Of a stretch of DNA of 64,000 nt, positions 1 through 64,000 are shown piece after piece. The DNA is from Veillonella seminalis (GTDB taxonomy: Bacteria > Bacillota > Negativicutes > Veillonellales > Veillonellaceae): positions 62,001 through 126,000 of the forward strand of contig NZ_RQUZ01000006.1 of the NCBI RefSeq assembly GCF_003992065.1, read 5' to 3'. Below the pieces are notes generated by a model. It made no database searches. It had not been told where the DNA came from and saw only the letters and a list, made by a program, of their open reading frames with translations. Each line of letters begins with the position of its first letter. Within the stretch, counting starts at the first letter, position 1. A program made the translations under genes and the position numbers.

Positions 1-878
1 GGCTTGGTACCGCTGAACTTGCTGCGGCGGTGTCTGAAGGAGGCGGTCTCGGTATTATCGGTGCCGGACATATGCCACCGGATGTTTTCCGTAATGAAAT
101 TCATAAATTAAAAGAACGTACAAATAAACCTTTCGGCTGTAACATTATGTTAATGTCGCCGTTTGTTAAAGAAGTTATGCAAGTTGTTTTGGAAGAACGT
201 GTTCCGGTAATTACAACCGGTGCGGGGAATCCGAGTACATACGTGCCTGCATTAAAAGAAATCGGCACTAAAGTTATTCCTGTAGTAGCTTCCGTATTGC
301 TTGCCAAACGTTTATTGCGCGGCGGTATTGATGCGGTTGTTGCGGAAGGTACCGAATCCGGCGGTCACGTAGGGGAAATCACAACTATGTGTTTAATTCC
401 TCAGATTGCTGACGCAGTAAACGTACCGGTTATTGCTGCCGGCGGTATTGCTGACGGTCGCGGTGCGGCTGCTGCGTTCGCTTTGGGCGCCAGTGCGGTA
501 CAGATGGGCACTCGCTTCGTATTATCCGAAGAATGTATTGCTCATGCTAACTATAAAGAAGCCGTATTAAAGGCAAAAGACCGTTCCACCGTTATGACAG
601 GTCTTACGACAGGTCATCCGGTTCGTATTTTAGAAAACTTATTATCCCATCAGTACCAGGAATTGGAATTCAGCGGTGCTCCTAAAGAAGAATTGGAAGC
701 TTTGGGTGCCGGTGCACTTCGCAAAGCGGCTATTGAAGGGGACGTTAAAAACGGTTCCGTTATGATTGGGCAGATTTCCGGTATGTTACAAGATGTAAAA
801 CCTTGTGCTCAGATCATTCGCGATATTATGGCCGAAACTGAAACTGTAATCGGCGGCTTACAAAAAATCATTAAATAA
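1..878 (+). CDS. fabK: Enoyl-ACP reductase FabK (5' end outside window)
   Basis: FMN-dependent enoyl-[acyl-carrier-protein] reductase II, which reduces the trans-2-enoyl-ACP in the last step of each fatty acid elongation cycle. The reading frame is open to the left edge (first full codon at position 3) and begins inside the family's N-terminal TAELAAAVSEAGG-like segment, so roughly the first 20 residues are missing; the GTG at 30 is internal. Visible motifs are AEGTESGGHVGE (flavin and catalytic region), IAAGGIADGRG and GASAVQMGTRF (phosphate binding). It is followed after 17 nt by fabD and heads a fab operon. No FabI-type reductase is visible, so this is the likely main enoyl reductase. The assignment is secure; only the start is unknown. 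Confidence 0.95.
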   Translation, partial: LGTAELAAAVSEGGGLGIIGAGHMPPDVFRNEIHKLKERTNKPFGCNIMLMSPFVKEVMQVVLEERVPVITTGAGNPSTYVPALKEIGTKVIPVVASVLLAKRLLRGGIDAVVAEGTESGGHVGEITTMCLIPQIADAVNVPVIAAGGIADGRGAAAAFALGASAVQMGTRFVLSEECIAHANYKEAVLKAKDRSTVMTGLTTGHPVRILENLLSHQYQELEFSGAPKEELEALGAGALRKAAIEGDVKNGSVMIGQISGMLQDVKPCAQIIRDIMAETETVIGGLQKIIK

Positions 879-895
879 TACAGGAGGCGTTACTA

Positions 896-1837
896 GTGAA
901 AACAGCATTTGTATTTCCTGGCCAAGGTTCTCAAAAAGTAGGTATGCTTCAAGATTTATATAATGCCTATGACATTGTAAAACAGCGTTTTGCGGAAGCT
1001 GATGAAGCATTGGGTTACTCCATTACAAAGCTTTGCTTTGAAGGTCCCGATACCGAATTGGTAAAAACAGCTAATACGCAACCGGCTATTTTAACAGCCA
1101 GCGTAGCTTGTTATGAAGTATTGAAAGAAAAGGGCTTTACTCCTGATATCGTAGGCGGTCACAGCTTGGGCGAATACAGTGCTTTGGTGGCAGCCGGCGT
1201 ACTTGATTTTAAAGATGCTGTTTACCTCGTTCATAAACGCGGTGAATTCATGCAGGATGCTGTGCCATTGGGCGAAGGTGCCATGGCGGCTATCTTGGCT
1301 TTGCCTCGTGAAGAAGTTGTGGCTATTTGTGAAAAAATCGACAAAGAAGTAGGTTCTGTTCAGGCCGTTAACTTTAACTGTCCGGGACAAATCGTTATTG
1401 CCGGGGCTAAAGCTGCTGTTGAAAAAGCTGCTGAAGAAATGAAAGCAGCCGGTGCAAAACGTGCCGTTATGTTACCTGTAAGTGCTCCGTTCCACAGTCG
1501 TTTGATGGAACCGGCCGCCGCTCGTTTGAAAGACGAATTGGATAAAGTAACTGTTAATGATGCTAAGATCCCTGTAGTAGTAAACGTAACCGGTGAAATT
1601 TTGACCGAAGCGGATGCTATTAAAAAATCTTTGGTTGTTCAAGCAGCTCATCCTGTTCTTTGGGAAGATTGCGTAGCTACAATGATTAATTATGGCGTAG
1701 GCAATTTCGTAGAAGTCGGTCCGGGCAAAGTTTTGACCGGTTTTACCAAAAAAATTAACAAAGACATGCAATTGGCTAATGTGGAAGATGTAGATTCCTT
1801 AGGGAAAAGTCTTGAATTTTTAGAAGGGGTTCGATAA
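896..1837 (+). CDS. fabD: Malonyl-CoA:ACP transacylase FabD
   Basis: Transfers malonyl from CoA to acyl carrier protein, supplying the extender unit for fatty acid synthesis in the cytoplasm. The 313-residue length is normal. The N-terminal FPGQGSQ motif (about residues 7-13) and the nucleophile motif GHSLGEYSA with Ser90 are present; the active-site His lies in SAPFHSRLM near residue 200. The start is GTG at 896, preceded by a strong AGGAGG. It sits between fabK and fabG with almost no spacing (1 nt to fabG), so it is co-transcribed and probably translationally coupled. Confidence 0.97.
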   Translation: MKTAFVFPGQGSQKVGMLQDLYNAYDIVKQRFAEADEALGYSITKLCFEGPDTELVKTANTQPAILTASVACYEVLKEKGFTPDIVGGHSLGEYSALVAAGVLDFKDAVYLVHKRGEFMQDAVPLGEGAMAAILALPREEVVAICEKIDKEVGSVQAVNFNCPGQIVIAGAKAAVEKAAEEMKAAGAKRAVMLPVSAPFHSRLMEPAAARLKDELDKVTVNDAKIPVVVNVTGEILTEADAIKKSLVVQAAHPVLWEDCVATMINYGVGNFVEVGPGKVLTGFTKKINKDMQLANVEDVDSLGKSLEFLEGVR

Positions 1838-1838
1838 A

Positions 1839-2582
1839 ATGCAGTTAACAGATAAAGTTGCTTTAGTTACCGGAGCCTCTCGCGGCATCGGCCGTGCCAT
1901 TGCTTTGTTAATGGCTAAACAAGGTGCAGACGTAGTAGTTAATTACAGCGGCAGTGAAGGTGCTGCTCAAGAAACCGTAGATGCTATTTTGGCTATGGGT
2001 CGCAAGGCGATTAAAATTAAAGCCAATGTAGGCAATGCTGAAGAAGTAGCGGCTATGGTGGAAGAAGCACACAGCACATTCGGCCGTATCGATATTTTAG
2101 TAAATAACGCAGGCATTACCCGTGACGGTTTGCTTATGCGTATGAAAGACAGCGATTGGGATGATGTTATCAACATCAACTTGAAAGGAGTTTATCTTAT
2201 GACTAAAGCTGTTTCCAAAATTATGATGAAACAGCGCAGCGGTAAAATTGTTAATATGACATCGGTTGTAGGTGTAACCGGTAATGCGGGCCAGGCCAAC
2301 TATAGTGCCTCTAAAGCCGGCGTAATCGGGTTTACGAAAACTTGTGCTAAAGAATTGGCATCTCGCGGTATTACCGTAAATGCCATTGCACCGGGTTTCA
2401 TTCACACCGACATGACGGATGTTTTATCTGATAAAGTTAAAGAAGCCATGGTTCATACGATTCCGTTGGGCCGTATGGCTGAACCGGACGAAGTAGCAGC
2501 TGTAGCTGTCTTTTTAGCCAGTGATATGTCGAGTTATATTACGGGTCAAGTCATTAATGTTGACGGCGGCATGGTAATGTAG
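1839..2582 (+). CDS. fabG: 3-oxoacyl-[ACP] reductase FabG
   Basis: NADPH-dependent reductase of 3-oxoacyl-ACP, the first reduction of the elongation cycle. It is a classical short-chain dehydrogenase of 247 residues. The cofactor motif TGASRGIG is at residues 12-19, NNAG near 90, and the catalytic Ser (NMTSVVG) and YSASK (Tyr and Lys) near 140-157. It starts 1 nt after the fabD stop and is followed 40 nt later by acpP. The genomic context removes the usual doubt about which short-chain dehydrogenase is the real FabG. Confidence 0.96.
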   Translation: MQLTDKVALVTGASRGIGRAIALLMAKQGADVVVNYSGSEGAAQETVDAILAMGRKAIKIKANVGNAEEVAAMVEEAHSTFGRIDILVNNAGITRDGLLMRMKDSDWDDVININLKGVYLMTKAVSKIMMKQRSGKIVNMTSVVGVTGNAGQANYSASKAGVIGFTKTCAKELASRGITVNAIAPGFIHTDMTDVLSDKVKEAMVHTIPLGRMAEPDEVAAVAVFLASDMSSYITGQVINVDGGMVM

Positions 2583-2622
2583 CTAATATATAGAGCAAGC
2601 AATGAAAGGAGGTGAAATCACA

Positions 2623-2859
2623 ATGACCACGTTTGATAAAGTTAAAGCGATCGTTGTGGAACAGTTAGGCGTTGACGAAGCTGAAGTTAAGATTGATTCT
2701 ACATTCATTGACGACTTAGGAGCTGACTCCTTAGACATCGTTGAATTGATCATGGCTTTCGAAGAAGAATTCAATGTTGAAATTCCTGATGATGTAGCTG
2801 AAAAAATTAAAACAGTGAAAGATACGGTAGAATACATCGATTCTATCAAAGAAGCGTAA
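2623..2859 (+). CDS. acpP: Acyl carrier protein
   Basis: Carries growing acyl chains on a 4'-phosphopantetheine arm attached to Ser36 in GADSLD. The protein has 78 residues, is acidic, and has the expected four-helix pattern. I chose ATG 2623 because AAAGGAGGTGA lies just upstream at normal spacing; the in-frame ATG at 2602 would put the ribosome-binding site inside the gene and add seven non-family residues. It follows fabG by 40 nt and is followed by a GNRA-capped hairpin at 2878-2899. Confidence 0.97.
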
Positions 2860-2877
2860 GACTTACTTGTGCACCGG

Positions 2878-2899
2878 TAGGAGGCGGCAACGCCTCCTA
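2878..2899 (+). promoter_or_regulatory. GCAA-capped hairpin between acpP and the next fab gene
   Basis: TAGGAGGCG (2878-2886) pairs perfectly with CGCCTCCTA (2891-2899) around the tetraloop GCAA, a GNRA loop. No T-tract follows, so it is not a standard intrinsic terminator. It may be an mRNA-stabilising or processing element that lets acpP be expressed above its neighbours; that role is inference. The left arm also contains AGGAGG, sequestered in the stem. Confidence 0.6.
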
Positions 2900-2928
2900 G
2901 TCGGTATACGTAACAGGAGGAATTTATA

Positions 2929-3885
2929 GTGAAGCTCCCTGAACTTCGCATTGGAAATCTGGTGGCAAAGGTGCCAATCATTCAAGGCGGCATGGCAATC
3001 AGATTGTCTACAGCTCGTCTTGCAGCAGCTGTAGCTAATGAAGGTGGCATCGGTCTAATTGCGGCCTCCGGTATGCCATTTGATGAATTACGTTATGAAA
3101 TTAAATTAGCTCGAAAATTATCACCTACGGGTATTATTGGTATAAATGCAATGGTAGCAGCTTCCGAGTTTGCTGGCCTAGTGCGAACGGCTATCGAAGA
3201 AGGTATTGACCTTGTTGTAGCCGGTGCAGGTTTTTCTCGTGATATGTTTGGTATGGGGAAAGAATCGGGCACACCCATTGTTCCGATTGTGTCCTCCGGG
3301 AAATTAGCTCGTATTTCCGAAAGCTTGGGTGCGGCGGCTGTCATCGTTGAAGGCAGTGAAGCCGGCGGTCATTTAGGTACGAATCGATCCTCGCGTGAGA
3401 TTGTGCCGGAGGTGTTAAAGGCCGTAAAAAATATCCCTGTTATCGGAGCGGGCGGTGTTCTTGATGGGAAAGACATTGTAGAAATGTTGAAATTAGGAGC
3501 AAACGGCGTACAAATGGGCAGTCGTTTTGCCGCTAGTGAAGAATGCAACGCATCGGATGAGCTTAAGAAAATGTATTTATGTGCTAAAGCTCCTGAAGAT
3601 GTTGTTTTAATAGAAAGTCCGGTAGGTTTGCCGGGGCAGGCGATTCGCAACAAATTCGCTGCTTCTATATTGGACGGTACTGTACCGCCACCAACTGAAT
3701 GTGACCGTTGCTTAAAGCATTGTTCTCATAAATTTTGCTTGATTAAAGCATTGGAACGGGCACAGCAAGGGGACGTGGAAACTGGTTTGGTATTTTCCGG
3801 CAATAATATGAGAAAAGTAGATGAGATTTTGCCTGTTAAGGAGATTTTCCGTCGCCTATTGGCGGAAACGTCTCAGATTGATTAA
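2929..3885 (+). CDS. FabK-like / nitronate monooxygenase-family flavoprotein with Cys-rich tail
   Basis: A 318-residue TIM-barrel FMN protein of the 2-nitropropane dioxygenase/FabK family, starting at GTG 2929 behind ACAGGAGG. Family motifs are PIIQGGMA near residue 15, VEGSEAGGHLG near 145, VIGAGGVLDG and GANGVQMGSRF. Unlike the fabK at the left edge, it has a C-terminal cysteine cluster C-x2-C-x3-C-x4-C (near residues 249-261, CDRCLKHCSHKFC) that could bind a metal or iron-sulfur cluster. Its place between acpP and fabF argues for a lipid-related job, perhaps an alternative enoyl reductase, but nitronate or other enone oxidoreduction is equally possible. Family is clear; substrate is not. 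Confidence 0.75.
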   Translation: MKLPELRIGNLVAKVPIIQGGMAIRLSTARLAAAVANEGGIGLIAASGMPFDELRYEIKLARKLSPTGIIGINAMVAASEFAGLVRTAIEEGIDLVVAGAGFSRDMFGMGKESGTPIVPIVSSGKLARISESLGAAAVIVEGSEAGGHLGTNRSSREIVPEVLKAVKNIPVIGAGGVLDGKDIVEMLKLGANGVQMGSRFAASEECNASDELKKMYLCAKAPEDVVLIESPVGLPGQAIRNKFAASILDGTVPPPTECDRCLKHCSHKFCLIKALERAQQGDVETGLVFSGNNMRKVDEILPVKEIFRRLLAETSQID

Positions 3886-3923
3886 TGTATTTCGATATAT
3901 AGTTTACATGTGAGGTGAAATAA

Positions 3924-5168
3924 TTGGAAAAACGTGTTGTTATTACCGGTTTAGGGGCTATTACGCCTGTAGGTATTGGTAAAGATGCTTTTTATGAAGC
4001 TTTATTGGCAGGTAAATCCGGGATTGGCCCGATTACCCATTTTGATGCTTCTGAATATGCTACCCGCATTGCCGGTGAAGTTAAGGATTTTGATATTACG
4101 CAGTATGGTGTAGAGAAGAAAGAGTCCCGTCGTATGGACCGTTCCTCTCAATTTGCAATCGCGGCGGCAGTTCTTGCTTTACGTGATTCTGAACTCGATT
4201 TGGATAAAGAAGATCGCGATCGTTGCGGTACTGTAGTTGGTACCGGTATCGGCGGGATTGACTCCATCCACGATGTTTATGTTACATTATTTGAAAAAGG
4301 ACCTAATCGTGTAAGTCCTTTCGCAGTACCTATGATGATTGCCAACATGGTATCCGGTCGTGTGTCCATCGAACTTGGTCTTCGTGGTCCGGCTATTACT
4401 GATATTACGGCTTGTGCATCCGGTACTAATTCCATTGGTGATGCATTCCGCATCGTAGCTCGCGGTGACGCTGACATTATGTTTGCCGGCGGTACGGAAG
4501 CAGCTGTATCTCCTGCAGCAGTTGCCGGTTTCGCAGCTATGAAAGCTATGTCTACCCGCAATGATGAACCTGAAAAAGCTTCGCGTCCGTTTGACGCCGA
4601 TCGTGACGGTTTCGTTATGGGTGAAGGCGCCGGTATCGTAGTTCTTGAAGAATTGGAACACGCTAAAGCACGCGGTGCTCATATCTATGCTGAAGTAATC
4701 GGTTACGGCAGCAATGGTGATGCTTATCACATTACAGCTCCGGCTCCGGGCGGTGTACAAGCTCGTAAATGTATGGAATTGGCCATTAAAGATGCAGGCA
4801 TCGATCCTAGTGAAATTAACTACATCAATGCTCATGGTACTTCTACAGGTCTTAATGACAAAAACGAAACTATGGCTATTAAGGAATTATTCGGTGACCA
4901 TGCTAAATCCTTGGCAGTTAACTCGACTAAATCCATGACTGGCCATTTATTGGGCGCAGCCGGTGCTATTGAAGCCATCGTTATGGCTATGGCTATTGAA
5001 ACCGGTAAAATTCACCCTACCATCAACTTGACTAATCCGGATCCTGAACTCGATTTGGATTATGTAAAAGAAGGGGCTCGTGAATTGAAAGTAAATTGCG
5101 CATTATCCAATTCCTTCGGTTTTGGCGGTCATAATGCAACATTACTTGTTCGTCGTTACGAGGACTAA
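3924..5168 (+). CDS. fabF: 3-oxoacyl-ACP synthase II FabF
   Basis: Condensing enzyme that extends acyl-ACP with malonyl-ACP by decarboxylative Claisen condensation. It has 414 residues, as usual. The nucleophile Cys164 lies in TACASGTN, and the two catalytic histidines in NAHGTSTG and MTGHLLGAAG. The start is TTG at 3924, preceded by GAGGTGA, and matches the family N-terminus (EKRVVITGLGAITPVG). It ends directly against the TTG start of rnc. No fabH or fabZ is visible in this part of the operon; they may lie to the left. Confidence 0.97.
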   Translation: MEKRVVITGLGAITPVGIGKDAFYEALLAGKSGIGPITHFDASEYATRIAGEVKDFDITQYGVEKKESRRMDRSSQFAIAAAVLALRDSELDLDKEDRDRCGTVVGTGIGGIDSIHDVYVTLFEKGPNRVSPFAVPMMIANMVSGRVSIELGLRGPAITDITACASGTNSIGDAFRIVARGDADIMFAGGTEAAVSPAAVAGFAAMKAMSTRNDEPEKASRPFDADRDGFVMGEGAGIVVLEELEHAKARGAHIYAEVIGYGSNGDAYHITAPAPGGVQARKCMELAIKDAGIDPSEINYINAHGTSTGLNDKNETMAIKELFGDHAKSLAVNSTKSMTGHLLGAAGAIEAIVMAMAIETGKIHPTINLTNPDPELDLDYVKEGARELKVNCALSNSFGFGGHNATLLVRRYED

Positions 5169-5930
5169 TTGAGGGGCCGAAAGACTCATAAGACAATCTC
5201 GCACCAAGCTCGCGAAGCAGCGCTTCGAGAGCTTGTGGCGCGTTTGCGTATCCCTCTGACAGATATTGATTTGCTCGACAGAGCGTTTACGCACACGTCT
5301 TATGCAAATGAAAATAGAGCAGCTCGCGTTAAGCATAACGAACGTTTGGAATTTTTGGGCGACGCCGTTTTAGACTTAATTATCGGCGAGTATCTGTTTA
5401 AAACATATCCTCAAATGACTGAGGGTGAACTGACCAAAATAAAGGCAGCAACTGTATGTGAAACTTCGTTGGCTACTTGTAGTTCTAAATTAAACTTTGG
5501 TAATTATTTGTTGCTCGGGCGAGGCGAATGTACGTCCGGCGGCCGAGAACGGGCGTCGATTTTGGCTGATACTTTTGAAGCCGTTATCGGTGCTTTGTAT
5601 GTAAATACTTCGTATGAAGTAACGGCGCAGTTCGTATTGAGTCATTTGCAAGGATATCTGGAAAAAGCGAAAGACGGTAAACTTGGTAAGGATTACAAAA
5701 CTATGTTGCAGGAATATGTGCAACAGGAAGGCGAAAAGCAAATCGTGTATACCTTGCTGAGTGAATCGGGACCCGATCATGACAAGATATTCTGCATGGA
5801 AGTGCGGATTGAAGGCAAAGCCTACGGTTCCGGTACCGGTAAAAGCAAAAAAGAAGCTGAACAAAATGCGGCTCAAGTTACGCTTGACTATTTAATCGGT
5901 AAAAGAGCTTGCCGGTTAACGCAAGATTAA
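5169..5930 (+). CDS. rnc: Ribonuclease III
   Basis: Double-strand-specific endoribonuclease for rRNA and mRNA processing. The N-terminal catalytic domain carries the signature ERLEFLGDAVLDL (about residues 58-70) and the second acidic motif near DTFEAVIGALY; the C-terminal 70 residues form a double-stranded RNA-binding domain ending in KSKKEAEQNAAQ. The TTG start abuts the fabF stop with ACGAGGA as a possible ribosome-binding site. An intrinsic terminator follows at 5951-5975. The linkage acpP-fabF-rnc-smc-ftsY is common in bacteria. Confidence 0.96.
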   Translation: MRGRKTHKTISHQAREAALRELVARLRIPLTDIDLLDRAFTHTSYANENRAARVKHNERLEFLGDAVLDLIIGEYLFKTYPQMTEGELTKIKAATVCETSLATCSSKLNFGNYLLLGRGECTSGGRERASILADTFEAVIGALYVNTSYEVTAQFVLSHLQGYLEKAKDGKLGKDYKTMLQEYVQQEGEKQIVYTLLSESGPDHDKIFCMEVRIEGKAYGSGTGKSKKEAEQNAAQVTLDYLIGKRACRLTQD

Positions 5931-5950
5931 TTCAGGTATATGGTAAATAG

Positions 5951-5975
5951 AGGAGCGGCTAATCCGCTCCTTTTT
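5951..5975 (+). terminator. Intrinsic terminator after rnc
   Basis: AGGAGCGG (5951-5958) pairs with CCGCTCCT (5964-5971) around a five-base loop, followed by TTTTT. It lies between rnc and the radical SAM gene and should end the fab-rnc transcript. Confidence 0.85.
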
Positions 5976-6000
5976 CGTATATAGGATGAGGTACATAAAA

Positions 6001-7116
6001 ATGAACCAAAAGAAAAGCAACAGCATACGTCAAGACAAGCCTCACGGTTTGATTCCTTTTTATATACCTCATGCAGGTTGTCCGCAGCAATGTGTGTTTT
6101 GCAATCAGCATCGCATTGCGGCCGGTGGCACACGTGCCACACAGGCAGATGTAAAAGCAACGATTCATGAATATATAGGTACCGAACGTGATACCAAGTA
6201 CTGGGAGGTGGCTTTTTACGGGGGCAGTTTTTCGGCCCTGCCGGAAGAATTGCAATGCTCCTTATTGGAACCTGCTTATGAAGCTTTAAAAGCCGGTGAA
6301 ATCGATGCCATACGTTGTTCCACAAGACCGGATGCACTCAGTGATGATGCCATTGACTTGCTTATGTCATATGGCTTGAGTACCGTCGAAATCGGGGTAC
6401 AGTCTATGGATGATGAAATTCTCACAAGAGCCAAACGGGGGCATACGGCTGCGGAAGTTATTGAAGCCGTACGGCGTTTGCAAGCACGCGGCCTTACGGT
6501 GGGAATCCAGTTGTTGCCCGGCTTACCCGGTGAAAGCTGGTTAACCTTGGTAAATACAGCAGTGAAAGTGGCTCAATTACAACCGGATTTTGTTCGTATT
6601 TATCCGGTGCTCGTTATTGAAGATACGGAATTGGCTGATGATGTGAGAGCCGGTCTTTATACACCGCTTACCGTAGCAGAAGCTGTCAAATACAGTGCCT
6701 TTTTAAAAAGTTACTTTGAGGACAAGGGAATTACGGTTATTCGCACCGGTTTGCAGAGTACGCCGGAGCTCGATCAAGGTATCGGTCTTGTAGGCGGTCC
6801 CTATGAACCGGCTATGGGGGAATTGGTAACCAATTATCAATGGTTGCAGAAGTTTTTACGAGTCATCAATGATCATATAGCGGCCGGTTTACCGATGCAT
6901 TGTGTAACGGTCTTGTATCCTCGTTCGCTGACATCAAAAGTGCGTGGTGAGAAGCAGCGTAATATGAAATATTTAGCGATGAATTATGAAGATTGTACAT
7001 GGCATTGGCATGAACTGGGATCTAAAAAGGCAAATGCTATGTTCGGATTAAAAACAAACAAATTTTCGGATAATGTTCTGCTTTTTATCGATAATTATAG
7101 GTATAATGTGATATAA
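6001..7116 (+). CDS. Elp3-like radical SAM protein
   Basis: A 371-residue radical S-adenosylmethionine enzyme. The cluster-binding cysteines are Cys27, Cys31 and Cys34 in CPQQCVFC, close to the N-terminus, followed by the VAFYGGSFSAL motif near residue 68 and the barrel motifs VEIGVQSM and IQLLPGLPGE. This is the arrangement of the Elp3/COG1243-type proteins found beside rnc-smc-ftsY in many Firmicutes, but the acetyltransferase domain of true Elp3 is absent. ATG 6001 is chosen over ATG 5986 because GATGAGGT (5985-5992) is the ribosome-binding site for 6001. A tRNA-modification role is possible; the substrate is unknown. Confidence 0.8.
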   Translation: MNQKKSNSIRQDKPHGLIPFYIPHAGCPQQCVFCNQHRIAAGGTRATQADVKATIHEYIGTERDTKYWEVAFYGGSFSALPEELQCSLLEPAYEALKAGEIDAIRCSTRPDALSDDAIDLLMSYGLSTVEIGVQSMDDEILTRAKRGHTAAEVIEAVRRLQARGLTVGIQLLPGLPGESWLTLVNTAVKVAQLQPDFVRIYPVLVIEDTELADDVRAGLYTPLTVAEAVKYSAFLKSYFEDKGITVIRTGLQSTPELDQGIGLVGGPYEPAMGELVTNYQWLQKFLRVINDHIAAGLPMHCVTVLYPRSLTSKVRGEKQRNMKYLAMNYEDCTWHWHELGSKKANAMFGLKTNKFSDNVLLFIDNYRYNVI

Positions 7117-7176
7117 TAAAAGGTACGTTATTAGAAATATTTTAAGTGACTTAAGACACACGGAAAGGTGGTTTGC

Positions 7177-10100
7177 ATGCAACTCTTACGATTAGAGTTA
7201 AAAGGATTCAAGTCCTTTGCGGATAAAACAATTGTAAAATTTTCACCCGGCATGACGGCTATCGTGGGACCTAACGGAAGTGGTAAGAGTAATATTACCG
7301 ATGCTATGCGTTGGGTGTTGGGTGAGTCCAATGTGCGCCATTTACGTGGTCAAAAAGCGGAAGATATAATTTTTGCCGGTACGGAAAAACGCCGCCCTAT
7401 GAGTACGGCGGAAGTAACCTTGGTATTCGACAACAGCGACAAGCGTTTGCATCCGGACCTGGCGGAAGTGGCGTTGACGCGCCGTATTTATCGCAGCGGT
7501 GAAAGTGAGTTTTTTATTAATAAAAAAGCCTGTCGTCTTAAGGATATACAGGCTCTGCTTGCCGATACGGGCCTGGGTCGTGATTCCATGGCTATTATCG
7601 GTCAGAACCGAGTCGATGCGATTTTAAACAGTAAACCGGAAGAACGGCGCCTTATTTTTGAAGAAGTAGCCGGTATTTCCCGTTTTAAAATGAATAAGGA
7701 TGAGTCATTGCGCCGCATGGGGCAAACTGATCGCAATATGGAGCGTGTTGCCGATTTGATGGCTAATCTTGAGGAGCAAATGGAACCCCTTCGTGAAAAA
7801 GCGGCCAAGACGCAAACACATGCGGAATTGAGCCGTCAAAAACGATTGTTGGACGGGGCCTTGGCTTTTCATGATTATAAAGTGGCCGATCGCTTATTTA
7901 CCAAGCAGGAAAATGAAAAGATTGCTTTAGAGCAGGAACAAATAGAAATTCAGACGGAGCTGTCCGGCCTGGGAGCACGGGAACAACAGTTAAAATTGAA
8001 GTCTGACGAACAACAACAGGCTTTGCGCCGGCAGGAAGAATTGTATGCTCAGGCTCAAAAAGAAGAGGCTCGTTTACAAGGTGAGAAAAATGTGTTGACC
8101 GAGCAATTGCGCAATGCCGATAAAGAGTTACAGGAATTGAGTGATCGCATTCATGAAATGGAAGCAACCATAGCCGGTGACCGTCAGAAGGTGCTGGTTC
8201 ATCAGAAATTATTGGTTGACGGTGCCGGTGAATTGGCAGCCAAAGAAGCGGCTTTGCAGACGGCGGAAGAAGTCTATGAATCGGCTCGCCTGGAATTACA
8301 ACGAATTCAGGGTGAGTTTCAGTCGGTTCAGGCAGCCATGGCGACGCGTCATGATGAACAACTGAAATTGGTAGGACTGGTAGAAAAATATCGGGTCGAA
8401 TTACAAACTTTAAACAGCGAGCTGACGAAGATTGCCGAGTTGACGGCGACTTTAGCCGATGAATTGACCACCGTAACGGCTGAAGAAAGGGAGGCCTTTA
8501 CGAAACATCAGACCTTGTTGGAACAACAGTCAACCAATCGGGCCGAACGGGAAAGCACCCAACAAGCGATGAGTGATTTACGACAACGTCGTCAGCAACT
8601 TGATAAAGAGTGTCAGACCGGACGCCGTGAAGAGCAGCGTATCGAAGGTCGTTTACAATTACTCGCTCAATGGGCTGAACAGCATGAAGGCTATGCGGAC
8701 GGCACGCGTAATGCATTGGCTGCCAAAGAATCCTGGCAGTCGGATTTATTGGGAGCTATCGGCGATTTATTCACGGTTAAGCCTGAATACGCCACTGCTC
8801 TTGATATCGCGTTGGGCGGCAGTATTAATCATGTAGTATCGCGCACATCGCGAGCCGCAGCCGATTGTATTGCTTATTTAAAACGTACGCAAGGCGGTCG
8901 CGTCACATTCCTGCCGTTGGAAACGGTACACGGACAGGCCCTTAATACGCCGGCTCTGAATGAACCGGGTGTATTGGGACGAGCCGTAGATTGCATTACT
9001 TTTGATGAAATGTATCGCGGTGTTTTTACCTACTTATTGGGGCGTACTTTGGTGGTTGAAACAATGGAGCAGGCCATCGCGTTACAGAAGAAATATAAAC
9101 AACAACTTCGCTTGGTAACCTTGGGGGGCGAACAATTTCAGCCCGGCGGTTCATTGTCCGGCGGTGTGACAAAACGCCGTAAAGCGTCCGTTATGGCGCA
9201 AAAAGAAGAGATGGGCGTATTAAGCACCAAATTGCAAGCATTACAGCAGCAATTAGGGGACAAACAAAAGGCCGTAGCCGATTATGAACAACAGCTTGAA
9301 GTGTTAAGTGATGAGTTGGCAGCAAAACAGAGTCGTTGGGATGAGCAGCATACATTGCTCTTAACGGCAGAGTCTGTTTTGAAAACAACAAGGGAACGTA
9401 AGCTCCGCAAGGAACAGGTTTTACAAAATAACCTGGCTGAACAGGAGCGTTTAACTTCTGAGCAAGCCAATGTTAAAATAGAATTGGAACAAGTTGAAGC
9501 GAATCTTAAGCAATTAAATGACGCTTTACAGGCAGATGGCGGTAATACGGTAACGCTTGCTGAATTGGAACGCTGTCAAAAAGAGCAGGATGCAGCCAAT
9601 CAGGCGCGTCATGAAGCTCGTTTGCAGTATGAACAATTACGTCAGCAACAGAGTTACGGTGAACAGCAGATTAGCGATTGGCAAACGGCCATAGAACAGA
9701 ATGTGGCCCGTATGGAACCGCTAAAAATACAGTTGGCTTCGCAAGAGCAGCAGGCCACTGCGGTCTTGCCGCAACAATTGGTTGAGTTGACCGCGGCTTG
9801 TGAAAATCAGGTCAAAGTGACAGCGGATTTGGTAGCACAGCGTGACTCGTTATATGAATCACATAGTGAACAGCAGCGAACTTTGGCTGATTATGCATCG
9901 GAACGGGAGACTTTGGATACGCGTCAAAAGCGGATTCAACAGCGTTTGATGCAAATGGAAGGTCAACTGGCAAAATATGAAATCAACAGTGAACAGGCCT
10001 TGCAGAAAATTAATGAACTCGGGTTTTCAAGAGACGAAGCACAGGCATTACAGTCGACCGGAGCCGTGGCGGATTGGCGTCTGGAAGAAGGCAAGTTGAG

Positions 10101-10728
10101 TGCTCAGCTTGAAGAATTGGGCCCGGTTAACCCGGAAGCGGTAGCTGAATATGAAGCCGCTAAGGAAAAACAAGCCTTCTATGAGGCTCAGCAATCCGAT
10201 TTGGAGCAGGCTAAATCACAATTGGAAGCAGTTATTGCGGAAATTGACAAGGCCATGGCTTTGCAGCTCAGCGAAGTGCTTGAAGTGGTAGGCAATCGTT
10301 TTCAGGCCGTTTTCAGTCGCTTATTCGGCGGCGGTACGGCTCAAATTGTACTTACCGATGCGGATAATATTTTGACCAGCGGCATTGATTTTTATATTCA
10401 GCCACCGGGCAAGAAGCGTCAGCAACTGACTTTGTTATCCGGCGGTGAACGTGCGCTTACAGTTATAGCGTTATTATTTTCGTTCTTGGATTATCGACCG
10501 GCTCCGTTCTGCGTCTTGGATGAAGTGGATGCGGCCCTCGATGAAGCCAATGTAGAACGATTCGGCAGTTATTTGCAACGACTCGGTGACGATACCCAAT
10601 TTATCGTGGTATCGCATCGTAAACGAACTATGGAGGCGGCCTTGGTATTACAAGGTGTTACCATGGTGGAACGCGGTGTTTCACGATTGTTAACAGTAGC
10701 CTTTGATGAAATAGAGGAGGATATGTAA
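7177..10728 (+). CDS. smc: Chromosome segregation protein SMC
   Basis: Core ATPase of the SMC-ScpA-ScpB condensin, which organises newly replicated origins. It has 1183 residues, the usual length. The Walker A GPNGSGKS is at residues 31-38; two long Gln/Glu-rich coiled coils flank a hinge (GGSINHVVSRTSRAA region, about residues 545-560); the C-terminal head has LSGGERALT and the Walker B/D-loop VLDEVDAALDEANV. ATG 7177 is supported by AAAGGTGG just upstream; the GTG at 7168 lies within that site. A possible -10 hexamer TATAAT occurs at 7112-7117. The stop overlaps the ftsY start by one base. Confidence 0.97.
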   Translation: MQLLRLELKGFKSFADKTIVKFSPGMTAIVGPNGSGKSNITDAMRWVLGESNVRHLRGQKAEDIIFAGTEKRRPMSTAEVTLVFDNSDKRLHPDLAEVALTRRIYRSGESEFFINKKACRLKDIQALLADTGLGRDSMAIIGQNRVDAILNSKPEERRLIFEEVAGISRFKMNKDESLRRMGQTDRNMERVADLMANLEEQMEPLREKAAKTQTHAELSRQKRLLDGALAFHDYKVADRLFTKQENEKIALEQEQIEIQTELSGLGAREQQLKLKSDEQQQALRRQEELYAQAQKEEARLQGEKNVLTEQLRNADKELQELSDRIHEMEATIAGDRQKVLVHQKLLVDGAGELAAKEAALQTAEEVYESARLELQRIQGEFQSVQAAMATRHDEQLKLVGLVEKYRVELQTLNSELTKIAELTATLADELTTVTAEEREAFTKHQTLLEQQSTNRAERESTQQAMSDLRQRRQQLDKECQTGRREEQRIEGRLQLLAQWAEQHEGYADGTRNALAAKESWQSDLLGAIGDLFTVKPEYATALDIALGGSINHVVSRTSRAAADCIAYLKRTQGGRVTFLPLETVHGQALNTPALNEPGVLGRAVDCITFDEMYRGVFTYLLGRTLVVETMEQAIALQKKYKQQLRLVTLGGEQFQPGGSLSGGVTKRRKASVMAQKEEMGVLSTKLQALQQQLGDKQKAVADYEQQLEVLSDELAAKQSRWDEQHTLLLTAESVLKTTRERKLRKEQVLQNNLAEQERLTSEQANVKIELEQVEANLKQLNDALQADGGNTVTLAELERCQKEQDAANQARHEARLQYEQLRQQQSYGEQQISDWQTAIEQNVARMEPLKIQLASQEQQATAVLPQQLVELTAACENQVKVTADLVAQRDSLYESHSEQQRTLADYASERETLDTRQKRIQQRLMQMEGQLAKYEINSEQALQKINELGFSRDEAQALQSTGAVADWRLEEGKLSAQLEELGPVNPEAVAEYEAAKEKQAFYEAQQSDLEQAKSQLEAVIAEIDKAMALQLSEVLEVVGNRFQAVFSRLFGGGTAQIVLTDADNILTSGIDFYIQPPGKKRQQLTLLSGGERALTVIALLFSFLDYRPAPFCVLDEVDAALDEANVERFGSYLQRLGDDTQFIVVSHRKRTMEAALVLQGVTMVERGVSRLLTVAFDEIEEDM

Positions 10729-11672
10729 TGAGTTTTTGGAATAAAACCAAAAAGTTTCTCGGTTTCGGTGATGCCTTAGATAAGACGAAAAAGAAGTTAT
10801 CGGAAGCCATTGAAACGGTAATTATCGGCTATGCCAAAATTGATGATGATTTCCTTGATGATTTGGAAGTAGCCATGATTACCGCCGATTTGGGCAGTAA
10901 AACGACGGAACTTTTGATGAAAGAAATCCGCCGCGGTGTAACGGAAGGCGAAATTAATCATACCAATGAAGTCATGAACTACATTGAGGCCTACATTACC
11001 AAGTTATTGGAAGATCAGGAAGAAACTTTGGAAATGCATTCGCCGGAAGTTATTTTGGTTGTAGGGGTTAACGGTGTAGGTAAGACTACGACTATTGCTA
11101 AATTGGCTCATTATTACAAAGAAGAAGGTAAAAGTGTGCTGTTGGCGGCGGCCGATACGTTCCGCGCTGCTGCGTCGGAACAGCTTACTATCTGGGCGGA
11201 ACGCGCCGGTGTACCTATTGTAAAACATCAGGAAGGGGCCGATCCGGCAGCCGTTGTGTTCGATGCGTTGGCATCGGCCAAAGCTCGTAATGCGGATATT
11301 GTTATTATCGATACGGCCGGACGTCTGCATACGAAGACCAATTTAATGGAAGAATTGAAAAAAATCGGTCGTGTAGCAGATCGTCAGGTACCGGGAGCAC
11401 CGCATCAGACTTTGTTGATTTTGGATGGTACAACCGGTCAGAACGCGGTGAGTCAGGCGAAGTTATTCGGTCAGGCTGTACCGATTACCGGCATTATTGT
11501 CACTAAATTAGACGGCACCGCCAAAGGGGGCGTCGTAATTTCGATTAAAGAGGAACTGGGGGTTCCGGTTCGTTGGATTGGCATCGGCGAAAAAATCGAT
11601 GATTTAAAACCTTTCAATGCGAAAGAATTTGCCAATGCCTTGTTTGATAAAGGAATGAGTACAAATGAATAA
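10728..11672 (+). CDS. ftsY: Signal recognition particle receptor FtsY
   Basis: SRP-GTPase at the membrane that docks ribosome-nascent chain complexes brought by Ffh. It has 314 residues with a short N-terminal acidic region, as in Gram-positives, then the N domain and G domain. The P-loop [10 protein letters not shown] is at about residues 113-122, DTAGRLHTK marks G3, and [10 protein letters not shown] marks G4. The start overlaps the smc stop (TAATG), implying translational coupling. The ffh partner is not in this window. Confidence 0.96.
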
Positions 11673-12111
11673 TCAAATGAGTCGCGCAGAAATGGTAGCG
11701 TATGCGCGGGTTGAAAATATAGCTAATCACTATGGCGCACCGGCTGAGGCTATGGACACGCTTGGCGATTTATTGGCGTATATCGGCAATGAAATGTATC
11801 GCCCCGTAACACGCTTGATGCTTCAGAATTGGAATCAATTAAATGATCGTATCGATCATTTTACACCGGAAGAATGGATTTTACCTACGGAAGTGGCCGC
11901 CAAAGAAGGGCTTGATAAACGTGCCGTGGCCTTATTGATTGAAGTTTTGGAAGGTGTAGATACACCAATCCAGGCAGAAGACGGTAAGCGTACGGAGATG
12001 AATGAAGAAGAAAAGAAACGCTTGCAAGCACATATTGAACAGGTAAGAGCGGAAGAAGCGGCTATGGCCGAGGCTGAAGCGGCTCGCCTTATGAGCGAAG
12101 AAGGTAAATAA
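11665..12111 (+). CDS. Unknown helical protein between ftsY and uvrB
   Basis: A 148-residue acidic protein that I do not recognise. It overlaps the last 8 nt of ftsY (ATG 11665) and ends 1 nt before uvrB, so it is surely translated from the same mRNA. Residues 1-100 look like a compact helical domain (hydrophobics in [13 protein letters not shown] and [11 protein letters not shown]); residues 105-148 form a charged Glu/Ala/Arg helix ([19 protein letters not shown]) likely to be a coiled coil. It does not resemble YlxM, the helix-turn-helix protein often linked to ftsY-ffh. No function is proposed. Confidence 0.75.
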
Positions 12112-12112
12112 T

Positions 12113-14341
12113 ATGGCACATCCTAATATTCATCGTAATTACGAAGGCAATATGACACCCTTCAAGGTAGAGGCACCGTTTCAGCCGATGGGTGACCAGC
12201 CGGCCGCCATTCAGTCGTTGGTGCAGGGCGTTAATAACGGCGATTGGGCCCAGGTTTTACTGGGAGCTACCGGTACGGGTAAAACATATACGATGGCTAA
12301 GTTGATTGAAGGGGTACAGAAGCCGACATTGGTTATTGCCCACAATAAAACCTTGGCCGCGCAATTATGCAGTGAGTTTAAGAGCTTTTTTCCAAATAAT
12401 GCGGTGGAATATTTTGTGTCTTACTATGATTTTTACCAACCGGAAGCCTATATTGCGTCGACGGATACATACATTGAGAAAGATGCATCCATTAATGATG
12501 AAATCGATAAATTGCGTCACTCTGCGACAATGAGTTTATTTGAGCGTCGTGATGTGATTATAGTGGCTTCCGTAAGCTGTATTTACGGTTTAGGTGACCC
12601 GGAAGACTACAGCGACTTGGTAGTATCCTTGCGTTTGGGGCAAGAACGAAGCCGTGATGATATTTTGAAAAAATTGGTGGATATTCAGTATACTCGCAAT
12701 GATATTAACTTCACTCGCGGTACCTTCCGCGTGCATGGCGATACGATTGAAGTATTCCCGGCCGCCAACAGTGAACGGGTAGTTCGCATTGAATTGTTCG
12801 GTGATGAAATCGACCGTTTGGCCGAAGTGGATGTACTGACCGGTGAAGTGATTACGGAACGCAAGCATGTGGCCATTTACCCGGCCTCTCACTATGTAAC
12901 GACCCGTGACAAACTGCAACTTGCGATTGAACGTATTGAAGCGGAATTGGCGGAACAATTGGATTTCTTAAAATCGAGAGATCGTTTGCTTGAAGCACAG
13001 CGTTTGGAACAGCGTACCCGTTATGATATCGAAATGATGCAGGAAATGGGATATTGCTCGGGCATTGAAAACTATTCCCGCTTGTTATCTAACCGCCAAC
13101 CGGGTGAAGCGCCGTATACTTTAATCGATTATTTTCCGGATGATTTCCTGATTTTAATTGATGAATCGCATGTAACGATTCCGCAGTTGCGTGCTATGTA
13201 CAACGGTGACCGGGCTCGTAAAGAAAACTTAATCGAGTATGGTTTCCGTTTGCCGTCGGCTTTGGATAACCGTCCGTTGAAATTTGAAGAATTCCAAGAA
13301 CGAATTAATCAGATTGTTTACGTATCGGCTACGCCGGGACCGTATGAAATGGAAGTGCAAACCAATATTGCGGAACAGATTATTCGCCCTACCGGTCTTT
13401 TGGATCCGCTTATTGAAGTGCGCCCGATTAAAGGCCAAATGGATGATCTGTTGGGTGAAATCAAACAACGGGCCGCTAAGAATGAACGCGTGCTCGTAAC
13501 AACTTTAACGAAGAAAATGGCGGAAGATTTAACGGAATTCCTCAAAGAAGTGGGTGTTCGCGTACGCTATTTGCATTCCGATATTGCTACCATTGAGCGT
13601 GCCGATATAATCCGTGACCTCAGAGCCGGTGTTTTTGACGTCCTCGTAGGGATTAACTTGCTTCGTGAAGGACTTGATATGCCGGAAGTATCCTTGGTTG
13701 CCATTCTGGATGCGGATAAAGAAGGTTTCTTGCGCAGTGATACGTCCTTGATTCAGACAATCGGTCGTGCTGCTCGTAATGAAAACGGTCGCGTTATTAT
13801 GTATGCGGACCGCATTACGGGTTCTATGGACCGGGCCATCACTGAAACGGAACGCCGTCGTGAAGTGCAGAGTGCTTATAATAAGGAACACAATATTACG
13901 CCGAAATCCATTCGTAAAGAAGTTAAAGAATTAATTGAATTAACTAAATTGGAAGAAGAGACGGGCGGCAACAGCGATAGCAAAAGCGGTGCCAAACGTT
14001 CCGGTCGCGGTAAGGCTGTTGATGATGATGCGGCAGCAGCTGTAGCATCGGCCAAGAAACGCAGTGCCGCTAAAACGAGCGGTAAAGCGGGCACTAAGAC
14101 CGGTGCTAAAGCAACCGGCAAGGCCAAAGGCGTTAAGGCTGTGGCAGACGGTACGGCTGCGTATGAAGCTACACCTGAATTAACCGTCGAAGATGTATTT
14201 AATAAAATTGAAGAAACCACGCGTCTCATGAAGGCGGCGGCTAAACAATTGGAATTTGAAAAAGCGGCCGAACTTCGTGATGAACTTGGTATTTTGAGAC
14301 AACAATTGTCTGATTTACAGGATGTACGTCGCAAAAAATAG
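12113..14341 (+). CDS. uvrB: UvrABC system protein B, with long basic linker
   Basis: DNA-damage verification helicase of nucleotide excision repair. Walker A GATGTGKT is at residues 51-58, the DNA-wedging beta-hairpin region ([10 protein letters not shown]) near 104, and the late helicase motifs (QTIGRAARN) near 545. The protein has 742 residues against about 660-680 normally. The excess is a low-complexity Ala/Lys/Gly/Ser/Thr segment at about residues 617-690 that separates the helicase core from the C-terminal UVR motif (about 694-735). The ATG at 12152 is an alternative start giving the more usual MTPFKV N-terminus, with GAAGG upstream. It is followed by uvrA and uvrC. Confidence 0.96.
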
Positions 14342-14346
14342 GAACT

Positions 14347-14375
14347 ATGGGCAAGGCATTCTGTCTTGCCTATTT
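14347..14375 (+). terminator. Possible weak terminator after uvrB
   Basis: GGGCAAG and CTTGCCT can pair around a nine-base loop just after the uvrB stop, followed by TATTTCT rather than a clean T-run. It may partly separate uvrB from uvrA. The call is tentative. Confidence 0.4.
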
Positions 14376-14392
14376 CTCCGTTAATTAACAAT

Positions 14393-14412
14393 AGTTTGTC
14401 AGCTGACTAACT
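14393..14412. promoter_or_regulatory. 20-bp near-perfect palindrome upstream of uvrA
   Basis: AGTTTGTCAGCTGACTAACT is a dyad with nine of ten base pairs matched around the centre GTCAGCTGAC. It lies about 20 bp upstream of a possible -35 element TTGACT (14432-14437) and about 95 bp before the uvrA start, so it fits an operator. It does not match the Firmicute LexA consensus (GAAC-N4-GTTC). The binding protein is unknown. Confidence 0.45.
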
Positions 14413-14505
14413 GATATTCGTTTGTTAATGATTGACTGTTTGGCTCCGGCCGAATAATAAAATACACGATATATTAATACTCTGTTGGATAATCGGGAGG
14501 TTATC

Positions 14506-17361
14506 GTGAAAGAAGAAATTATAGTAAAAGGGGCGCGCCAGCATAACCTTAAAAATATAGATGTGGCTTTGCCACGTGACAAATTTATTGTCATTACAGG
14601 GCTTAGCGGCTCCGGCAAATCGTCGCTCGCTTTCGATACGATTTATGCGGAAGGGCAGCGACGTTATGTAGAATCTTTGTCGGCCTATGCCCGCCAGTTT
14701 TTGGGGCAAATGGATAAACCAGATGTGGATTATATCGAAGGTTTATCGCCGGCTATCTCTATTGATCAGAAAACAACCAGTCGTAATCCTCGTTCTACGG
14801 TGGGTACGGTGACGGAAATATATGACTATTTGCGATTGTTGTTTGCTCGGGTAGGTCATGCGTATTGCCCACAGTGCGGTAAGCCGATTTCACAGCAGTC
14901 TATCGAGCAGATGACCGATGATGTGATGACCTTGCCGGAACGGACCAAATTGCTCATTATGGCTCCTTTATTGCGCGGTAAAAAAGGGGAACATAAGCAG
15001 TTATTGGAACGTCTTCGCAAAGAAGGGTTTGCCCGTGTACGCGTTGACGGTGAAATCCGTACCTTGGATGAGGATATTGAACTGGCTAAAACTAAAAAAC
15101 ATGATTTGGAAATTGTTATCGACCGTTTGGTTGTCAAAGAAGGCATTGAAAGTCGTCTGTCCGATTCCATGGAAACGGCGGCCAAATGGGGCGAAGGTAT
15201 TGTAGTGGTACAGGAAATAGACGGACCGTCGCACATGTACAGTCAACATTTTGCCTGCCCTGATTGTCATATTTCCTTGCCGGCTATTGAACCGCGTATG
15301 TTCTCGTTTAACAGTCCGTTTGGTGCTTGTCCGGCTTGTTTGGGCATCGGCAGTACCATGGAAGTCGACGAAGAACGCGTGATTCCGGACGGCGATGTAT
15401 CTTTTGCGGATGGTGCGGTTTTACCGTTAAGCTCTAATCCGAATGCCTGGTTTATGCGTCAGTTGGAAGGCTTGTTGAAGGCTCATGGGTATGACTTATC
15501 GGCCACTTATAATGAATTGCCGAAGAAATTACAACAAATGGTAATGAACGGGACTACCGATAAGGTAACCTTTGATTATGAAAATATGCGCGGCGAAATT
15601 AAGACATTCCACACGGAATATGAAGGCATTTTGCCGATGGTAAAACGTCGTCACAGCGAGGCAACGACTGATTCCATGCGTGAAGCTTTTGAAGAATTCA
15701 TGTCCATTAAACCTTGTAAGACTTGTGGCGGTGCCCGTTTAAAACCGGAAGCCTTGGCTGTTCGCGTAGGTGATAAAAACATCAATGAAGTGACGCAGCT
15801 TACCATCAGTGATGCCGTCGATTTCTTTGATACAGTACCGTTGACGGAACGTGAACAATTTATCGGGAATCAGATTTTAAAAGAAATCAAAGCCCGTCTC
15901 ATGTTCCTCAATAATGTAGGTCTTGATTATCTTACCATGAGCCGTAATGCCGGTACTTTGTCGGGCGGTGAAGCACAGCGTATTCGTTTGGCTACTCAAA
16001 TCGGCTCCGGTTTGGTAGGCGTTTTATATATCCTTGACGAACCGTCCATCGGGTTACATCAACGTGATAATGATCGCTTGATTGAAACCTTGAAAGGTCT
16101 TCGTGATTTAGGCAATACTTTGCTCGTTGTTGAACATGACGAAGATACCATGTTGGCTGCTGATTATTTAGTGGATATCGGTCCGGGAGCCGGTGAACAC
16201 GGCGGTGAAATCATCGCCCAAGGGACCGCACAGGAAGTAATGGCCAATGAAAACTCGATTACCGGTCAGTATTTGAGCGGCCGTAAATTTATTCCATTGC
16301 CGGCAACCAGGCGCAAGTCAAACGGTAATGTGTTGGAAATTCGCGACGCTTCGGAAAATAACTTAAAGAATATTAATGTTAAGTTCCCGTTAGGCGTATT
16401 CACGGTTGTCACCGGTGTAAGCGGCTCCGGTAAGTCTACTTTGATTAATGAAATCCTTTACAAAGGCATGGCTAACCATCTTTATCGCTCATACCATAAG
16501 GTTGGTGCGCATAAAGAAATACGCGGTACTGAATATATTGATAAAATCATTAATATTGATCAGAGCCCGATCGGACGTACACCGCGTTCCAATCCGGCTA
16601 CCTATACCGGTGTGTTTGATTCTATTCGTGAATTGTACAGCCAGACGCCGGAAGCTAAAATGCGCGGTTATAAACAGGGCCGTTTCAGTTTTAACGTGCG
16701 CGGCGGTCGTTGTGAGGCCTGTCGCGGTGACGGTATCATTAAAATTGAAATGCACTTCTTGCCGGATGTATACGTGCCTTGTGAAGTCTGCAAGGGAGCT
16801 CGTTATAACCGGGAAACTTTGGAAGTTAAATATAAAGGCAAATCGATTGCCGATGTATTGGACATGGTAGTGGATGATGCGGTTGAGTTTTTCAAATCAA
16901 TTCCGAAAATCCATCGAAAATTGGAAACTTTGCAACAGGTAGGTTTGGGCTACATCCGTTTGGGTCAGCCGGCTACTACTTTGTCGGGCGGTGAAGCTCA
17001 GCGCGTGAAGTTAGCAACCGAATTGGCTCGTCGCAGCACGGGTAAAACTCTGTATATTTTGGATGAACCGACTACGGGCTTACATGCGGAAGATATTCGC
17101 AAGCTTCTCGATGTATTGCAAAAGTTGGTTGATGCAGGCGATACGGTCGTTGTTATCGAGCATAATCTGGACGTTATTAAAACGGCGGACCATATCATCG
17201 ATTTAGGCCCCGAAGGGGGCGTGAGCGGCGGTACCATCGTCGGTACCGGTACGCCGGAACAGATTGCCAAAATGCCGGCAAGTTACACCGGCAAATTCTT
17301 GGCACCTGTATTGGCGAAAACAAAGCGTTTTATGGATGCCGCTAAAAAGGCAGGTCAATAA
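14506..17361 (+). CDS. uvrA: UvrABC system protein A
   Basis: Dimeric damage-sensing ATPase of nucleotide excision repair. It has 951 residues with two ABC-type modules: Walker [10 protein letters not shown] near residue 32 and GVSGSGKST near 635, signatures [12 protein letters not shown] and [12 protein letters not shown]. Zinc-binding CxxC pairs occur in CPQC (near 122), CPDC/CPAC (near 250-280), CKTC and CEAC/CEVC (near 735-765). GTG 14506 is chosen because CGGGAGG precedes it at 7 nt; the TTG at 14485 lies upstream of that site. The stop overlaps the uvrC start. Confidence 0.97.
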
Positions 17362-19196
17362 TGGTTACGCAAGAAGTATTGGAGAAAATTAGCCATCTGC
17401 CGACCACACCGGGTGTTTATTTGTGGCGCGATCAGTATAAGCGCATTATTTATGTGGGGAAAGCCGTTAATCTTCGCAATCGCGTCCGTTCTTATGTCCG
17501 CAATGACATTAACCGGGCGCCGAAGGTGACGGCCATGATGCGCCGAGCCGTTGATGTGGAGGTCATTCAGACCAAGACGGAAATGGAAGCCTTAATTTTG
17601 GAAAATACGCTCATTAAAGAGCATCATCCGAAGTATAATATTATGCTTCGCGATGATAAAACTTATCCGTATGTGAAGGTAACCGTGCAGGAAGAATATC
17701 CGCGGGTGCTCATGGTACGGCGTATGGTGCGTGACGGGGCCAAGTATTTCGGTCCGTTCACGGATGTGACGGCGGTACATCAAACGTTAAAATTGTTCCG
17801 TCGTCATTTTCCTCTTCGCACCTGCTCCAATATGAATGTGCCGCGACCTTGTTTGCAATATCATTTAGGGTATTGTGAGGCACCGTGTCAGGGCTTGGTA
17901 TCACCGGAAAAATATCGAACTTATATCGATCAGATTGTTCAGGTGTTGGAAGGTAAGCCGATTCCGCTCTTAGGCGAGTTAAAAACTCAAATGGAAGCGG
18001 CCGCGGAAGAGTTGGATTTTGAAAAAGCAGCCCAACTTCGCGATCAATTGCAGGCTTTGGAAAAGCTCCGTGAAAAACAGCGCATGGTAACACAGCGCGG
18101 CGATATCGATGTGGTGGGCATTGCCATGGAAGGGCTCATGGCCTGTGTGCAGGTATTCTTTATTCGTTCGGGACGTATGTTGGGGCGTGAAAACTTTTTC
18201 ATTAAAAATGAAGGTGATGATGCCTCAACGGTGATGACGGAGTTTATTAAACAATATTACGGCGGTACAACCTTTGTGCCGAAGGAAGTTTTGTTGCCTT
18301 ATGAAACGGAGGAACGGGAGCTCTTTGCAAAATGGTTCACCGAAATGAAGGGGCAAAATGTAGAAGTATCCGTGCCGCAACGCGGTTATAAGCATGATTT
18401 GATTAAAATGGCAGCCGAAAATGCGCAGAACTTTTTGGCAGAACGGCGTCGCCAGTGGCAGTATGATCTGGATAAAAGCGGCGGAGCCGTCAAGAAATTG
18501 GCGGAAGTTCTCGATTTACCGCGGTTGCCGGAACGTATGGAATGTTTTGATATTTCCCATACGCAGGGCAGTGAAACGGTGGCCTCCATGGTTGTGTTTG
18601 AAGACGGTAAACCGGCTAAGAAGGAATATCGTCGTTTCAAATTAAAAACCGTGCAAGGCAAACCGGATGATTTTAAATCCATGGCGGAAATCATGGAGCG
18701 TCGTTACGGTAATGAAACCGATTGGCCTATGCCTGACTTGATTATCATCGATGGCGGTAAAGGTCAGCTTAATGCGGCGTTACCGTTGATTCGTGCTGTG
18801 GGCGTAACTGATGTGCCTGTTATTTCACTGGCTAAGCGAATTGAAGAAGTTTTTGTGGAAGGACAGTCGGAAAGTATTATTTTGTCACATCATTCGCCGG
18901 AATTACAGTTGTTGCAACAAATTCGTGATGAAGCGCATCGTTTTGCCATTACCTATCATCGCAAGTTGCGTGGTAAGCGTAATTTGGAATCTATTTTGGA
19001 TTATATTGAAGGTATCGGGCTGAAACGACGCAAAGCCCTGTGGCAGGCTTTCGGGAATTTGGAAGGTATTAAAGCCGCAACGGAAGAGGAATTGGCGGCC
19101 GTGCCGGGCATGAATCAAAAGGCGGCGGCCGAAGTTTATCGCTTTTTCCGTTTGTCTAAAGATGAAAAGCGTGCTACCATTGAAGGTGGCCGTTAA
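17361..19196 (+). CDS. uvrC: UvrABC system protein C
   Basis: Dual-incision endonuclease that cuts 3' and 5' of the lesion once UvrB is loaded. It has 611 residues, the usual length. The N-terminal GIY-YIG domain (GVYLWRD..IYVGKA, residues 14-36) makes the 3' cut. A UVR motif near 205-240 (AAEELDFEKAAQLRDQL) contacts UvrB. The RNase H-like domain holds CFDISH and IIIDGGKGQL, and a C-terminal helix-hairpin-helix pair follows (about 545-600). It overlaps uvrA by 1 nt (TAATG), so uvrA and uvrC are coupled. Having uvrB, uvrA and uvrC adjacent lets the three subunits be co-expressed. Confidence 0.97.
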   Translation: MVTQEVLEKISHLPTTPGVYLWRDQYKRIIYVGKAVNLRNRVRSYVRNDINRAPKVTAMMRRAVDVEVIQTKTEMEALILENTLIKEHHPKYNIMLRDDKTYPYVKVTVQEEYPRVLMVRRMVRDGAKYFGPFTDVTAVHQTLKLFRRHFPLRTCSNMNVPRPCLQYHLGYCEAPCQGLVSPEKYRTYIDQIVQVLEGKPIPLLGELKTQMEAAAEELDFEKAAQLRDQLQALEKLREKQRMVTQRGDIDVVGIAMEGLMACVQVFFIRSGRMLGRENFFIKNEGDDASTVMTEFIKQYYGGTTFVPKEVLLPYETEERELFAKWFTEMKGQNVEVSVPQRGYKHDLIKMAAENAQNFLAERRRQWQYDLDKSGGAVKKLAEVLDLPRLPERMECFDISHTQGSETVASMVVFEDGKPAKKEYRRFKLKTVQGKPDDFKSMAEIMERRYGNETDWPMPDLIIIDGGKGQLNAALPLIRAVGVTDVPVISLAKRIEEVFVEGQSESIILSHHSPELQLLQQIRDEAHRFAITYHRKLRGKRNLESILDYIEGIGLKRRKALWQAFGNLEGIKAATEEELAAVPGMNQKAAAEVYRFFRLSKDEKRATIEGGR

Positions 19197-19265
19197 GCAG
19201 TACCGGCGGTTGTATTAAATTTTTGTAGTGTAATGGTTAAAACCATTCGGTAGGAGGGTATTATT

Positions 19266-20609
19266 TTGCAGGGGAAATTATCATTAAGTTCTGCCATTGT
19301 TATCGGCTCAATGTTGTTCGGCATGTTTTTCGGTGCCGGTAATCTTATTTTTCCGGTTCATATGGGGCAGGAAGCAGGGGCTGATATGTGGCCGGCCACA
19401 ATCGGTTTCTTGATTACGGCTATCGGTTTGCCGTTCTTGGGTGTAGTTGCTATCGGTATTTCGCAGAGCAACGGGTTATTTGATTTGGCATCGCGCGTTC
19501 ATCCGACTTATGCCAAATTATTTACCATTCTTTTGTATTTAACAATCGGGCCGGCTTTTGCTTTACCGCGTACGGCTACCGTTTCATACCAAATCGGTTT
19601 GGCGCCGTATATCGGTGATGATATGCAGACCATGGCTTTAGCCGTATTTACATTCGTATTTTTCGCGTTGGGCCTGTTTTTCTCTATGAATCCGGGCAAA
19701 CTCATGACGTATATCGGCAAAATATTAAATCCTCTGTTTTTAGTGTTTTTAGCCATTCTTTTGATAGTAGCCTTGGTTAATCCGATGGGGTCCGTAGCAA
19801 CGGCACCGGTCAGCGGTGATTATTTGACAATGCCGTTCTTCAAGGGCTTCACGGAAGGGTATAATACGATGGATGCCTTGGCCGCCTTGGCTTTTGGTAT
19901 TATCGTGGTTCGTGCTTTGCAGAGCGTAGGTGTTACAGAACCTAAAGATATTGCAGCCGGCATGGTTAAAGCCGGTATTGTAGCGGTAGTTTTGATGGTT
20001 ATTATCTATGCTTTCCTGGCCTATGTAGGGGCTTCCAGTCTTGGTGTGTTTGCTCTGTCGGCTAATGGCGGTATTGCTTTAGCCCAGATTGCTAACTACT
20101 ATTTCGGATCCGTAGGGGCCGTATTATTGGCCATTACCGTTACTTTGGCTTGTTTGAAAACGGCCGTAGGCCTTATTTGCTCGTGTTCGGAAACTTTTGT
20201 TGATTTGTTCCCGAATTCTGTGAGCTATAAAAAATATGCCTATACTTTTGCCATTGTTTCGTTCTTAATCGGCAATGTAGGGTTGACTCAAATTATTTCG
20301 TTGGCAATTCCTATTTTGATGTTATTGTATCCGTTGACGATTACTATTATTTTACTTACATTCTTGGCTCCTGTTTTTAAAGGACGTCAAGCTGTTTATT
20401 TGAGCACTACATTGTTTGCCTTGCTTGCAGCCATCGGTGATGCTCTTAACACATTGCCTGAATTTATGGGGAATGCGGTGTGGGTACAGCAAACCTTGGG
20501 ATTATATAAAGCTTTGCCGTTTTTTGATTTGGGCATGGGCTGGGTAGTACCTTCGGCTATCGGTTTTGTATTGGGACTTATTTATATTTCGTTTGTCAAA
20601 GCGAAGTGA
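19266..20609 (+). CDS. brnQ: Branched-chain amino acid transporter BrnQ
   Basis: Sodium- or proton-coupled symporter for leucine, isoleucine and valine in the inner membrane. It has 447 residues and about 12 hydrophobic segments. The family N-terminal motif GMFFGAGNLIFPVHMG starts near residue 18. The TTG start at 19266 has GGAGGG upstream. A short self-complementary stretch (AATGGTTAAAACCATT, 19232-19247) lies immediately before the ribosome-binding site, but there is no room for a T-box or riboswitch in the 69-nt leader. Followed 9 nt later by a sugar epimerase gene. Confidence 0.94.
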   Translation: MQGKLSLSSAIVIGSMLFGMFFGAGNLIFPVHMGQEAGADMWPATIGFLITAIGLPFLGVVAIGISQSNGLFDLASRVHPTYAKLFTILLYLTIGPAFALPRTATVSYQIGLAPYIGDDMQTMALAVFTFVFFALGLFFSMNPGKLMTYIGKILNPLFLVFLAILLIVALVNPMGSVATAPVSGDYLTMPFFKGFTEGYNTMDALAALAFGIIVVRALQSVGVTEPKDIAAGMVKAGIVAVVLMVIIYAFLAYVGASSLGVFALSANGGIALAQIANYYFGSVGAVLLAITVTLACLKTAVGLICSCSETFVDLFPNSVSYKKYAYTFAIVSFLIGNVGLTQIISLAIPILMLLYPLTITIILLTFLAPVFKGRQAVYLSTTLFALLAAIGDALNTLPEFMGNAVWVQQTLGLYKALPFFDLGMGWVVPSAIGFVLGLIYISFVKAK

Positions 20610-20618
20610 GGTAGTGTA

Positions 20619-21539
20619 ATGAATATTTGCGTAACCGGCGGAGCCGGCTTTATCGGATCACATCTTGTAGATGCACTTATCGAGCAAGGTCATAAGGTAT
20701 TGGTAATTGATAATTTGAGCACCGGCTGTCGCGATTTTGTGAATCCAAAAGCTCAATTTTTGGAAATGGATATTCGCGATAAAGTTTTCAGTAAGACATT
20801 GGTTGAATTCAAACCGGACTATGTATTCCATGAAGCGGCTCAAACTATGGTGCCGGCCTCTATGGAAGATCCGGCCTTTGATTGTGATGTTAATTTATTG
20901 GGACTCATTAATGTGTTGAATGCTTGCCGTGAAGCTTCCGTCAAAAAGATTATCATGCCTTCTTCGGCCGCCGTATATGGTGATTTGGCTACCTTACCGC
21001 TTACGGAAACGATGACCGGGCAGCCGTCGTCGTTTTACGGACTGACCAAATTGACCACGGAAAGTTATTTGCGTATTTATCACGAAGCCTTCGGTTTACC
21101 TTATATTTGCTTCCGCTATGCCAATGTATACGGCCCGCGCCAAGGCAATGGCGGTGAAGGCGGAGTAATCAGCATTTTCTGTGAACGTTTACAGGCTCAT
21201 AAGGATATCAGCATTTTCGGTGATGGTGAACAGACCCGAGATTTTGTTTATGTAGACGACGTGGTGGCGGCTAATTTGAAAGCTCTCGATAAACCTGACC
21301 TTGTTGGTGTAATTAATGTAAGTACGGAAGTCGGAACTTCGCTGAACGAATTGGTTGCGCAGTTTAAGAAATTAGTAAACCATACCTTTGATGTACACTA
21401 TGAAGAGGCACGTAAAGGGGATATAAAACACTCTTTATTAAGTACAAAAAAAATGATAAATGAGTTAGGTTTTTCAGCTAAAACCAAACTGGCTGACGGA
21501 TTGACAGCAACTTACAAATACTTCCATAACAAAATGTAA
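20619..21539 (+). CDS. NAD-dependent nucleotide-sugar epimerase (extended SDR)
   Basis: Rossmann-fold sugar-nucleotide epimerase/dehydratase of 306 residues. The NAD-binding GGAGFIGSH is at residues 7-15, the catalytic Ser-Ser-Ala segment near 115, and YGLTK (Tyr and Lys) near 140-144. It resembles UDP-glucose or UDP-N-acetylglucosamine 4-epimerases (the VYGPRQ motif near 166 is typical of the polysaccharide-synthesis branch). It is only 9 nt from brnQ. A second, more GalE-like gene is at 26401, so this one probably serves surface polysaccharide or lipopolysaccharide synthesis; the exact substrate cannot be told. Confidence 0.85.
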   Translation: MNICVTGGAGFIGSHLVDALIEQGHKVLVIDNLSTGCRDFVNPKAQFLEMDIRDKVFSKTLVEFKPDYVFHEAAQTMVPASMEDPAFDCDVNLLGLINVLNACREASVKKIIMPSSAAVYGDLATLPLTETMTGQPSSFYGLTKLTTESYLRIYHEAFGLPYICFRYANVYGPRQGNGGEGGVISIFCERLQAHKDISIFGDGEQTRDFVYVDDVVAANLKALDKPDLVGVINVSTEVGTSLNELVAQFKKLVNHTFDVHYEEARKGDIKHSLLSTKKMINELGFSAKTKLADGLTATYKYFHNKM

Positions 21540-21626
21540 TTATTGATGATTGATTTGTTATAGTCGGATAATTAGAGATTGTGGTACAATGGGAAGAGAA
21601 GTATTTGTTTTTGTGAGGAGATTGAA

Positions 21627-22226
21627 ATGGAGACCAAAAAACAAGAAGAAAAAAAGATTCAATACATAATTTGTCGTGTGTGCGGTTATATTGAAACGGC
21701 CGATAAAGCAGACCAACCATGTCCGGCTTGCGGTTTTCCAAAAACTGTTTGGGCAGAATATACGCCACGCAAATTGAATCCTACTCGTAAACGTTTATTA
21801 GATTTACATTTACATCCGATTGCGGTACATTTCCCAATCGCCGGTTCCGCTATGACGGTAGGCTTGCCTATTTTGGGTTTAATCGTACCTTACAGCTTGG
21901 CATTTCGTTTATTCGATTTCACTATGTTGGTATGCTTAGTAATGCCTTTATTGGTATTAATCGGCGGTATTTCCGGTTACATCGGCGGTAAACTTCGTTA
22001 TAAAACAACGACAGCACCGGTAATGAAATTCAAAATTTATTTATCCATTGTGTATTTCGTCTTGACGCTGATACAGGCGTATGTGGCATATTCCTATAAT
22101 GTGACGGCAAGTAATGCGTTGATTATAGCCTTCATCGGTGCGTTGGCATCGCTTTGTGCCGCTATTTTGGGCAAGAAAGGCTCTCATTTGTTTGCCGGCT
22201 TATTCGGACCATACGTACAGGGCTAA
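21627..22226 (+). CDS. Rubredoxin-like domain fused to DUF2231-type membrane protein
   Basis: A 199-residue two-part protein. Residues 10-42 form a rubredoxin-like metal knuckle: CRVC near 15-18 and CPAC near 33-36, which should bind one iron or zinc. Residues 55-199 contain four hydrophobic segments of the DUF2231 type, with the family hallmark HPIAVHFPI at the start. ATG 21627 is chosen because GTGAGGAG precedes it; the GTG at 21579 lies before that site. The fusion suggests an electron-transfer or oxygen/peroxide-protection protein in the membrane of an anaerobe, but no function is proven for the family. Confidence 0.8.
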   Translation: METKKQEEKKIQYIICRVCGYIETADKADQPCPACGFPKTVWAEYTPRKLNPTRKRLLDLHLHPIAVHFPIAGSAMTVGLPILGLIVPYSLAFRLFDFTMLVCLVMPLLVLIGGISGYIGGKLRYKTTTAPVMKFKIYLSIVYFVLTLIQAYVAYSYNVTASNALIIAFIGALASLCAAILGKKGSHLFAGLFGPYVQG

Positions 22227-22242
22227 TTGTTGCGTGTGAACT

Positions 22243-22310
22243 GAACCGTTTATAAAAGCGGTGCAGACATTCGGTGATCTATCGGTGATGCGGATAGAAC
22301 CGGTTATAAA
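22243..22310. repeat. Pair of 14-bp direct repeats
   Basis: GAACCGTTTATAAA (22243-22256) recurs as GAACCGGTTATAAA (22297-22310), 13 of 14 identical, with starts 54 bp apart. They lie between the rubredoxin-like gene and the nucleoid-associated protein gene and may be regulator sites or duplicated promoter parts. Confidence 0.45.
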
Positions 22311-22348
22311 TTAATCATATGCATTGTAAAATGTGTTAATATCGTTGG

Positions 22349-22393
22349 AGTGTCTTGTTTTCGTGTTGTTAATGCGAGGCAAGACACTTTTTT
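22349..22393 (+). terminator. Intrinsic terminator just upstream of the nucleoid-associated protein gene
   Basis: AGTGTCTTG (22349-22357) pairs with CAAGACACT (22380-22388) across a 22-base loop, followed by six Ts. It ends only about 20 nt before the start codon at 22413, leaving room for a ribosome-binding site but not a promoter. Either the downstream gene relies on read-through, or this is a leader attenuator. Confidence 0.75.
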
Positions 22394-22412
22394 ATCCATC
22401 TAAGGAGCAGCT

Positions 22413-23411
22413 ATGCAAATCAATCGTGCAGTTTTACAGATTTTGGATTTTTCATCGTCATTGGCGGTATATTCGGAAAATGAATTAAATATGGGCGAGG
22501 AGGCTTTACAGGACTATGTGAGCGCTCATGTTATGAAGGGCATTAAAGATCCGGGACTCAGAACCGGTTATTTAAATGAAACAAGTCATTTAGGCCAATT
22601 ATTGGTGCAATACCGTGACGGCCTTACGGATATTACGAAAGTCGGCAAAGAGCTAGGTGAAACTATCTTTAATTATATGAAACAGGCCACAGATCCTGTG
22701 ATTATTGATACCATTATTTGTGAAGCTGCCGAAAATCATCGCTATTTGTGTATTTTGCTCTGTCAGGCTCATGATGCGTATACGCATCAACTGTTTAACG
22801 AGGAAGACGGCTCCTTAACCACCGAATTGATTCCGAATCGTGCTGTTTTGCCGAGTCCCACCCAAAAATTGCGGTCCTTTTGTGCCATTGATCTGGAAGA
22901 TTTTTCAGTACGCCTGTTTGAACACAAAGGGGAATATGACGGTGAAGCTGTTTATATTTTAGGTGATAAAGTATTGCAAATAGGGACGAATCCTTCATCT
23001 CGCGATACGGTGGCGAAAGTTCGCCGAATTGTGGATAAAGTGGCAAAAGCACATGAAGGCGACGGCGTGGAAGAATTGGTGAAAGTTCGTTCCATGATTT
23101 CTAAAAATGCGGAAGTATCGGACACGTTAAATCCGGAAACCATTGTGGATACGGTGTTTGCCAATCAACCGCAACAAAAAGAAGCGGCTAAGAAGGCTTT
23201 GGCTGAGCAGGATATGTTGCGGCCTTTGCCGGTGAATCGTGAATTTGCCGCCAAAGTGGGGGAAAAACATAAGATTAAAACCGACACGGGCATTGAAATC
23301 AGCTTTCCTGTAGAATACATGAAAAATAGTGATTTTATTGAAATTGTAACGAATCCGGATGGGACTTTAAGGATTGAGCTCAAAAATATAAGTAAAATTT
23401 TGAATAAGTAA
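22413..23411 (+). CDS. Nucleoid-associated protein, NdpA/YejK family
   Basis: A 332-residue protein of the 37-kDa nucleoid-associated family (PF04245). The family-like N-terminus (AVLQILDFSSSLAVYSENELN) and the late segment IKTDTGIEISFPVEYM are visible. In E. coli the family member YejK coats DNA and interacts with topoisomerases; here a nucleoid role is inferred from family only. The start has TAAGGAG upstream. It stands alone, preceded by a terminator at 22349-22393 and followed by 144 nt of AT-rich DNA before ybaK. Confidence 0.8.
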   Translation: MQINRAVLQILDFSSSLAVYSENELNMGEEALQDYVSAHVMKGIKDPGLRTGYLNETSHLGQLLVQYRDGLTDITKVGKELGETIFNYMKQATDPVIIDTIICEAAENHRYLCILLCQAHDAYTHQLFNEEDGSLTTELIPNRAVLPSPTQKLRSFCAIDLEDFSVRLFEHKGEYDGEAVYILGDKVLQIGTNPSSRDTVAKVRRIVDKVAKAHEGDGVEELVKVRSMISKNAEVSDTLNPETIVDTVFANQPQQKEAAKKALAEQDMLRPLPVNREFAAKVGEKHKIKTDTGIEISFPVEYMKNSDFIEIVTNPDGTLRIELKNISKILNK

Positions 23412-23486
23412 TAATATATTAAAATATGAATAAATAATCGTTAATCATCATAAAAGTTGATTTATAATGCGAAAGATTTCATAAAT

Positions 23487-23509
23487 ATTCAGCTGTTTTT
23501 CAGCTGAAT
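23487..23509. promoter_or_regulatory. Perfect 9-bp hairpin or dyad upstream of ybaK
   Basis: ATTCAGCTG (23487-23495) and CAGCTGAAT (23501-23509) are exact inverted repeats around TTTTT. No T-run follows, so an operator or leader hairpin is more likely than a terminator. The centre of each arm is the six-base palindrome CAGCTG. Confidence 0.5.
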
Positions 23510-23543
23510 TGTAGTAAAATTTTAAATGAAACTGTAGTAAAAT
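23510..23543. repeat. Two identical 11-bp direct repeats before ybaK
   Basis: TGTAGTAAAAT occurs at 23510-23520 and again at 23533-23543, 23 bp apart and directly after the hairpin at 23487-23509. Both copies lie within 50 bp of the ybaK start, where promoter elements are expected. They could be tandem operator half-sites or a small duplication. Confidence 0.5.
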
Positions 23544-23555
23544 ATAAAAGGAACG

Positions 23556-24050
23556 ATGAACGTGAGTAAGAAAGAGCATAAAAAAACAAACGCTATGCGC
23601 ATGTTGGACACGCATAAAATCGGGTATGAGGTATTGGCCTATGAATGGGAAGAAGGCCGCGGTGCTGGTGTCCATGTAGCGGAAGAATTGCACTTGCCGG
23701 AAGCACAAGTTTTTAAAACGTTGGTCGGTAAGGGTAATGTGACGGGCCCGGTGGTGTTTTGTATTCCGGTAGCAGCCGAATTGGATCTTAAGCAGGCCGC
23801 ACGGGTGAGTGGCAATAAATCGGTGGAGTTAATCGCAGTCAAAGATTTATTGGGGCTTACCGGTTATTTGCGAGGCGGCTGTTCACCGGTGGGGATGAAA
23901 AAGCTATTTCCCACCTATTTTGATGCTACCATGGCAACGTTTGATCAAATTTATGTGAGTGCCGGTTTACGCGGTATGCAGATTAAAGTGAATCCGAAGG
24001 ATTTGCAGTCCGTAGTAGATGCTCAGTTCGAACCGTTAACAATGAACTGA
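23556..24050 (+). CDS. ybaK: Cys-tRNA(Pro)/Cys-tRNA(Cys) deacylase YbaK/EbsC
   Basis: Trans-editing hydrolase that removes cysteine mis-attached to tRNA-Pro by prolyl-tRNA synthetase. It has 164 residues, normal for the family. The conserved Lys lies in QVFKTLVGK near residue 53, and the GGCSPVGMKK motif near 108-117. ATG 23556 has AAAAGGA upstream; the GTG at 23562 is a close alternative. Thirty nt later rnhA begins. Confidence 0.93.
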   Translation: MNVSKKEHKKTNAMRMLDTHKIGYEVLAYEWEEGRGAGVHVAEELHLPEAQVFKTLVGKGNVTGPVVFCIPVAAELDLKQAARVSGNKSVELIAVKDLLGLTGYLRGGCSPVGMKKLFPTYFDATMATFDQIYVSAGLRGMQIKVNPKDLQSVVDAQFEPLTMN

Positions 24051-24079
24051 TTACAGTTATTCTAGAATAAGGAGCTTAT

Positions 24080-24817
24080 ATGGGTAAAAAGTATTATGCC
24101 GTCAGAGCGGGGAGAGTGCGGGGAATTTATGATTCTTGGGCTGCTTGCGAGCGCCAGGTAAAAGGCTATGGTGGAGCTGTTTACAAATCGTTTATGTCAA
24201 AACAGGAGGCGGAAGCCTTCATGCAGGAAGACATTGCACCGATTAAAGGTATGTCTATGGAGGAGTATTTAGCTACGGCTAAGGCCAGCAAACGACGTAC
24301 GCCGCGTCGTCGCAAAGTGACTTCAAGTGTTCAAAACGATATAACCGATGCTTCCGATGATATGGCGGCCATCTTGGCTGATTTGGGACCAAAAAGTGCG
24401 GTAGCCTTTATTGATGGGAGTTTTGACAAAACAAATAATGTGGTAGGTACCGGTGGCATATTGTTTTATGAGGGGCAAGAAGAAACGTTTTCATTCGGTA
24501 CGGATAAGCCGATGTACACCGCTTATTGGAATGTAGCCGGTGAACTTTTGGGGGCCATGCATGTCATTGAGGCCGCGGTAGCCAAGCAGGCCAAAGAAAT
24601 CCATATTTATTACGATTATATGGGTATTGAAATGTGGGCCACGGGGCGTTGGAAGGCCAATAATCCGCTTACCCAATATTATGCGGAGTTTATGTTGAAC
24701 AGTCGCCGTCAGATTAAGACGGTCTTTCACAAGGTGGTAGCCCATACGGGCGTTGCCTACAATGAAAAAGCAGATGCCCTGGCTAAAGCAGGCACGACAA
24801 AGTTGATTGAGTTATGA
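24080..24817 (+). CDS. rnhA: Ribonuclease HI with N-terminal hybrid-binding domain
   Basis: Cleaves RNA in RNA-DNA hybrids (R-loops, replication primers). Residues 1-50 form the caulimovirus-type hybrid-binding domain (YYAVRAGRVRGIYDSW, GGAVYKSF), joined by a basic linker (SKRRTPRRRK) to an RNase HI fold from about residue 110. The four catalytic acids are visible: Asp in FIDGSFD, Glu in NVAGELLG, Asp in YYDYMGIE and Asp in NEKADALAK. The length of 245 residues fits this two-domain type. Confidence 0.93.
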   Translation: MGKKYYAVRAGRVRGIYDSWAACERQVKGYGGAVYKSFMSKQEAEAFMQEDIAPIKGMSMEEYLATAKASKRRTPRRRKVTSSVQNDITDASDDMAAILADLGPKSAVAFIDGSFDKTNNVVGTGGILFYEGQEETFSFGTDKPMYTAYWNVAGELLGAMHVIEAAVAKQAKEIHIYYDYMGIEMWATGRWKANNPLTQYYAEFMLNSRRQIKTVFHKVVAHTGVAYNEKADALAKAGTTKLIEL

Positions 24818-24848
24818 ATAAAATGTATGGCACTCTTCGGTTTTTCTA

Positions 24849-24877
24849 TTGCGTCATGAATGTGAGCAAGGTACAAT
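24849..24877 (+). promoter_or_regulatory. Vegetative promoter for pgi
   Basis: TTGCGT (24849-24854) and TACAAT (24872-24877) are spaced by exactly 17 bp, giving transcription from about 24884 and a short leader before the AAAGGAGGAG of pgi. The match to the sigma-70/sigma-A consensus is good. Confidence 0.7.
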
Positions 24878-24906
24878 AAAAAGAGTGATTAAAAGGAGGA
24901 GTTTCA

Positions 24907-26346
24907 ATGAAAAAAATCATTTTACCATCCGGTTTTACATTTGATTATACAAACTTGTTTACATCTTGGGGTGTAACTGAAGCTGATGTTCATACTTATT
25001 TTGATTCTATTGCCGGCGCTGTAAAAGCGGCCGTTCGTGTTCGTTCCACCGGTATTGTGGACGGTCATTTGTCTAAAGACGGTCAGCCTGAAGCCGTATT
25101 ATTCCCACAACTTCCGTATATTGAAGATAAAAATCTCAATAATGAAACGGTGTTAAAGCGTTTGGAAGATTTAGGCCGACATGCTAAAGAAAAAGTGGAT
25201 GCTGTTGTAAGTTTTGGTATCGGCGGCTCTTATTTGGGCGGTAAGGTACTGTTTGATGTTCACTGCGGTGAATTTTGGAATCAGAAGTCCGAAGCTGAAC
25301 GTGACGGCTATCCGAAATTATATTCCAGCGGTAACAATGTGGATCCGCTTCGCACTAATGAATTAATTGCAACGTTAAAACGCAGTGCCGCTCATAAAGG
25401 TGCACCATATACGGTTATGCTCATTTTGATTTCCAAGTCCGGTTCAACCATTGAACCGATGTCCAACTTTATGGTTGTACAGAAAGCTTTGCAAGAGGCC
25501 GGTATTGGTGTGGAAGTGGTAGCCGTTACCGATCCTCGTACCGATGATAAGGAAACATTGCTTCATAAATTGGCTGTTCAACAGAATTGGCCTACCTTTG
25601 CCGTACCTGACGGTGTGGGCGGACGTTTTTCCGTATTTACGGAAGTAGGTCTTATTATTGGCGCCGTTGTAGGTTTTAATATTCGTGAATTTTTAAATGG
25701 TGCCAAAGCCATGGATGAAGCCTGCCAAGGCGGTGACCCACTTAAAAATCCGGCCTTGTTAAATGCGGTATTAAAATATATTGCCGCCGAAAAATACGGT
25801 CGAATCATTGAAATCATGATGCCTTACGGCGATTCTTTAAAATCCTTGTCTGAATGGTATGTACAGCTCTTGGCTGAATCATTGGGCAAACATCAGCCGA
25901 AAACCGACGGTCGTTACGGTCGTACGCCGGTGGTAGCCGTGGGGACGACGGATATGCATGCTCAAACGCAGGAACATCAAGAAGGCCGTTTGAACAAAAT
26001 CGTATCGTTTGTGAAAGTAAAAGATTGGGGTACTGAGGCAGTTGTACCGCATACTTATGATGAATATAAACCTCTTAAAGCATTCAGCGGTTTGGATCTT
26101 GGGGTTATTTTAAATACCGCTTTAGAAGCCAATAGTGAAGCTTTAACAGGCGATAAACGCTTTAATGTGACCTATGAGTTACCGACTTTATCGGCCTTCC
26201 ATTTAGGTGAATTTATGTTCATGCTTTGCTGGGCTATTTTCTATGAAGGTCAATTGGCCGGTGTAGATGCGTTCAATCAACCGGGTGTTGAAGTGTACAA
26301 AAAATTATTGGGACCTAAATTGGCGGCGCATCAAGCGGAAAAATAA
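24907..26346 (+). CDS. pgi: Glucose-6-phosphate isomerase
   Basis: Interconverts glucose 6-phosphate and fructose 6-phosphate. It has 479 residues of the two-SIS-domain type. Sugar-phosphate binding motifs are FGIGGSYLGGK near residue 98 and ISKSGSTIEP near 176; the catalytic Glu region GGRFSVFTEVG is near 238. The N-terminus (MKKIILPSG) follows AAAGGAGGAG. Beside galE (54 nt downstream), it could help feed hexose phosphate into UDP-sugar synthesis. Confidence 0.95.
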   Translation: MKKIILPSGFTFDYTNLFTSWGVTEADVHTYFDSIAGAVKAAVRVRSTGIVDGHLSKDGQPEAVLFPQLPYIEDKNLNNETVLKRLEDLGRHAKEKVDAVVSFGIGGSYLGGKVLFDVHCGEFWNQKSEAERDGYPKLYSSGNNVDPLRTNELIATLKRSAAHKGAPYTVMLILISKSGSTIEPMSNFMVVQKALQEAGIGVEVVAVTDPRTDDKETLLHKLAVQQNWPTFAVPDGVGGRFSVFTEVGLIIGAVVGFNIREFLNGAKAMDEACQGGDPLKNPALLNAVLKYIAAEKYGRIIEIMMPYGDSLKSLSEWYVQLLAESLGKHQPKTDGRYGRTPVVAVGTTDMHAQTQEHQEGRLNKIVSFVKVKDWGTEAVVPHTYDEYKPLKAFSGLDLGVILNTALEANSEALTGDKRFNVTYELPTLSAFHLGEFMFMLCWAIFYEGQLAGVDAFNQPGVEVYKKLLGPKLAAHQAEK

Positions 26347-26400
26347 GGTACAGCTTGAGAATCAAATGAAAATCTGCATTTGGGTTTAGGGAGGATTATT

Positions 26401-27390
26401 ATGAAAATTTTAGTTACCGGTGGGGCCGGCTATATCGGCAGTCATACGGTTCGTGCTTTGCAAAAAGCAGGGCATACACCGATTGTTTTGGATAATTTAT
26501 CGCGCGGTCATGTAGAATCATTGCCTGAAGGTGTTGAGTTTATTAACATGGACATCGCTGATGCGGGTTTAGCCGACATTTTAAAAGCTAAAGGCATTGA
26601 AGGCGTTATGCACTTTGCGGCACACTCTCAAGTGGGTGAATCTATGGTAAACCCGATGATTTATTATGAAAACAATGTGGTAGGATCCTTCCGACTCATT
26701 GAATCGGTGCGCAAAGCCGGCGTAAAATATTTTGTATTTTCCTCTACGGCTGCCGTTTACGGTGAACCTGAAGTGGTACCTATTAAAGAAGATGCCCGTT
26801 TGGCACCAACCAATGTTTACGGTCGTACAAAACTCATGATTGAACAGATGTTGCGTGATTACAGTGATATTTACGGTTTGCGTTATGTAGCTTTGCGTTA
26901 CTTTAACGCAGCCGGTGCCGATCAAAGCGGTGAAATCGGTGAAGATCATACACCGGAAACTCATTTGATTCCGCTTATTTTGGAAGCCGCTTTGGGTAAA
27001 CGTGCCAATATTACGATTTTCGGTACCGATTATGATACGGCTGACGGTACTTGTGTACGTGATTATATTCATGTAACCGATTTGGCATCGGCTCATATTT
27101 TAAGTATGGAATATTTGCGCGACGGCGGTGAATCCAATTACTTTAATTTGGGAACCGGCAACGGTTTCAGCGTTAAAGAAATTGTTGATACTACAAAGTC
27201 TGTCACAGGCGTGGATTTTCCTGTAGCTATCGGCGAACGTCGTGCCGGTGATCCGGGGACATTGATTGCGTCTTCGGAAAAGGCCCGGACTGTTTTGGGA
27301 TGGAAGCCGACACACAGCGAAGTATCTCAGGTTATCGGGGATGCTTGGCAATGGCATAAAAATCATCCAAACGGTTATACAAAAGAATAA
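26401..27390 (+). CDS. galE: UDP-glucose 4-epimerase GalE
   Basis: Interconverts UDP-glucose and UDP-galactose with bound NAD. It has 329 residues of the extended short-chain dehydrogenase type. GGAGYIGSH is at residues 7-15, STAAVYG near 117-123 with the catalytic Ser/Thr, and YGRTK near 140-144. The segment RYFNAAGAD (near 170) is characteristic of GalE. ATG 26401 follows AGGGAGG; the TTG at 26380 is upstream of that site. It probably supplies UDP-galactose for lipopolysaccharide or other surface sugars. Confidence 0.94.
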   Translation: MKILVTGGAGYIGSHTVRALQKAGHTPIVLDNLSRGHVESLPEGVEFINMDIADAGLADILKAKGIEGVMHFAAHSQVGESMVNPMIYYENNVVGSFRLIESVRKAGVKYFVFSSTAAVYGEPEVVPIKEDARLAPTNVYGRTKLMIEQMLRDYSDIYGLRYVALRYFNAAGADQSGEIGEDHTPETHLIPLILEAALGKRANITIFGTDYDTADGTCVRDYIHVTDLASAHILSMEYLRDGGESNYFNLGTGNGFSVKEIVDTTKSVTGVDFPVAIGERRAGDPGTLIASSEKARTVLGWKPTHSEVSQVIGDAWQWHKNHPNGYTKE

Positions 27391-27404
27391 AGGACTGTGA
27401 TATT

Positions 27405-28202
27405 ATGAATAGACTGTCTCTGCAAGAAATGCGAAATTTGTTAATTAAGAAAGGTCGCCTCTTGTACGGGGCGGTCTTTTTATTTTGCCTCGTTTGTCTG
27501 TATGGTTTATATACCTCGCAATGGACCAAGGTCAGTGACTTGGCGGAATCTCGTGAAGTTGACAGAGGGCATTCCGGAGCTATGAACTCCGATGATAAAA
27601 ATGGACGTGGCGGAGCGATTGCGGGCAATTCTTATCGCACTTTAGCGGATGGTAAGAAGACATTAACGGATGACGGGAGAAAGGGAAATACTAAGTCCGG
27701 CGATAATGAAGTGCTTGCGCCCCCGGTCATGAGTTTAACCGCTGCTTTAAGAGGGCACCCTTTAGATAATCCGTTTACTCATCCTTTACTGAATGCGGAT
27801 ATGACGGCAGCAGGGGAAAGTGCCACCAACCGAATAGTTGGCACAACGAATACCGCGGACAGACGTAATACATCCGGGGGAAGCGGGAATGCTCCATATG
27901 GCAGTACTAGTATTAGTAGCGGTTATTCGGATAATACCGGCCGCAGCTTCGGCCGGAGAAGCCACAATTCCATATACGTCGGCAGTGGCGGTGGGGATGC
28001 GGCTGTACCGAAATCCGGGGATGATATAAAGGTTACGGGCATTATTACCGGATCATCGCCGATGGTCATCTTAAGCAGTGCCGGCGGTGAGGGCTGTTAC
28101 GGCATCGGGGAAGGACCGTCAGGGGTTACGGTACAACAGATAACGGCCGGGGCTGTATTAATAAGCGACTCTGGCGCTACTCGCTGGCTATATGTTGATT
28201 GA
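27405..28202 (+). CDS. Single-pass membrane protein with PilP/GspC-like C-terminal domain
   Basis: A 265-residue protein with one membrane segment (about residues 22-41, LLYGAVFLFCLVCLYGLY), a long Gly/Ser/Asn-rich periplasmic stretch (about 50-205) and a compact C-terminal domain (IKVTGIITGSSPMVIL ... GEGPSGVTVQQI ... LYVD). That last part has the beta-strand rhythm of the homology region of PilP and GspC, which contact secretins. Since the next gene is a secretin, a secretin-partner role is likely but not certain. ATG 27405 has AAAGGA upstream. Its stop codon lies in the first unit of the tandem repeat at 28194-28322. Confidence 0.65.
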   Translation: MNRLSLQEMRNLLIKKGRLLYGAVFLFCLVCLYGLYTSQWTKVSDLAESREVDRGHSGAMNSDDKNGRGGAIAGNSYRTLADGKKTLTDDGRKGNTKSGDNEVLAPPVMSLTAALRGHPLDNPFTHPLLNADMTAAGESATNRIVGTTNTADRRNTSGGSGNAPYGSTSISSGYSDNTGRSFGRRSHNSIYVGSGGGDAAVPKSGDDIKVTGIITGSSPMVILSSAGGEGCYGIGEGPSGVTVQQITAGAVLISDSGATRWLYVD

Positions 28203-28322
28203 AGGCGAAGATTAGACTGATCGAAGAATAAGATCAGGTTGATTGAAAAATAAAATTAGATTGATTAAATAAGAGTGGGTTAATTGAAAAATAAGGGTAG
28301 GTTTATTGACCGAAGTAAGGGA
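28194..28322. repeat. Six-unit degenerate 22-bp tandem repeat starting on a stop codon
   Basis: Units begin at 28194, 28216, 28238, 28260, 28279 and 28301, spaced 22, 22, 22, 19 and 22 bp. The core reads GTTGATTGAAAAATAAG with substitutions. The first unit contains the last codons and TGA stop of the PilP-like gene; the last runs up to the secretin start region. There are no unique spacers and the units are diverged, so it is not a CRISPR array. Confidence 0.7.
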
Positions 28323-28328
28323 TTAGTA

Positions 28329-29543
28329 ATGATGAGTGTTCAAAAAAATTCAATGGTTTTAAACATAGTAAGAGTTTTAACTATGGTGGCAATAATAAGT
28401 TCTTTTCAGCTTTGCGGTGAATCGGTGTCGGCTTTATCAATGACTGTCAATAACAGTAATTTAAGCAGTTTGGTTCAGTCGATAGCGCGCAGTGAAGGTA
28501 TTCCCATTACCGGTACGGAAACGTTGGAAGGAACTGTGTCGATCCGTCTTAATGAAACAAATGGGATTGCCGCGTTGCAACGTTTGGCGGCGATTAAACA
28601 TTTCAGTTTGCACGAAGATAAGGGGTTATGGATTGTAGACGGACGGGGCATGGGGGATAAGGATGCCCGGGTAGCCGAAGTAATAACGCCAAAACATATC
28701 TCTCCGGTGGCTTTGGGGGATGCTTTGACGGCTATCGTACCGGAAAAGAATATTAAGGTGGTAAAAGGGAGTAATCAAGTCATGGTGTACGGTACGGCCC
28801 TTCAATTGCGGCAGGTTCATGATATTTTGCCTTCGCTGGATATGAGCCCGAAACAAATTCGCTTAGAAGTGGCTGTTGTGGCGATTGAACATAATTTTGT
28901 AAAAGAAACAGGGATTCAGTGGTCGTGGCAAAGTTTGACGGGACGAAATAAAGATGATACCGATTCTTACGGGGGGATTCAGTTCGGTCGTGCACCGGAA
29001 GGGAGTCCGTATACCTTTTGGTTTAAGCCGGAATTAAGCGCACAGGAAACCAATAATAAGACTGTTTTAATTGCCAGACCGTCGATTATGGCCGTCAACG
29101 GCGAAGAAGCGAAAATCCTCATAGGGGACCGAATCCCTGTTTTAGAGGAAGTGAAAGACGGTACGGAGAGTCGGACAACTACTCGTTATGAAGAATCGGG
29201 GATACGTCTCACTTGTACGCCCTTTGTGACTGAAGATAACAGTATTGAAGCCGATATTCATGCGGAAGTAAGCAGTCCGGCCATGGTATCGGAATTGAAG
29301 GCATATCGCATAACGACCAGAGAAGCTCATACGCGTGTTCATTTACAGCCCGGCGAAATCCTTGTTATCGGCGGTCTCATGGATAATCGGGAAGGGAAAC
29401 AGTTTTCAAAAATACCGCTCCTCGGCGATATTCCCTTATTGGGAAAATTATTTCAACACGCCCGTAAAACAAAAGACAGTGTGGAATTGTGTATTTTTGT
29501 AAAAGCTGACACTGTGGAGGCGCCAAGCACCGACTCTCTATGA
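28329..29543 (+). CDS. Secretin (PilQ/GspD family)
   Basis: Outer-membrane ring protein that lets pili, DNA or proteins cross the outer membrane. A signal peptide is visible after ATG 28329 (hydrophobic VRVLTMVAIISSF then ESVSA). Residues 30-90 resemble a secretin N-terminal (STN-like) domain (SIARSEGIPITGTETLEGTV), 95-160 an N1/KH-like domain (VITPKHISPVALGDAL), and 165-400 the secretin domain, with VAVVAIEHNFVKETGIQW, the lip-forming IGDRIPVLEE and the C-terminal IGGLMD...IPLLGDIPLLGKLF. It is short (404 residues). TTG 28284 is an alternative start. The upstream neighbour looks like a PilP/GspC partner; no ATPase, pilin or platform gene is present. Confidence 0.88.
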   Translation: MMSVQKNSMVLNIVRVLTMVAIISSFQLCGESVSALSMTVNNSNLSSLVQSIARSEGIPITGTETLEGTVSIRLNETNGIAALQRLAAIKHFSLHEDKGLWIVDGRGMGDKDARVAEVITPKHISPVALGDALTAIVPEKNIKVVKGSNQVMVYGTALQLRQVHDILPSLDMSPKQIRLEVAVVAIEHNFVKETGIQWSWQSLTGRNKDDTDSYGGIQFGRAPEGSPYTFWFKPELSAQETNNKTVLIARPSIMAVNGEEAKILIGDRIPVLEEVKDGTESRTTTRYEESGIRLTCTPFVTEDNSIEADIHAEVSSPAMVSELKAYRITTREAHTRVHLQPGEILVIGGLMDNREGKQFSKIPLLGDIPLLGKLFQHARKTKDSVELCIFVKADTVEAPSTDSL

Positions 29544-29582
29544 TATAATAAAAAGGTATATAGATGAACGGAGGCTTAGAGG

Positions 29583-31562
29583 ATGGAACAAATCCGCGTA
29601 ATAGGATTAAGTAAATCATTTGGCGTGCTTCAAGTGTTTAACAAAGTATCCTTTGAAATAAAACATGGTGAGCGAGTCGGCTTGGTAGGACCTAACGGAG
29701 CCGGCAAATCAACGCTCATGAAATGCCTGTTGGGCATTGAAGATTATGATGAAGGTCAAATTATAAAAGACAGTGCCACTACAATCGGCTATTTACAACA
29801 GGACATTAATTTAGGCGATGACAGTTTAGCGGTGGAAATTCAGAAGGCTTTTGCCGATGTGCAATATTGGGAACAACAGTTGCTCGATGTGTCGGCTAAG
29901 CTTGCGGATGATCCTCATGATGAAAGTCTGCTTAAGCAGTTGGCCAGAATTCAGGATCGCTTAGATTGGCTGGGCGGTTATGATTATGAAGCACAAAGTC
30001 GCCGAATTGCTTATGGTCTGGGCTTTTCGGATGAAGATTTGACAAAGTCGGTATCTGAATTTTCCGGCGGTCAAAAAACGCGTATTAATTTAGCCAAAGC
30101 TTTAGTGCGCCGACCGGATTTTTTATTTTTGGACGAACCGACTAACCATTTGGATATGGATATGTTGGAATGGTTGGAAAATTATTTGAGTGCCTATGGC
30201 GGCGGCATTTTAATCATCAGCCATGACCGTTACTTTTTAGACCGTGTTACCACGCGTATTGTTGAACTGGACCATCATAAGGCGACTAGTTATCGCGGTA
30301 ATTACAGCCGATATGTGGAACAGCGTGAGGCTCAGCATAAAGCACAACAAAGTGCGTACGAAAAACAGCAGGAGTATATTCGTAAAACCGAAGAGTATAT
30401 TGATAAATACCGAGCCGGCATTAAATCTAAAATGGCCAGGGGCCGTCAGTCTCAATTGAATCGATTGGAACGCTTGGATGCACCGGAACAATCGCAGACG
30501 TTGAAATTCAGATTTCCAAAAGCGGAGTTCAGTGCAGATAAAGTGTTAACTGTGGAAGAGTTGTTTTTATCTTACGGTGAACGAGACATCGTGGAGGATG
30601 TTTCCTTTATGATTCGCCGCGGCGAAGCGGTGGCTTTAATCGGTCCGAACGGAGCCGGCAAATCTACTTTGCTGAAAGCCATTACCGGTGAATTAACACC
30701 GGAAGCGGGTTTTATAGACATCGGCAGCCGTGTATCGGTGGGGTATTTTTCGCAGGAACACGAAGAATTGCATCCTGCTTGGACGCCGGTTGATGAAATC
30801 ATGAGTCATTTTAATTACAGCGAAGAAAAAGCGCGTAATGTATTGGGCATGTTCATGTTCCAAGGTGATGATGTATTCAAAGAAATTCGTGATTTATCCG
30901 GTGGTGAACGGGCACGTTTAAGTCTTTTAATATTGTTTTTGCAAGGCAATAATTTCTTGATTTTGGATGAACCGACGAACCATTTGGATATTCCGACCCG
31001 CGAAGTGGTTGAAGATGCGTTAATGAATTTTACCGGTACATTATTGGTAGTATCGCATGACCGTTATTTCTTGGATAAAGTGTCAAAACGGACTTTGGTG
31101 CTTGAACCGGAGGGCGTTGAAGAATATTTGGGCAATTACAGTTACTATAAAGCTAAATTAAAAGAACAACAGGATTTGGCAGCTTTACAGGCGGCACAAA
31201 GCAATCAAAATGACAGCCGTGCCGGTGGTAAAAATCGTAATACCGGTAATAATTCAACGAACTCTGAAGCGGGCGATTTCGGGAATACCGATAATAGCAA
31301 TAATAACGACAATCGTGACGCTGAGCGTAATAATGCTTCCGAAGGTATTAAAATAAATTCTTTTATGCAAGCTAAAAAGCTGGAAGAAACGGAAACGGAA
31401 ATTGCCCGTTTGGAAGCAACTTTAAAAATGTACGAAGTGCAGATTCAGAACCCTGCTTTACAGGAAGATGCCGAGGCTTTGGCGGAAACAGCAGCCCATA
31501 TGGAAGCAACCAATAAAAAATTGGCTGAACTGTATGAGCTTTGGGAGCAATTGGCGCAATGA
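29583..31562 (+). CDS. ABC-F family ATPase
   Basis: Soluble protein with two ABC domains and no membrane part; relatives act on ribosomes (translation factors, antibiotic protection). It has 659 residues. Walker A GPNGAGKST occurs twice (about 37 and 355), with signatures FSGGQKTRI and LSGGERARL and DEPTNHLD twice. The inter-domain linker (about 240-305) is helical and charged. Between the second ABC domain and a C-terminal coiled coil sits an Asn/Ser/Gly-rich stretch of about 50 residues (537-588). The start at 29583 is preceded by a GGAGG and overlaps no neighbour; the stop shares ATGA with gluQ. Confidence 0.93.
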   Translation: MEQIRVIGLSKSFGVLQVFNKVSFEIKHGERVGLVGPNGAGKSTLMKCLLGIEDYDEGQIIKDSATTIGYLQQDINLGDDSLAVEIQKAFADVQYWEQQLLDVSAKLADDPHDESLLKQLARIQDRLDWLGGYDYEAQSRRIAYGLGFSDEDLTKSVSEFSGGQKTRINLAKALVRRPDFLFLDEPTNHLDMDMLEWLENYLSAYGGGILIISHDRYFLDRVTTRIVELDHHKATSYRGNYSRYVEQREAQHKAQQSAYEKQQEYIRKTEEYIDKYRAGIKSKMARGRQSQLNRLERLDAPEQSQTLKFRFPKAEFSADKVLTVEELFLSYGERDIVEDVSFMIRRGEAVALIGPNGAGKSTLLKAITGELTPEAGFIDIGSRVSVGYFSQEHEELHPAWTPVDEIMSHFNYSEEKARNVLGMFMFQGDDVFKEIRDLSGGERARLSLLILFLQGNNFLILDEPTNHLDIPTREVVEDALMNFTGTLLVVSHDRYFLDKVSKRTLVLEPEGVEEYLGNYSYYKAKLKEQQDLAALQAAQSNQNDSRAGGKNRNTGNNSTNSEAGDFGNTDNSNNNDNRDAERNNASEGIKINSFMQAKKLEETETEIARLEATLKMYEVQIQNPALQEDAEALAETAAHMEATNKKLAELYELWEQLAQ

Positions 31563-32536
31563 TTAATAAAATTAAAGGGCGATTTGCACCGAGCCCGACC
31601 GGGCATCTGCATTTAGGCAACTTATGGATTGCCATGCTCTCGTGGCTGCAAGTCAAACAACAGCAAGGCACCTTTGTGTTGCGCATGGAAGATATTGATA
31701 TTCAACGAGCCAAACGGCAATTCGGTGAAGACTTGCTGGATGATTTGGAATGGTTCGGACTGACTTGGGATGAAGGACCGCGTGCAGGTGGTCCTGACGG
31801 CTCCTATTGGCAAAGTGAACGCTATCCGATTTATGAGGCGCAGATTACGAAGTGGCAGGATCAGGGATTGGTGTATCCCTGTTACTGTAATCGGGCTCGT
31901 TTACAAAGTATTGCGTCGGCACCGCACGGTCATGAAGGGATTGCTCATTACGACGGTCATTGTCGCAATTTGAGTGAATCGGAACGCCATGCCTATGAAT
32001 CTCATAAAACACCATCATGGCGTATGAAAGTAGAGTCGCGCATATATGAATTTAACGATTTTTGGCAAGGACCGCAAAAAGCTGAGCTCATACCGGCACA
32101 GGATGATTTTATCGTTCGGCGCGCCGACGGCATGTTTGCTTACAATTTAGCGGTTGTTATGGATGATATTGCCATGGGCATTACCGACATAGTTCGGGGC
32201 TTTGATTTATTGCCGGCCGTAGGGGGACAGTTGTGGCTCTATGAATGCTTCGGAGCAGAGCCGCCAAGGTATGCACATGCACCGTTAGTCGTTGACAGTG
32301 AAGGCTATCGTTTATCAAAAAGACAGCAAAGCATAACGTTGCGGGAATTGAGAATGAGCGGCTGCAGCGCACCTATGATTTTAGGACGACTGGCAGTGGC
32401 GGCAGGGCTTGTTATGCCTTCACAATTGCAAAAATTCGGAAGCCTGTCATGGGAGAATTTGTTGAATTATTCTCTTGATAATAATTATCTAAAACAGGCA
32501 CAAATTAGATTGACAAATTTCGATGTTTTGATATAA
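31559..32536 (+). CDS. gluQ: Glutamyl-Q tRNA(Asp) synthetase
   Basis: Catalytic-domain-only paralogue of glutamyl-tRNA synthetase that attaches glutamate to the queuosine base of tRNA-Asp. It has 325 residues. The HIGH-like motif is in PSPTGHLHLGNL (about residues 11-22), the zinc site is CYC with YDGHC (near 111-140), and the KMSKS-like motif is RLSKRQ near 250. There is no anticodon-binding domain, which separates it from GltX. The start ATG 31559 overlaps the stop of the ABC-F gene (ATGA). The last 27 nt contain the promoter for the next gene. Confidence 0.92.
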   Translation: MINKIKGRFAPSPTGHLHLGNLWIAMLSWLQVKQQQGTFVLRMEDIDIQRAKRQFGEDLLDDLEWFGLTWDEGPRAGGPDGSYWQSERYPIYEAQITKWQDQGLVYPCYCNRARLQSIASAPHGHEGIAHYDGHCRNLSESERHAYESHKTPSWRMKVESRIYEFNDFWQGPQKAELIPAQDDFIVRRADGMFAYNLAVVMDDIAMGITDIVRGFDLLPAVGGQLWLYECFGAEPPRYAHAPLVVDSEGYRLSKRQQSITLRELRMSGCSAPMILGRLAVAAGLVMPSQLQKFGSLSWENLLNYSLDNNYLKQAQIRLTNFDVLI

Positions 32537-32537
32537 T
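32510..32537 (+). promoter_or_regulatory. Consensus vegetative promoter inside the end of gluQ
   Basis: TTGACA (32510-32515) and TATAAT (32532-32537) are both perfect consensus hexamers with a 16-bp spacer. The -10 element overlaps the gluQ stop codon. It should drive the CoA-binding protein gene at 32563 with a leader of roughly 20 nt. Confidence 0.8.
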
Positions 32538-32562
32538 AAACATAGAGAGTTGAGGTGATTAA

Positions 32563-32934
32563 ATGACACCAAAAGAAGCGCTGACCAAAAAAGTTTGGGC
32601 CGTATTGGGCGCTACCGGACGTAAGGAAAAATTCGGCTATAAAATATATGCTTGTTTGCGCGATCACGGATATACAGTATATCCCGTGAATCCGAATGTA
32701 AATGAGATCGACGGCGCTACTTGTTATGCGTCACTTCACGATTTACCGGAAGTTCCCGAAGTAGTGGATTTTGTAGTTCCGGAAGCTGTAGGTTTACAGG
32801 CTTTGGATGATTGCAAGGCATTGGGAATTTCGGTTGTTTGGTTGCAGCCGGGGGCCGATAAACCGGCCGTTGTGGCTAAAGGCAAAGAACTGGGACTGGA
32901 AGTAATTCAGGATTGTGTACTGGTTCAGATTTGA
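32563..32934 (+). CDS. CoA-binding domain protein (YccU type)
   Basis: A 123-residue single Rossmann-like CoA-binding domain. The nucleotide motif VLGATGRKEKFGYKI (about 14-28) and the core YPVNPNVNEIDG (about 40-52), followed by DFVVPEAVG, match the YccU family, whose function is unsettled. The start has GAGGTGA upstream. It is driven by the strong promoter at 32510-32537, so it is probably well expressed. Confidence 0.87.
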   Translation: MTPKEALTKKVWAVLGATGRKEKFGYKIYACLRDHGYTVYPVNPNVNEIDGATCYASLHDLPEVPEVVDFVVPEAVGLQALDDCKALGISVVWLQPGADKPAVVAKGKELGLEVIQDCVLVQI

Positions 32935-32959
32935 CCGGCGACCAATTATGTAGTTTAAT
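32931..32959 (+). promoter_or_regulatory. Promoter for thioredoxin gene
   Basis: TTGACC (32931-32936) and TTTAAT (32954-32959) are separated by 17 bp; the -35 overlaps the stop codon of the CoA-binding gene. A second possible -10, TATAAT, starts at 32959. The leader to the trx start is about 65 nt and contains the dyad at 32993-33007. Confidence 0.6.
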
Positions 32960-32992
32960 ATAATTAGCGTATATATTGATATTTATTTTCAG

Positions 32993-33007
32993 CAAATTTG
33001 AAATTTG
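32993..33007. promoter_or_regulatory. 15-bp dyad in thioredoxin leader
   Basis: CAAATTTGAAATTTG is a perfect 7-1-7 inverted repeat lying 10 nt before the ribosome-binding site AGGAGG of trxA. It could be an operator downstream of the promoter or a weak RNA hairpin; AT-rich chance occurrence is possible. Confidence 0.35.
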
Positions 33008-33030
33008 TTGATTTAGGAGGTTATTTAACT

Positions 33031-33351
33031 ATGGCAAATGTAACAGAATTAACAGTAGCAAACTTTAAAGATACCGTGACTTCCAAAGAAGTGGCAATTG
33101 TAGATTTTTGGGCTCCATGGTGCGGTTATTGCGTACGTATGATGCCTATTTTCGAAGCTTTATCCGAAGAATTGGGCGATAAAGTTGTATTCGCTAAAGT
33201 TAACACTGATGAAGTAGTTGAATTAGCTAAAGAATTCAAAATCGAAGTTTTGCCTACATTCGCTATCATTAAAAACGGCGAAGTAGTAGATCGCAAAATC
33301 GGTTACATTCCTCAGAATGAATTGAAAGCAGCTATCGAAGCTCAGTTATAA
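33031..33351 (+). CDS. trxA: Thioredoxin with CGYC active site
   Basis: Small cytoplasmic dithiol-disulfide oxidoreductase, 106 residues, a typical thioredoxin fold. The active site is WCGYC (Cys31-Cys34) instead of the classical WCGPC, and the cis-proline segment VLPTF is near residue 74. ATG 33031 follows TTAGGAGG; the upstream ATG 32998 would place this site inside the gene. A strong terminator follows (33372-33406). The changed dipeptide between the cysteines is expected to alter redox potential, so this may not be the housekeeping thioredoxin. Confidence 0.92.
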   Translation: MANVTELTVANFKDTVTSKEVAIVDFWAPWCGYCVRMMPIFEALSEELGDKVVFAKVNTDEVVELAKEFKIEVLPTFAIIKNGEVVDRKIGYIPQNELKAAIEAQL

Positions 33352-33371
33352 TTTAATAACAAAACTATGCC

Positions 33372-33406
33372 AAAGGCCTTCACGCAAAGCGTGAAGGCCT
33401 TTTTTC
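33372..33406 (+). terminator. Strong intrinsic terminator after trxA
   Basis: AAAGGCCTTCACGC pairs over 14 bp with GCGTGAAGGCCTTT around the loop AAA, followed by a T-run to 33406. The stem is GC-rich and perfect. Confidence 0.92.
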
Positions 33407-33471
33407 TCGCGGAGATATCTTTGCCAAAAACGCACTATCGCGATGACGGTATGATGCACTTTTCTAAAGTG

Positions 33472-33669
33472 AAAAGAAGTCCCCGTAAAGAACCGTTTTA
33501 AGTAATATGGCACTTTCTTTGTTGCTGCATGATAGTCTTGCGTATAAAAAATATATCGCCTCCATAGGGTCTTTTTGCGAAGCAAACCAAGCCTATGGAG
33601 GCGATATATTTTTATATGGCAGTGTAGAAACATGCCATGATGTTTATGCTGCTTGCGGGGACTTCTTTT
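33472..33669. repeat. Large foldback (imperfect ~198-bp inverted repeat) between convergent genes
   Basis: The outer arms are exact over 14 bp (33472-33485 with 33656-33669). The inner arms are exact over 22 bp (33547-33568 with 33592-33613) around a 23-nt loop that itself holds TTTGC-GAA-GCAAA. The middle part pairs patchily (ATGGCA and TTTCT blocks). The right arm reaches the thrE stop codon. The A-rich and T-rich flanks of the inner stem would make it a two-way terminator for trxA and thrE, but the size suggests a miniature inverted-repeat element. Confidence 0.75.
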
Positions 33670-35105
33670 TATTCCGAAAGCGACTTCTGCCGTTCGCGAA
33701 GCGCTTTTTGCAAAGAAATCTCCTTTTTTCTATCCAAATAACTTCTTGCAATAATATGTGCAATGGCTACGCCGATGGCGATACAGATGATGGTGAGTTC
33801 GCCGGTAATCCCACTGCGCAAGGCGAAGAGCAAATTATCCGGTGTGAGCTGATTAATAGTAAGCAGACCGAATAAGAAACGGTATAATAATACGCCCGGG
33901 ATTAAAGGAATGACGGCCGGAATAGACAGAATCAACGGAGCCGTCCGCAAGAGTTTGTATGTTTTAAGCGCCAATAAACCGATGATGGCAGAAGCTACAA
34001 AGCTGGCACCTACAAGCGTAAAACCAAAATCAACGATGAGTATGTTGCGGGTAATAACACTGATGGTACCGCCTAATGCCGTGACCCATAGTAAACGATA
34101 CGGTGTATTGAAAATCATAGCGAAGCATACAGCCCCGACGGCAGCGGCTATCGCTTGAATCGGCGTTACCACAACCGGGGTAATATTGAGGTGGGTAAAG
34201 GTGGAGACATGGTCGAAATAGAGCGACATGGCGATACCCACGGACATGCTGCTTACAATCAGTAAAGTGTGCATGGCACGCGTCATACCGGATACGATAT
34301 GGTTATTAATCATATCATCCACCGCATTGATCAGCGGCACACCGGGGATTAAAAAGAGGGTACAACTGACCATGGCATATATAATAGTGCCGTATTCAAA
34401 GGTTGTATTAATCAGATTGGCTGTAAAAGTAGCGGCAAAAGAGGCGGCTACTACACCAAAATAAAAATTGATTTGATAGTGATGGCAAATGTAGCGGGCA
34501 ATAAAGCCGATAATGGCACATATTACAGTAACTAAAGCGGCTAAAAATGTACCGCCGAATAAAATACTGAAAGCGCCGCAAGCGAAACCGGCCGCAAGGC
34601 CGTGAAAGGCTACCGGGTATTTAGGCGGTGCCTCAGCGATAGTTTTCAGATGAGCTTCAAATTCATCAAGGCTGTAATTTTCGTTGATGGCTTTCCAGGT
34701 TAATTTTGACAATGTAGATAATATTGTCATGTTTACGCCGTGCAACGGCGTTTTACGGAACACGGTGTAAGAGTGTTTTTCATCGTTAATGTTCAGCATT
34801 AATGTCATATAGGTAATATGAATATGAACATATTGAGGCGGAATCCCCATATAAGAGGCGGCGCGCATCATATCACGTTGAATGTGATTGGTGTTGGCGC
34901 CGTTTTGCATAAGTAATTGGCCAAAGCAAAGGAGCAGTTCCATTTTACGGTGGATGGCGACAAACGGTTCACACATAATTTGGTAGTTTGACGGACCGCG
35001 GGAACAGCATTTGTCGTGCTTGTTCTGATGTTGGTGGCTCCGCGAACGTGTGCCGCCGTGACCATGAGTACTATGGCTTGTATGTTGTGTTTTATCAATG
35101 CTCAT
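33669..35105 (-). CDS. thrE: Threonine/serine exporter ThrE, single-chain form
   Basis: Inner-membrane exporter of threonine and serine. The 478 residues join a DUF1212/ThrE N-terminal half (LMQNGANTNHIQRDM near residue 62, then membrane segments) to the C-terminal half of the ThrE_2/DUF3815 type, giving about ten membrane segments in all. The N-terminus is unusual: residues 8-34 contain seven histidines and end in two cysteines, which could bind metal. ATG at 35105 is preceded on this strand by GAAAGGA. It is convergent with trxA, and the spacer holds the foldback at 33472-33669. Confidence 0.88.
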   Translation of the reverse strand: MSIDKTQHTSHSTHGHGGTRSRSHQHQNKHDKCCSRGPSNYQIMCEPFVAIHRKMELLLCFGQLLMQNGANTNHIQRDMMRAASYMGIPPQYVHIHITYMTLMLNINDEKHSYTVFRKTPLHGVNMTILSTLSKLTWKAINENYSLDEFEAHLKTIAEAPPKYPVAFHGLAAGFACGAFSILFGGTFLAALVTVICAIIGFIARYICHHYQINFYFGVVAASFAATFTANLINTTFEYGTIIYAMVSCTLFLIPGVPLINAVDDMINNHIVSGMTRAMHTLLIVSSMSVGIAMSLYFDHVSTFTHLNITPVVVTPIQAIAAAVGAVCFAMIFNTPYRLLWVTALGGTISVITRNILIVDFGFTLVGASFVASAIIGLLALKTYKLLRTAPLILSIPAVIPLIPGVLLYRFLFGLLTINQLTPDNLLFALRSGITGELTIICIAIGVAIAHIIARSYLDRKKEISLQKALRERQKSLSE

Positions 35106-35338
35106 AGAATGAGTCCTTTCTGTTAGTTTCAGTATTTACAGATAATTCTTAATTTGTGTCTATGTATAGTATAGCAGAAGTGTGTCTGTTTTATGACAGA
35201 TATAGATAATTATCATAAATAGGGCAAAAAAATGAAAATCGTATATTGAATTTGCATACTGAAAATAATATTCTTTATTTTTTAATGGCGTTTTGTTCTT
35301 GATTGAGGAATCATTCATGACGAATGAGAAGGGGGCGG

Positions 35339-35445
35339 TGTTAAAAAGTGGGGGTGTTTTTTATATGTTCCGAAAGATTTAAAACAATCGGTGGTAAAAA
35401 GTGGTGTTTTTTCGATTTTTTATTCTGGCGGTGGTGCAAAGTGGA
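35339..35445 (+). promoter_or_regulatory. Distal array of TGG-type MraZ-like boxes
   Basis: Three similar modules, each with two TG-type boxes exactly 10 nt apart: TGTT 35339 and TGGG 35349; TGGT 35392 and TGGT 35402; TGGT 35432 and TGGA 35442. Each module reads like CGGTG-N4/5-AAAGTGG. The last four boxes are in a common 10-nt register. The form combines the E. coli MraZ site (TGGG repeats every 10 nt) with the AAAGTG motif of mycoplasma MraZ. They lie 155-260 bp upstream of the proximal boxes. Confidence 0.6.
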
Positions 35446-35588
35446 GCGATTCAAATATGACTGTTTTATTTTATCGTACATACAGACCAAAAACAGAAAC
35501 AAAAAATCGGTTAAGTGAAGCCAATTTACGATTAAATGTTTGCTTTTAAAAATTTTTCTTTAAATTTTGCTAAATTTTGCAGATTTTA

Positions 35589-35633
35589 TTGTTATTAAGT
35601 GGGGGAATGTGGTAGAATTTACCATATAGTGGT
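35589..35633 (+). promoter_or_regulatory. mraZ promoter with overlapping MraZ-like boxes
   Basis: A -35 TTGTTA (35589-35594) and -10 TAGAAT (35613-35618), 18 bp apart, drive the dcw cluster. TGG boxes start at 35600 (TGGG), 35610 (TGGT) and 35630 (TGGT), i.e. on one helical face at 10-nt register, inside and just after the promoter. MraZ bound here would block RNA polymerase, as known for E. coli MraZ. Confidence 0.65.
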
Positions 35634-35669
35634 AGATAAGATAGGGAACGTGTAAAAGGAGGTGAGACA

Positions 35670-36104
35670 ATGATGTTCATGGGTGAGTTTTCACATACCA
35701 TTGATACGAAGGGACGTTTAATTATTCCGGCAAAATTGCGCGAACAATTAGGGGAGTCCTGTATCATGACCAAGAGCTTCGATAATTGTCTCGCAATTTA
35801 TACGTCCGAAATGTTTGCCGCCAAAGCAGCAGCACTGATGAACCAGCCAAACGGTAAGGCCGGTGTTCGCGGTCTTAAACGTCAGATTTTTGCTAATGCC
35901 AATGAACTGGAATTCGACCGTCAAGGGCGTATTTTGGTACCGGCTACATTGCGCGAATATGCCAAACTGCAGAAAGAGGTTATGGTAATCGGCGTAGCCG
36001 ATCATGTGGAAATCTGGAATCGTGAACATTGGATGGCTTACCAGGAAGATATGGATGACAATATGGAACAATTGTCTGAAAACATGGAAGATTTTTTGCT
36101 GTAA
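35670..36104 (+). CDS. mraZ: Transcriptional regulator MraZ
   Basis: First gene of the division and cell-wall cluster; an AbrB-fold DNA-binding protein forming large rings and repressing its own operon in E. coli. It has 144 residues with the two tandem motifs DTKGRLIIPAKLRE (near 13-26) and DRQGRILVPATLRE (near 83-96), both containing the hallmark DxxGR. The start is ATG 35670 or, by homology to the usual MFMGE N-terminus, ATG 35673; AGGAGGTGA lies upstream. Candidate binding sites are found at 35339-35445 and 35600-35633. Confidence 0.96.
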   Translation: MMFMGEFSHTIDTKGRLIIPAKLREQLGESCIMTKSFDNCLAIYTSEMFAAKAAALMNQPNGKAGVRGLKRQIFANANELEFDRQGRILVPATLREYAKLQKEVMVIGVADHVEIWNREHWMAYQEDMDDNMEQLSENMEDFLL

Positions 36105-36273
36105 GCGTTTTATTTTAAATTGATTTTATAAAGCTAAGCTTGAAAGCTCTTTTAAAAAGATGTTTTAAGAGATTTATTGACGGCTTATTTTTAAGTAATG
36201 CAATACTATAGCGATATAGTGAATGTTTGATTAAGGGTTGAGCATAATTGTGAAAACGGAAAGGAGCGGCCCC

Positions 36274-37206
36274 ATGGAATTTTATCATGTAAGCGTGTTG
36301 CTGAAAGAAACAGTAAACGCCGTTTTAACGAATCCCCATGGGATTTACGTAGATTGCACGCTGGGCGGTGCGGGGCATGCCCATGCGTTAGGTGAGCAAT
36401 TGGCCGCTGACGGTTTACTCATCGGACTCGATCAAGATGAGGTGGCGTTGGCGACCGCGACTGAACGTTTAGCAGATTTAAACTGTCGCGTTATGACGAT
36501 TCCCACCAATTTCAAAGATTTAAAAGCGGCTTTGACGAGTCGGGGCATTACTGAGGTAGACGGATTTATCTTTGATCTCGGCGTATCAAGTTATCAACTT
36601 GATACGGCTGAACGCGGTTTTTCATACATGCAGGACGGTCCGCTGGATATGCGTATGGATATGCAGGGCTCGTTAACGGCAGCCGATGTGGTGAACGGTT
36701 ACAGCGAAGCCGACTTAGTCCGCATTATTCAGGATTATGGCGAAGAGCGTTGGGCAAAACGTATTGCTCAATTTATCGTCACGGCTCGTGAGGATAAACC
36801 GATAACGACTACAGGTGAATTAACCAAGATTATTAAACAAGCTATTCCGGCTGGGGCAAGACGTGAAGGTCCGCATCCGGCAAAACGAACATTCCAAGCT
36901 ATACGCATTGAAGTAAATCAGGAATTGGCTATTTTAAAAGACAGTTTTAAAGATGCTGTGGATTTATTAAAACCGGGCGGTCGCATCGGGGTTATTACAT
37001 TCCACTCATTGGAAGACAGGATTACTAAACAGACTTTCAAAGAGCTGAGTACCGGTTGCATTTGTCCGCCGGAACTGCCGGTTTGCGTATGCCACCATGT
37101 GGCGGTAGTTAAAGCGAGAAATAAAGCGATTGAGCCCGGCAACGAAGAAGTAACGGCAAATCCGCGAGCACGGAGTGCCAAGTTACGCGTGGCCGAGAAG
37201 GTATAG
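36274..37206 (+). CDS. rsmH: 16S rRNA m4C1402 methyltransferase RsmH
   Basis: S-adenosylmethionine-dependent N4-methylation of C1402 in 16S rRNA at the ribosomal P site. It has 310 residues. The SAM motif region is DCTLGGAGHAHAL near residue 26, GFIFDLGVSSYQLD near 100, and the family motif HPAKRTFQAIRIEVN near 208-222. ATG 36274 follows GAAAGGAG and gives the usual start FYHVSVLLKE; the TTG at 36238 lies before that site. About 170 nt of non-coding sequence separates it from mraZ, longer than usual in this cluster. Confidence 0.96.
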   Translation: MEFYHVSVLLKETVNAVLTNPHGIYVDCTLGGAGHAHALGEQLAADGLLIGLDQDEVALATATERLADLNCRVMTIPTNFKDLKAALTSRGITEVDGFIFDLGVSSYQLDTAERGFSYMQDGPLDMRMDMQGSLTAADVVNGYSEADLVRIIQDYGEERWAKRIAQFIVTAREDKPITTTGELTKIIKQAIPAGARREGPHPAKRTFQAIRIEVNQELAILKDSFKDAVDLLKPGGRIGVITFHSLEDRITKQTFKELSTGCICPPELPVCVCHHVAVVKARNKAIEPGNEEVTANPRARSAKLRVAEKV

Positions 37207-37228
37207 ATAGATAGCGGGGGTTGATTAT

Positions 37229-37645
37229 ATGTTAGCGAGAAAGACAGTCGGCGTAAGGGTTGCACAACCGACGGCGAGACCATATATACCAACACAAACA
37301 CGTCGAGCGAAACAAGTTGGTGTATTCAGTAACGCATCGCCGGAATTGAAACAAATTTTAATGTTATTAGTTATTGCAGGCATTATGGTAGCCGCTATTT
37401 TGGGAGGGCGCGTGGTCAAAGCCGGCGCCGGTTACGAATTGGTAAGCATGCAACGTGAAATGGTACAACTTACCAGAGATAATGAAGAATTGAGTTTGGA
37501 AGTGGCGGAATTAAAATCGCCGACACGAATTCAGCAGATTGCGCAAGACAAATTGGGAATGGTTTTGCCCGATGCTTTTGTGTACAACAGCAAAGGTACT
37601 ACTGTAGAACGTGATGTGAATGTAACACCTCACATCAGGGACTAA
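37229..37645 (+). CDS. ftsL: FtsL-like septum protein
   Basis: A 138-residue bitopic protein: basic cytoplasmic N-terminus (about 1-45), one membrane segment (about 46-66, ILMLLVIAGIMVAAILGG), then an extracytoplasmic coiled coil (about 70-105, QREMVQLTRDNEELSLEVAEL) and a short tail with the FtsL/DivIC-type block IQQIAQDKLGMV. Position between rsmH and murE, where ftsL sits in other bacteria, supports the call, though sequence similarity is intrinsically weak in this family. The next gene is murE, not a division transpeptidase. Confidence 0.82.
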   Translation: MLARKTVGVRVAQPTARPYIPTQTRRAKQVGVFSNASPELKQILMLLVIAGIMVAAILGGRVVKAGAGYELVSMQREMVQLTRDNEELSLEVAELKSPTRIQQIAQDKLGMVLPDAFVYNSKGTTVERDVNVTPHIRD

Positions 37646-37656
37646 ACTACAGTATG

Positions 37657-37688
37657 AGGCAGCTCCGGAAGTGAGCTGCTTTCCTTGT
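37657..37688 (+). terminator. Weak terminator or attenuator between ftsL and murE
   Basis: GCAGCTC (37659-37665) pairs with GAGCTGC (37673-37679) around CGGAAGT, followed by TTTCCTTGTTT. The tail is interrupted by Cs, so termination is probably partial and may set the ratio of division to murein-synthesis genes. Confidence 0.5.
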
Positions 37689-37707
37689 TTGAGATGGAGG
37701 AAATATT

Positions 37708-39192
37708 GTGAAAACAGTACAAGAGTTAGTAAACGTTATATCCGATGTAACCGTGAAGGGCGCTGTTGATATGGCAGTTAGTCATATTACGGCGGATTCC
37801 CGAGAAGTTAAAGCAGGCAGTTTATTTATTTGTCTCACAGGCGCTCATGTAAACGGGCATGATTATGTCAACAAAGCTGTTGAAGCCGGTGCGGTGGCCA
37901 TATTGGCATCGGAGCCGATTGAGGTGTCGGATACGGTTACGGTGTTGACGGTAAAAGATACACGTATCGCCATGCAGCAATGTGTACCGTTCTTTTATGA
38001 TTATCCGGGATGCAAGATGCGCATGATTGGGGTTACCGGTACGAACGGTAAAACGACTACGACTCATATTATCGGTCATATCTTACGTGCCCAAGAGTAC
38101 AAAGTGGGAATTATCGGTACTGTTCACGTTATGATTGGCGATAAAACCTATCCGATTCATAATACAACCCCGGATGTAGTTGATTTACAGCATATTTTAT
38201 CACAGATGGTGGCAGAAGGGGTAACTCATTGCATCATGGAAGTATCTTCTCATGCATTGGCTCTTAATCGTGTAGCCGGTGTAGAATACGATACGGCTGT
38301 ATTTACTAACTTGACGCAAGACCATCTCGATTTTCACAAAACGTTTGAAAACTATTTGGCGGCCAAATGTAAATTATTTGAACAGGTAAGTGCTCCTAAT
38401 CAGCATAAAAAGAATAAGGGCGCTGTCATCAATATTGACGATCCGTACGGCGAAAGGGTTATGGCTAAAAACTCTGCACCGCTTATTACCTACGGTACGA
38501 AAGGTAAAGGTACCTTGGAAGGTGAAAATCTTACGATTACCGCTAAGACTTCCGCTTATGACATTGTGTATGAAGGTAAAGAATATCCGATTCATATGCG
38601 CATTACGGGACTCTTTAATGTATATAACACCTTGGCGGCTATCGGTGCTTGTCTCTTTGAAGGCGTAAGCATGGAAGATATTATTAAGGCACTTAGTGAT
38701 TTTACGGCTGTACCGGGACGCTTTGAACTGGTGGAAGAAGGACAACCTTTTGCCGTAGTTGTTGACTATGCTCATACACCGGACGGTTTGGAAAATATTT
38801 TGCAAACGGCTCAGAAAATCGTAGAACGACATATTATTGTGGTGTTCGGTTGCGGCGGTGACCGTGATGCAACGAAACGTCCGATTATGGGACGTATTGC
38901 TGCACAATATGGTGATGGAATTTTTGTAACCTCTGATAATCCGCGTACGGAAGATCCGGAGAAAATCGTGGCTCAAGTGGCGGAAGGTGTGAAAGAAGGT
39001 CTTCGTGAAGGTTCGGTATATACGGTTATTACGGATCGACGCAGTGCCATTCATGCAGCCATTAAGGCGGCCAAGGCCGGTGATGTGGTGATTATAGCCG
39101 GTAAAGGCCATGAAGATTATCAGATTTTAAAAGATAAAACGATTCATTTCGACGATCGGGAAGTTGCCCGCGAAGCATTAAAGGAGAGATAA
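37708..39192 (+). CDS. murE: UDP-MurNAc-tripeptide synthetase MurE (meso-DAP type)
   Basis: Adds meso-diaminopimelate to UDP-MurNAc-L-Ala-D-Glu. It has 494 residues in the three-domain Mur ligase fold. The P-loop GTNGKTTTTH is near residue 111 and the C-terminal amino-acid-binding motif is DNPR (TSDNPRTEDP near 411), which is characteristic of DAP-adding rather than Lys-adding enzymes; this fits a diderm Negativicute. GTG 37708 has GGAGGA upstream. It is followed 2 nt later by murF. Confidence 0.96.
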   Translation: MKTVQELVNVISDVTVKGAVDMAVSHITADSREVKAGSLFICLTGAHVNGHDYVNKAVEAGAVAILASEPIEVSDTVTVLTVKDTRIAMQQCVPFFYDYPGCKMRMIGVTGTNGKTTTTHIIGHILRAQEYKVGIIGTVHVMIGDKTYPIHNTTPDVVDLQHILSQMVAEGVTHCIMEVSSHALALNRVAGVEYDTAVFTNLTQDHLDFHKTFENYLAAKCKLFEQVSAPNQHKKNKGAVINIDDPYGERVMAKNSAPLITYGTKGKGTLEGENLTITAKTSAYDIVYEGKEYPIHMRITGLFNVYNTLAAIGACLFEGVSMEDIIKALSDFTAVPGRFELVEEGQPFAVVVDYAHTPDGLENILQTAQKIVERHIIVVFGCGGDRDATKRPIMGRIAAQYGDGIFVTSDNPRTEDPEKIVAQVAEGVKEGLREGSVYTVITDRRSAIHAAIKAAKAGDVVIIAGKGHEDYQILKDKTIHFDDREVAREALKER

Positions 39193-39194
39193 CA

Positions 39195-40571
39195 ATGGCA
39201 GAGTTTACGCTCCGGGAGGTGTTGACCGTAACAGGCGGTACCTATAACGGGGAAGCAAGTGAAACAACAGTATTTACTAATGTATCGACGGATACGCGCA
39301 CCATTGAAGAAGGTTCGTTGTTTGTTGCCTTGACGGGCGATACCTTCGACGGTCATGATTTTCTGCCGCAAGCGCAAGCTAACGGAGCGTTGGGTGCTTT
39401 GGTTAAACCGGGGCATACAATTAAAAATCTCATCTGTGTAGAAGTAGAGTCTCCTTTATTGGCGTATCAGCAATTGGCAAATTATCATCGTCGACGTTTT
39501 GATATTCCCGTAGTGGCCGTTACCGGTTCATCGGGGAAAACCACAACTAAAGAAATGATTGCCGCTGTATTGGGTATTAAGTTTAATGTATTAAAAACCG
39601 AAAAGAACTTTAATAATGAAATCGGTTTGCCTAAAACTTTGTTACAGCTTACCGCCGACCATGAGGCCTGCATCGTTGAAATGGGGATGCGCGGTCTCGG
39701 TCAGATTGACGAATTGGCTCGTATTGCCGAACCGATGGTGGGGGTAATCACCAATGTAGGTAACAGTCATATTGAATTGTTGGGGTCTCGTGAAAACATT
39801 GCGAAGGCTAAGAGTGAACTGATTCAGCACATTCCGGCAACGGGGACGGCTATTTTAAACGAAGATGATGAGTTTGTTCGTCAGATGGGGAATTTGACGG
39901 ATGGCAAAATTATCTATTACGGTATAAAAGAGAAAGCCACTATTTCGGGTTTTAACTTACGTTATAAAAAAGACGGCATTAAATTTACCTGCCGCAGTTT
40001 TGATGAAGTATTTGATGTGTTTTTACCGATGATCGGGGAACACAATGTATATGATGCTTTAGCTGCGATTTCGGTAGGTCGTGCCTTGGGTGTATCTTCG
40101 CAAAAAATCGCTAAAGCATTAGGCGCTTTTAAAGGCATGTCGATGCGTCAGGAGATCGTTTCTTTCGGTGATTTTGTTGTATTAAATGATGCGTATAATG
40201 CCAATCCTATGTCCATGGCTGAATCTATTAAAGCATTGGGCCAACTTGACGGTAAACGAAAAATCGCCATGCTCGGTGATATGCTTGAATTAGGTGAGTT
40301 TTCCGAAGAACATCATCGTGAAATCGGCCGATTACTGGTAGCGGAAGGTTACGATCAAGTGTATACTTTTGGTGAGGCCGCAAAATTTATTGCCCGCGAA
40401 GCCAAGTCGGCCGGTATTCGAGTGGCCAAGATTTGCGACAGCCATTTGGATATGGTGAATGCTTATTGTGATATACGGGCTAAGGGCGATGTTATTTTGG
40501 TAAAAGGGTCGCGTGGTCTTCGCATGGAACGGGTAGTTACCGAATTTGAAGACAGAGAGGTACTTCAATAA
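39195..40571 (+). CDS. murF: UDP-MurNAc-tripeptide:D-Ala-D-Ala ligase MurF
   Basis: Adds D-Ala-D-Ala to the UDP-MurNAc-tripeptide, completing the soluble pentapeptide precursor. It has 458 residues. The P-loop GSSGKTTTKE is near residue 112 and the central-domain motif NAYNANPMSM near 332. It starts 2 nt after murE. The dipeptide substrate would come from Ddl at 45643, encoded in the same cluster. A terminator-like hairpin follows at 40581. Confidence 0.96.
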   Translation: MAEFTLREVLTVTGGTYNGEASETTVFTNVSTDTRTIEEGSLFVALTGDTFDGHDFLPQAQANGALGALVKPGHTIKNLICVEVESPLLAYQQLANYHRRRFDIPVVAVTGSSGKTTTKEMIAAVLGIKFNVLKTEKNFNNEIGLPKTLLQLTADHEACIVEMGMRGLGQIDELARIAEPMVGVITNVGNSHIELLGSRENIAKAKSELIQHIPATGTAILNEDDEFVRQMGNLTDGKIIYYGIKEKATISGFNLRYKKDGIKFTCRSFDEVFDVFLPMIGEHNVYDALAAISVGRALGVSSQKIAKALGAFKGMSMRQEIVSFGDFVVLNDAYNANPMSMAESIKALGQLDGKRKIAMLGDMLELGEFSEEHHREIGRLLVAEGYDQVYTFGEAAKFIAREAKSAGIRVAKICDSHLDMVNAYCDIRAKGDVILVKGSRGLRMERVVTEFEDREVLQ

Positions 40572-40580
40572 GGACGTTTG

Positions 40581-40613
40581 TCCGGTTGTGGTAGTTTACA
40601 GCCGAACTTTTTT
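40581..40613 (+). terminator. Terminator-like hairpin after murF
   Basis: CGGTTGT and ACAGCCG pair (one G-U) around GGTAGTTT, followed by a run of six Ts. It begins a 207-nt spacer before mraY, the largest gap within the murein genes. The rest of the spacer holds a second small stem (GGCCTTT/AAAGGTC near 40669-40690) but no clear promoter. Confidence 0.6.
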
Positions 40614-40778
40614 AAAAAGCGAGAATTATATTTGCATTACAGCCTTATATGTACTACCATATATAACGGCCTTTATTTTTTGAAAGGTCGCGGCAGGTTT
40701 TAATATTTGCCAAACTGTGTAAAAAATAATGAGTTAATCGGCTTGATGAAGGCCGTAATGTAAGGAGCGATAGTTCGA

Positions 40779-41741
40779 ATGACCATGCAATTATTATTTG
40801 CGTTTATTACTGCGTTGGTAATAACGTTAATACTAGGAAAAATAGGAATACCTTTATTACGACAGTTACATGCGCAGCAAAGCATACGAGAAGACGGGCC
40901 GCAAGCCCATTTAGCCAAAGCGGGCACGCCGACTATGGGCGGTATTTTCATGCTGTTGGCTATGGTGGTGACCGTATGGGTGTTTGCACCGTTTCAAATG
41001 GCTACGTGGGTATTGCTGTTCTTAACATTAGGTCATGGTTTATTGGGCTTCTTGGATGATTTCATTAAGTCAGTTAAAAAACGTAATTTAGGCCTTACGG
41101 CTAAGCAGAAATTATTGGGACAAATTATTATGTCCGCCGTATTCTGCTATATTGCAACGGAAGTTATGGTTATTCCGACTACTGTTTGGATCCCGTTTGT
41201 AAATACCACTTTTGATTTAGGTATGATGTATTATGTGTTGGTATTTATCATTATTGTGGGTACCACCAATGCCGTTAACTTGACGGACGGGCTCGACGGT
41301 TTGGCTGCCGGTACTTCAGCAGCCGCAGCTATTGCCTATACGGTAATCGGCATGCTTGCATTGCAACCGAGTGTATCTTTCTTTGGCATTGCTCTTTGCG
41401 GGGCTGTGATCGGGTTCTTATATTTTAACTCTAATCCGGCTAAAGTATTCATGGGCGATACTGGTTCTTTAGCATTAGGCGGTGCCTTTGCGGGAATGGC
41501 GATTTTGACCAAAACGGAATTATTGTTGATTATTATCGGCGGTATTTTCGTAATGGAAGCTTTATCTGTTATTATTCAGGTCGTATCATTTAAAACTCGC
41601 GGTGTCCGTGTTTTCAAAATGAGTCCGATTCATCATCATTTTGAATTGTCCGGCTGGAGCGAGCAAAAAGTGGTGAGTCGTTTTTGGCTCGGCAGTTGCA
41701 TGTTTGCCGTATGTGGTTTGTTATTTTATGTAATGCGATAG
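40779..41741 (+). CDS. mraY: Phospho-MurNAc-pentapeptide transferase MraY
   Basis: Integral membrane enzyme that moves phospho-MurNAc-pentapeptide onto undecaprenyl phosphate, forming lipid I. It has 320 residues and about ten membrane segments. The Mg-binding motifs are FLDDFIKS near residue 92 and NLTDGLDGLA near 168; the C-terminal HHHFE is near 286. ATG 40779 has AAGGAGCG upstream. The murD start is 12 nt after its stop. Confidence 0.96.
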   Translation: MTMQLLFAFITALVITLILGKIGIPLLRQLHAQQSIREDGPQAHLAKAGTPTMGGIFMLLAMVVTVWVFAPFQMATWVLLFLTLGHGLLGFLDDFIKSVKKRNLGLTAKQKLLGQIIMSAVFCYIATEVMVIPTTVWIPFVNTTFDLGMMYYVLVFIIIVGTTNAVNLTDGLDGLAAGTSAAAAIAYTVIGMLALQPSVSFFGIALCGAVIGFLYFNSNPAKVFMGDTGSLALGGAFAGMAILTKTELLLIIIGGIFVMEALSVIIQVVSFKTRGVRVFKMSPIHHHFELSGWSEQKVVSRFWLGSCMFAVCGLLFYVMR

Positions 41742-41753
41742 GTAGGCGTAATC

Positions 41754-43136
41754 ATGGAGTACAAGGGTAAACGAATTTTAGTGTTAGGTGCAGGTCGGAG
41801 CGGCATCGGTGTCGCTCACGTATTGGGAATGTTGGGGGCTGACGTTACTTTAAACGATTATAAAGATGTTGCGTTTACATCGGCTGAAGCGGCACTATTG
41901 CAGGAAGCTCATGTAACCGTTATTACCGGTCGCCAGGAGATTGATTTATTGGCGGCTGTTGATCGTATTGTGGTATCGCCGGGCATTGCACTTACTATTC
42001 CTATTCTGGTAGAAGCTGCCAAACGCGGTATGGATATTGTGGGGGAAGTGGAAGTGGCTTATGACATTTCCAAAGCACCTATCCTTGGCGTTACCGGTAC
42101 CAATGGCAAAACTACAACAACCACTTTATTGGGTGAAGTCATGAAAACAACTGGCAAACCTGTAATGGTGGGCGGTAATATCGGTGACTCTTTGAGTGAA
42201 GCGGCGTATGAAATTCCTGCTGACGGTTATTTGGTAGCCGAAGTATCCAGTTATCAATTGGAAACGGTGAAAAACTTTAAACCGTTAGGCGCTATTATGT
42301 TGAATATCACGCCGGATCATTTACAGCGACATAAAACCATGGAAGCGTATCAGGCAGCCAAAGAGAATATATTTAAGCAACAGACGAAAGCGGAACGAAC
42401 GGTACTCAATCTGGATGATCCGTTGGTAGCCGGCATGCAAGCACGGGTACCGGGTAAAATACTTTGCATCAGTCAGGAACATGGTGTGACGGATGGAGCG
42501 TATTTTGCGGGCAATCAGTGCTGGGCCGTGCGTAATAATGAGGTAGAGCCTGTTATCGGTACCGATGAGATTCACTTGCCGGGGCGTCATAATATTGAAA
42601 ATATTTTAGCTGTTATTGCTCTCGCTTATGATTTGGGCATTACGGCGGCGCAACTGCATGATGTGATTGCGAATTTTAAAGCGGTGGAACACCGGTTGGA
42701 ACGTGTTACCGTGATTGACGGGGCCACTTATTATAATGATTCAAAAGCGACGAATACGGATTCGGCCGTTAAAGCGTTGGAAGCGTTCAAAGAACCGGTT
42801 ATTTTATTGGCCGGCGGTTATGATAAGATGACAGATCTGACCGATTTTATGGCCATGGTTAAAACGCATGCGAAAGCCTTGGTTCTCATGGGGGATGCGG
42901 CGGCTCGTTTCGAGGAGGCGGCTAAAGCAGCCGGTATCGATTCGATTTATCGTGTTCGCTCTATGGCTGAGGCTGTAGCGAAGGGGCATGAATTGTCAAA
43001 ACCGGGCGATGTGGTATTATTGTCATCGGCTTGTTCCAGTTTTGACTGGTATCATTGTTTTGAAGAACGAGGCGATGATTTTAAAAACGAAGTACATGCA
43101 TTGGCTGCGATGACAGCTGATAAGAAGGGGTCTTAG
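41754..43136 (+). CDS. murD: UDP-MurNAc-L-alanine:D-glutamate ligase MurD
   Basis: Adds D-glutamate to UDP-MurNAc-L-Ala. It has 460 residues. The N-terminal nucleotide-binding turn is GAGRSGIGVA (about 12-21), the P-loop GTNGKTTTTT near 116, and the closing motif LSSACSSFDWY near 424. It is followed 2 nt later by murG; in most bacteria ftsW would lie between them, and it does not here. Confidence 0.96.
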   Translation: MEYKGKRILVLGAGRSGIGVAHVLGMLGADVTLNDYKDVAFTSAEAALLQEAHVTVITGRQEIDLLAAVDRIVVSPGIALTIPILVEAAKRGMDIVGEVEVAYDISKAPILGVTGTNGKTTTTTLLGEVMKTTGKPVMVGGNIGDSLSEAAYEIPADGYLVAEVSSYQLETVKNFKPLGAIMLNITPDHLQRHKTMEAYQAAKENIFKQQTKAERTVLNLDDPLVAGMQARVPGKILCISQEHGVTDGAYFAGNQCWAVRNNEVEPVIGTDEIHLPGRHNIENILAVIALAYDLGITAAQLHDVIANFKAVEHRLERVTVIDGATYYNDSKATNTDSAVKALEAFKEPVILLAGGYDKMTDLTDFMAMVKTHAKALVLMGDAAARFEEAAKAAGIDSIYRVRSMAEAVAKGHELSKPGDVVLLSSACSSFDWYHCFEERGDDFKNEVHALAAMTADKKGS

Positions 43137-43138
43137 TC

Positions 43139-44245
43139 ATGAAGCGTATTATTATTTCAGGAGGTGGCACGGGCGGTCACATTTATCCTGCCATTACCAT
43201 TTACAAAGAAATAGCCGCTATGACGGAGGCTGAATTCTTATATATCGGAACCGACAAAGGGTTGGAAGCTACGTTGGTGCCTAAGGAAGGAATTCCGTTT
43301 AAAACATTGCCGGTAGAAGGTTTGAATCGTAATTTTTCATTACACGCATTGGTTACTTTTGGCAAAACCTTGGGCTCTTTATGGAAGGCCAATCGCATTA
43401 TATCCGAATTTAAGCCGGATATTGTTATCGGCACCGGCGGTTATGTGTGCGGACCGATTTTGTTGGCCGCGGCATTGCGTCATGTACCGACGCTTATCCA
43501 GGAACAAAATACGATTGGCGGTATTACGAACAAAATCTTGAGTCGTTTTGTCGACATCGTAGCGGTTGGTTTTGAAGATGCCAAAAAGGCTTTCCCTCGA
43601 GCGAAGCGTCTGGTGTATACCGGTAATCCGGTACGCCCGGAAGTATTGGTAGATACTCGGGCAGCAGGTCGTGAGTTTTTTAATTTAAAAGATGATGAGT
43701 TTGCCGTTCTCATTGCCGGCGGGTCTCGCGGGGCGCGCAGTATTAATACGGCCATGATTGAAGTACATGAATATTTTAAAAACCGTAAAGGCATTAAGCT
43801 GATTCATGTAACCGGTACGGGTGAATATAATCGTGTGCTTGAGGCGTTACACATTAAAGACGGTGAATCGTTCAGTGATACTTCGGTGATTTTGCCGTAT
43901 TTACATGAAATGCCTAAGGCATTGGCAGCCGCTGATTTGGCTGTATTCCGTGCCGGCGCTGTCGGTCTTGCGGAACTTACGGTGCGAGGTATTCCATCGA
44001 TTTTGATTCCGTATCCGTATGCGGCGGAGGATCATCAAACATATAATGCAAGGGCTTTGGTAAGTGCCGGAGCGGCTCGAATGATTGTGGATAAAATGTT
44101 GCAAGGTAAGGATTTGATTGGTGAAATTGAATTCTTTATAAACAATCCGCATGAATTGGGACGTATGTCGGTGGCAGCCAAATCGCTGGGAAAACCGGAG
44201 GCGGCTCACGATATAGCCCAATTGGCGTTGGATATTGCAAAATAA
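43139..44245 (+). CDS. murG: UDP-GlcNAc:undecaprenyl-PP-MurNAc-pentapeptide transferase MurG
   Basis: Peripheral glycosyltransferase on the inner membrane that converts lipid I to lipid II. It has 368 residues with two Rossmann domains. The N-terminal GGGTGGHIYPA (residues 7-17) and the second glycine loop GGSRGARSIN near 194 are present; the UDP-GlcNAc-binding FRAGAVGLAELT is near 272. It is tightly linked to murD and murC. Confidence 0.96.
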   Translation: MKRIIISGGGTGGHIYPAITIYKEIAAMTEAEFLYIGTDKGLEATLVPKEGIPFKTLPVEGLNRNFSLHALVTFGKTLGSLWKANRIISEFKPDIVIGTGGYVCGPILLAAALRHVPTLIQEQNTIGGITNKILSRFVDIVAVGFEDAKKAFPRAKRLVYTGNPVRPEVLVDTRAAGREFFNLKDDEFAVLIAGGSRGARSINTAMIEVHEYFKNRKGIKLIHVTGTGEYNRVLEALHIKDGESFSDTSVILPYLHEMPKALAAADLAVFRAGAVGLAELTVRGIPSILIPYPYAAEDHQTYNARALVSAGAARMIVDKMLQGKDLIGEIEFFINNPHELGRMSVAAKSLGKPEAAHDIAQLALDIAK

Positions 44246-44266
44246 AGAATAAGGAGAGATTACACC

Positions 44267-45640
44267 ATGTTGGATGGTATTCATAAAATACATCTTATCG
44301 GTATCGCCGGTTCAGGTATGCGGGCGATTGCCAATATTTTAATCAGTCAGGGCTTTGAGGTATCCGGTTCCGATATTCAGGAATCGGCCGTGACGGAACG
44401 TTTCCGTAAAATGGGAGCTACAATTCATATCGGCCATAATGCGGAGTATGTAAAAGGCGTTGATGCGGTTGTTCGCTCAACGGCTATTCATGCGGATAAT
44501 CCGGAACTCATGGCGGCTCAAGAATTACAAATTCCGATTTTACATCGCTCCGATATTGTTAAAGCCGTATTGGATATTACAAAGGGGATTGCCGTAGCCG
44601 GTGCGCACGGTAAAACGACGACCACGTCCATGTTGGGACAGATTTTTGTGGAAGCCAGTTTGGATCCTACCGTTATCATCGGCGGCGAAGTTGATTATTT
44701 GGGCGGCAGCAGTCAATGGGGCCGCGGCGAATACAGCATTGCCGAAGCGGATGAAAGTGACGGTTCTTTCTTAAAATTAAATCCTAAGGCCATTGTCATT
44801 ACCAATATTGAAAATGATCATATGGATCATTACGGTACGATGGAGCATTTATTGGATGCATTCTGCGAATTCGTCGGTAAATTACCGAAGGACGGTACGG
44901 CTGTTGTATGCGGCGATAATCCGTCGATTCAAAAAGTAATGCCGCGCGTGGATCGTCAATTTGTTACCTATGGTCTTGGCGAAGGTAATGATTATACGGC
45001 TCGCAACATTCATTATGAAAAGGGCATTTTGGTATATGAAGCCATGAAAGGGAACGAAGTAGTGGCAACGATTCGCCTTAAAGTTCCGGGTACTCATAAT
45101 GCTTTGAATTCATTAGGTGCCTTCGTTATGGCCACTCGTTGCGGCGTTCCGGCTGATGTAGTGGTAGCTGCTTTAGCTAAATTTACCGGTGCTAAACGTC
45201 GTTTTGAAACCAAGGGCCATGTTAAAGGTGTATGGGTCGTTGATGATTATGCACATCATCCGACGGAAATTGCGGCCACTTTGAGTGCGGCCAAAGCTTT
45301 ACAGTCGCACCGTGTTGTTTGTATATTCCAACCGCACCGTTTTACCCGCACTAATTTATTGTTGAAAGAATTCGGTAAAGCCTTTGAAAATGCGGATGTA
45401 TTATTTATTACCGATATTTACAGTGCCGGCGAGGATCCGATTGCAGGCATTGACGGTCATTCGATTCCTGATATGGTTAAGGCCACGACGGGGCAGACCG
45501 TTCATTATATTGCTGATGTAAATGATGTACCGCAAATTGTTAAACAAATATTACAACCGGACGACTTGGTAATTACCATGGGTGCCGGCAGCATTAGTCA
45601 ATACGGACCTAAATTATTGGCTGCATTGGAAGAGGAATAA
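44267..45640 (+). CDS. murC: UDP-MurNAc:L-alanine ligase MurC
   Basis: First amino-acid ligase of peptidoglycan synthesis, adding L-Ala to UDP-MurNAc. It has 457 residues. The start motif HLIGIAGSGMRAIA (about 5-18), P-loop GAHGKTTTT near 112 and DDYAHHPTEI near 325 are all typical. AAGGAGAG lies upstream of ATG 44267. The next gene is ddl after 2 nt; murB, the enzyme making its substrate, is not in this cluster. Confidence 0.96.
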   Translation: MLDGIHKIHLIGIAGSGMRAIANILISQGFEVSGSDIQESAVTERFRKMGATIHIGHNAEYVKGVDAVVRSTAIHADNPELMAAQELQIPILHRSDIVKAVLDITKGIAVAGAHGKTTTTSMLGQIFVEASLDPTVIIGGEVDYLGGSSQWGRGEYSIAEADESDGSFLKLNPKAIVITNIENDHMDHYGTMEHLLDAFCEFVGKLPKDGTAVVCGDNPSIQKVMPRVDRQFVTYGLGEGNDYTARNIHYEKGILVYEAMKGNEVVATIRLKVPGTHNALNSLGAFVMATRCGVPADVVVAALAKFTGAKRRFETKGHVKGVWVVDDYAHHPTEIAATLSAAKALQSHRVVCIFQPHRFTRTNLLLKEFGKAFENADVLFITDIYSAGEDPIAGIDGHSIPDMVKATTGQTVHYIADVNDVPQIVKQILQPDDLVITMGAGSISQYGPKLLAALEEE

Positions 45641-45642
45641 TC

Positions 45643-46575
45643 ATGAAAAATAAAAAAATTATAGTACTAATGGGTGGCCCTTCTAAAGAAGCGGAAGTTT
45701 CCCGCAGAACCGGTAAAGCTATTGCCGAAGCCTTGTGCAGTTTAGGTTATAATGCTCAAACTTTGGAATTGGTGCCGGAACAATTGTTGGCGGATATTAA
45801 AGCTCAAGGCGGCGAAATCGTATTTAATGCTTTGCACGGTAAATTCGGTGAAGACGGTGCGCTTCAAGGTTTGCTTGAAATGGCAGGCATCCCTTATACC
45901 GGTTCCGGTGTTATGGCGCAAGCCGTAGGTATGAATAAGAAAATCAGTAAGGACGTATTTGTCGGTGCCGGCATTCCGACGGCAATGGCTAAATCATACA
46001 ATGGCGAAACACAAAGTGAAGCGGATATTGTGGCTCATATTAAAGCCAACTTTACGATTCCGGTTGTTTTGAAACCGGCTACTCAAGGTTCCAGTATCGG
46101 CGTTACTATTGTACGTGAAGCCTCCGAACTTACGGCTGCTGTCAAAGAAGCACTTGTATATGACAATATTTTGGTGGTAGAGCAGTACTTGGACGGCCAT
46201 GAATTTACCGTTCCCGTATTGGAAGGTAAGGCTTTGCCGGTTATTGAAATCAGACCGCATTCCGGCGAATATGATTACACTTCAAAATATACGACCGGTG
46301 CTACCGATTATTTGGTACCGGCTCCGATTGATGATGCGTTGACTGAAAAGATGCAGGCTATCGGTGAAAACGTATATCGTGAATTGCAATGTTCCGGCGT
46401 AATTCGTATCGATTTTATGACGAATAAAGCAGGGGAACCGTTTGTATTGGAATATAATACGATTCCGGGCATGACGGCCACTTCCTTGGTACCAAAATCT
46501 GCTAAAGCCATGGGGATGGATTTTCCGACCCTGTGTGAAAAAATTCTGCTCACCGCCGGTTTAGGTAAATTTTAA
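45643..46575 (+). CDS. ddl: D-alanine--D-alanine ligase
   Basis: ATP-grasp enzyme that makes the D-Ala-D-Ala used by MurF. It has 310 residues, the short DdlB-like form. Motifs are VLMGGPSKEAEVS near residue 6, ALHGKFGEDG near 67, KPATQGSSIGV near 146 and the Mg-binding EYNTIPGMT near 275. The Tyr of the omega-loop lies in YTSKYTTGATDY near 213, which with Lys marks a true D-Ala-D-Ala rather than D-lactate ligase; that is by analogy. Confidence 0.95.
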   Translation: MKNKKIIVLMGGPSKEAEVSRRTGKAIAEALCSLGYNAQTLELVPEQLLADIKAQGGEIVFNALHGKFGEDGALQGLLEMAGIPYTGSGVMAQAVGMNKKISKDVFVGAGIPTAMAKSYNGETQSEADIVAHIKANFTIPVVLKPATQGSSIGVTIVREASELTAAVKEALVYDNILVVEQYLDGHEFTVPVLEGKALPVIEIRPHSGEYDYTSKYTTGATDYLVPAPIDDALTEKMQAIGENVYRELQCSGVIRIDFMTNKAGEPFVLEYNTIPGMTATSLVPKSAKAMGMDFPTLCEKILLTAGLGKF

Positions 46576-46594
46576 GTAAACTGGAGATACTGCG

Positions 46595-47734
46595 ATGGAT
46601 AGAGAGAATCGGCAACATTCATCCGGTTACAGAAGACCGGCAGCACCATATGAGCAACGTGAATCCGCGTGGGGGCAAAACCCGGCAAACGGTCAAGGCT
46701 CGACTTGGAGCCAGCAAACGTATGGGAATCAATCGGCCGGACAAGGTCCGGTAGAAGCAGTGAGACCAAATCCGACTGCAAAATTTCGGCCATATGGTGA
46801 GTCGGCCCGCCAGGAAGGGCCGTCAACGAATCAGACCGGTGAACAAGCAAGACCGGGCTATGGCATGCCGAACAGAAATGACGAGCAATCGGAAACAACG
46901 AATTCACCAAGACATTATCGGGGAACGGACCGACCTTTATACGCTTTTGACTCGAACTACTCGGCTGCAGCCGACAGTGATGAACCAGGATACTATCAAA
47001 ACGGCGGGGAACCGCCGGAGCCGCCTAAGCATCCTCATGCATGGCGTCGACGTATTGTCTTGATCGGTGCCGGTGTATTACTGCTTTGGTTGCTTTTATT
47101 TATCTTGCCTATCCCGTTCGGGTCAATTACGGTGACCGGTAGTCAGAATGTAACGGTATCGGATGTAATGGCTGCCGGCAATATACGCTATCCCGTTAAT
47201 TTATTGCAGATTAATGCGAGTCAGTTGGAAGAACGCTTACAGCATGACTTGCGTGTAGATTCGGTAAAAGTAACCTATGTATTGCCCCTTACTTTACAGG
47301 TAAATGTAACCGAACGACGTGCGGCCGCCGTGGTGGCGACTCAGTTTGGTTTTGCTACTTTGGATGCTAAGGGACAAGTTATTAATGTTGGGGCGGCTAT
47401 TGAAGATACGTCAGCCCTGATTATTTCCGGCATTAAATTGGGCAATGTTTTATTGGGCGACCAGATTGACGAACCGGTCATTAAAGGTGCGTTAACCTAT
47501 TTGAATTCACTGAGTGATGAAGGTCGTAAGCAAATTGCCGAAATTAATGTAGGTGATGCCAATCAGTTAATCGCTTATACGGTGGACGGCTTACCGCTTC
47601 ATTTGGGCGATACGACGGATATGGATAAAAAAGGGCCTTTATCTGAAAACATGTTGCGTGATGTGAAGGCTCGCGGTGTGGCAGCACAATATTTGGATGT
47701 CAATGTAAAGGCGCCGTTTATTAAGACGCCTTAA
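46595..47734 (+). CDS. ftsQ: Division protein FtsQ/DivIB with long disordered N-terminus
   Basis: Bitopic division protein. The first 145 residues are hydrophilic and rich in Gln, Gly, Asn, Pro, Arg and Ser (SSGYRRPAAPYEQRESAWGQ and similar), far longer than the usual 20-50-residue cytoplasmic tail. One membrane segment follows (about 151-171, IVLIGAGVLLLWLLLFILP), then a POTRA domain (ITVTGSQNVTVSDVM, near 174-240) and the FtsQ beta-domain. The position after ddl and before ftsZ is standard. The total of 379 residues exceeds the usual 250-280. Confidence 0.9.
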   Translation: MDRENRQHSSGYRRPAAPYEQRESAWGQNPANGQGSTWSQQTYGNQSAGQGPVEAVRPNPTAKFRPYGESARQEGPSTNQTGEQARPGYGMPNRNDEQSETTNSPRHYRGTDRPLYAFDSNYSAAADSDEPGYYQNGGEPPEPPKHPHAWRRRIVLIGAGVLLLWLLLFILPIPFGSITVTGSQNVTVSDVMAAGNIRYPVNLLQINASQLEERLQHDLRVDSVKVTYVLPLTLQVNVTERRAAAVVATQFGFATLDAKGQVINVGAAIEDTSALIISGIKLGNVLLGDQIDEPVIKGALTYLNSLSDEGRKQIAEINVGDANQLIAYTVDGLPLHLGDTTDMDKKGPLSENMLRDVKARGVAAQYLDVNVKAPFIKTP

Positions 47735-47755
47735 TAGAAAAATGGAAGAGGAAGC

Positions 47756-48451
47756 ATGTTAAAGCAAGGTCGTTGGGCGATAGCGGCTGTAAGTATGTTG
47801 CTGGGGATTATGCTGGTCGGTCAGTATAAAATGACACAAAGCATAGCAGACAGCAATATCCATTTACAGCGAACAGGAGATTTAGCACGTGAATTGACCG
47901 CGGCGGAAAAAGAGCGTGATGAACTGCGGCAACAATTAGAAAAAATACAAAAAGGAGATGCCTCGGCTAGTTTAGTTAAGGACATCAACTTGTTAAAACA
48001 GCGAGCCGGTCTTACCGATGTAAGCGGACCCGGTGTCATAATCACTATTAATGACAGTAAAATACCGGTGAAAGATAATGAAAACCCTAACCTTTATTTG
48101 ATTCATGATGAGGACTTATTGCGTGTGCTCAATGAATTGCGCGCCGGCGGCGCCGAAGCCATTGCCGTTAACGATCAACGGTTGACCGGTACTTCGGAAG
48201 TACGCTGTGCGGGACCGACGGTTATGGTTAACGGTAAAGTATTCGGTCCTCCGTTTGTGATTAAAGCTATTGGGGATCCAAAGACTTTGTCGGCGGCGCT
48301 CACTATGCGCGGTGGCGTAGTAGAGTCTTTGAAGTACTGGGGCATTGAGCTGAAGATTCAAGAAGTGAATCAGATGGTGGTGCCGGCTTTCAACGGTACA
48401 TTTAAAGAAGAACATTTACAGGCAGTTAAGCAAGGAGGCGATAAAAAATAA
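47756..48451 (+). CDS. DUF881 family division-associated protein
   Basis: A 231-residue protein with an N-terminal membrane segment (about 6-22), a coiled coil (about 35-66, LTAAEKERDELRQQLEKI) and a C-terminal DUF881 domain containing SGPGVIITINDSK and the block LRAGGAEAIAVNDQRLTGTSEVRC. DUF881 genes lie beside ftsQ and sbp in many Gram-positives; the function is not established. Its stop overlaps the start of the DUF1290 gene. Confidence 0.88.
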   Translation: MLKQGRWAIAAVSMLLGIMLVGQYKMTQSIADSNIHLQRTGDLARELTAAEKERDELRQQLEKIQKGDASASLVKDINLLKQRAGLTDVSGPGVIITINDSKIPVKDNENPNLYLIHDEDLLRVLNELRAGGAEAIAVNDQRLTGTSEVRCAGPTVMVNGKVFGPPFVIKAIGDPKTLSAALTMRGGVVESLKYWGIELKIQEVNQMVVPAFNGTFKEEHLQAVKQGGDKK

Positions 48452-48795
48452 TGATGTACTTATTTATCGTCGGAGGCTTGGTAGTGGGCATTATTATTGG
48501 TATAATGTCACCGCTTGAAATCCCGCCGGTGTATGCCAAATATACATCGGTAGCTTTGTTGGCCGCATTGGATAGTGTATTTGGCGGCACGCGTGCCGCG
48601 TTGGAACGAATATTCAATTTGTCGATATTTCTGACAGGATTCTTTTCAAACTCACTATTAGCTGCACTCTTAGTATTCTTGGGAAATTTTGTGGGCATTG
48701 ATCTTTATTATGTAGCACTCATCAGCTTTGGTTTACGTTTATTTCAAAATACGGCAGCCATTAGACGTTTGCTTTTGTCAAGACGTACGAAATAA
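48451..48795 (+). CDS. sbp: Small basic protein Sbp (DUF1290)
   Basis: A 114-residue membrane protein with three hydrophobic segments and a basic C-terminus (RLLLSRRTK). The family block VYAKYTSVALLAALDSVFGG (near residues 28-47) is clear. sbp sits beside ftsZ in Firmicutes and Actinobacteria. ATG 48451 overlaps the previous stop (TAATG); ATG 48454 is the next codon. It is the last gene before the ftsZ promoter region. Confidence 0.88.
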   Translation: MMYLFIVGGLVVGIIIGIMSPLEIPPVYAKYTSVALLAALDSVFGGTRAALERIFNLSIFLTGFFSNSLLAALLVFLGNFVGIDLYYVALISFGLRLFQNTAAIRRLLLSRRTK

Positions 48796-48938
48796 GGTAT
48801 ACTTTAATGTAAAAGAGTAGAAAAATTAAAAAAAATAGTGTAAAATGAAATGAACTAAGTTATAATAGTATTGAAATAATCATGTTGTTTGAAATAAAGG
48901 GCATATAAATTTTACGGGCAACAGGAGGAGGAACGTAA

Positions 48939-49943
48939 ATGTCGGAATTCGCAAGTATTAAAGTAATCGGTGTTGGTGGCGGCGGAAGTAACGCCGTAAA
49001 TCGTATGATTGACAGTGGTCTTCAAGGTGTAGATTTCCTTGTGGCTAATACAGAAACTCAAGCTTTGGATAATTCTAAAGCAGATATAAAAATTCAATTA
49101 GGTGAAAAATTGACTAAAGGTCTTGGTGCCGGTGCTAACCCACAGGTAGGGGAAGAAGCGGCTCAAGAAAGTCGTGAAGAAATTACAAAAGCCCTTCAAG
49201 GTTCCGACATGGTCTTTGTAACCGCAGGTATGGGTGGCGGTACCGGTACCGGTGCAGCTCCTATCGTTGCTGAATGTGCACGTGAAATGGGTGCTTTGAC
49301 TGTTGGCGTAGTAACAAAACCATTCACTTTTGAAGGTAAACGTCGTAAGAACCAAGCTGATAAAGGTATTGAAATGTTAACCAGCAAAGTAGATACAATT
49401 ATCGTAATTCCTAATGATAAATTATTACAAGTTGTTGATAAGAAAACTCCTTTGAACGAAGCATTCCGCACTGCTGATGATGTGCTTCGTCAAGGTATCA
49501 AGGGGATTTCCGATTTGATTACCGTACCTGGTCTTATTAACCTTGACTTTGCCGATGTTAAAACTATTATGACAAACCAAGGCGAAGCTCTTATGGGTAT
49601 CGGTATCGGCGAAGGTGAAAACCGTGCTGTTGACGCTGCTAAAATGGCTATTAACAGCCCATTGTTGGAAACATCCATCGAAGGCGCCAAAGGTATTCTC
49701 TTGAACATTACCGGTAGCGGTGATTTGAGCTTATTCGAAATTAACGAAGCAGCTGAAATCATTTCCGAAGCAGCGGATCCTGAAGCTAATATTATCTTCG
49801 GTTCCGTTATAGATGAAAACCTTGGAGATCGCGTACAAATCACTGTTGTTGCTACGGGCTTCGGCGCACAACCTAAATCAGCTGCCGTGAAATCTCCATT
49901 TGGTACTGTAGGTCCTGAAATCCCTACGTTTATGAAGCGCTAG
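48939..49943 (+). CDS. ftsZ: Cell division GTPase FtsZ, short-linker form
   Basis: Tubulin homologue that forms the Z-ring. It has 334 residues. GTP-binding motifs are [12 protein letters not shown] near residue 11 and the tubulin signature [10 protein letters not shown] near 98-107; the T7 loop [11 protein letters not shown] is near 201. The polymerising core ends near residue 311 (VVATGF) and only about 14 residues separate it from the C-terminal anchor peptide EIPTFMKR, so the normally long disordered linker is nearly absent. AGGAGGAGG precedes the start. The 143-nt spacer upstream holds a TATAAT (48861-48866), so ftsZ may have its own promoter. Confidence 0.97.
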
Positions 49944-49983
49944 TTGGTTACTAAGCGTGTATGTGTTAAGAGGAGGTAATTCT

Positions 49984-50562
49984 ATGAACAAAAAAGTGTT
50001 AGTAGCTACATTAGCTGCCACAATGTTAACAGGTGCTGCCTTCGCAGCTGCTGTACCTGTAACTGACATCAATCAAGGCGATAGCAAAATCGGTGTTGAG
50101 TACAGTTTTTCCCAAAACGTAACCGGTGAAAGCGGTCATGCTGACGGCTTCGGCGTTAATTTGCAGACCGGTTTGACTGACAAATGGGCATTGCAGTATT
50201 CCTTTAACAAAATCAATCTTGATGATCGCAGCGACATTAAAGATCATCAATTGAATGCTGTTTATGATATTCACCCTAACTTTAACGTATATGCAGGCGG
50301 TACTTATATTAAAGCTGCCGGCGATCATGAAACCGGTTTACAGGTTGGTGTAATCGGTCATATGCCTTTGGCAGATCGTCTTGAAGGCTTTGCTAAAGTA
50401 GGTTTCGGCACCGACATTAAAAATACTTACCAAGTAGGTGCTACTTACGCATTGAATAATGAATTCGATCTCAGCTTATATTATCAATATGACAAATATG
50501 ATGTAGATAATGATAAAGTATCCGCTAAAGGCTTCCATGCCGGCGTAGGCTATAACTTCTAA
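49984..50562 (+). CDS. Outer-membrane beta-barrel protein
   Basis: A 192-residue exported protein. Signal peptide MNKKVLVATLAATMLTGAAFA is followed by alternating beta-strand sequence (SKIGVEYSFSQN, WALQYSFNKINL, FDLSLYYQYDKYDV) that fits an eight-stranded OmpX/OmpA-type barrel, and the last residue is Phe (GVGYNF), the usual BAM recognition residue. ATG 49984 is chosen for its GAGGAGGT; ATG 49957 precedes that site. No peptidoglycan-binding domain is attached. It lies 40 nt after ftsZ and is followed by a strong terminator, so it may share ftsZ transcripts. Confidence 0.88.
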   Translation: MNKKVLVATLAATMLTGAAFAAAVPVTDINQGDSKIGVEYSFSQNVTGESGHADGFGVNLQTGLTDKWALQYSFNKINLDDRSDIKDHQLNAVYDIHPNFNVYAGGTYIKAAGDHETGLQVGVIGHMPLADRLEGFAKVGFGTDIKNTYQVGATYALNNEFDLSLYYQYDKYDVDNDKVSAKGFHAGVGYNF

Positions 50563-50651
50563 TTTGCCGTATTTGTTTAATCGATGAGGAGAAACGGTTT
50601 TCTCAAAAGTCATTTTAACTCGTGATTAGCGTACATAATTATAAGTAATAT

Positions 50652-50697
50652 AGCCCCACAAATATCCTTTCTTGGGAACGATATTTGTGGGGCTTTT
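50652..50697 (+). terminator. Intrinsic terminator after the outer-membrane protein gene
   Basis: AGCCCCACAAATATC (50652-50666) pairs perfectly over 15 bp with GATATTTGTGGGGCT (50680-50694) around a 13-base loop, followed by TTTATATTTATA. It should end the dcw/ftsZ/outer-membrane transcript. Confidence 0.87.
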
Positions 50698-50782
50698 ATA
50701 TTTATATAAATCAATATAGTGCAGTTGGTATGCACTTTAGTACAGTCTATCTTGCATGATAAACATGAATTACGCATAGCCT

Positions 50783-50798
50783 ATATTGTATACAATAT
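50783..50798. promoter_or_regulatory. 16-bp perfect palindrome upstream of aminotransferase gene
   Basis: ATATTGTATACAATAT is perfectly symmetric and lies 48 bp upstream of a likely promoter (50846-50874). The TNGT/ACNA half-sites resemble those bound by FadR-type GntR regulators; that resemblance is inference. A second small dyad, AGTGCA/TGCACT (50718-50736), is also in this otherwise gene-free 340-nt spacer. Confidence 0.5.
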
Positions 50799-50845
50799 TC
50801 TTATCAAAAAACATCATAATTTTGGCATTTTTTGAGCTCTTACTC

Positions 50846-50874
50846 TTGTAACGGGCTTTTTTTTCCGTTATTAT
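50846..50874 (+). promoter_or_regulatory. Likely promoter for aminotransferase gene
   Basis: TTGTAA (50846-50851) and TATTAT (50869-50874) are separated by 17 bp, placing transcription start near 50881, about 36 nt before ATG 50917. Confidence 0.5.
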
Positions 50875-50916
50875 TAAGTAAGGAATTGATTAATATCAGA
50901 TGGGATGGTGTCGGTT

Positions 50917-52167
50917 ATGACTATGAGTATGGCAGCAACACACGCAAGGGGTAAAAAAGCGAAAGATAATATTTTTGTCATGAATGCACGCGCACAGGAA
51001 GACGCGAAATTGAATGGCAAAGAAAATGTGCTTAACGGTACTTTGGGATCCATTATGGATGAACAAGGTAATATTGTCTTTCTGAAAGCTGTAGAAAAAG
51101 AATATTTAAACTTGCCACGCAATGAATATGTGGCGTATGCACCGATTGCGGGTTTACCTGAATTCTTGGAAGCCGCTAAAAGCGAATGCTTCGGCGAATC
51201 CAGACCGGACGCATTTTTATCGGCGGTAGCAACTGCCGGCGGTACCGGTGGGGTTCATCATTTGGTGCATAATTACACCAATCCGGAAGATATCGTATTG
51301 ACGGCCGATTGGTACTGGGGCGCGTATGAACAAATTTGCGGTGACAATCATCGCCATTTGGAAACCTATCCGTTATTCGATGCAGAGTTAAAATTTAACT
51401 TTGAAGGCTTCAAAGCTAAAGTATTGGAAGTAGCGGCTAAACAGGAAAACGTAGTAACTATTTTCAACACACCGGGCAACAATCCTACCGGTTTCAGCTT
51501 GACTGATGAAGATTGGGATAAGGTAATTGCATTTACCAAAGAATTAGTTGCTAACGGTAAAAATAAATTTATCATCGCCTGTGACGTAGCCTACATTGAT
51601 TACTCCGGTGAAAAACAGACTGTACGTCGTTTCTTCAAAAAATTCAGTCAATTGCCGAAAGAAATTTTTGTCGTAGTTTGCTACAGTTTGTCTAAAGGCT
51701 TTACTTTATACGGTCAGCGCGTAGGGGCTATGATCGGTATTACATCAGATGCCGATGTTGATGCGGAATTTAAAGAAATTAATGCTTTAACATCTCGTGC
51801 TACTTGGTCCAATATTTGTCGTCCGGCTATGCGCACGATGGCTAATATTGTATCTGATCCGGCAAAATTGGCTGCTCATGAAACAGAGCGTGCCGAATAT
51901 TGTGAGCTTATCCAAGAACGTGCCCGTATCTTCACTGAAGAAGCTAAAGAATTGGGCTTACCATGTTTACCTTATTGCGGCGGTTTCTTCTTAACGATTC
52001 CGACAGAACATGCCAAAGAAATCGTAGAAGAACTTACCAAAGAACATGTGTATGTAATTCCTTTGAAACATGGTGTGCGTATTGCCGCCTGCAGTATTCC
52101 TAAAAAACAAATGCATGGTTTGGCTAAAACCGTGTACAATGTAATGCACCGCTTAGGTCATTTATAA
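50917..52167 (+). CDS. Class I/II pyridoxal-phosphate aminotransferase
   Basis: A 416-residue fold-type I aminotransferase. The cofactor Lys lies in CYSLSKGFTLYGQRVG near residue 255, the NxP motif is FNTPGNNPTGF near 186, and the conserved Arg near the C-terminus is in HGVRIAAC. The sequence resembles aspartate/aromatic aminotransferases, so a role in tyrosine, phenylalanine or aspartate metabolism is likely; the substrate cannot be fixed. ATG 50917 is preferred because GGTG lies 6 nt upstream; ATG 50905 is possible. It is monocistronic: promoter upstream, bidirectional terminator downstream. Confidence 0.88.
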   Translation: MTMSMAATHARGKKAKDNIFVMNARAQEDAKLNGKENVLNGTLGSIMDEQGNIVFLKAVEKEYLNLPRNEYVAYAPIAGLPEFLEAAKSECFGESRPDAFLSAVATAGGTGGVHHLVHNYTNPEDIVLTADWYWGAYEQICGDNHRHLETYPLFDAELKFNFEGFKAKVLEVAAKQENVVTIFNTPGNNPTGFSLTDEDWDKVIAFTKELVANGKNKFIIACDVAYIDYSGEKQTVRRFFKKFSQLPKEIFVVVCYSLSKGFTLYGQRVGAMIGITSDADVDAEFKEINALTSRATWSNICRPAMRTMANIVSDPAKLAAHETERAEYCELIQERARIFTEEAKELGLPCLPYCGGFFLTIPTEHAKEIVEELTKEHVYVIPLKHGVRIAACSIPKKQMHGLAKTVYNVMHRLGHL

Positions 52168-52174
52168 AATGTAA

Positions 52175-52209
52175 AAAATCCGGTGAACACAAGGTGCTCA
52201 CCGGATTTT
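52175..52209. terminator. Bidirectional terminator between aminotransferase and DUF896 genes
   Basis: AAAATCCGGTGA (52175-52186) pairs with TCACCGGATTTT (52198-52209) around an 11-base loop, with As before and Ts after, so it works on both strands for the two convergent genes. Confidence 0.85.
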
Positions 52210-52236
52210 ATTTTTATGTGTTTAATGTATTGTTGC

Positions 52237-52479
52237 TTAGCTTAATTTATTGATCTTTGCTTTATTGGCGGCTGCAATATCTTTGGCACTGGTAATATTA
52301 CCTTTTTCATCAACGAAGGACACTCGATCCATTTGTGATTGAACCTGGCCGCGAATGAAATCCAAGTAGATACGATATAATTCTTTTTTTTCAACCAATT
52401 CGGCTTCAGTTAATTCCTGACCTGATTTTTTCTTGTGGGCTAATTCGTTGATACGCTTTAAAACGTCATTTATTTCCAT
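52237..52479 (-). CDS. DUF896 (UPF0291) small protein
   Basis: An 80-residue helical protein of the DUF896 family, recognised by the pattern INDVLKRINELAHKKKSGQ, LTEAELVEKKELYRIYLD and the FIRGQVQSQMDR block. Relatives include B. subtilis YnzC; function is unsettled (an SOS-linked relative has been reported). The start at 52479 is chosen because GGAGGA lies just before it on this strand; the ATG at 52491 contains that site. Confidence 0.9.
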   Translation of the reverse strand: MEINDVLKRINELAHKKKSGQELTEAELVEKKELYRIYLDFIRGQVQSQMDRVSFVDEKGNITSAKDIAAANKAKINKLS

Positions 52480-52532
52480 ACATTCCTCCATATGAATTAT
52501 TTATTTTTATAAAATTCTCAATTAAGATATTA

Positions 52533-52560
52533 TTTATATTCATTATAGCATATTGGTCAA
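52533..52560 (-). promoter_or_regulatory. Promoter for the DUF896 gene
   Basis: Read on the - strand: TTGACC (52560-52555), a 16-bp spacer, then TATAAA (52538-52533), about 55 nt before the start codon. The remaining divergent spacer to nth contains the 10-bp palindrome AGAATATTCT (52647-52656) and no clear gene. Confidence 0.55.
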
Positions 52561-52695
52561 GCCGTTTGCTGTTACATAATGAGTAGTGATATAATTGAAT
52601 GCATACGACAGAACTATTTTGAATGAGTATTCTAATATAGATTTAGAGAATATTCTGCTTTAGATTTATAGATAAAATGGAGCATAGAAGACATA

Positions 52696-53334
52696 ATGCG
52701 TGTAACAAAAGCAATTAAGGCGGAACAGATTGCAATTCTGGAAACCGTATATAAAGATGCTAAACCGGCCCTGCATTATAACAGTCCGTTTGAACTGCTG
52801 GTAGCGGTTGTGTTATCGGCTCAATGTACGGATGAACGGGTTAATATCATTACGGCACGCCTGTTCCCGACATATAGCGATCCGGCGGATATGTTGGCGT
52901 TGGGTACGGCCAAACTGGAAGTGTTGATCCGCGACTGCGGCTTGTATCGAGCCAAGGCGGCTAATTTAATAAAGACATGTGATCTTCTTGTCAATACTTA
53001 CGGCGGTGAAGTACCGTCCGAGTTTGATAAATTGGTACAATTGCCCGGTGTCGGCCGTAAGACCGCCAATGTACTGATATCTGTGTTGTTTGATACACCG
53101 GCTATTGCCGTAGATACGCATGTATTCCGCGTGTCGAATCGCTTAGGTTTGGCAAAAGGTAAGACACCGGAAGAGGTGGAAGAAAAACTAAAAAAAGCAA
53201 TTCCCATGGAGAAATGGAGTGCGGCTCATCATTGGTTGATTTGGCACGGCCGTAAGATTTGTAAGGCCAGAAAGCCGCTATGCGGTGAATGTCCGTTAGC
53301 TCATATTTGTCCGTCAGCCGGTAAGGAGGCATAA
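52696..53334 (+). CDS. nth: Endonuclease III
   Basis: Base-excision DNA glycosylase/AP lyase for oxidised pyrimidines. It has 212 residues. The helix-hairpin-helix LPGVGRKTANV (near 115-125) carries the catalytic Lys, and AVDTHVFRVSNRLG holds the catalytic Asp near 139. The C-terminal iron-sulfur site is C-x6-C-x2-C-x5-C (CKARKPLCGECPLAHIC). The next gene begins 1 nt after its stop. It complements the UvrABC genes as a second repair pathway in the window. Confidence 0.96.
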   Translation: MRVTKAIKAEQIAILETVYKDAKPALHYNSPFELLVAVVLSAQCTDERVNIITARLFPTYSDPADMLALGTAKLEVLIRDCGLYRAKAANLIKTCDLLVNTYGGEVPSEFDKLVQLPGVGRKTANVLISVLFDTPAIAVDTHVFRVSNRLGLAKGKTPEEVEEKLKKAIPMEKWSAAHHWLIWHGRKICKARKPLCGECPLAHICPSAGKEA

Positions 53335-53335
53335 G

Positions 53336-54817
53336 ATGAACGAAGCAATGCAATCAATTATTAAAAAATTTAAAGCAATCGGTGTTACCGGCAGTGCGGT
53401 AGTGACAGAATTATTGCGTTTTCGCGTATTGGATCAAATGTTACAGGCCAGCTCCGAAGTACGCCAGTGGGGAATTACCGGCGATAAGTTATACGAATTG
53501 GCTGAGCAAAGTACGGTGGCAACATTCGGTGAACTGCCTTATGACCAAGCAGGTTTTGAAACTGTATACGGCCCTTCTTTTGCGGTAGAAGTAATGGATT
53601 TCATTACGGAAACAGGCTATGTGGAAGGTATTGCGGCCGGTGAACAATGGCGTTTGCCGTTCAAGGAAATTATTGAATTTCATAAAACGTCAGAAGGTAT
53701 TATCCTTTTTGCCAATATTGAAGAGTATGCGGCTTTGGCCGAAGATATCTTGCAGGCGATTCCGGCTGAACGTTTATTGTTATATACGTCATCCGAAACT
53801 TGTTATAATCTCTTTAAACAATTATATCCATTGGCACCGGTTATCGATGAATGGCCGGAAGATGTTATTTTTGACCACATAGTAGCGGCGTCTACTGGTT
53901 TATTCCGTGCTCCGGTACATATTATGCAAGAATTGGCTAATCGGGTAGGAAATATTACAGAACTCGGTACGGCTCATTATTTTATTCCTATCAGCACCAT
54001 TCAGGATCAGGTGGGGATGAATCGTATGGCGGTTCAATACATGTTATTGCAACCTCGTTTGCAGGCTATTCGTGAATGGGCACCGCTCGGAACCTATGAA
54101 TTTGTGTACACGAATTATTCGGTTAAAAAAGTAGCCTTGGAAATTCGCGAAGTGATGGGGGAAACATGGCGCTCAACACCGTTTATAGCGCTCCCACATG
54201 AAGTAATGGCTTCTATGGATACATTCTCCATGGTACAGTATGCTTTATCACTCTGCGGTGTGGAACCGGCTATGAAAGCACAATTGCCTACATTAGGTGA
54301 AGACGGCTTTACTTCGAAAGATCCGAAAGTGCCTTTATATGTCCAAAAAGTATTTGATGCGTTTGAATCGACTCGTTTAGAATTGGAACGTCAGGGAACC
54401 GAAGTTCAATTAAAACTGGTTGAACATGATGGCCATAAAGCAGGCGAGACCTTGGACGAAGATGCGTATGCGGAACTTATGGAACAAAGTGAAGCGGCCA
54501 ATGAAGAAAAGGCATATTGGATGTTTACCAATCCGCAAGCCGCGTATATTTGGTACACGTATTTCCGCAGTCAGCAAGGCGAAACTGTATTGACTAAATT
54601 GGCGCAGATGGCGTTGAGGCCGCAAGCGTTGTTGCAATTGATGGGCAGCGTTCGTCGCAATATCATTAAAGAAGAACCGTTGGCAGAATTAGCTGATCGC
54701 TTTGAAACGGCCCGTGCGGCTCGTAAAGCTGCTTTAGCCAAAGCTGATGCGGATTGGCAGGCTGAGATCGAAGCGATTGCCAAAGAAATTGTGCCAAATC
54801 CAAGTGAGAGTGATTGA
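53336..54817 (+). CDS. Unknown protein, possibly a degenerate N6-adenine-methylase fold
   Basis: A 493-residue protein I cannot place firmly. It starts 1 nt after nth with GGAGG upstream. The central part reads like class I DNA N6-adenine methyltransferases: DVIFDHIVAASTGLF (near 178) sits where FDxIxxNPPF is expected, followed by GTAHYFIPISTIQD and a region resembling the post-catalytic strands (YMLLQPRLQAIREWAPLGTYEF). But the catalytic NPPF is replaced by AAST and no glycine-rich SAM loop is seen, so enzymatic activity is doubtful. The YtxK-type family is a possible relative. Residues 455-493 form an Ala/Glu-rich helical tail. Confidence 0.6.
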   Translation: MNEAMQSIIKKFKAIGVTGSAVVTELLRFRVLDQMLQASSEVRQWGITGDKLYELAEQSTVATFGELPYDQAGFETVYGPSFAVEVMDFITETGYVEGIAAGEQWRLPFKEIIEFHKTSEGIILFANIEEYAALAEDILQAIPAERLLLYTSSETCYNLFKQLYPLAPVIDEWPEDVIFDHIVAASTGLFRAPVHIMQELANRVGNITELGTAHYFIPISTIQDQVGMNRMAVQYMLLQPRLQAIREWAPLGTYEFVYTNYSVKKVALEIREVMGETWRSTPFIALPHEVMASMDTFSMVQYALSLCGVEPAMKAQLPTLGEDGFTSKDPKVPLYVQKVFDAFESTRLELERQGTEVQLKLVEHDGHKAGETLDEDAYAELMEQSEAANEEKAYWMFTNPQAAYIWYTYFRSQQGETVLTKLAQMALRPQALLQLMGSVRRNIIKEEPLAELADRFETARAARKAALAKADADWQAEIEAIAKEIVPNPSESD

Positions 54818-54867
54818 CAAGAAAGTCTAAGTGGGATAAAGTATAAAGTTAGATAAGGAGGTAAGAC

Positions 54868-55173
54868 ATGGCAGTTGTAAATTTTGAAATATATAAAGTA
54901 TTGGGCACCTTATCTGAGAATAAAGATGGGTGGAAAAAACAGCTTACTTGCACCAGTTGGGGTCGTTATAATCCTAAATTCGACCTTCGTTCCTGGGATA
55001 GTGAATATAACGGTATGACTAAAGGGATTACCTTATCTCTTGAAGAAATCACGGCTCTTCGTGATTTATTGAATGAAGTGGATTTGGAAGCGGCTTACGA
55101 AGAATCCGTAGCTGAACGTCAGGCTGCGAAAGCGGCCGAAAAAGCAGCTGAAAAGGACAGTGCCGACGAGTAA
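54868..55173 (+). CDS. ydbC: PC4/YdbC-like single-stranded DNA-binding protein
   Basis: A 101-residue protein whose first 70 residues match the bacterial PC4/YdbC fold (FEIYKVLGTLSENKDGWKK, LTCTSWGRYNPKFDLRSW, GMTKGITLSLEEITALRDLL). Such proteins bind single-stranded DNA and may act in transcription. Residues 78-101 form an Ala/Lys/Glu-rich tail not needed for the fold. The start has AAGGAGG upstream. It lies just before rpmE but rpmE has its own promoter. Confidence 0.85.
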   Translation: MAVVNFEIYKVLGTLSENKDGWKKQLTCTSWGRYNPKFDLRSWDSEYNGMTKGITLSLEEITALRDLLNEVDLEAAYEESVAERQAAKAAEKAAEKDSADE

Positions 55174-55203
55174 GGAAAAATTTTACGATTTTATGTTAAT
55201 AAG

Positions 55204-55232
55204 TTGCATTAAGTGATTGTCCATGATATAAT
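55204..55232 (+). promoter_or_regulatory. Promoter for rpmE
   Basis: TTGCAT (55204-55209) and a perfect TATAAT (55227-55232) are separated by exactly 17 bp, placing the transcript start about 35 nt before the rpmE start codon. Confidence 0.78.
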
Positions 55233-55272
55233 CAATAAGCATAGTTTTGGACAGTGGAAAGAGGTGTATAGA

Positions 55273-55470
55273 ATGAAAGAAGGAATTCATCCTAATTATG
55301 GTGAAGCTACCGTAACTTGCGGTTGTGGCAATACGTTTAAAACTGGTTCCGTTAAAAGCGACCTTCGTGTAGACGTATGTTCCAAATGCCATCCGTTCTT
55401 CACAGGCCAGCAACGTACTGCTCAGGCTCGCGGTCGTATCGAACAATTCAACAAGCGTTACGGTAAATAA
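55273..55470 (+). CDS. rpmE: 50S ribosomal protein L31, zinc-binding form
   Basis: Ribosomal protein of the large subunit, 65 residues. The zinc-binding cysteines Cys16, Cys18, Cys36 and Cys39 are intact (CGCG and CSKC), so this is the C+ form that also stores zinc. ATG 55273 has GAGGTG upstream; the ATG 55213 would add 20 non-family residues upstream of the promoter-proximal leader. It is followed by a small terminator-like stem. Confidence 0.97.
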
Positions 55471-55499
55471 TTACTGTAGTCTAGCTATACAAATAATAC

Positions 55500-55530
55500 G
55501 GCAGAGCCTCGGCTCTGCCTATATTTGTTT
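55500..55530 (+). terminator. Terminator-like stem after rpmE
   Basis: GGCAGAG (55500-55506) pairs with CTCTGCC (55513-55519) around CCTCGG, followed by TATATTTGTTT. The tail is imperfect; probable partial terminator before yqhQ. Confidence 0.55.
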
Positions 55531-55545
55531 GAGAGAGGAGACGCA

Positions 55546-56433
55546 TTGGAAACGAAGCGAGTTAAAAAGTTTGTAGGCGGCCAAGCAGTCATTGAAGGTG
55601 TGATGATGCGCGGCCCTAAATATACAGCCACGGCGGTTCGTGAACCGGGTGGCCAAATAGTAGTGGATACAAAGCCGACGACTTCGATCAGCGAAAAGTA
55701 TCCTATTTTAAAGAAACCTTTGTTACGAGGTTGTGTGGCTCTTTATGAGTCTTTGGTTATCGGCATGAGTGCTCTTTCTTTTTCGGCCAAAGCGGCCGGT
55801 GAAGAAGAGGAAACTATGTCAAATAAAGAAATTGCTCTTACCATGGTATTCTCTACGGTTATGGCAATCGCTTTATTTTTGGCATTGCCCACCTATGCAG
55901 CTAAATGGATTCCCGGAATCGGCGATAACCATTTTGTATTAAATTTGGTAGAAGGGGCGATACGCCTTCTTTTATTTTTGCTTTACATTTGGGCTATCGG
56001 CCAAACCAAAGATATTCGCCGTGTATTCCAATATCACGGAGCGGAACATAAAACGATTCATACTTATGAAAGTGATGTGCCTTTGACGGTTGAAAATGTG
56101 CGTCAACATTCCCGTTTACATGCCCGTTGCGGTACTAACTTTTTATTGATTGTTATGGTAACGAGTATTTTTGTATTCGCTTTTTTAGGTTGGCCGAGCT
56201 TATGGGAACGCATTGTTTCGCGTGTCCTTTTGATGCCGGTAGTAGCCGGTATTGCCTATGAAATGATCCGCTTGGCCGGACGCAGTGAAAGTGTAATCGT
56301 TAAGGCATTAATTACGCCCGGTTTGTGGTTGCAGTACATGACAACGCGTGAACCGGATGACGACCAAATTGAAGTGGCCATTCGAGCTTTGGAAACGGTA
56401 CGGCCTGCTGAAGAAGACGCTTATGAATCTTAG
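55546..56433 (+). CDS. yqhQ: DUF1385 membrane protein YqhQ
   Basis: A 295-residue membrane protein of the DUF1385 family. The N-terminal GGQAVIEGVMMRGP (near 9-22) and the central QYHGAEHKTIHTYE (near 164-177, possible metal-binding His and Glu) are the family hallmarks. About four hydrophobic segments lie between 95 and 260. The TTG at 55546 is chosen because GAGAGGAG precedes it; the TTG at 55525 is upstream of that site. In many Clostridia and Negativicutes it precedes prfA, as here. Function is not established. Confidence 0.9.
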   Translation: METKRVKKFVGGQAVIEGVMMRGPKYTATAVREPGGQIVVDTKPTTSISEKYPILKKPLLRGCVALYESLVIGMSALSFSAKAAGEEEETMSNKEIALTMVFSTVMAIALFLALPTYAAKWIPGIGDNHFVLNLVEGAIRLLLFLLYIWAIGQTKDIRRVFQYHGAEHKTIHTYESDVPLTVENVRQHSRLHARCGTNFLLIVMVTSIFVFAFLGWPSLWERIVSRVLLMPVVAGIAYEMIRLAGRSESVIVKALITPGLWLQYMTTREPDDDQIEVAIRALETVRPAEEDAYES

Positions 56434-56514
56434 CTGTGCCGAACGAAATATTAAAGTCTGTTACAGCAGTTCTGTAGTGTCGTCGAATATTAGTTTGAAA
56501 GGGGTACCCGTTTC

Positions 56515-57600
56515 ATGGTTTTAGTAGATAAATTACAAGTTATTGAAGATAAATTTATGGATTTGGAGCAACGCATCAGTGACCCTGAAGTGATTGCCCG
56601 TCAGCAGGAATGGCAGAAATTAACGCGTCAGCATGCTTCGCTTACGGAAACCGTTAATACATTCAGAGAATACAAACAAGTACTTGCCGGTCTTGACGAA
56701 GCGTTGGAAGTCGTGGAAGATAAAAGCCTTGACGAAGAATTCCGTGAAATGGCACAGGAAGAATTAAAAGAATTAAAAGAGCGTAAAGAAGTGTTGGAAG
56801 AACAGCTTCATATTTTGCTCTTGCCAAAAGATCCTAATGATGAAAAGAATGTTATCGTGGAAATTCGCGGCGGTGCCGGCGGTGATGAAGCAGCTTTGTT
56901 TGCCGGCGATTTATTCCGTATGTACACCAAATATGCGGAAGCACAGGGCTGGCGTTGTGAAATTATCGATGCCAACGCACCTGAATTAGGTGGTTTTAAA
57001 GAAGTGGTGTTCTCCGTTGACGGTAACAGCGCTTATTCCAAATTGAAGTTTGAAAGCGGTGTACACCGCGTACAACGCGTACCGGAAACTGAATCATCCG
57101 GTCGTATTCATACCTCTACCGTTACCGTGGCCGTATTGCCGGAAGCGGAAGATGTTGATATTGAAATTAATGATAAAGATCTTCAGATTGATACTTATTG
57201 TGCCAGCGGTGCCGGCGGTCAGCACGTTAACCGTACCGAATCGGCCGTGCGTATTACGCATAAACCGACGGGCATCGTAGTTGCTTGTCAGGATGAACGG
57301 TCTCAGTTAAAAAATAAAGATAAGGCAATGCGCGTTTTACGTGCTAAATTGCAAGATAAAGCCGAACAGGAAGCGGCTGCCAGCGTGGCAGCCGACCGTA
57401 AGAGTCAGGTTGGTACGGGCGATCGCAGTGAACGTATTCGTACTTATAACTATCCGCAAGGTCGTGTAACCGACCATCGCATTAATTTAACGCTCTACAA
57501 ATTGGATGCCGTACTTAATGGCGATTTGGACGAATTGATTCAAGCTTTGATTGCAGCGGATCAGGCCGCCAAAATGCAGGAGGCCGATCAAAATGCCTAA
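56515..57600 (+). CDS. prfA: Peptide chain release factor 1
   Basis: Recognises UAA and UAG stop codons and triggers peptide release. It has 361 residues. The GGQ motif ([15 protein letters not shown]) is near residue 236, and the codon-reading PET tripeptide ([12 protein letters not shown]) is near 188, which distinguishes RF1 from RF2. The start has AAAGGGG upstream. It overlaps the start of prmC, the methyltransferase that modifies its GGQ glutamine. Confidence 0.97.
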
Positions 57601-58486
57601 GGAGCTGTGGACTATCGGTCGCTTGCTCCAATGGACAGAGCAGTATTTTCTCGACAAAGGCGCAAGTCGCCTTGATGGGGAAGTGCTGCTTTCTCATATA
57701 TTGGGGAAAGATCGAATTTACTTATACACACACTATGATGAGCCTTTGAATAAACAGGAACTTGATGCGTACCGTCCTTTGGTGCTTGAACGCGCTAAGG
57801 GCTATAGTGTGGCTGCCATTATCGGCAAAAAAGAATTCATGGGGTTACCGTTTATTGTATCGAAAGATGTATTAATTCCGCGTCCCGATACGGAAACATT
57901 GGTGGAAGATATTTTAACTGTTTTTGACAAAGACAGCGCCCCTTATATTCTTGATGTATGCACCGGGCCGGGGACTATCTTGTACAGCTTGCTTCATTAT
58001 TTGCCGCAAGCAATGGGGCTGGGTTTGGATATCAGCAAGGAAGCCTTAGCCGTGGCTGTTAAAAATCGGGAACAATTAGAGTTAACGGAGCGAGCTAAGC
58101 TGTGTTATTCCGATTTATTAAGTGCTTTGAGTGGTGATACGGTTTATGAAAATACCTTTGATTTAATCGTATCCAATCCGCCGTATATTCCGAGTGAAGA
58201 GATTTTAACATTAGAGCCGGAAGTGCAGCATGAACCGGTCATCGCTTTGGACGGCGGTGTCGACGGCTTGGATTTTTATCGCCGGTTATTGGCGGAAGCA
58301 CCTAAATATTTGAAAACAGGCGGTTATTTGGCGGTTGAGATTGGGTATGATCAAGCCGAAGCAGTAACAGATATTGCCAAATCCGTGGGTGTCTATAGTG
58401 AAGTAATGGCACAAAAAGATTTAGGCGGGATCGTACGGGTCTTACGTTGGCAGAAAACAGGTGATGATAATGGCCATAGAAACTAA
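57593..58486 (+). CDS. prmC: Release factor glutamine methyltransferase PrmC
   Basis: N5-methylates the GGQ glutamine of release factors. It has 297 residues. The SAM region [15 protein letters not shown] is near 122 and the catalytic [10 protein letters not shown] near 197. ATG 57593 is chosen because AGGAGG lies nine nt upstream and it overlaps the prfA end by 8 nt; the ATG at 57551 is deeper inside prfA. Its 3' end overlaps the next gene by 17 nt. Confidence 0.95.
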
Positions 58487-59555
58487 AGTATATAAACATT
58501 TGGAAGATTCAGCGATTGCTGAGTTGGGTGCACGCTTGCGTGACGGTCAATTGGTGGCAATCCCTACGGAAACCGTATATGGTTTGGGGGCTAACGGTTT
58601 TGATGAAGAGGCTATGAGTCGTATTTATGAAGCTAAAGGTCGCCCTTCGGATAATCCGTTAATTTTGCATGTGCCGGATCAGGAAGCGGTAAAACCGTTG
58701 GTAACAGCTATTCCGCTAACGGCACAAAAATTGATGGATGCCTTTTGGCCGGGACCGTTGACGATTATCATGCCAAAATCCGACAAGGTGCCTATGCGTG
58801 CAACGGGCGGACTGGACAGCGTAGCTATTCGCTGCCCTGCACATGACATTTGTCGCGCTATTTTAAAAGCGGCTGGAGTACCGGTAGCGGCACCGAGTGC
58901 CAATATTTCCGGTCGTCCCAGCCCGACAACGGCGGATGCCGTGTTACACGACATGAAAGGACGTATTGAAGCGATTGCCGATGCAGGTCCTTGTGATGTC
59001 GGTGTTGAATCTACCATTGTGGAATGCGGTGATGATTCGGTTACTATCTTGAGACCCGGTGGGATTACCGATGCTATGTTAAAACGTGTAGTCAGCACGG
59101 TTAATTATGATGAAGCTTTGAGTGCACCCGATGTGGCACCGAAGGCTCCGGGCATGAAATATAAGCACTATTCTCCGGATGGAGATATGACTACCTATGT
59201 GGGGGCACCGCGTTTGGTAAGTCAAGCTATGATTGATGCCATGGAAGCCATTAAAGCGGAACCTCATGATAAACCGCTTCGATTCGGATTTCTTATGAGC
59301 GATGAAGTGGCACAATTCCTTGATATATATCTTTCATCATCGGATGTGCCGTTTGAATATGTAATTTACGGTAATGCGGCTGATTATCGCGGTTTGGCCC
59401 ATAATTTATATTCGTCTTTATTAGCGTTTAATAAAGCGGGGGTTACCCATATTTTTGCCACCGGTGTACCGATGCAGGGACTGGGGCGTGCCATTATGAA
59501 TCGTATGGCAAAAGCGAGCGCTCAAAAAATCGTGAGAGTAACAGGTAAACCGTAA
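58470..59555 (+). CDS. ywlC: Threonylcarbamoyl-AMP synthase (Sua5/YwlC)
   Basis: Makes threonylcarbamoyl-AMP from threonine, bicarbonate and ATP, the first step of t6A37 tRNA modification. It has 361 residues: the YrdC domain (about 15-205, with IPTETVYGLGAN, KGRPSDNPLILHV and PSANISGRPSPTT) plus the C-terminal Sua5 domain (about 235-361). ATG 58470 has AGGTGATG upstream and overlaps prmC. Its 3' end, including the TAA stop, is the first unit of a 20-bp tandem duplication (59536-59575). Confidence 0.95.
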   Translation: MAIETKVYKHLEDSAIAELGARLRDGQLVAIPTETVYGLGANGFDEEAMSRIYEAKGRPSDNPLILHVPDQEAVKPLVTAIPLTAQKLMDAFWPGPLTIIMPKSDKVPMRATGGLDSVAIRCPAHDICRAILKAAGVPVAAPSANISGRPSPTTADAVLHDMKGRIEAIADAGPCDVGVESTIVECGDDSVTILRPGGITDAMLKRVVSTVNYDEALSAPDVAPKAPGMKYKHYSPDGDMTTYVGAPRLVSQAMIDAMEAIKAEPHDKPLRFGFLMSDEVAQFLDIYLSSSDVPFEYVIYGNAADYRGLAHNLYSSLLAFNKAGVTHIFATGVPMQGLGRAIMNRMAKASAQKIVRVTGKP

Positions 59556-59575
59556 GCGTAACGGGTGAACCGTAA
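59536..59575. repeat. 20-bp tandem duplication spanning the ywlC stop codon
   Basis: The 20 bases ending at the ywlC TAA (59536-59555) are repeated immediately at 59556-59575 with 17 of 20 identical. The shared core is GTAAC-GGT-AACCGTAA. The copy therefore carries a second in-frame-looking TAA after the real stop. Confidence 0.8.
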
Positions 59576-59681
59576 CCTATAGAATAAAAAGAACTTAACC
59601 GGAAAGTATTCTGTCATCTTGGTATAGTTGATGAATTCTTTGCGGCTGAGAAAAAATAAAAGGCAGAAAAGAGGTAAGAGT

Positions 59682-60119
59682 ATGAACATATTATTTGTAT
59701 GTACCGGCAATACTTGTCGCAGCCCTATGACGGAAGGTATGTTGAAAGCTATGGCGGCTGAAGCCCATAAAGATGTAGTTACATTATCGGCCGGCTTATT
59801 TACGGCACCGGGCGGTCGCGTATCGCCACAGGCGATTGAAGCGGTTAAAGATGTAGCCGATATTTCGGCACATCAATCGCGTGCGCTGAATAAATCCCTT
59901 ATGGAGGCAGCCGATTTGATTATCGGTTTAGCTACAGATCATAAAAAAGTATTACTTCGTCAATTCCCTGAAATGAGCGATAAGATTATGACGCTTGGTG
60001 AATGGGCCGGCACTAACGAAGACGTGGCGGATCCGTTTGGCGGCACTCAGGAAGAATATGATGCTTGTGCCGCACAGATTAAAGATCTTTTGGCTAAAGG
60101 TTTGGCTAAATTAGACTGA
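59682..60119 (+). CDS. ywlE: Low-molecular-weight phosphatase, YwlE (protein-arginine phosphatase) type
   Basis: A 145-residue low-molecular-weight phosphatase. The P-loop CTGNTCRSP (Cys8 near the N-terminus, C-x5-R) and the general acid Asp in DVADPFG near 118 are visible. The Thr in GNTCR is the residue that in B. subtilis YwlE favours phospho-arginine, where tyrosine phosphatases have Ile or Val; arginine-phosphatase activity is therefore likely by analogy. ATG 59682 follows AGAGGT; the ATG at 59628 is upstream. Position between ywlC and rpiB matches Bacillus. Its stop lies in a tandem repeat. Confidence 0.92.
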   Translation: MNILFVCTGNTCRSPMTEGMLKAMAAEAHKDVVTLSAGLFTAPGGRVSPQAIEAVKDVADISAHQSRALNKSLMEAADLIIGLATDHKKVLLRQFPEMSDKIMTLGEWAGTNEDVADPFGGTQEEYDACAAQIKDLLAKGLAKLD

Positions 60120-60204
60120 ATCAGATGAATTCGGATTTAAAAAGAATAATTCAGACTCAATAGGATTAATTAGGATTCAGTAGGGTTAATTCAGATTAAA
60201 TCAG
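60105..60204. repeat. Five-unit degenerate 20-bp tandem repeat spanning the ywlE stop codon
   Basis: Units at 60105-60124, 60125-60144, 60145-60164, 60165-60184 and 60185-60204 align over exactly 20 bp each, with a consensus close to RTTAATTCRGATTAAATAGG. The first unit contains the last codons and TGA of ywlE; first and last units agree at 15 of 20 positions. The remaining spacer to rpiB is AT-rich and holds the rpiB promoter. Confidence 0.72.
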
Positions 60205-60341
60205 AAATAAAAAATAAACGGAACAACAATAAATAATAATTAATTCTAAGACTCATGCTTGTGGTCATGCTATAGTGCGGATGAACGATTCTTGATTGGT
60301 TGTTAATTTTAATAATATCTCTATATTACGTACAATTGTCA

Positions 60342-60370
60342 TTGCTTGATTTTATATGACATAGTAAAAT
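60342..60370 (+). promoter_or_regulatory. Promoter for rpiB
   Basis: TTGCTT (60342-60347) and TAAAAT (60365-60370) are separated by 17 bp; transcription would start near 60377, about 40 nt before rpiB. It would serve rpiB-glyA-upp. Confidence 0.6.
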
Positions 60371-60417
60371 AGGGTAGAGATGTTTATATTTAATGGATAC
60401 CGATTAGGAGGGATAGG

Positions 60418-60855
60418 ATGAAAGTAGCCATTGGCGCCGACCATGGCGGCGTTCATTTAAAAGCGACGATTAAAGCGCTGCTTGATGAATTGAATGTAGC
60501 CTATACTGATTTTGGTACCGATTCGGAGGATTCCGTAGATTATCCGGATATCGCCGAACCTGTGGCCAAAGCGGTAGCTGCAGGTGAATATGATCGCGGC
60601 ATTTTGATTTGCGGAACCGGCATTGGTATTGGCATTGCTGCCAATAAAATCGCGGGTATTCGTGCTGCACTTTGCCATGATACATTTTCAGCACATGCTT
60701 CACGGGAACACAATAACGCCAATATCTTAACGATGGGCGAACGTGTTATCGGACCCGGGTTAGCTGGCGATATTGTTAAAATTTGGCTAGCTACCGAATT
60801 CGAAGGCGGCCGTCATGAACGACGTGTCACCAAAATAGCCGAACTGGAGGCTTAG
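60418..60855 (+). CDS. rpiB: Ribose-5-phosphate isomerase B
   Basis: Interconverts ribose 5-phosphate and ribulose 5-phosphate. It has 145 residues. GADHGGVHLK (near 6-15) and the catalytic Cys in LICGTGIGIGIAANK (near 63-77) are typical, as is the C-terminal FEGGRHERRV. The start has GGAGGGAT upstream. It is separated by 68 nt from glyA, as in Bacillus-type clusters. Confidence 0.95.
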   Translation: MKVAIGADHGGVHLKATIKALLDELNVAYTDFGTDSEDSVDYPDIAEPVAKAVAAGEYDRGILICGTGIGIGIAANKIAGIRAALCHDTFSAHASREHNNANILTMGERVIGPGLAGDIVKIWLATEFEGGRHERRVTKIAELEA

Positions 60856-60923
60856 TCCATATAATTTGGGGGACAGCTTGTATTTCATAGGCACTATGAT
60901 TTGAGTGTGTAGGAGGTAATGCT

Positions 60924-62165
60924 ATGAGCATTCTTAAGAGTCAAGATCCGGAATTAAAAAACATGATTGATTTAGAGTTAAACCGTCAACGCAATAAATT
61001 AGAAATGATTGCATCTGAAAACTTCGTATCCGAGGCGGTTATGGAAGCACAGGGCAGTGTATTGACTAATAAATATGCGGAAGGTTATTCCGGAAAGCGC
61101 TATTATGGTGGCTGTGAATATGTAGATATGGTGGAAACGTTAGCTATTGAACGTGCTAAGAAATTATTCGGTGCTGAACATGTTAATGTGCAGCCTCATT
61201 CCGGCTCGCAGGCTAACTTCGGTGTTTATTTTGCCCTTTTAAAACCGGGCGACACTATCATGGGCATGAATTTGTCGCATGGCGGTCATTTAACTCACGG
61301 ATCTCCGGTTAACGTTTCGGGTACATATTTCAATGTTATTCCTTACGGTGTTAATGCGGAAACTCAAGAAATTGATTATGACGAAATGCACAAAATCGCT
61401 GTGGAAAATAAACCTAAGTTGATTATCGGCGGCGGTAGTGCATACTCTCGTATTATCGATTTCAAAAAAATGGCTGACATTGCTCATGAAGTAGGCGCTA
61501 TTTTCATGGTAGATATGGCTCACTTCGCAGGTCTTGTAGCAGCCGGTTTACATCCAAACCCAGTGGAATATGCCGATGTTGTAACTACGACTACGCATAA
61601 AACTTTGCGCGGACCTCGCGGCGGTATGATTCTTTGCAAAGAACAATATGCCAAAGCCATTGATAAAGCAATTTTCCCTGGCATCCAAGGTGGTCCTTTG
61701 ATGCATGTAATTGCTGCTAAAGCGGTTGCTTTCGGTGAAGCTTTAAAACCTGAATTTAAAGAATATGCCAAACAAGTTGTAACCAATGCTAAAGTGTTGG
61801 CAGCAGCTCTTCAAAAAGAAGGCTTTAAAATTGTGTCCGGCGGTACCGATACTCACGTAATGCTCGTTGACGTTCGCAGCTGCGGTTTGACCGGTAAAGT
61901 GGCTGAATTCTTACTTGATGAAGTAGGCATCACTTGCAATAAAAATACAATTCCGTTCGATCCTGAAAGCCCATTCGTAACCAGCGGTATCCGTCTCGGT
62001 ACACCTGCGTTGACAACCCGCGGCTTAAAAGAAGCGGATATGGAAGAAATTGCATCCATTATTTCTTTAGTTCTTAAAAACTCCGAAGATAAAGCTAAAC
62101 ACGAAGAAGCGGCTAAACGTGTAGCAGCTCTTTGTGAAAAATATCCTATGTATCCTAATCTTTAA
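60924..62165 (+). CDS. glyA: Serine hydroxymethyltransferase
   Basis: Converts serine and tetrahydrofolate to glycine and methylene-tetrahydrofolate, the main one-carbon source. It has 413 residues. The pyridoxal-phosphate Lys is in [14 protein letters not shown] near residue 226, and the N-terminal motif [11 protein letters not shown] and [13 protein letters not shown] are standard. GGAGGT lies before the start. No riboswitch is seen in the 68-nt leader. It is followed by upp. Confidence 0.97.
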
Positions 62166-62227
62166 TACATCCGTTTGAGAGAGTTTTCATAACATGCCTT
62201 ATTGAGGCACAGAATTGTCAGACTTAA

Positions 62228-62890
<663 letters not shown>

Positions 62891-62956
62891 AAAGCAAATA
62901 AGACAAGGTAGTGTGTTACACTTTACACACTGATAAGCTGTTTACGGTAAATAATA

Positions 62957-62991
62957 AATGGCTTGGAGCAATATGCTTCAAGCCATTTTTT
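62957..62991 (+). terminator. Intrinsic terminator after upp
   Basis: AATGGCTTGGAGCA (62957-62970) pairs with TGCTTCAAGCCATT (62974-62987) over 14 bp with one G-U pair and a three-base loop, followed by TTTTTT. It closes the rpiB-glyA-upp unit. Downstream to 63243 the spacer holds only AT-rich DNA and the promoter of the PepSY gene. Confidence 0.9.
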
Positions 62992-63124
62992 GTTAAAAGT
63001 TACTATAATTTGGAAATACTGTAATCTGAAGACTTCCGGCTGCGGCAATATTTTAGCTGATATTTCAGATAATGTGTTTAGCTTTTATATTTCATAGTTG
63101 ATATATATACTCTGTTTTTAGCAA

Positions 63125-63153
63125 TAGACAAAATAAACTATATCGAATATAAT
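63125..63153 (+). promoter_or_regulatory. Promoter for the PepSY gene
   Basis: TAGACA (63125-63130) and a perfect TATAAT (63148-63153) are separated by 17 bp. The leader of about 85 nt contains a hairpin (TAAGCTGT 63161-63168 with ACAGCTTA 63189-63196) before the ribosome-binding site. Confidence 0.7.
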
Positions 63154-63243
63154 AAATATATAAGCTGTAAATTAATAGAAAATAAATAACAGCTTAAGAA
63201 AAAACAGAAAAAATATTTTATGTATAATGAAATGAGGTAGACT

Positions 63244-63528
63244 ATGAAATTAAACAAATCTTTAAAAGTATTAGCCGTATCTTTAATTGCTGCGGGCAGC
63301 TTTGGCTTAGCACAGGCAAACTCCGAAATTTCTATGGAACAGGCAACTGCCATTGCTTTGGCAAAAGTACCGGGTGCTAACGCAACTCATGTATATAAAG
63401 TTCATCCTGACATTGAAAACGGCCGTAAAGTATATGAAGGCAAAATCTTCTACAATGGCGTTGAATACGAATTCGAAATCGATGCTGCTTCCGGTGCGAC
63501 TATTGAATGGGATGTAGATCGCGACTAA
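63244..63528 (+). CDS. Exported PepSY-domain protein
   Basis: A 94-residue exported protein: a signal peptide (MKLNKSLKVLAVSLIAAGSF, cleavage likely after AQA near residue 25) followed by one PepSY domain (MEQATAIALAKVPGANATHVY, then GRKVYEGKIFYNGVEYEFE and IDAASGATIEWDVD). PepSY domains are found in peptidase propeptides and as stand-alone periplasmic proteins; binding or inhibition of a protease is a family idea, not shown here. GAGGT precedes the start. It stands alone with its own promoter. Confidence 0.88.
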   Translation: MKLNKSLKVLAVSLIAAGSFGLAQANSEISMEQATAIALAKVPGANATHVYKVHPDIENGRKVYEGKIFYNGVEYEFEIDAASGATIEWDVDRD

Positions 63529-63560
63529 TTGGCCGCTAATCTAATTTATAGAAACTCATA

Positions 63561-63719
63561 TTGAAAAGCGGATATCGTTAATTAAATAAAAATTAAGATA
63601 AGGGCGAGTACTATCTGACGGCAAGCACACCACTTCGTGCTAAGGCTTACCTTACAGATAGTACTTGCCCTTATTTCACTTTATGCTATCATCTCAAATT
63701 AACGATATCCGTTTTTCAA
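63561..63719. repeat. Large foldback element (159 bp) with nested inverted repeats
   Basis: Outer arms 63561-63583 and 63697-63719 are inverted repeats over 23 bp with one mismatch (core GGATATCGTTAATT). Inner arms 63598-63617 and 63655-63674 pair over 20 bp with one mismatch (core GTACTATCTG). The 37-nt central loop contains a further AGCAC/GTGCT stem. No T-run or gene is linked, so a miniature inverted-repeat element fits better than a simple terminator. Confidence 0.75.
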
Positions 63720-63866
63720 TGGTCATATTTCAGCAAATTACAATAGCGGCCAATTGGTCGTGATCGTCATCGTGGAGGGAAGGGGAAATATAGCATAAAA
63801 ATTAAATTGAGTATAACAATTGAATAAAGCATAAAAAATAAAGAATAAAGGATACAGAATGAGTTT

Positions 63867-63904
63867 AAACTGTCAGAGTTGTTATAGTACTGTGGCAGTT
63901 TTTT
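63867..63904 (+). terminator. Terminator-like hairpin near the right edge
   Basis: AAACTGTCA (63867-63875) pairs with TGGCAGTTT (63893-63901), one G-U, around a 17-base loop, followed by a T-run to 63904. No gene precedes it closely, so it may end read-through from the left or belong to a short untranslated RNA. Confidence 0.6.
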
Positions 63905-63959
63905 GTTTTTATGAAGTGAAAGGGGTGTGTTATAAGGCTTTATTTTATAGAAAAAGGTA

Positions 63960-63990
63960 TTGACTTGAAGTCAACTCTAGGGTGTAAAGT
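63960..63990 (+). promoter_or_regulatory. MerR-family-type promoter with 19-bp spacer
   Basis: TTGACT (63960-63965) and TAAAGT (63985-63990) are separated by 19 bp, longer than the usual 17, with dyad sequence TGAAGTCAACTCTAGGGTG between them. A 19-bp spacer with an ACTT..AAGT/AACTC core is the hallmark of promoters twisted open by MerR-family activators. The controlled gene must begin to the right of the window. Confidence 0.65.
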
Positions 63991-64000
63991 AGTTATATAA

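Follow-up and report, generated by a model that had tools for sequence, protein, structure and literature searches.

Two clusters of boxes of the kind recognized by the regulator MraZ lie upstream of mraZ in Veillonella seminalis: a proximal cluster at the promoter and a distal cluster of paired boxes farther from the gene. Judged by the upstream sequences compared here, the distal module is a trait of the family (Veillonellaceae) and not of the Negativicutes in general. On balance, we lean toward the reading that the distal part serves as an auxiliary MraZ operator that cooperates with the proximal one, plausibly by looping mediated by the MraZ ring. The components of this reading differ in strength: MraZ very probably binds the distal boxes, and the case that it bridges the proximal and distal boxes is evenly balanced.

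MraZ is a repressor of the dcw genes that binds GTG repeats called MraZ boxes (PMC8475190, PMC7761207) and is described as an octameric ring (PMC7761207). The operators of Escherichia coli, mycoplasmas, and Burkholderia consist of GTG boxes of 7 nt with a 3-nt spacer (PMC8475190, PMC7761207).

The window is the whole stretch of DNA analysed, 64,000 nt of contig NZ_RQUZ01000006.1. Within it, mraZ is an open reading frame at 35670–36104 on the plus strand, matching PF02381 in two stretches (E 1.3e-38). Its product retains both DxxGR motifs (DTKGR and DRQGR) and is a sequence relative of the solved MraZ chains; recent MraZ entries in the PDB include 9qlr, 9qlg, 9r4j, 9sx6, and 9sz7. A Methyltransf_5 (MraW) gene (36238–37206) and a DivIC-type gene (37229–37645) follow 3' of mraZ; from their domain content, these 3 genes are the start of a dcw cluster, with mraZ as its first gene. 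MraZ is very widespread: when 119 genomes of the phylum were sampled, 113 had a match. On the other side of mraZ lies a divergent gene for a ThrE-type exporter (33669–35105). In the window, this reversed thrE stands between a thioredoxin gene and mraZ (32998–35105), and a thioredoxin-like gene is found directly 5' of mraZ in several genomes of one genus of the family, g4 (L007, L014, L018, and L045).

We examined the mraZ upstream regions of 98 Negativicutes: 28 from the family (genera g1 to g4), 30 more from the order, and 40 more from the class. The order set used 58 of 60 genomes with a match, leaving out G045 and G049 (a contig end and a fragment); the class set was taken outside the order and spread over families, from 135 genomes with a match. 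In L068, an insertion of roughly 200 nt has displaced the MraZ array, which now lies about 255 nt upstream of mraZ. Because its array sits behind this insertion, the locus was excluded from training and from the distal scan, which leaves 97 loci (28 family and 69 other Negativicutes). A phylum set of 30 loci was reduced to 28 by dropping L140 and L160, for which a wrong start had been found; within it, L145 and L146 give identical hits. Sites were scored with a 20-nt, two-box matrix; its training set was 94 modules of proximal operators, drawn from 47 non-family genera. For distal modules, we scanned from -420 up to 40 nt short of the proximal array, at a threshold of 10 bits.

The likely mraZ promoter spans 35589–35618 on the plus strand and combines TTGTTA, an 18-nt spacer, and the extended -10 TGGTAGAAT. 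It comes from a consensus scan (9/12 with TG) that found 3 sites in the region against 3.3 expected by chance; the candidate is conserved in relatives, and it overlaps the first two proximal boxes. Right after the -10, the sequence TTTACCATATAGTGG (35610–35632) is constant in all 28 family upstreams. Together with the preceding TGGTA, it forms an inverted TGGTA...TACCA where the third MraZ box would be; a scan of viral contigs gave no match to the constant promoter block.

The proximal operator (35596–35632, plus strand) is the best site of the window at 23.4 bits, with TGG at 35600, 35610, and 35630. Its GTG-containing direct repeats keep a 10-nt register and lie at the mraZ promoter. These are the features by which MraZ operators are recognized, and by this likeness the proximal boxes are an ordinary MraZ operator. 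A GTG(G) array in 10-nt register occurs just 5' of mraZ in 97 of the 98 Negativicutes upstreams. The initial annotation had described the proximal boxes as all in 10-nt register. The 3 boxes are indeed in register, but register position 35620 holds TACCATATAG, so that the array has the form 2 + gap + 1. This form is found in all 28 family genomes and in none of the 69 other Negativicutes. Outside the family, 68 of 69 upstreams have at least 3 contiguous boxes, and L033 has two in a row. The lack of a third array box throughout the family and the presence, in most members, of a distal pair are traits that coincide in these sequences, a coincidence confounded by descent.

Three distal modules, all on the plus strand, precede the proximal operator in the window. 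Module 1 (35335–35351) has TGT at 35339 and TGG at 35349, lies 261 nt upstream, and is weak at 4.3 bits. Module 2 (35388–35404; TGG at 35392 and 35402) precedes the first proximal TGG by 208 nt and, at 13.8 bits, is second in the window; module 3 (35428–35444; TGG at 35432 and 35442) precedes it by 168 nt and, at 11.2 bits, is third. These ranks hold over both strands of the window, where the next site, at 34192 (10.7 bits), lies inside thrE. Two of the 3 modules thus share box motif and register with operators outside the family and, by this measure, are clearly of the same kind as MraZ operators. Each distal module of the window has only two boxes, short of the 3 or more contiguous boxes of the usual array; we therefore claim a site built of MraZ boxes, not a complete classical operator. 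The distance of module 2 (208 nt) recurs in L003, and that of module 3 (168 nt) in L002, L003, L005, and L006, with 167 nt in L004.

In pattern searches, the strict pattern GTG-N4-AAAGTGG has 3 matches in the window, which are exactly the 3 distal modules including the weak one, against 0.11 expected; a count of 3 was reached in none of 100 shuffles. With the looser GTGG-N6-GTGG there are 4 matches (3 in the region) against 1.17 expected, and 2 of 100 shuffles reached 4; the A-rich spacer therefore carries much of the signal. Across the 2.25-Mb genome as a whole, GGTGNTNMAAAGTGG occurs 3 times, always in the mraZ upstream region, with 0 for the reversed control; since this pattern is drawn from the boxes themselves, the search tests dispersal only. 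Both strict patterns were written after the boxes had been seen, and the matrix is the independent test.

Against these results, the 9 box positions of the initial annotation all stand, except that the one at 35339 reads TGT rather than TGG. Its proposal of an MraZ operator with a distal array holds for the modules at 35392 and 35432, which match the outside-family matrix, and is weak for 35339. It had also stated that many boxes read AAAGTGG. This applies to only 3 of the 9, namely the second box of each distal module (35349, 35402, and 35442). The view of AAAGTGG as a special fusion of E. coli and mycoplasma boxes does not survive: it is the common form, the box consensus outside the family is AAAGTGGTGAAAAGTGG, and the E. 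coli mraZ operator, to which the outside-family matrix gives 20.9 bits, contains AAAGTGGG.

The distal module is concentrated in the family. A module of at least 10 bits is present in 23 of 28 family genomes (7/7 in g1, 6/6 in g2, 1/1 in g3, and 9/14 in g4), as opposed to 1 of 69 other Negativicutes. Conservation in relatives, which the initial annotation had named as a check, is thus found within the family and fails in 68 of 69 loci beyond it. The Fisher value for this comparison, 2e-16, overstates the contrast because related genomes are not independent. In dinucleotide shuffles of the same stretches, P was below 0.05 in 23 of 28 family loci and in 3 of 69 others, the latter being the chance rate. 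No distal module of 10 bits was found in the 28 other phylum genomes or in E. coli; the highest score in this whole set was 8.2 bits. Among the 9 positive g4 genomes, L013 and L044 have the module merely 72 nt from the proximal array. Five family genomes fall below 10 bits in the standard scan (L007, L018, L045, L046 at 7.1 bits, and L047), and the distal module is therefore not indispensable; in L045, a module appears at 445 nt once the scan is extended. Modules on the opposite strand occur in all 6 genomes of g2 and in L036, the sole case outside the family.

In alignments of the 6 g2 upstreams and of 7 of the 14 g4 upstreams, the module stands out as an island of constant columns amid less conserved sequence; its conservation is less clear-cut in the g1 alignment. 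The gene upstream of mraZ varies among the 14 loci inspected, with gene identities read by eye from open reading frames. It is a divergent thrE-like gene in 4 g1 loci, another divergent gene in g3, a thioredoxin-like or other co-directional gene in g4, and a co-directional gene in g2 and L036. The module is present in most of these loci, so a tie of the distal module to divergent thrE was rejected; in the loci looked at, it is mraZ, and not the adjacent gene, that the module accompanies. In some genomes, the boxes have multiplied. In L003, they are amplified as 24-bp single-box tandem units at about -400 to -290 from mraZ, and likewise in L002; L009 carries tandem two-box units of about 22 bp at about -315 to -220.

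A dispersed repeat was also considered. Across the 28 family genomes, the sequence GTGGNNNAAAGTGG has 22 matches. Ten of these, spread over 9 genomes, are upstream of mraZ, as are both matches of the window genome. It is not enriched genome-wide in the 28 family genomes, where the reversed control is higher (34 + 42 matches); without such enrichment and with matches concentrated at mraZ, the dispersed repeat was rejected.

The spacing between the clusters may follow the helix. Measured from first TGG to first TGG, plus-strand modules lie at 167/168, 187, and 208 nt in g1, 158 in L009, 148 in g3, 136/137 in g4, and 157 in L046; these values exclude secondary modules, which also occur. The distances are near multiples of 10.4–10.5. 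The phasing test took plus-strand modules of 6 bits or more and left out the inverted g2 modules (147–149 nt). With one value per lineage and 10.3–10.6 bp per turn, the vector length is 0.89–0.96 (n = 6, P 0.0004–0.0056), for few independent lineages, collapsed by hand, 2 of the 6 being sister g1 lineages. With all plus-strand modules except the tandem copies of L009, it is 0.72 (n = 15, P 0.0002), and with every plus-strand module counted, it is 0.48 (n = 19, P 0.035). The distal spacing tends to whole helical turns, at P 0.0002–0.035 by the set counted, which is suggestive and not decisive.

We propose the following mechanism. In the mraZ promoter, the proximal boxes cover the -10 and the start region, and MraZ bound there would block RNA polymerase, in keeping with the repression by MraZ established in other bacteria. 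The box pairs farther upstream, one or several and mostly at 136–208 nt, would be an auxiliary operator particular to the family. One ring could place some subunits on the proximal boxes and others on the distal pair, or two rings could do so together; such cooperative binding is the simplest way to read the missing third proximal box and the distal pair jointly. We infer the sign of the distal boxes' effect on expression: closing the DNA loop would raise the local concentration of MraZ and so tighten autorepression of mraZ and the dcw genes. Looping would predict both the near-integral spacing and the inversion of the module in one genus.

Lac, Gal, and Ara are looping repressors with auxiliary operators. 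The family arrangement resembles theirs in its distal site, in its tendency to whole-turn spacing, and in occurring in either orientation; it differs in that MraZ binds direct repeats and in that looping is here a proposal. The MraZ ring also has a fold unlike those repressors, and the purpose of its shape is, to our knowledge, unclear. MraZ heads the division gene cluster, and a kept extra pair, a whole-turn tendency, and one genus with an inverted module would be natural material for the study of a ring joining two DNA sites.

Known MraZ operators offer a second comparison. Work on those of E. coli and mycoplasmas is reportedly due to Eraso (2014) and Fisunov (2016). Matrix scanning of the E. 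coli mraZ upstream gave no distal module (-1.3 bits). The operators of E. coli, mycoplasmas, and Burkholderia have in common with the family GTG boxes in 10-nt register at the mraZ promoter, and the family differs by its 2 + gap + 1 proximal form and its extra distal pair; no distal pair is mentioned for the 3 in the available sections of PMC8475190 and PMC7761207. In the open-licence literature, surveyed by titles and the beginnings of abstracts, no distal MraZ operator or MraZ looping was found, which is weak evidence of absence.

It is less likely that the distal boxes are MraZ sites acting without a loop, either storing and titrating MraZ or seeding promoter binding through local concentration. 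The number of modules varies widely, from one in several genomes to five of at least 6 bits in L009. This variability, the 24-bp single-box repeats of L003, and the variation in spacing to the promoter would all suit such sites; that spacing, however, varies mostly in near whole turns, which titration does not need.

We consider it improbable that mraZ has a second promoter farther upstream for which the distal boxes serve as operator. The usual MraZ operator overlaps a promoter, and dcw clusters often have several promoters, which speaks for this idea. The consensus scan, a weak test, nevertheless gave nothing promoter-like on the plus strand at the window's distal modules, and the g2 module is inverted relative to mraZ.

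More improbable still is that the distal boxes have no function, being a repeat or else remnants of the proximal operator left by inheritance or duplication. The tandem copies of L003 (24 bp) and L009 (22 bp) indicate that boxes duplicate easily, and the module is missing in some species; against this, its columns are constant where the flanks vary, 10-bit modules occur in all 4 family genera and in both orientations, and in the window genome the strict pattern shows no dispersal. Least probable is that the G-rich repeats act as a G-quadruplex or as the site of another regulator: a G-quadruplex is reported in the G-rich mraZ upstream of Staphylococcus aureus, and other bacteria are said to have similar motifs (PMC11796246), but the G-tracts of the modules are mostly GG, the motif fits the MraZ box matrix, g2 has it on the opposite strand, and a search of 35100–35700 against Rfam found nothing up to E 1, a null result on which an RNA element was likewise rejected.

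On the reading that we favour, cooperation of the two clusters through a loop, a LexA-like element would fall inside that loop. In the window, this tentative element, CGATTAAATGTTTG (35529–35542, no strand assigned), lies between the distal and proximal clusters, with two mismatches to CGAACANNTRTTYG. The same element is at -141 in L002 and L003. Sequence of the CGAACATA type lies between the clusters in most family members, and a LexA-like element is at -160 from mraZ in L010, -167 in L046, and -179 in L021; the CGATTAAATGTTTG of the window is placed differently from the g2 and g4 elements. The motif CGAACANNTRTTYG was derived by visual inspection of the upstreams of 14 lexA genes, with the mraZ elements already known. 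With up to two mismatches, it matches in 21 of 28 family genomes (about 1.4 expected) and in 4 of 69 others (about 3.3 expected). The perfect Firmicutes box CGAACN4GTTCG occurs in 10 of 28 family genomes, not above control, and there is no CGAAC in the 180 nt upstream of the window genome's own lexA.

A link between LexA and mraZ has a precedent: LexA of Bacillus subtilis binds in vitro upstream of an mraZ homologue from a gut metagenome (Cornish et al. 2014, PMC3998124). The gut Firmicutes described there and the family share a LexA-like element 5' of mraZ; in the family, by contrast, the element sits between two MraZ clusters. Veillonella is absent from the main text of that paper. As a tentative lead, the element may tie the mraZ switch, and with it the control of division genes, to DNA damage. 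The full scheme is possible and rather doubtful as a whole: the dcw cluster of the family would be under an MraZ-bridged loop, in which different subunits of the ring grip the promoter boxes and a distal pair, of whichever orientation, along one face of the helix. With the LexA site inside the loop, a single nucleoprotein structure would unite autorepression with DNA-damage control. In g2 (L019–L024), the sequence between the clusters contains an inverted repeat, GTTCGATA ... TACGAAC, at about -210 to -175 from mraZ.
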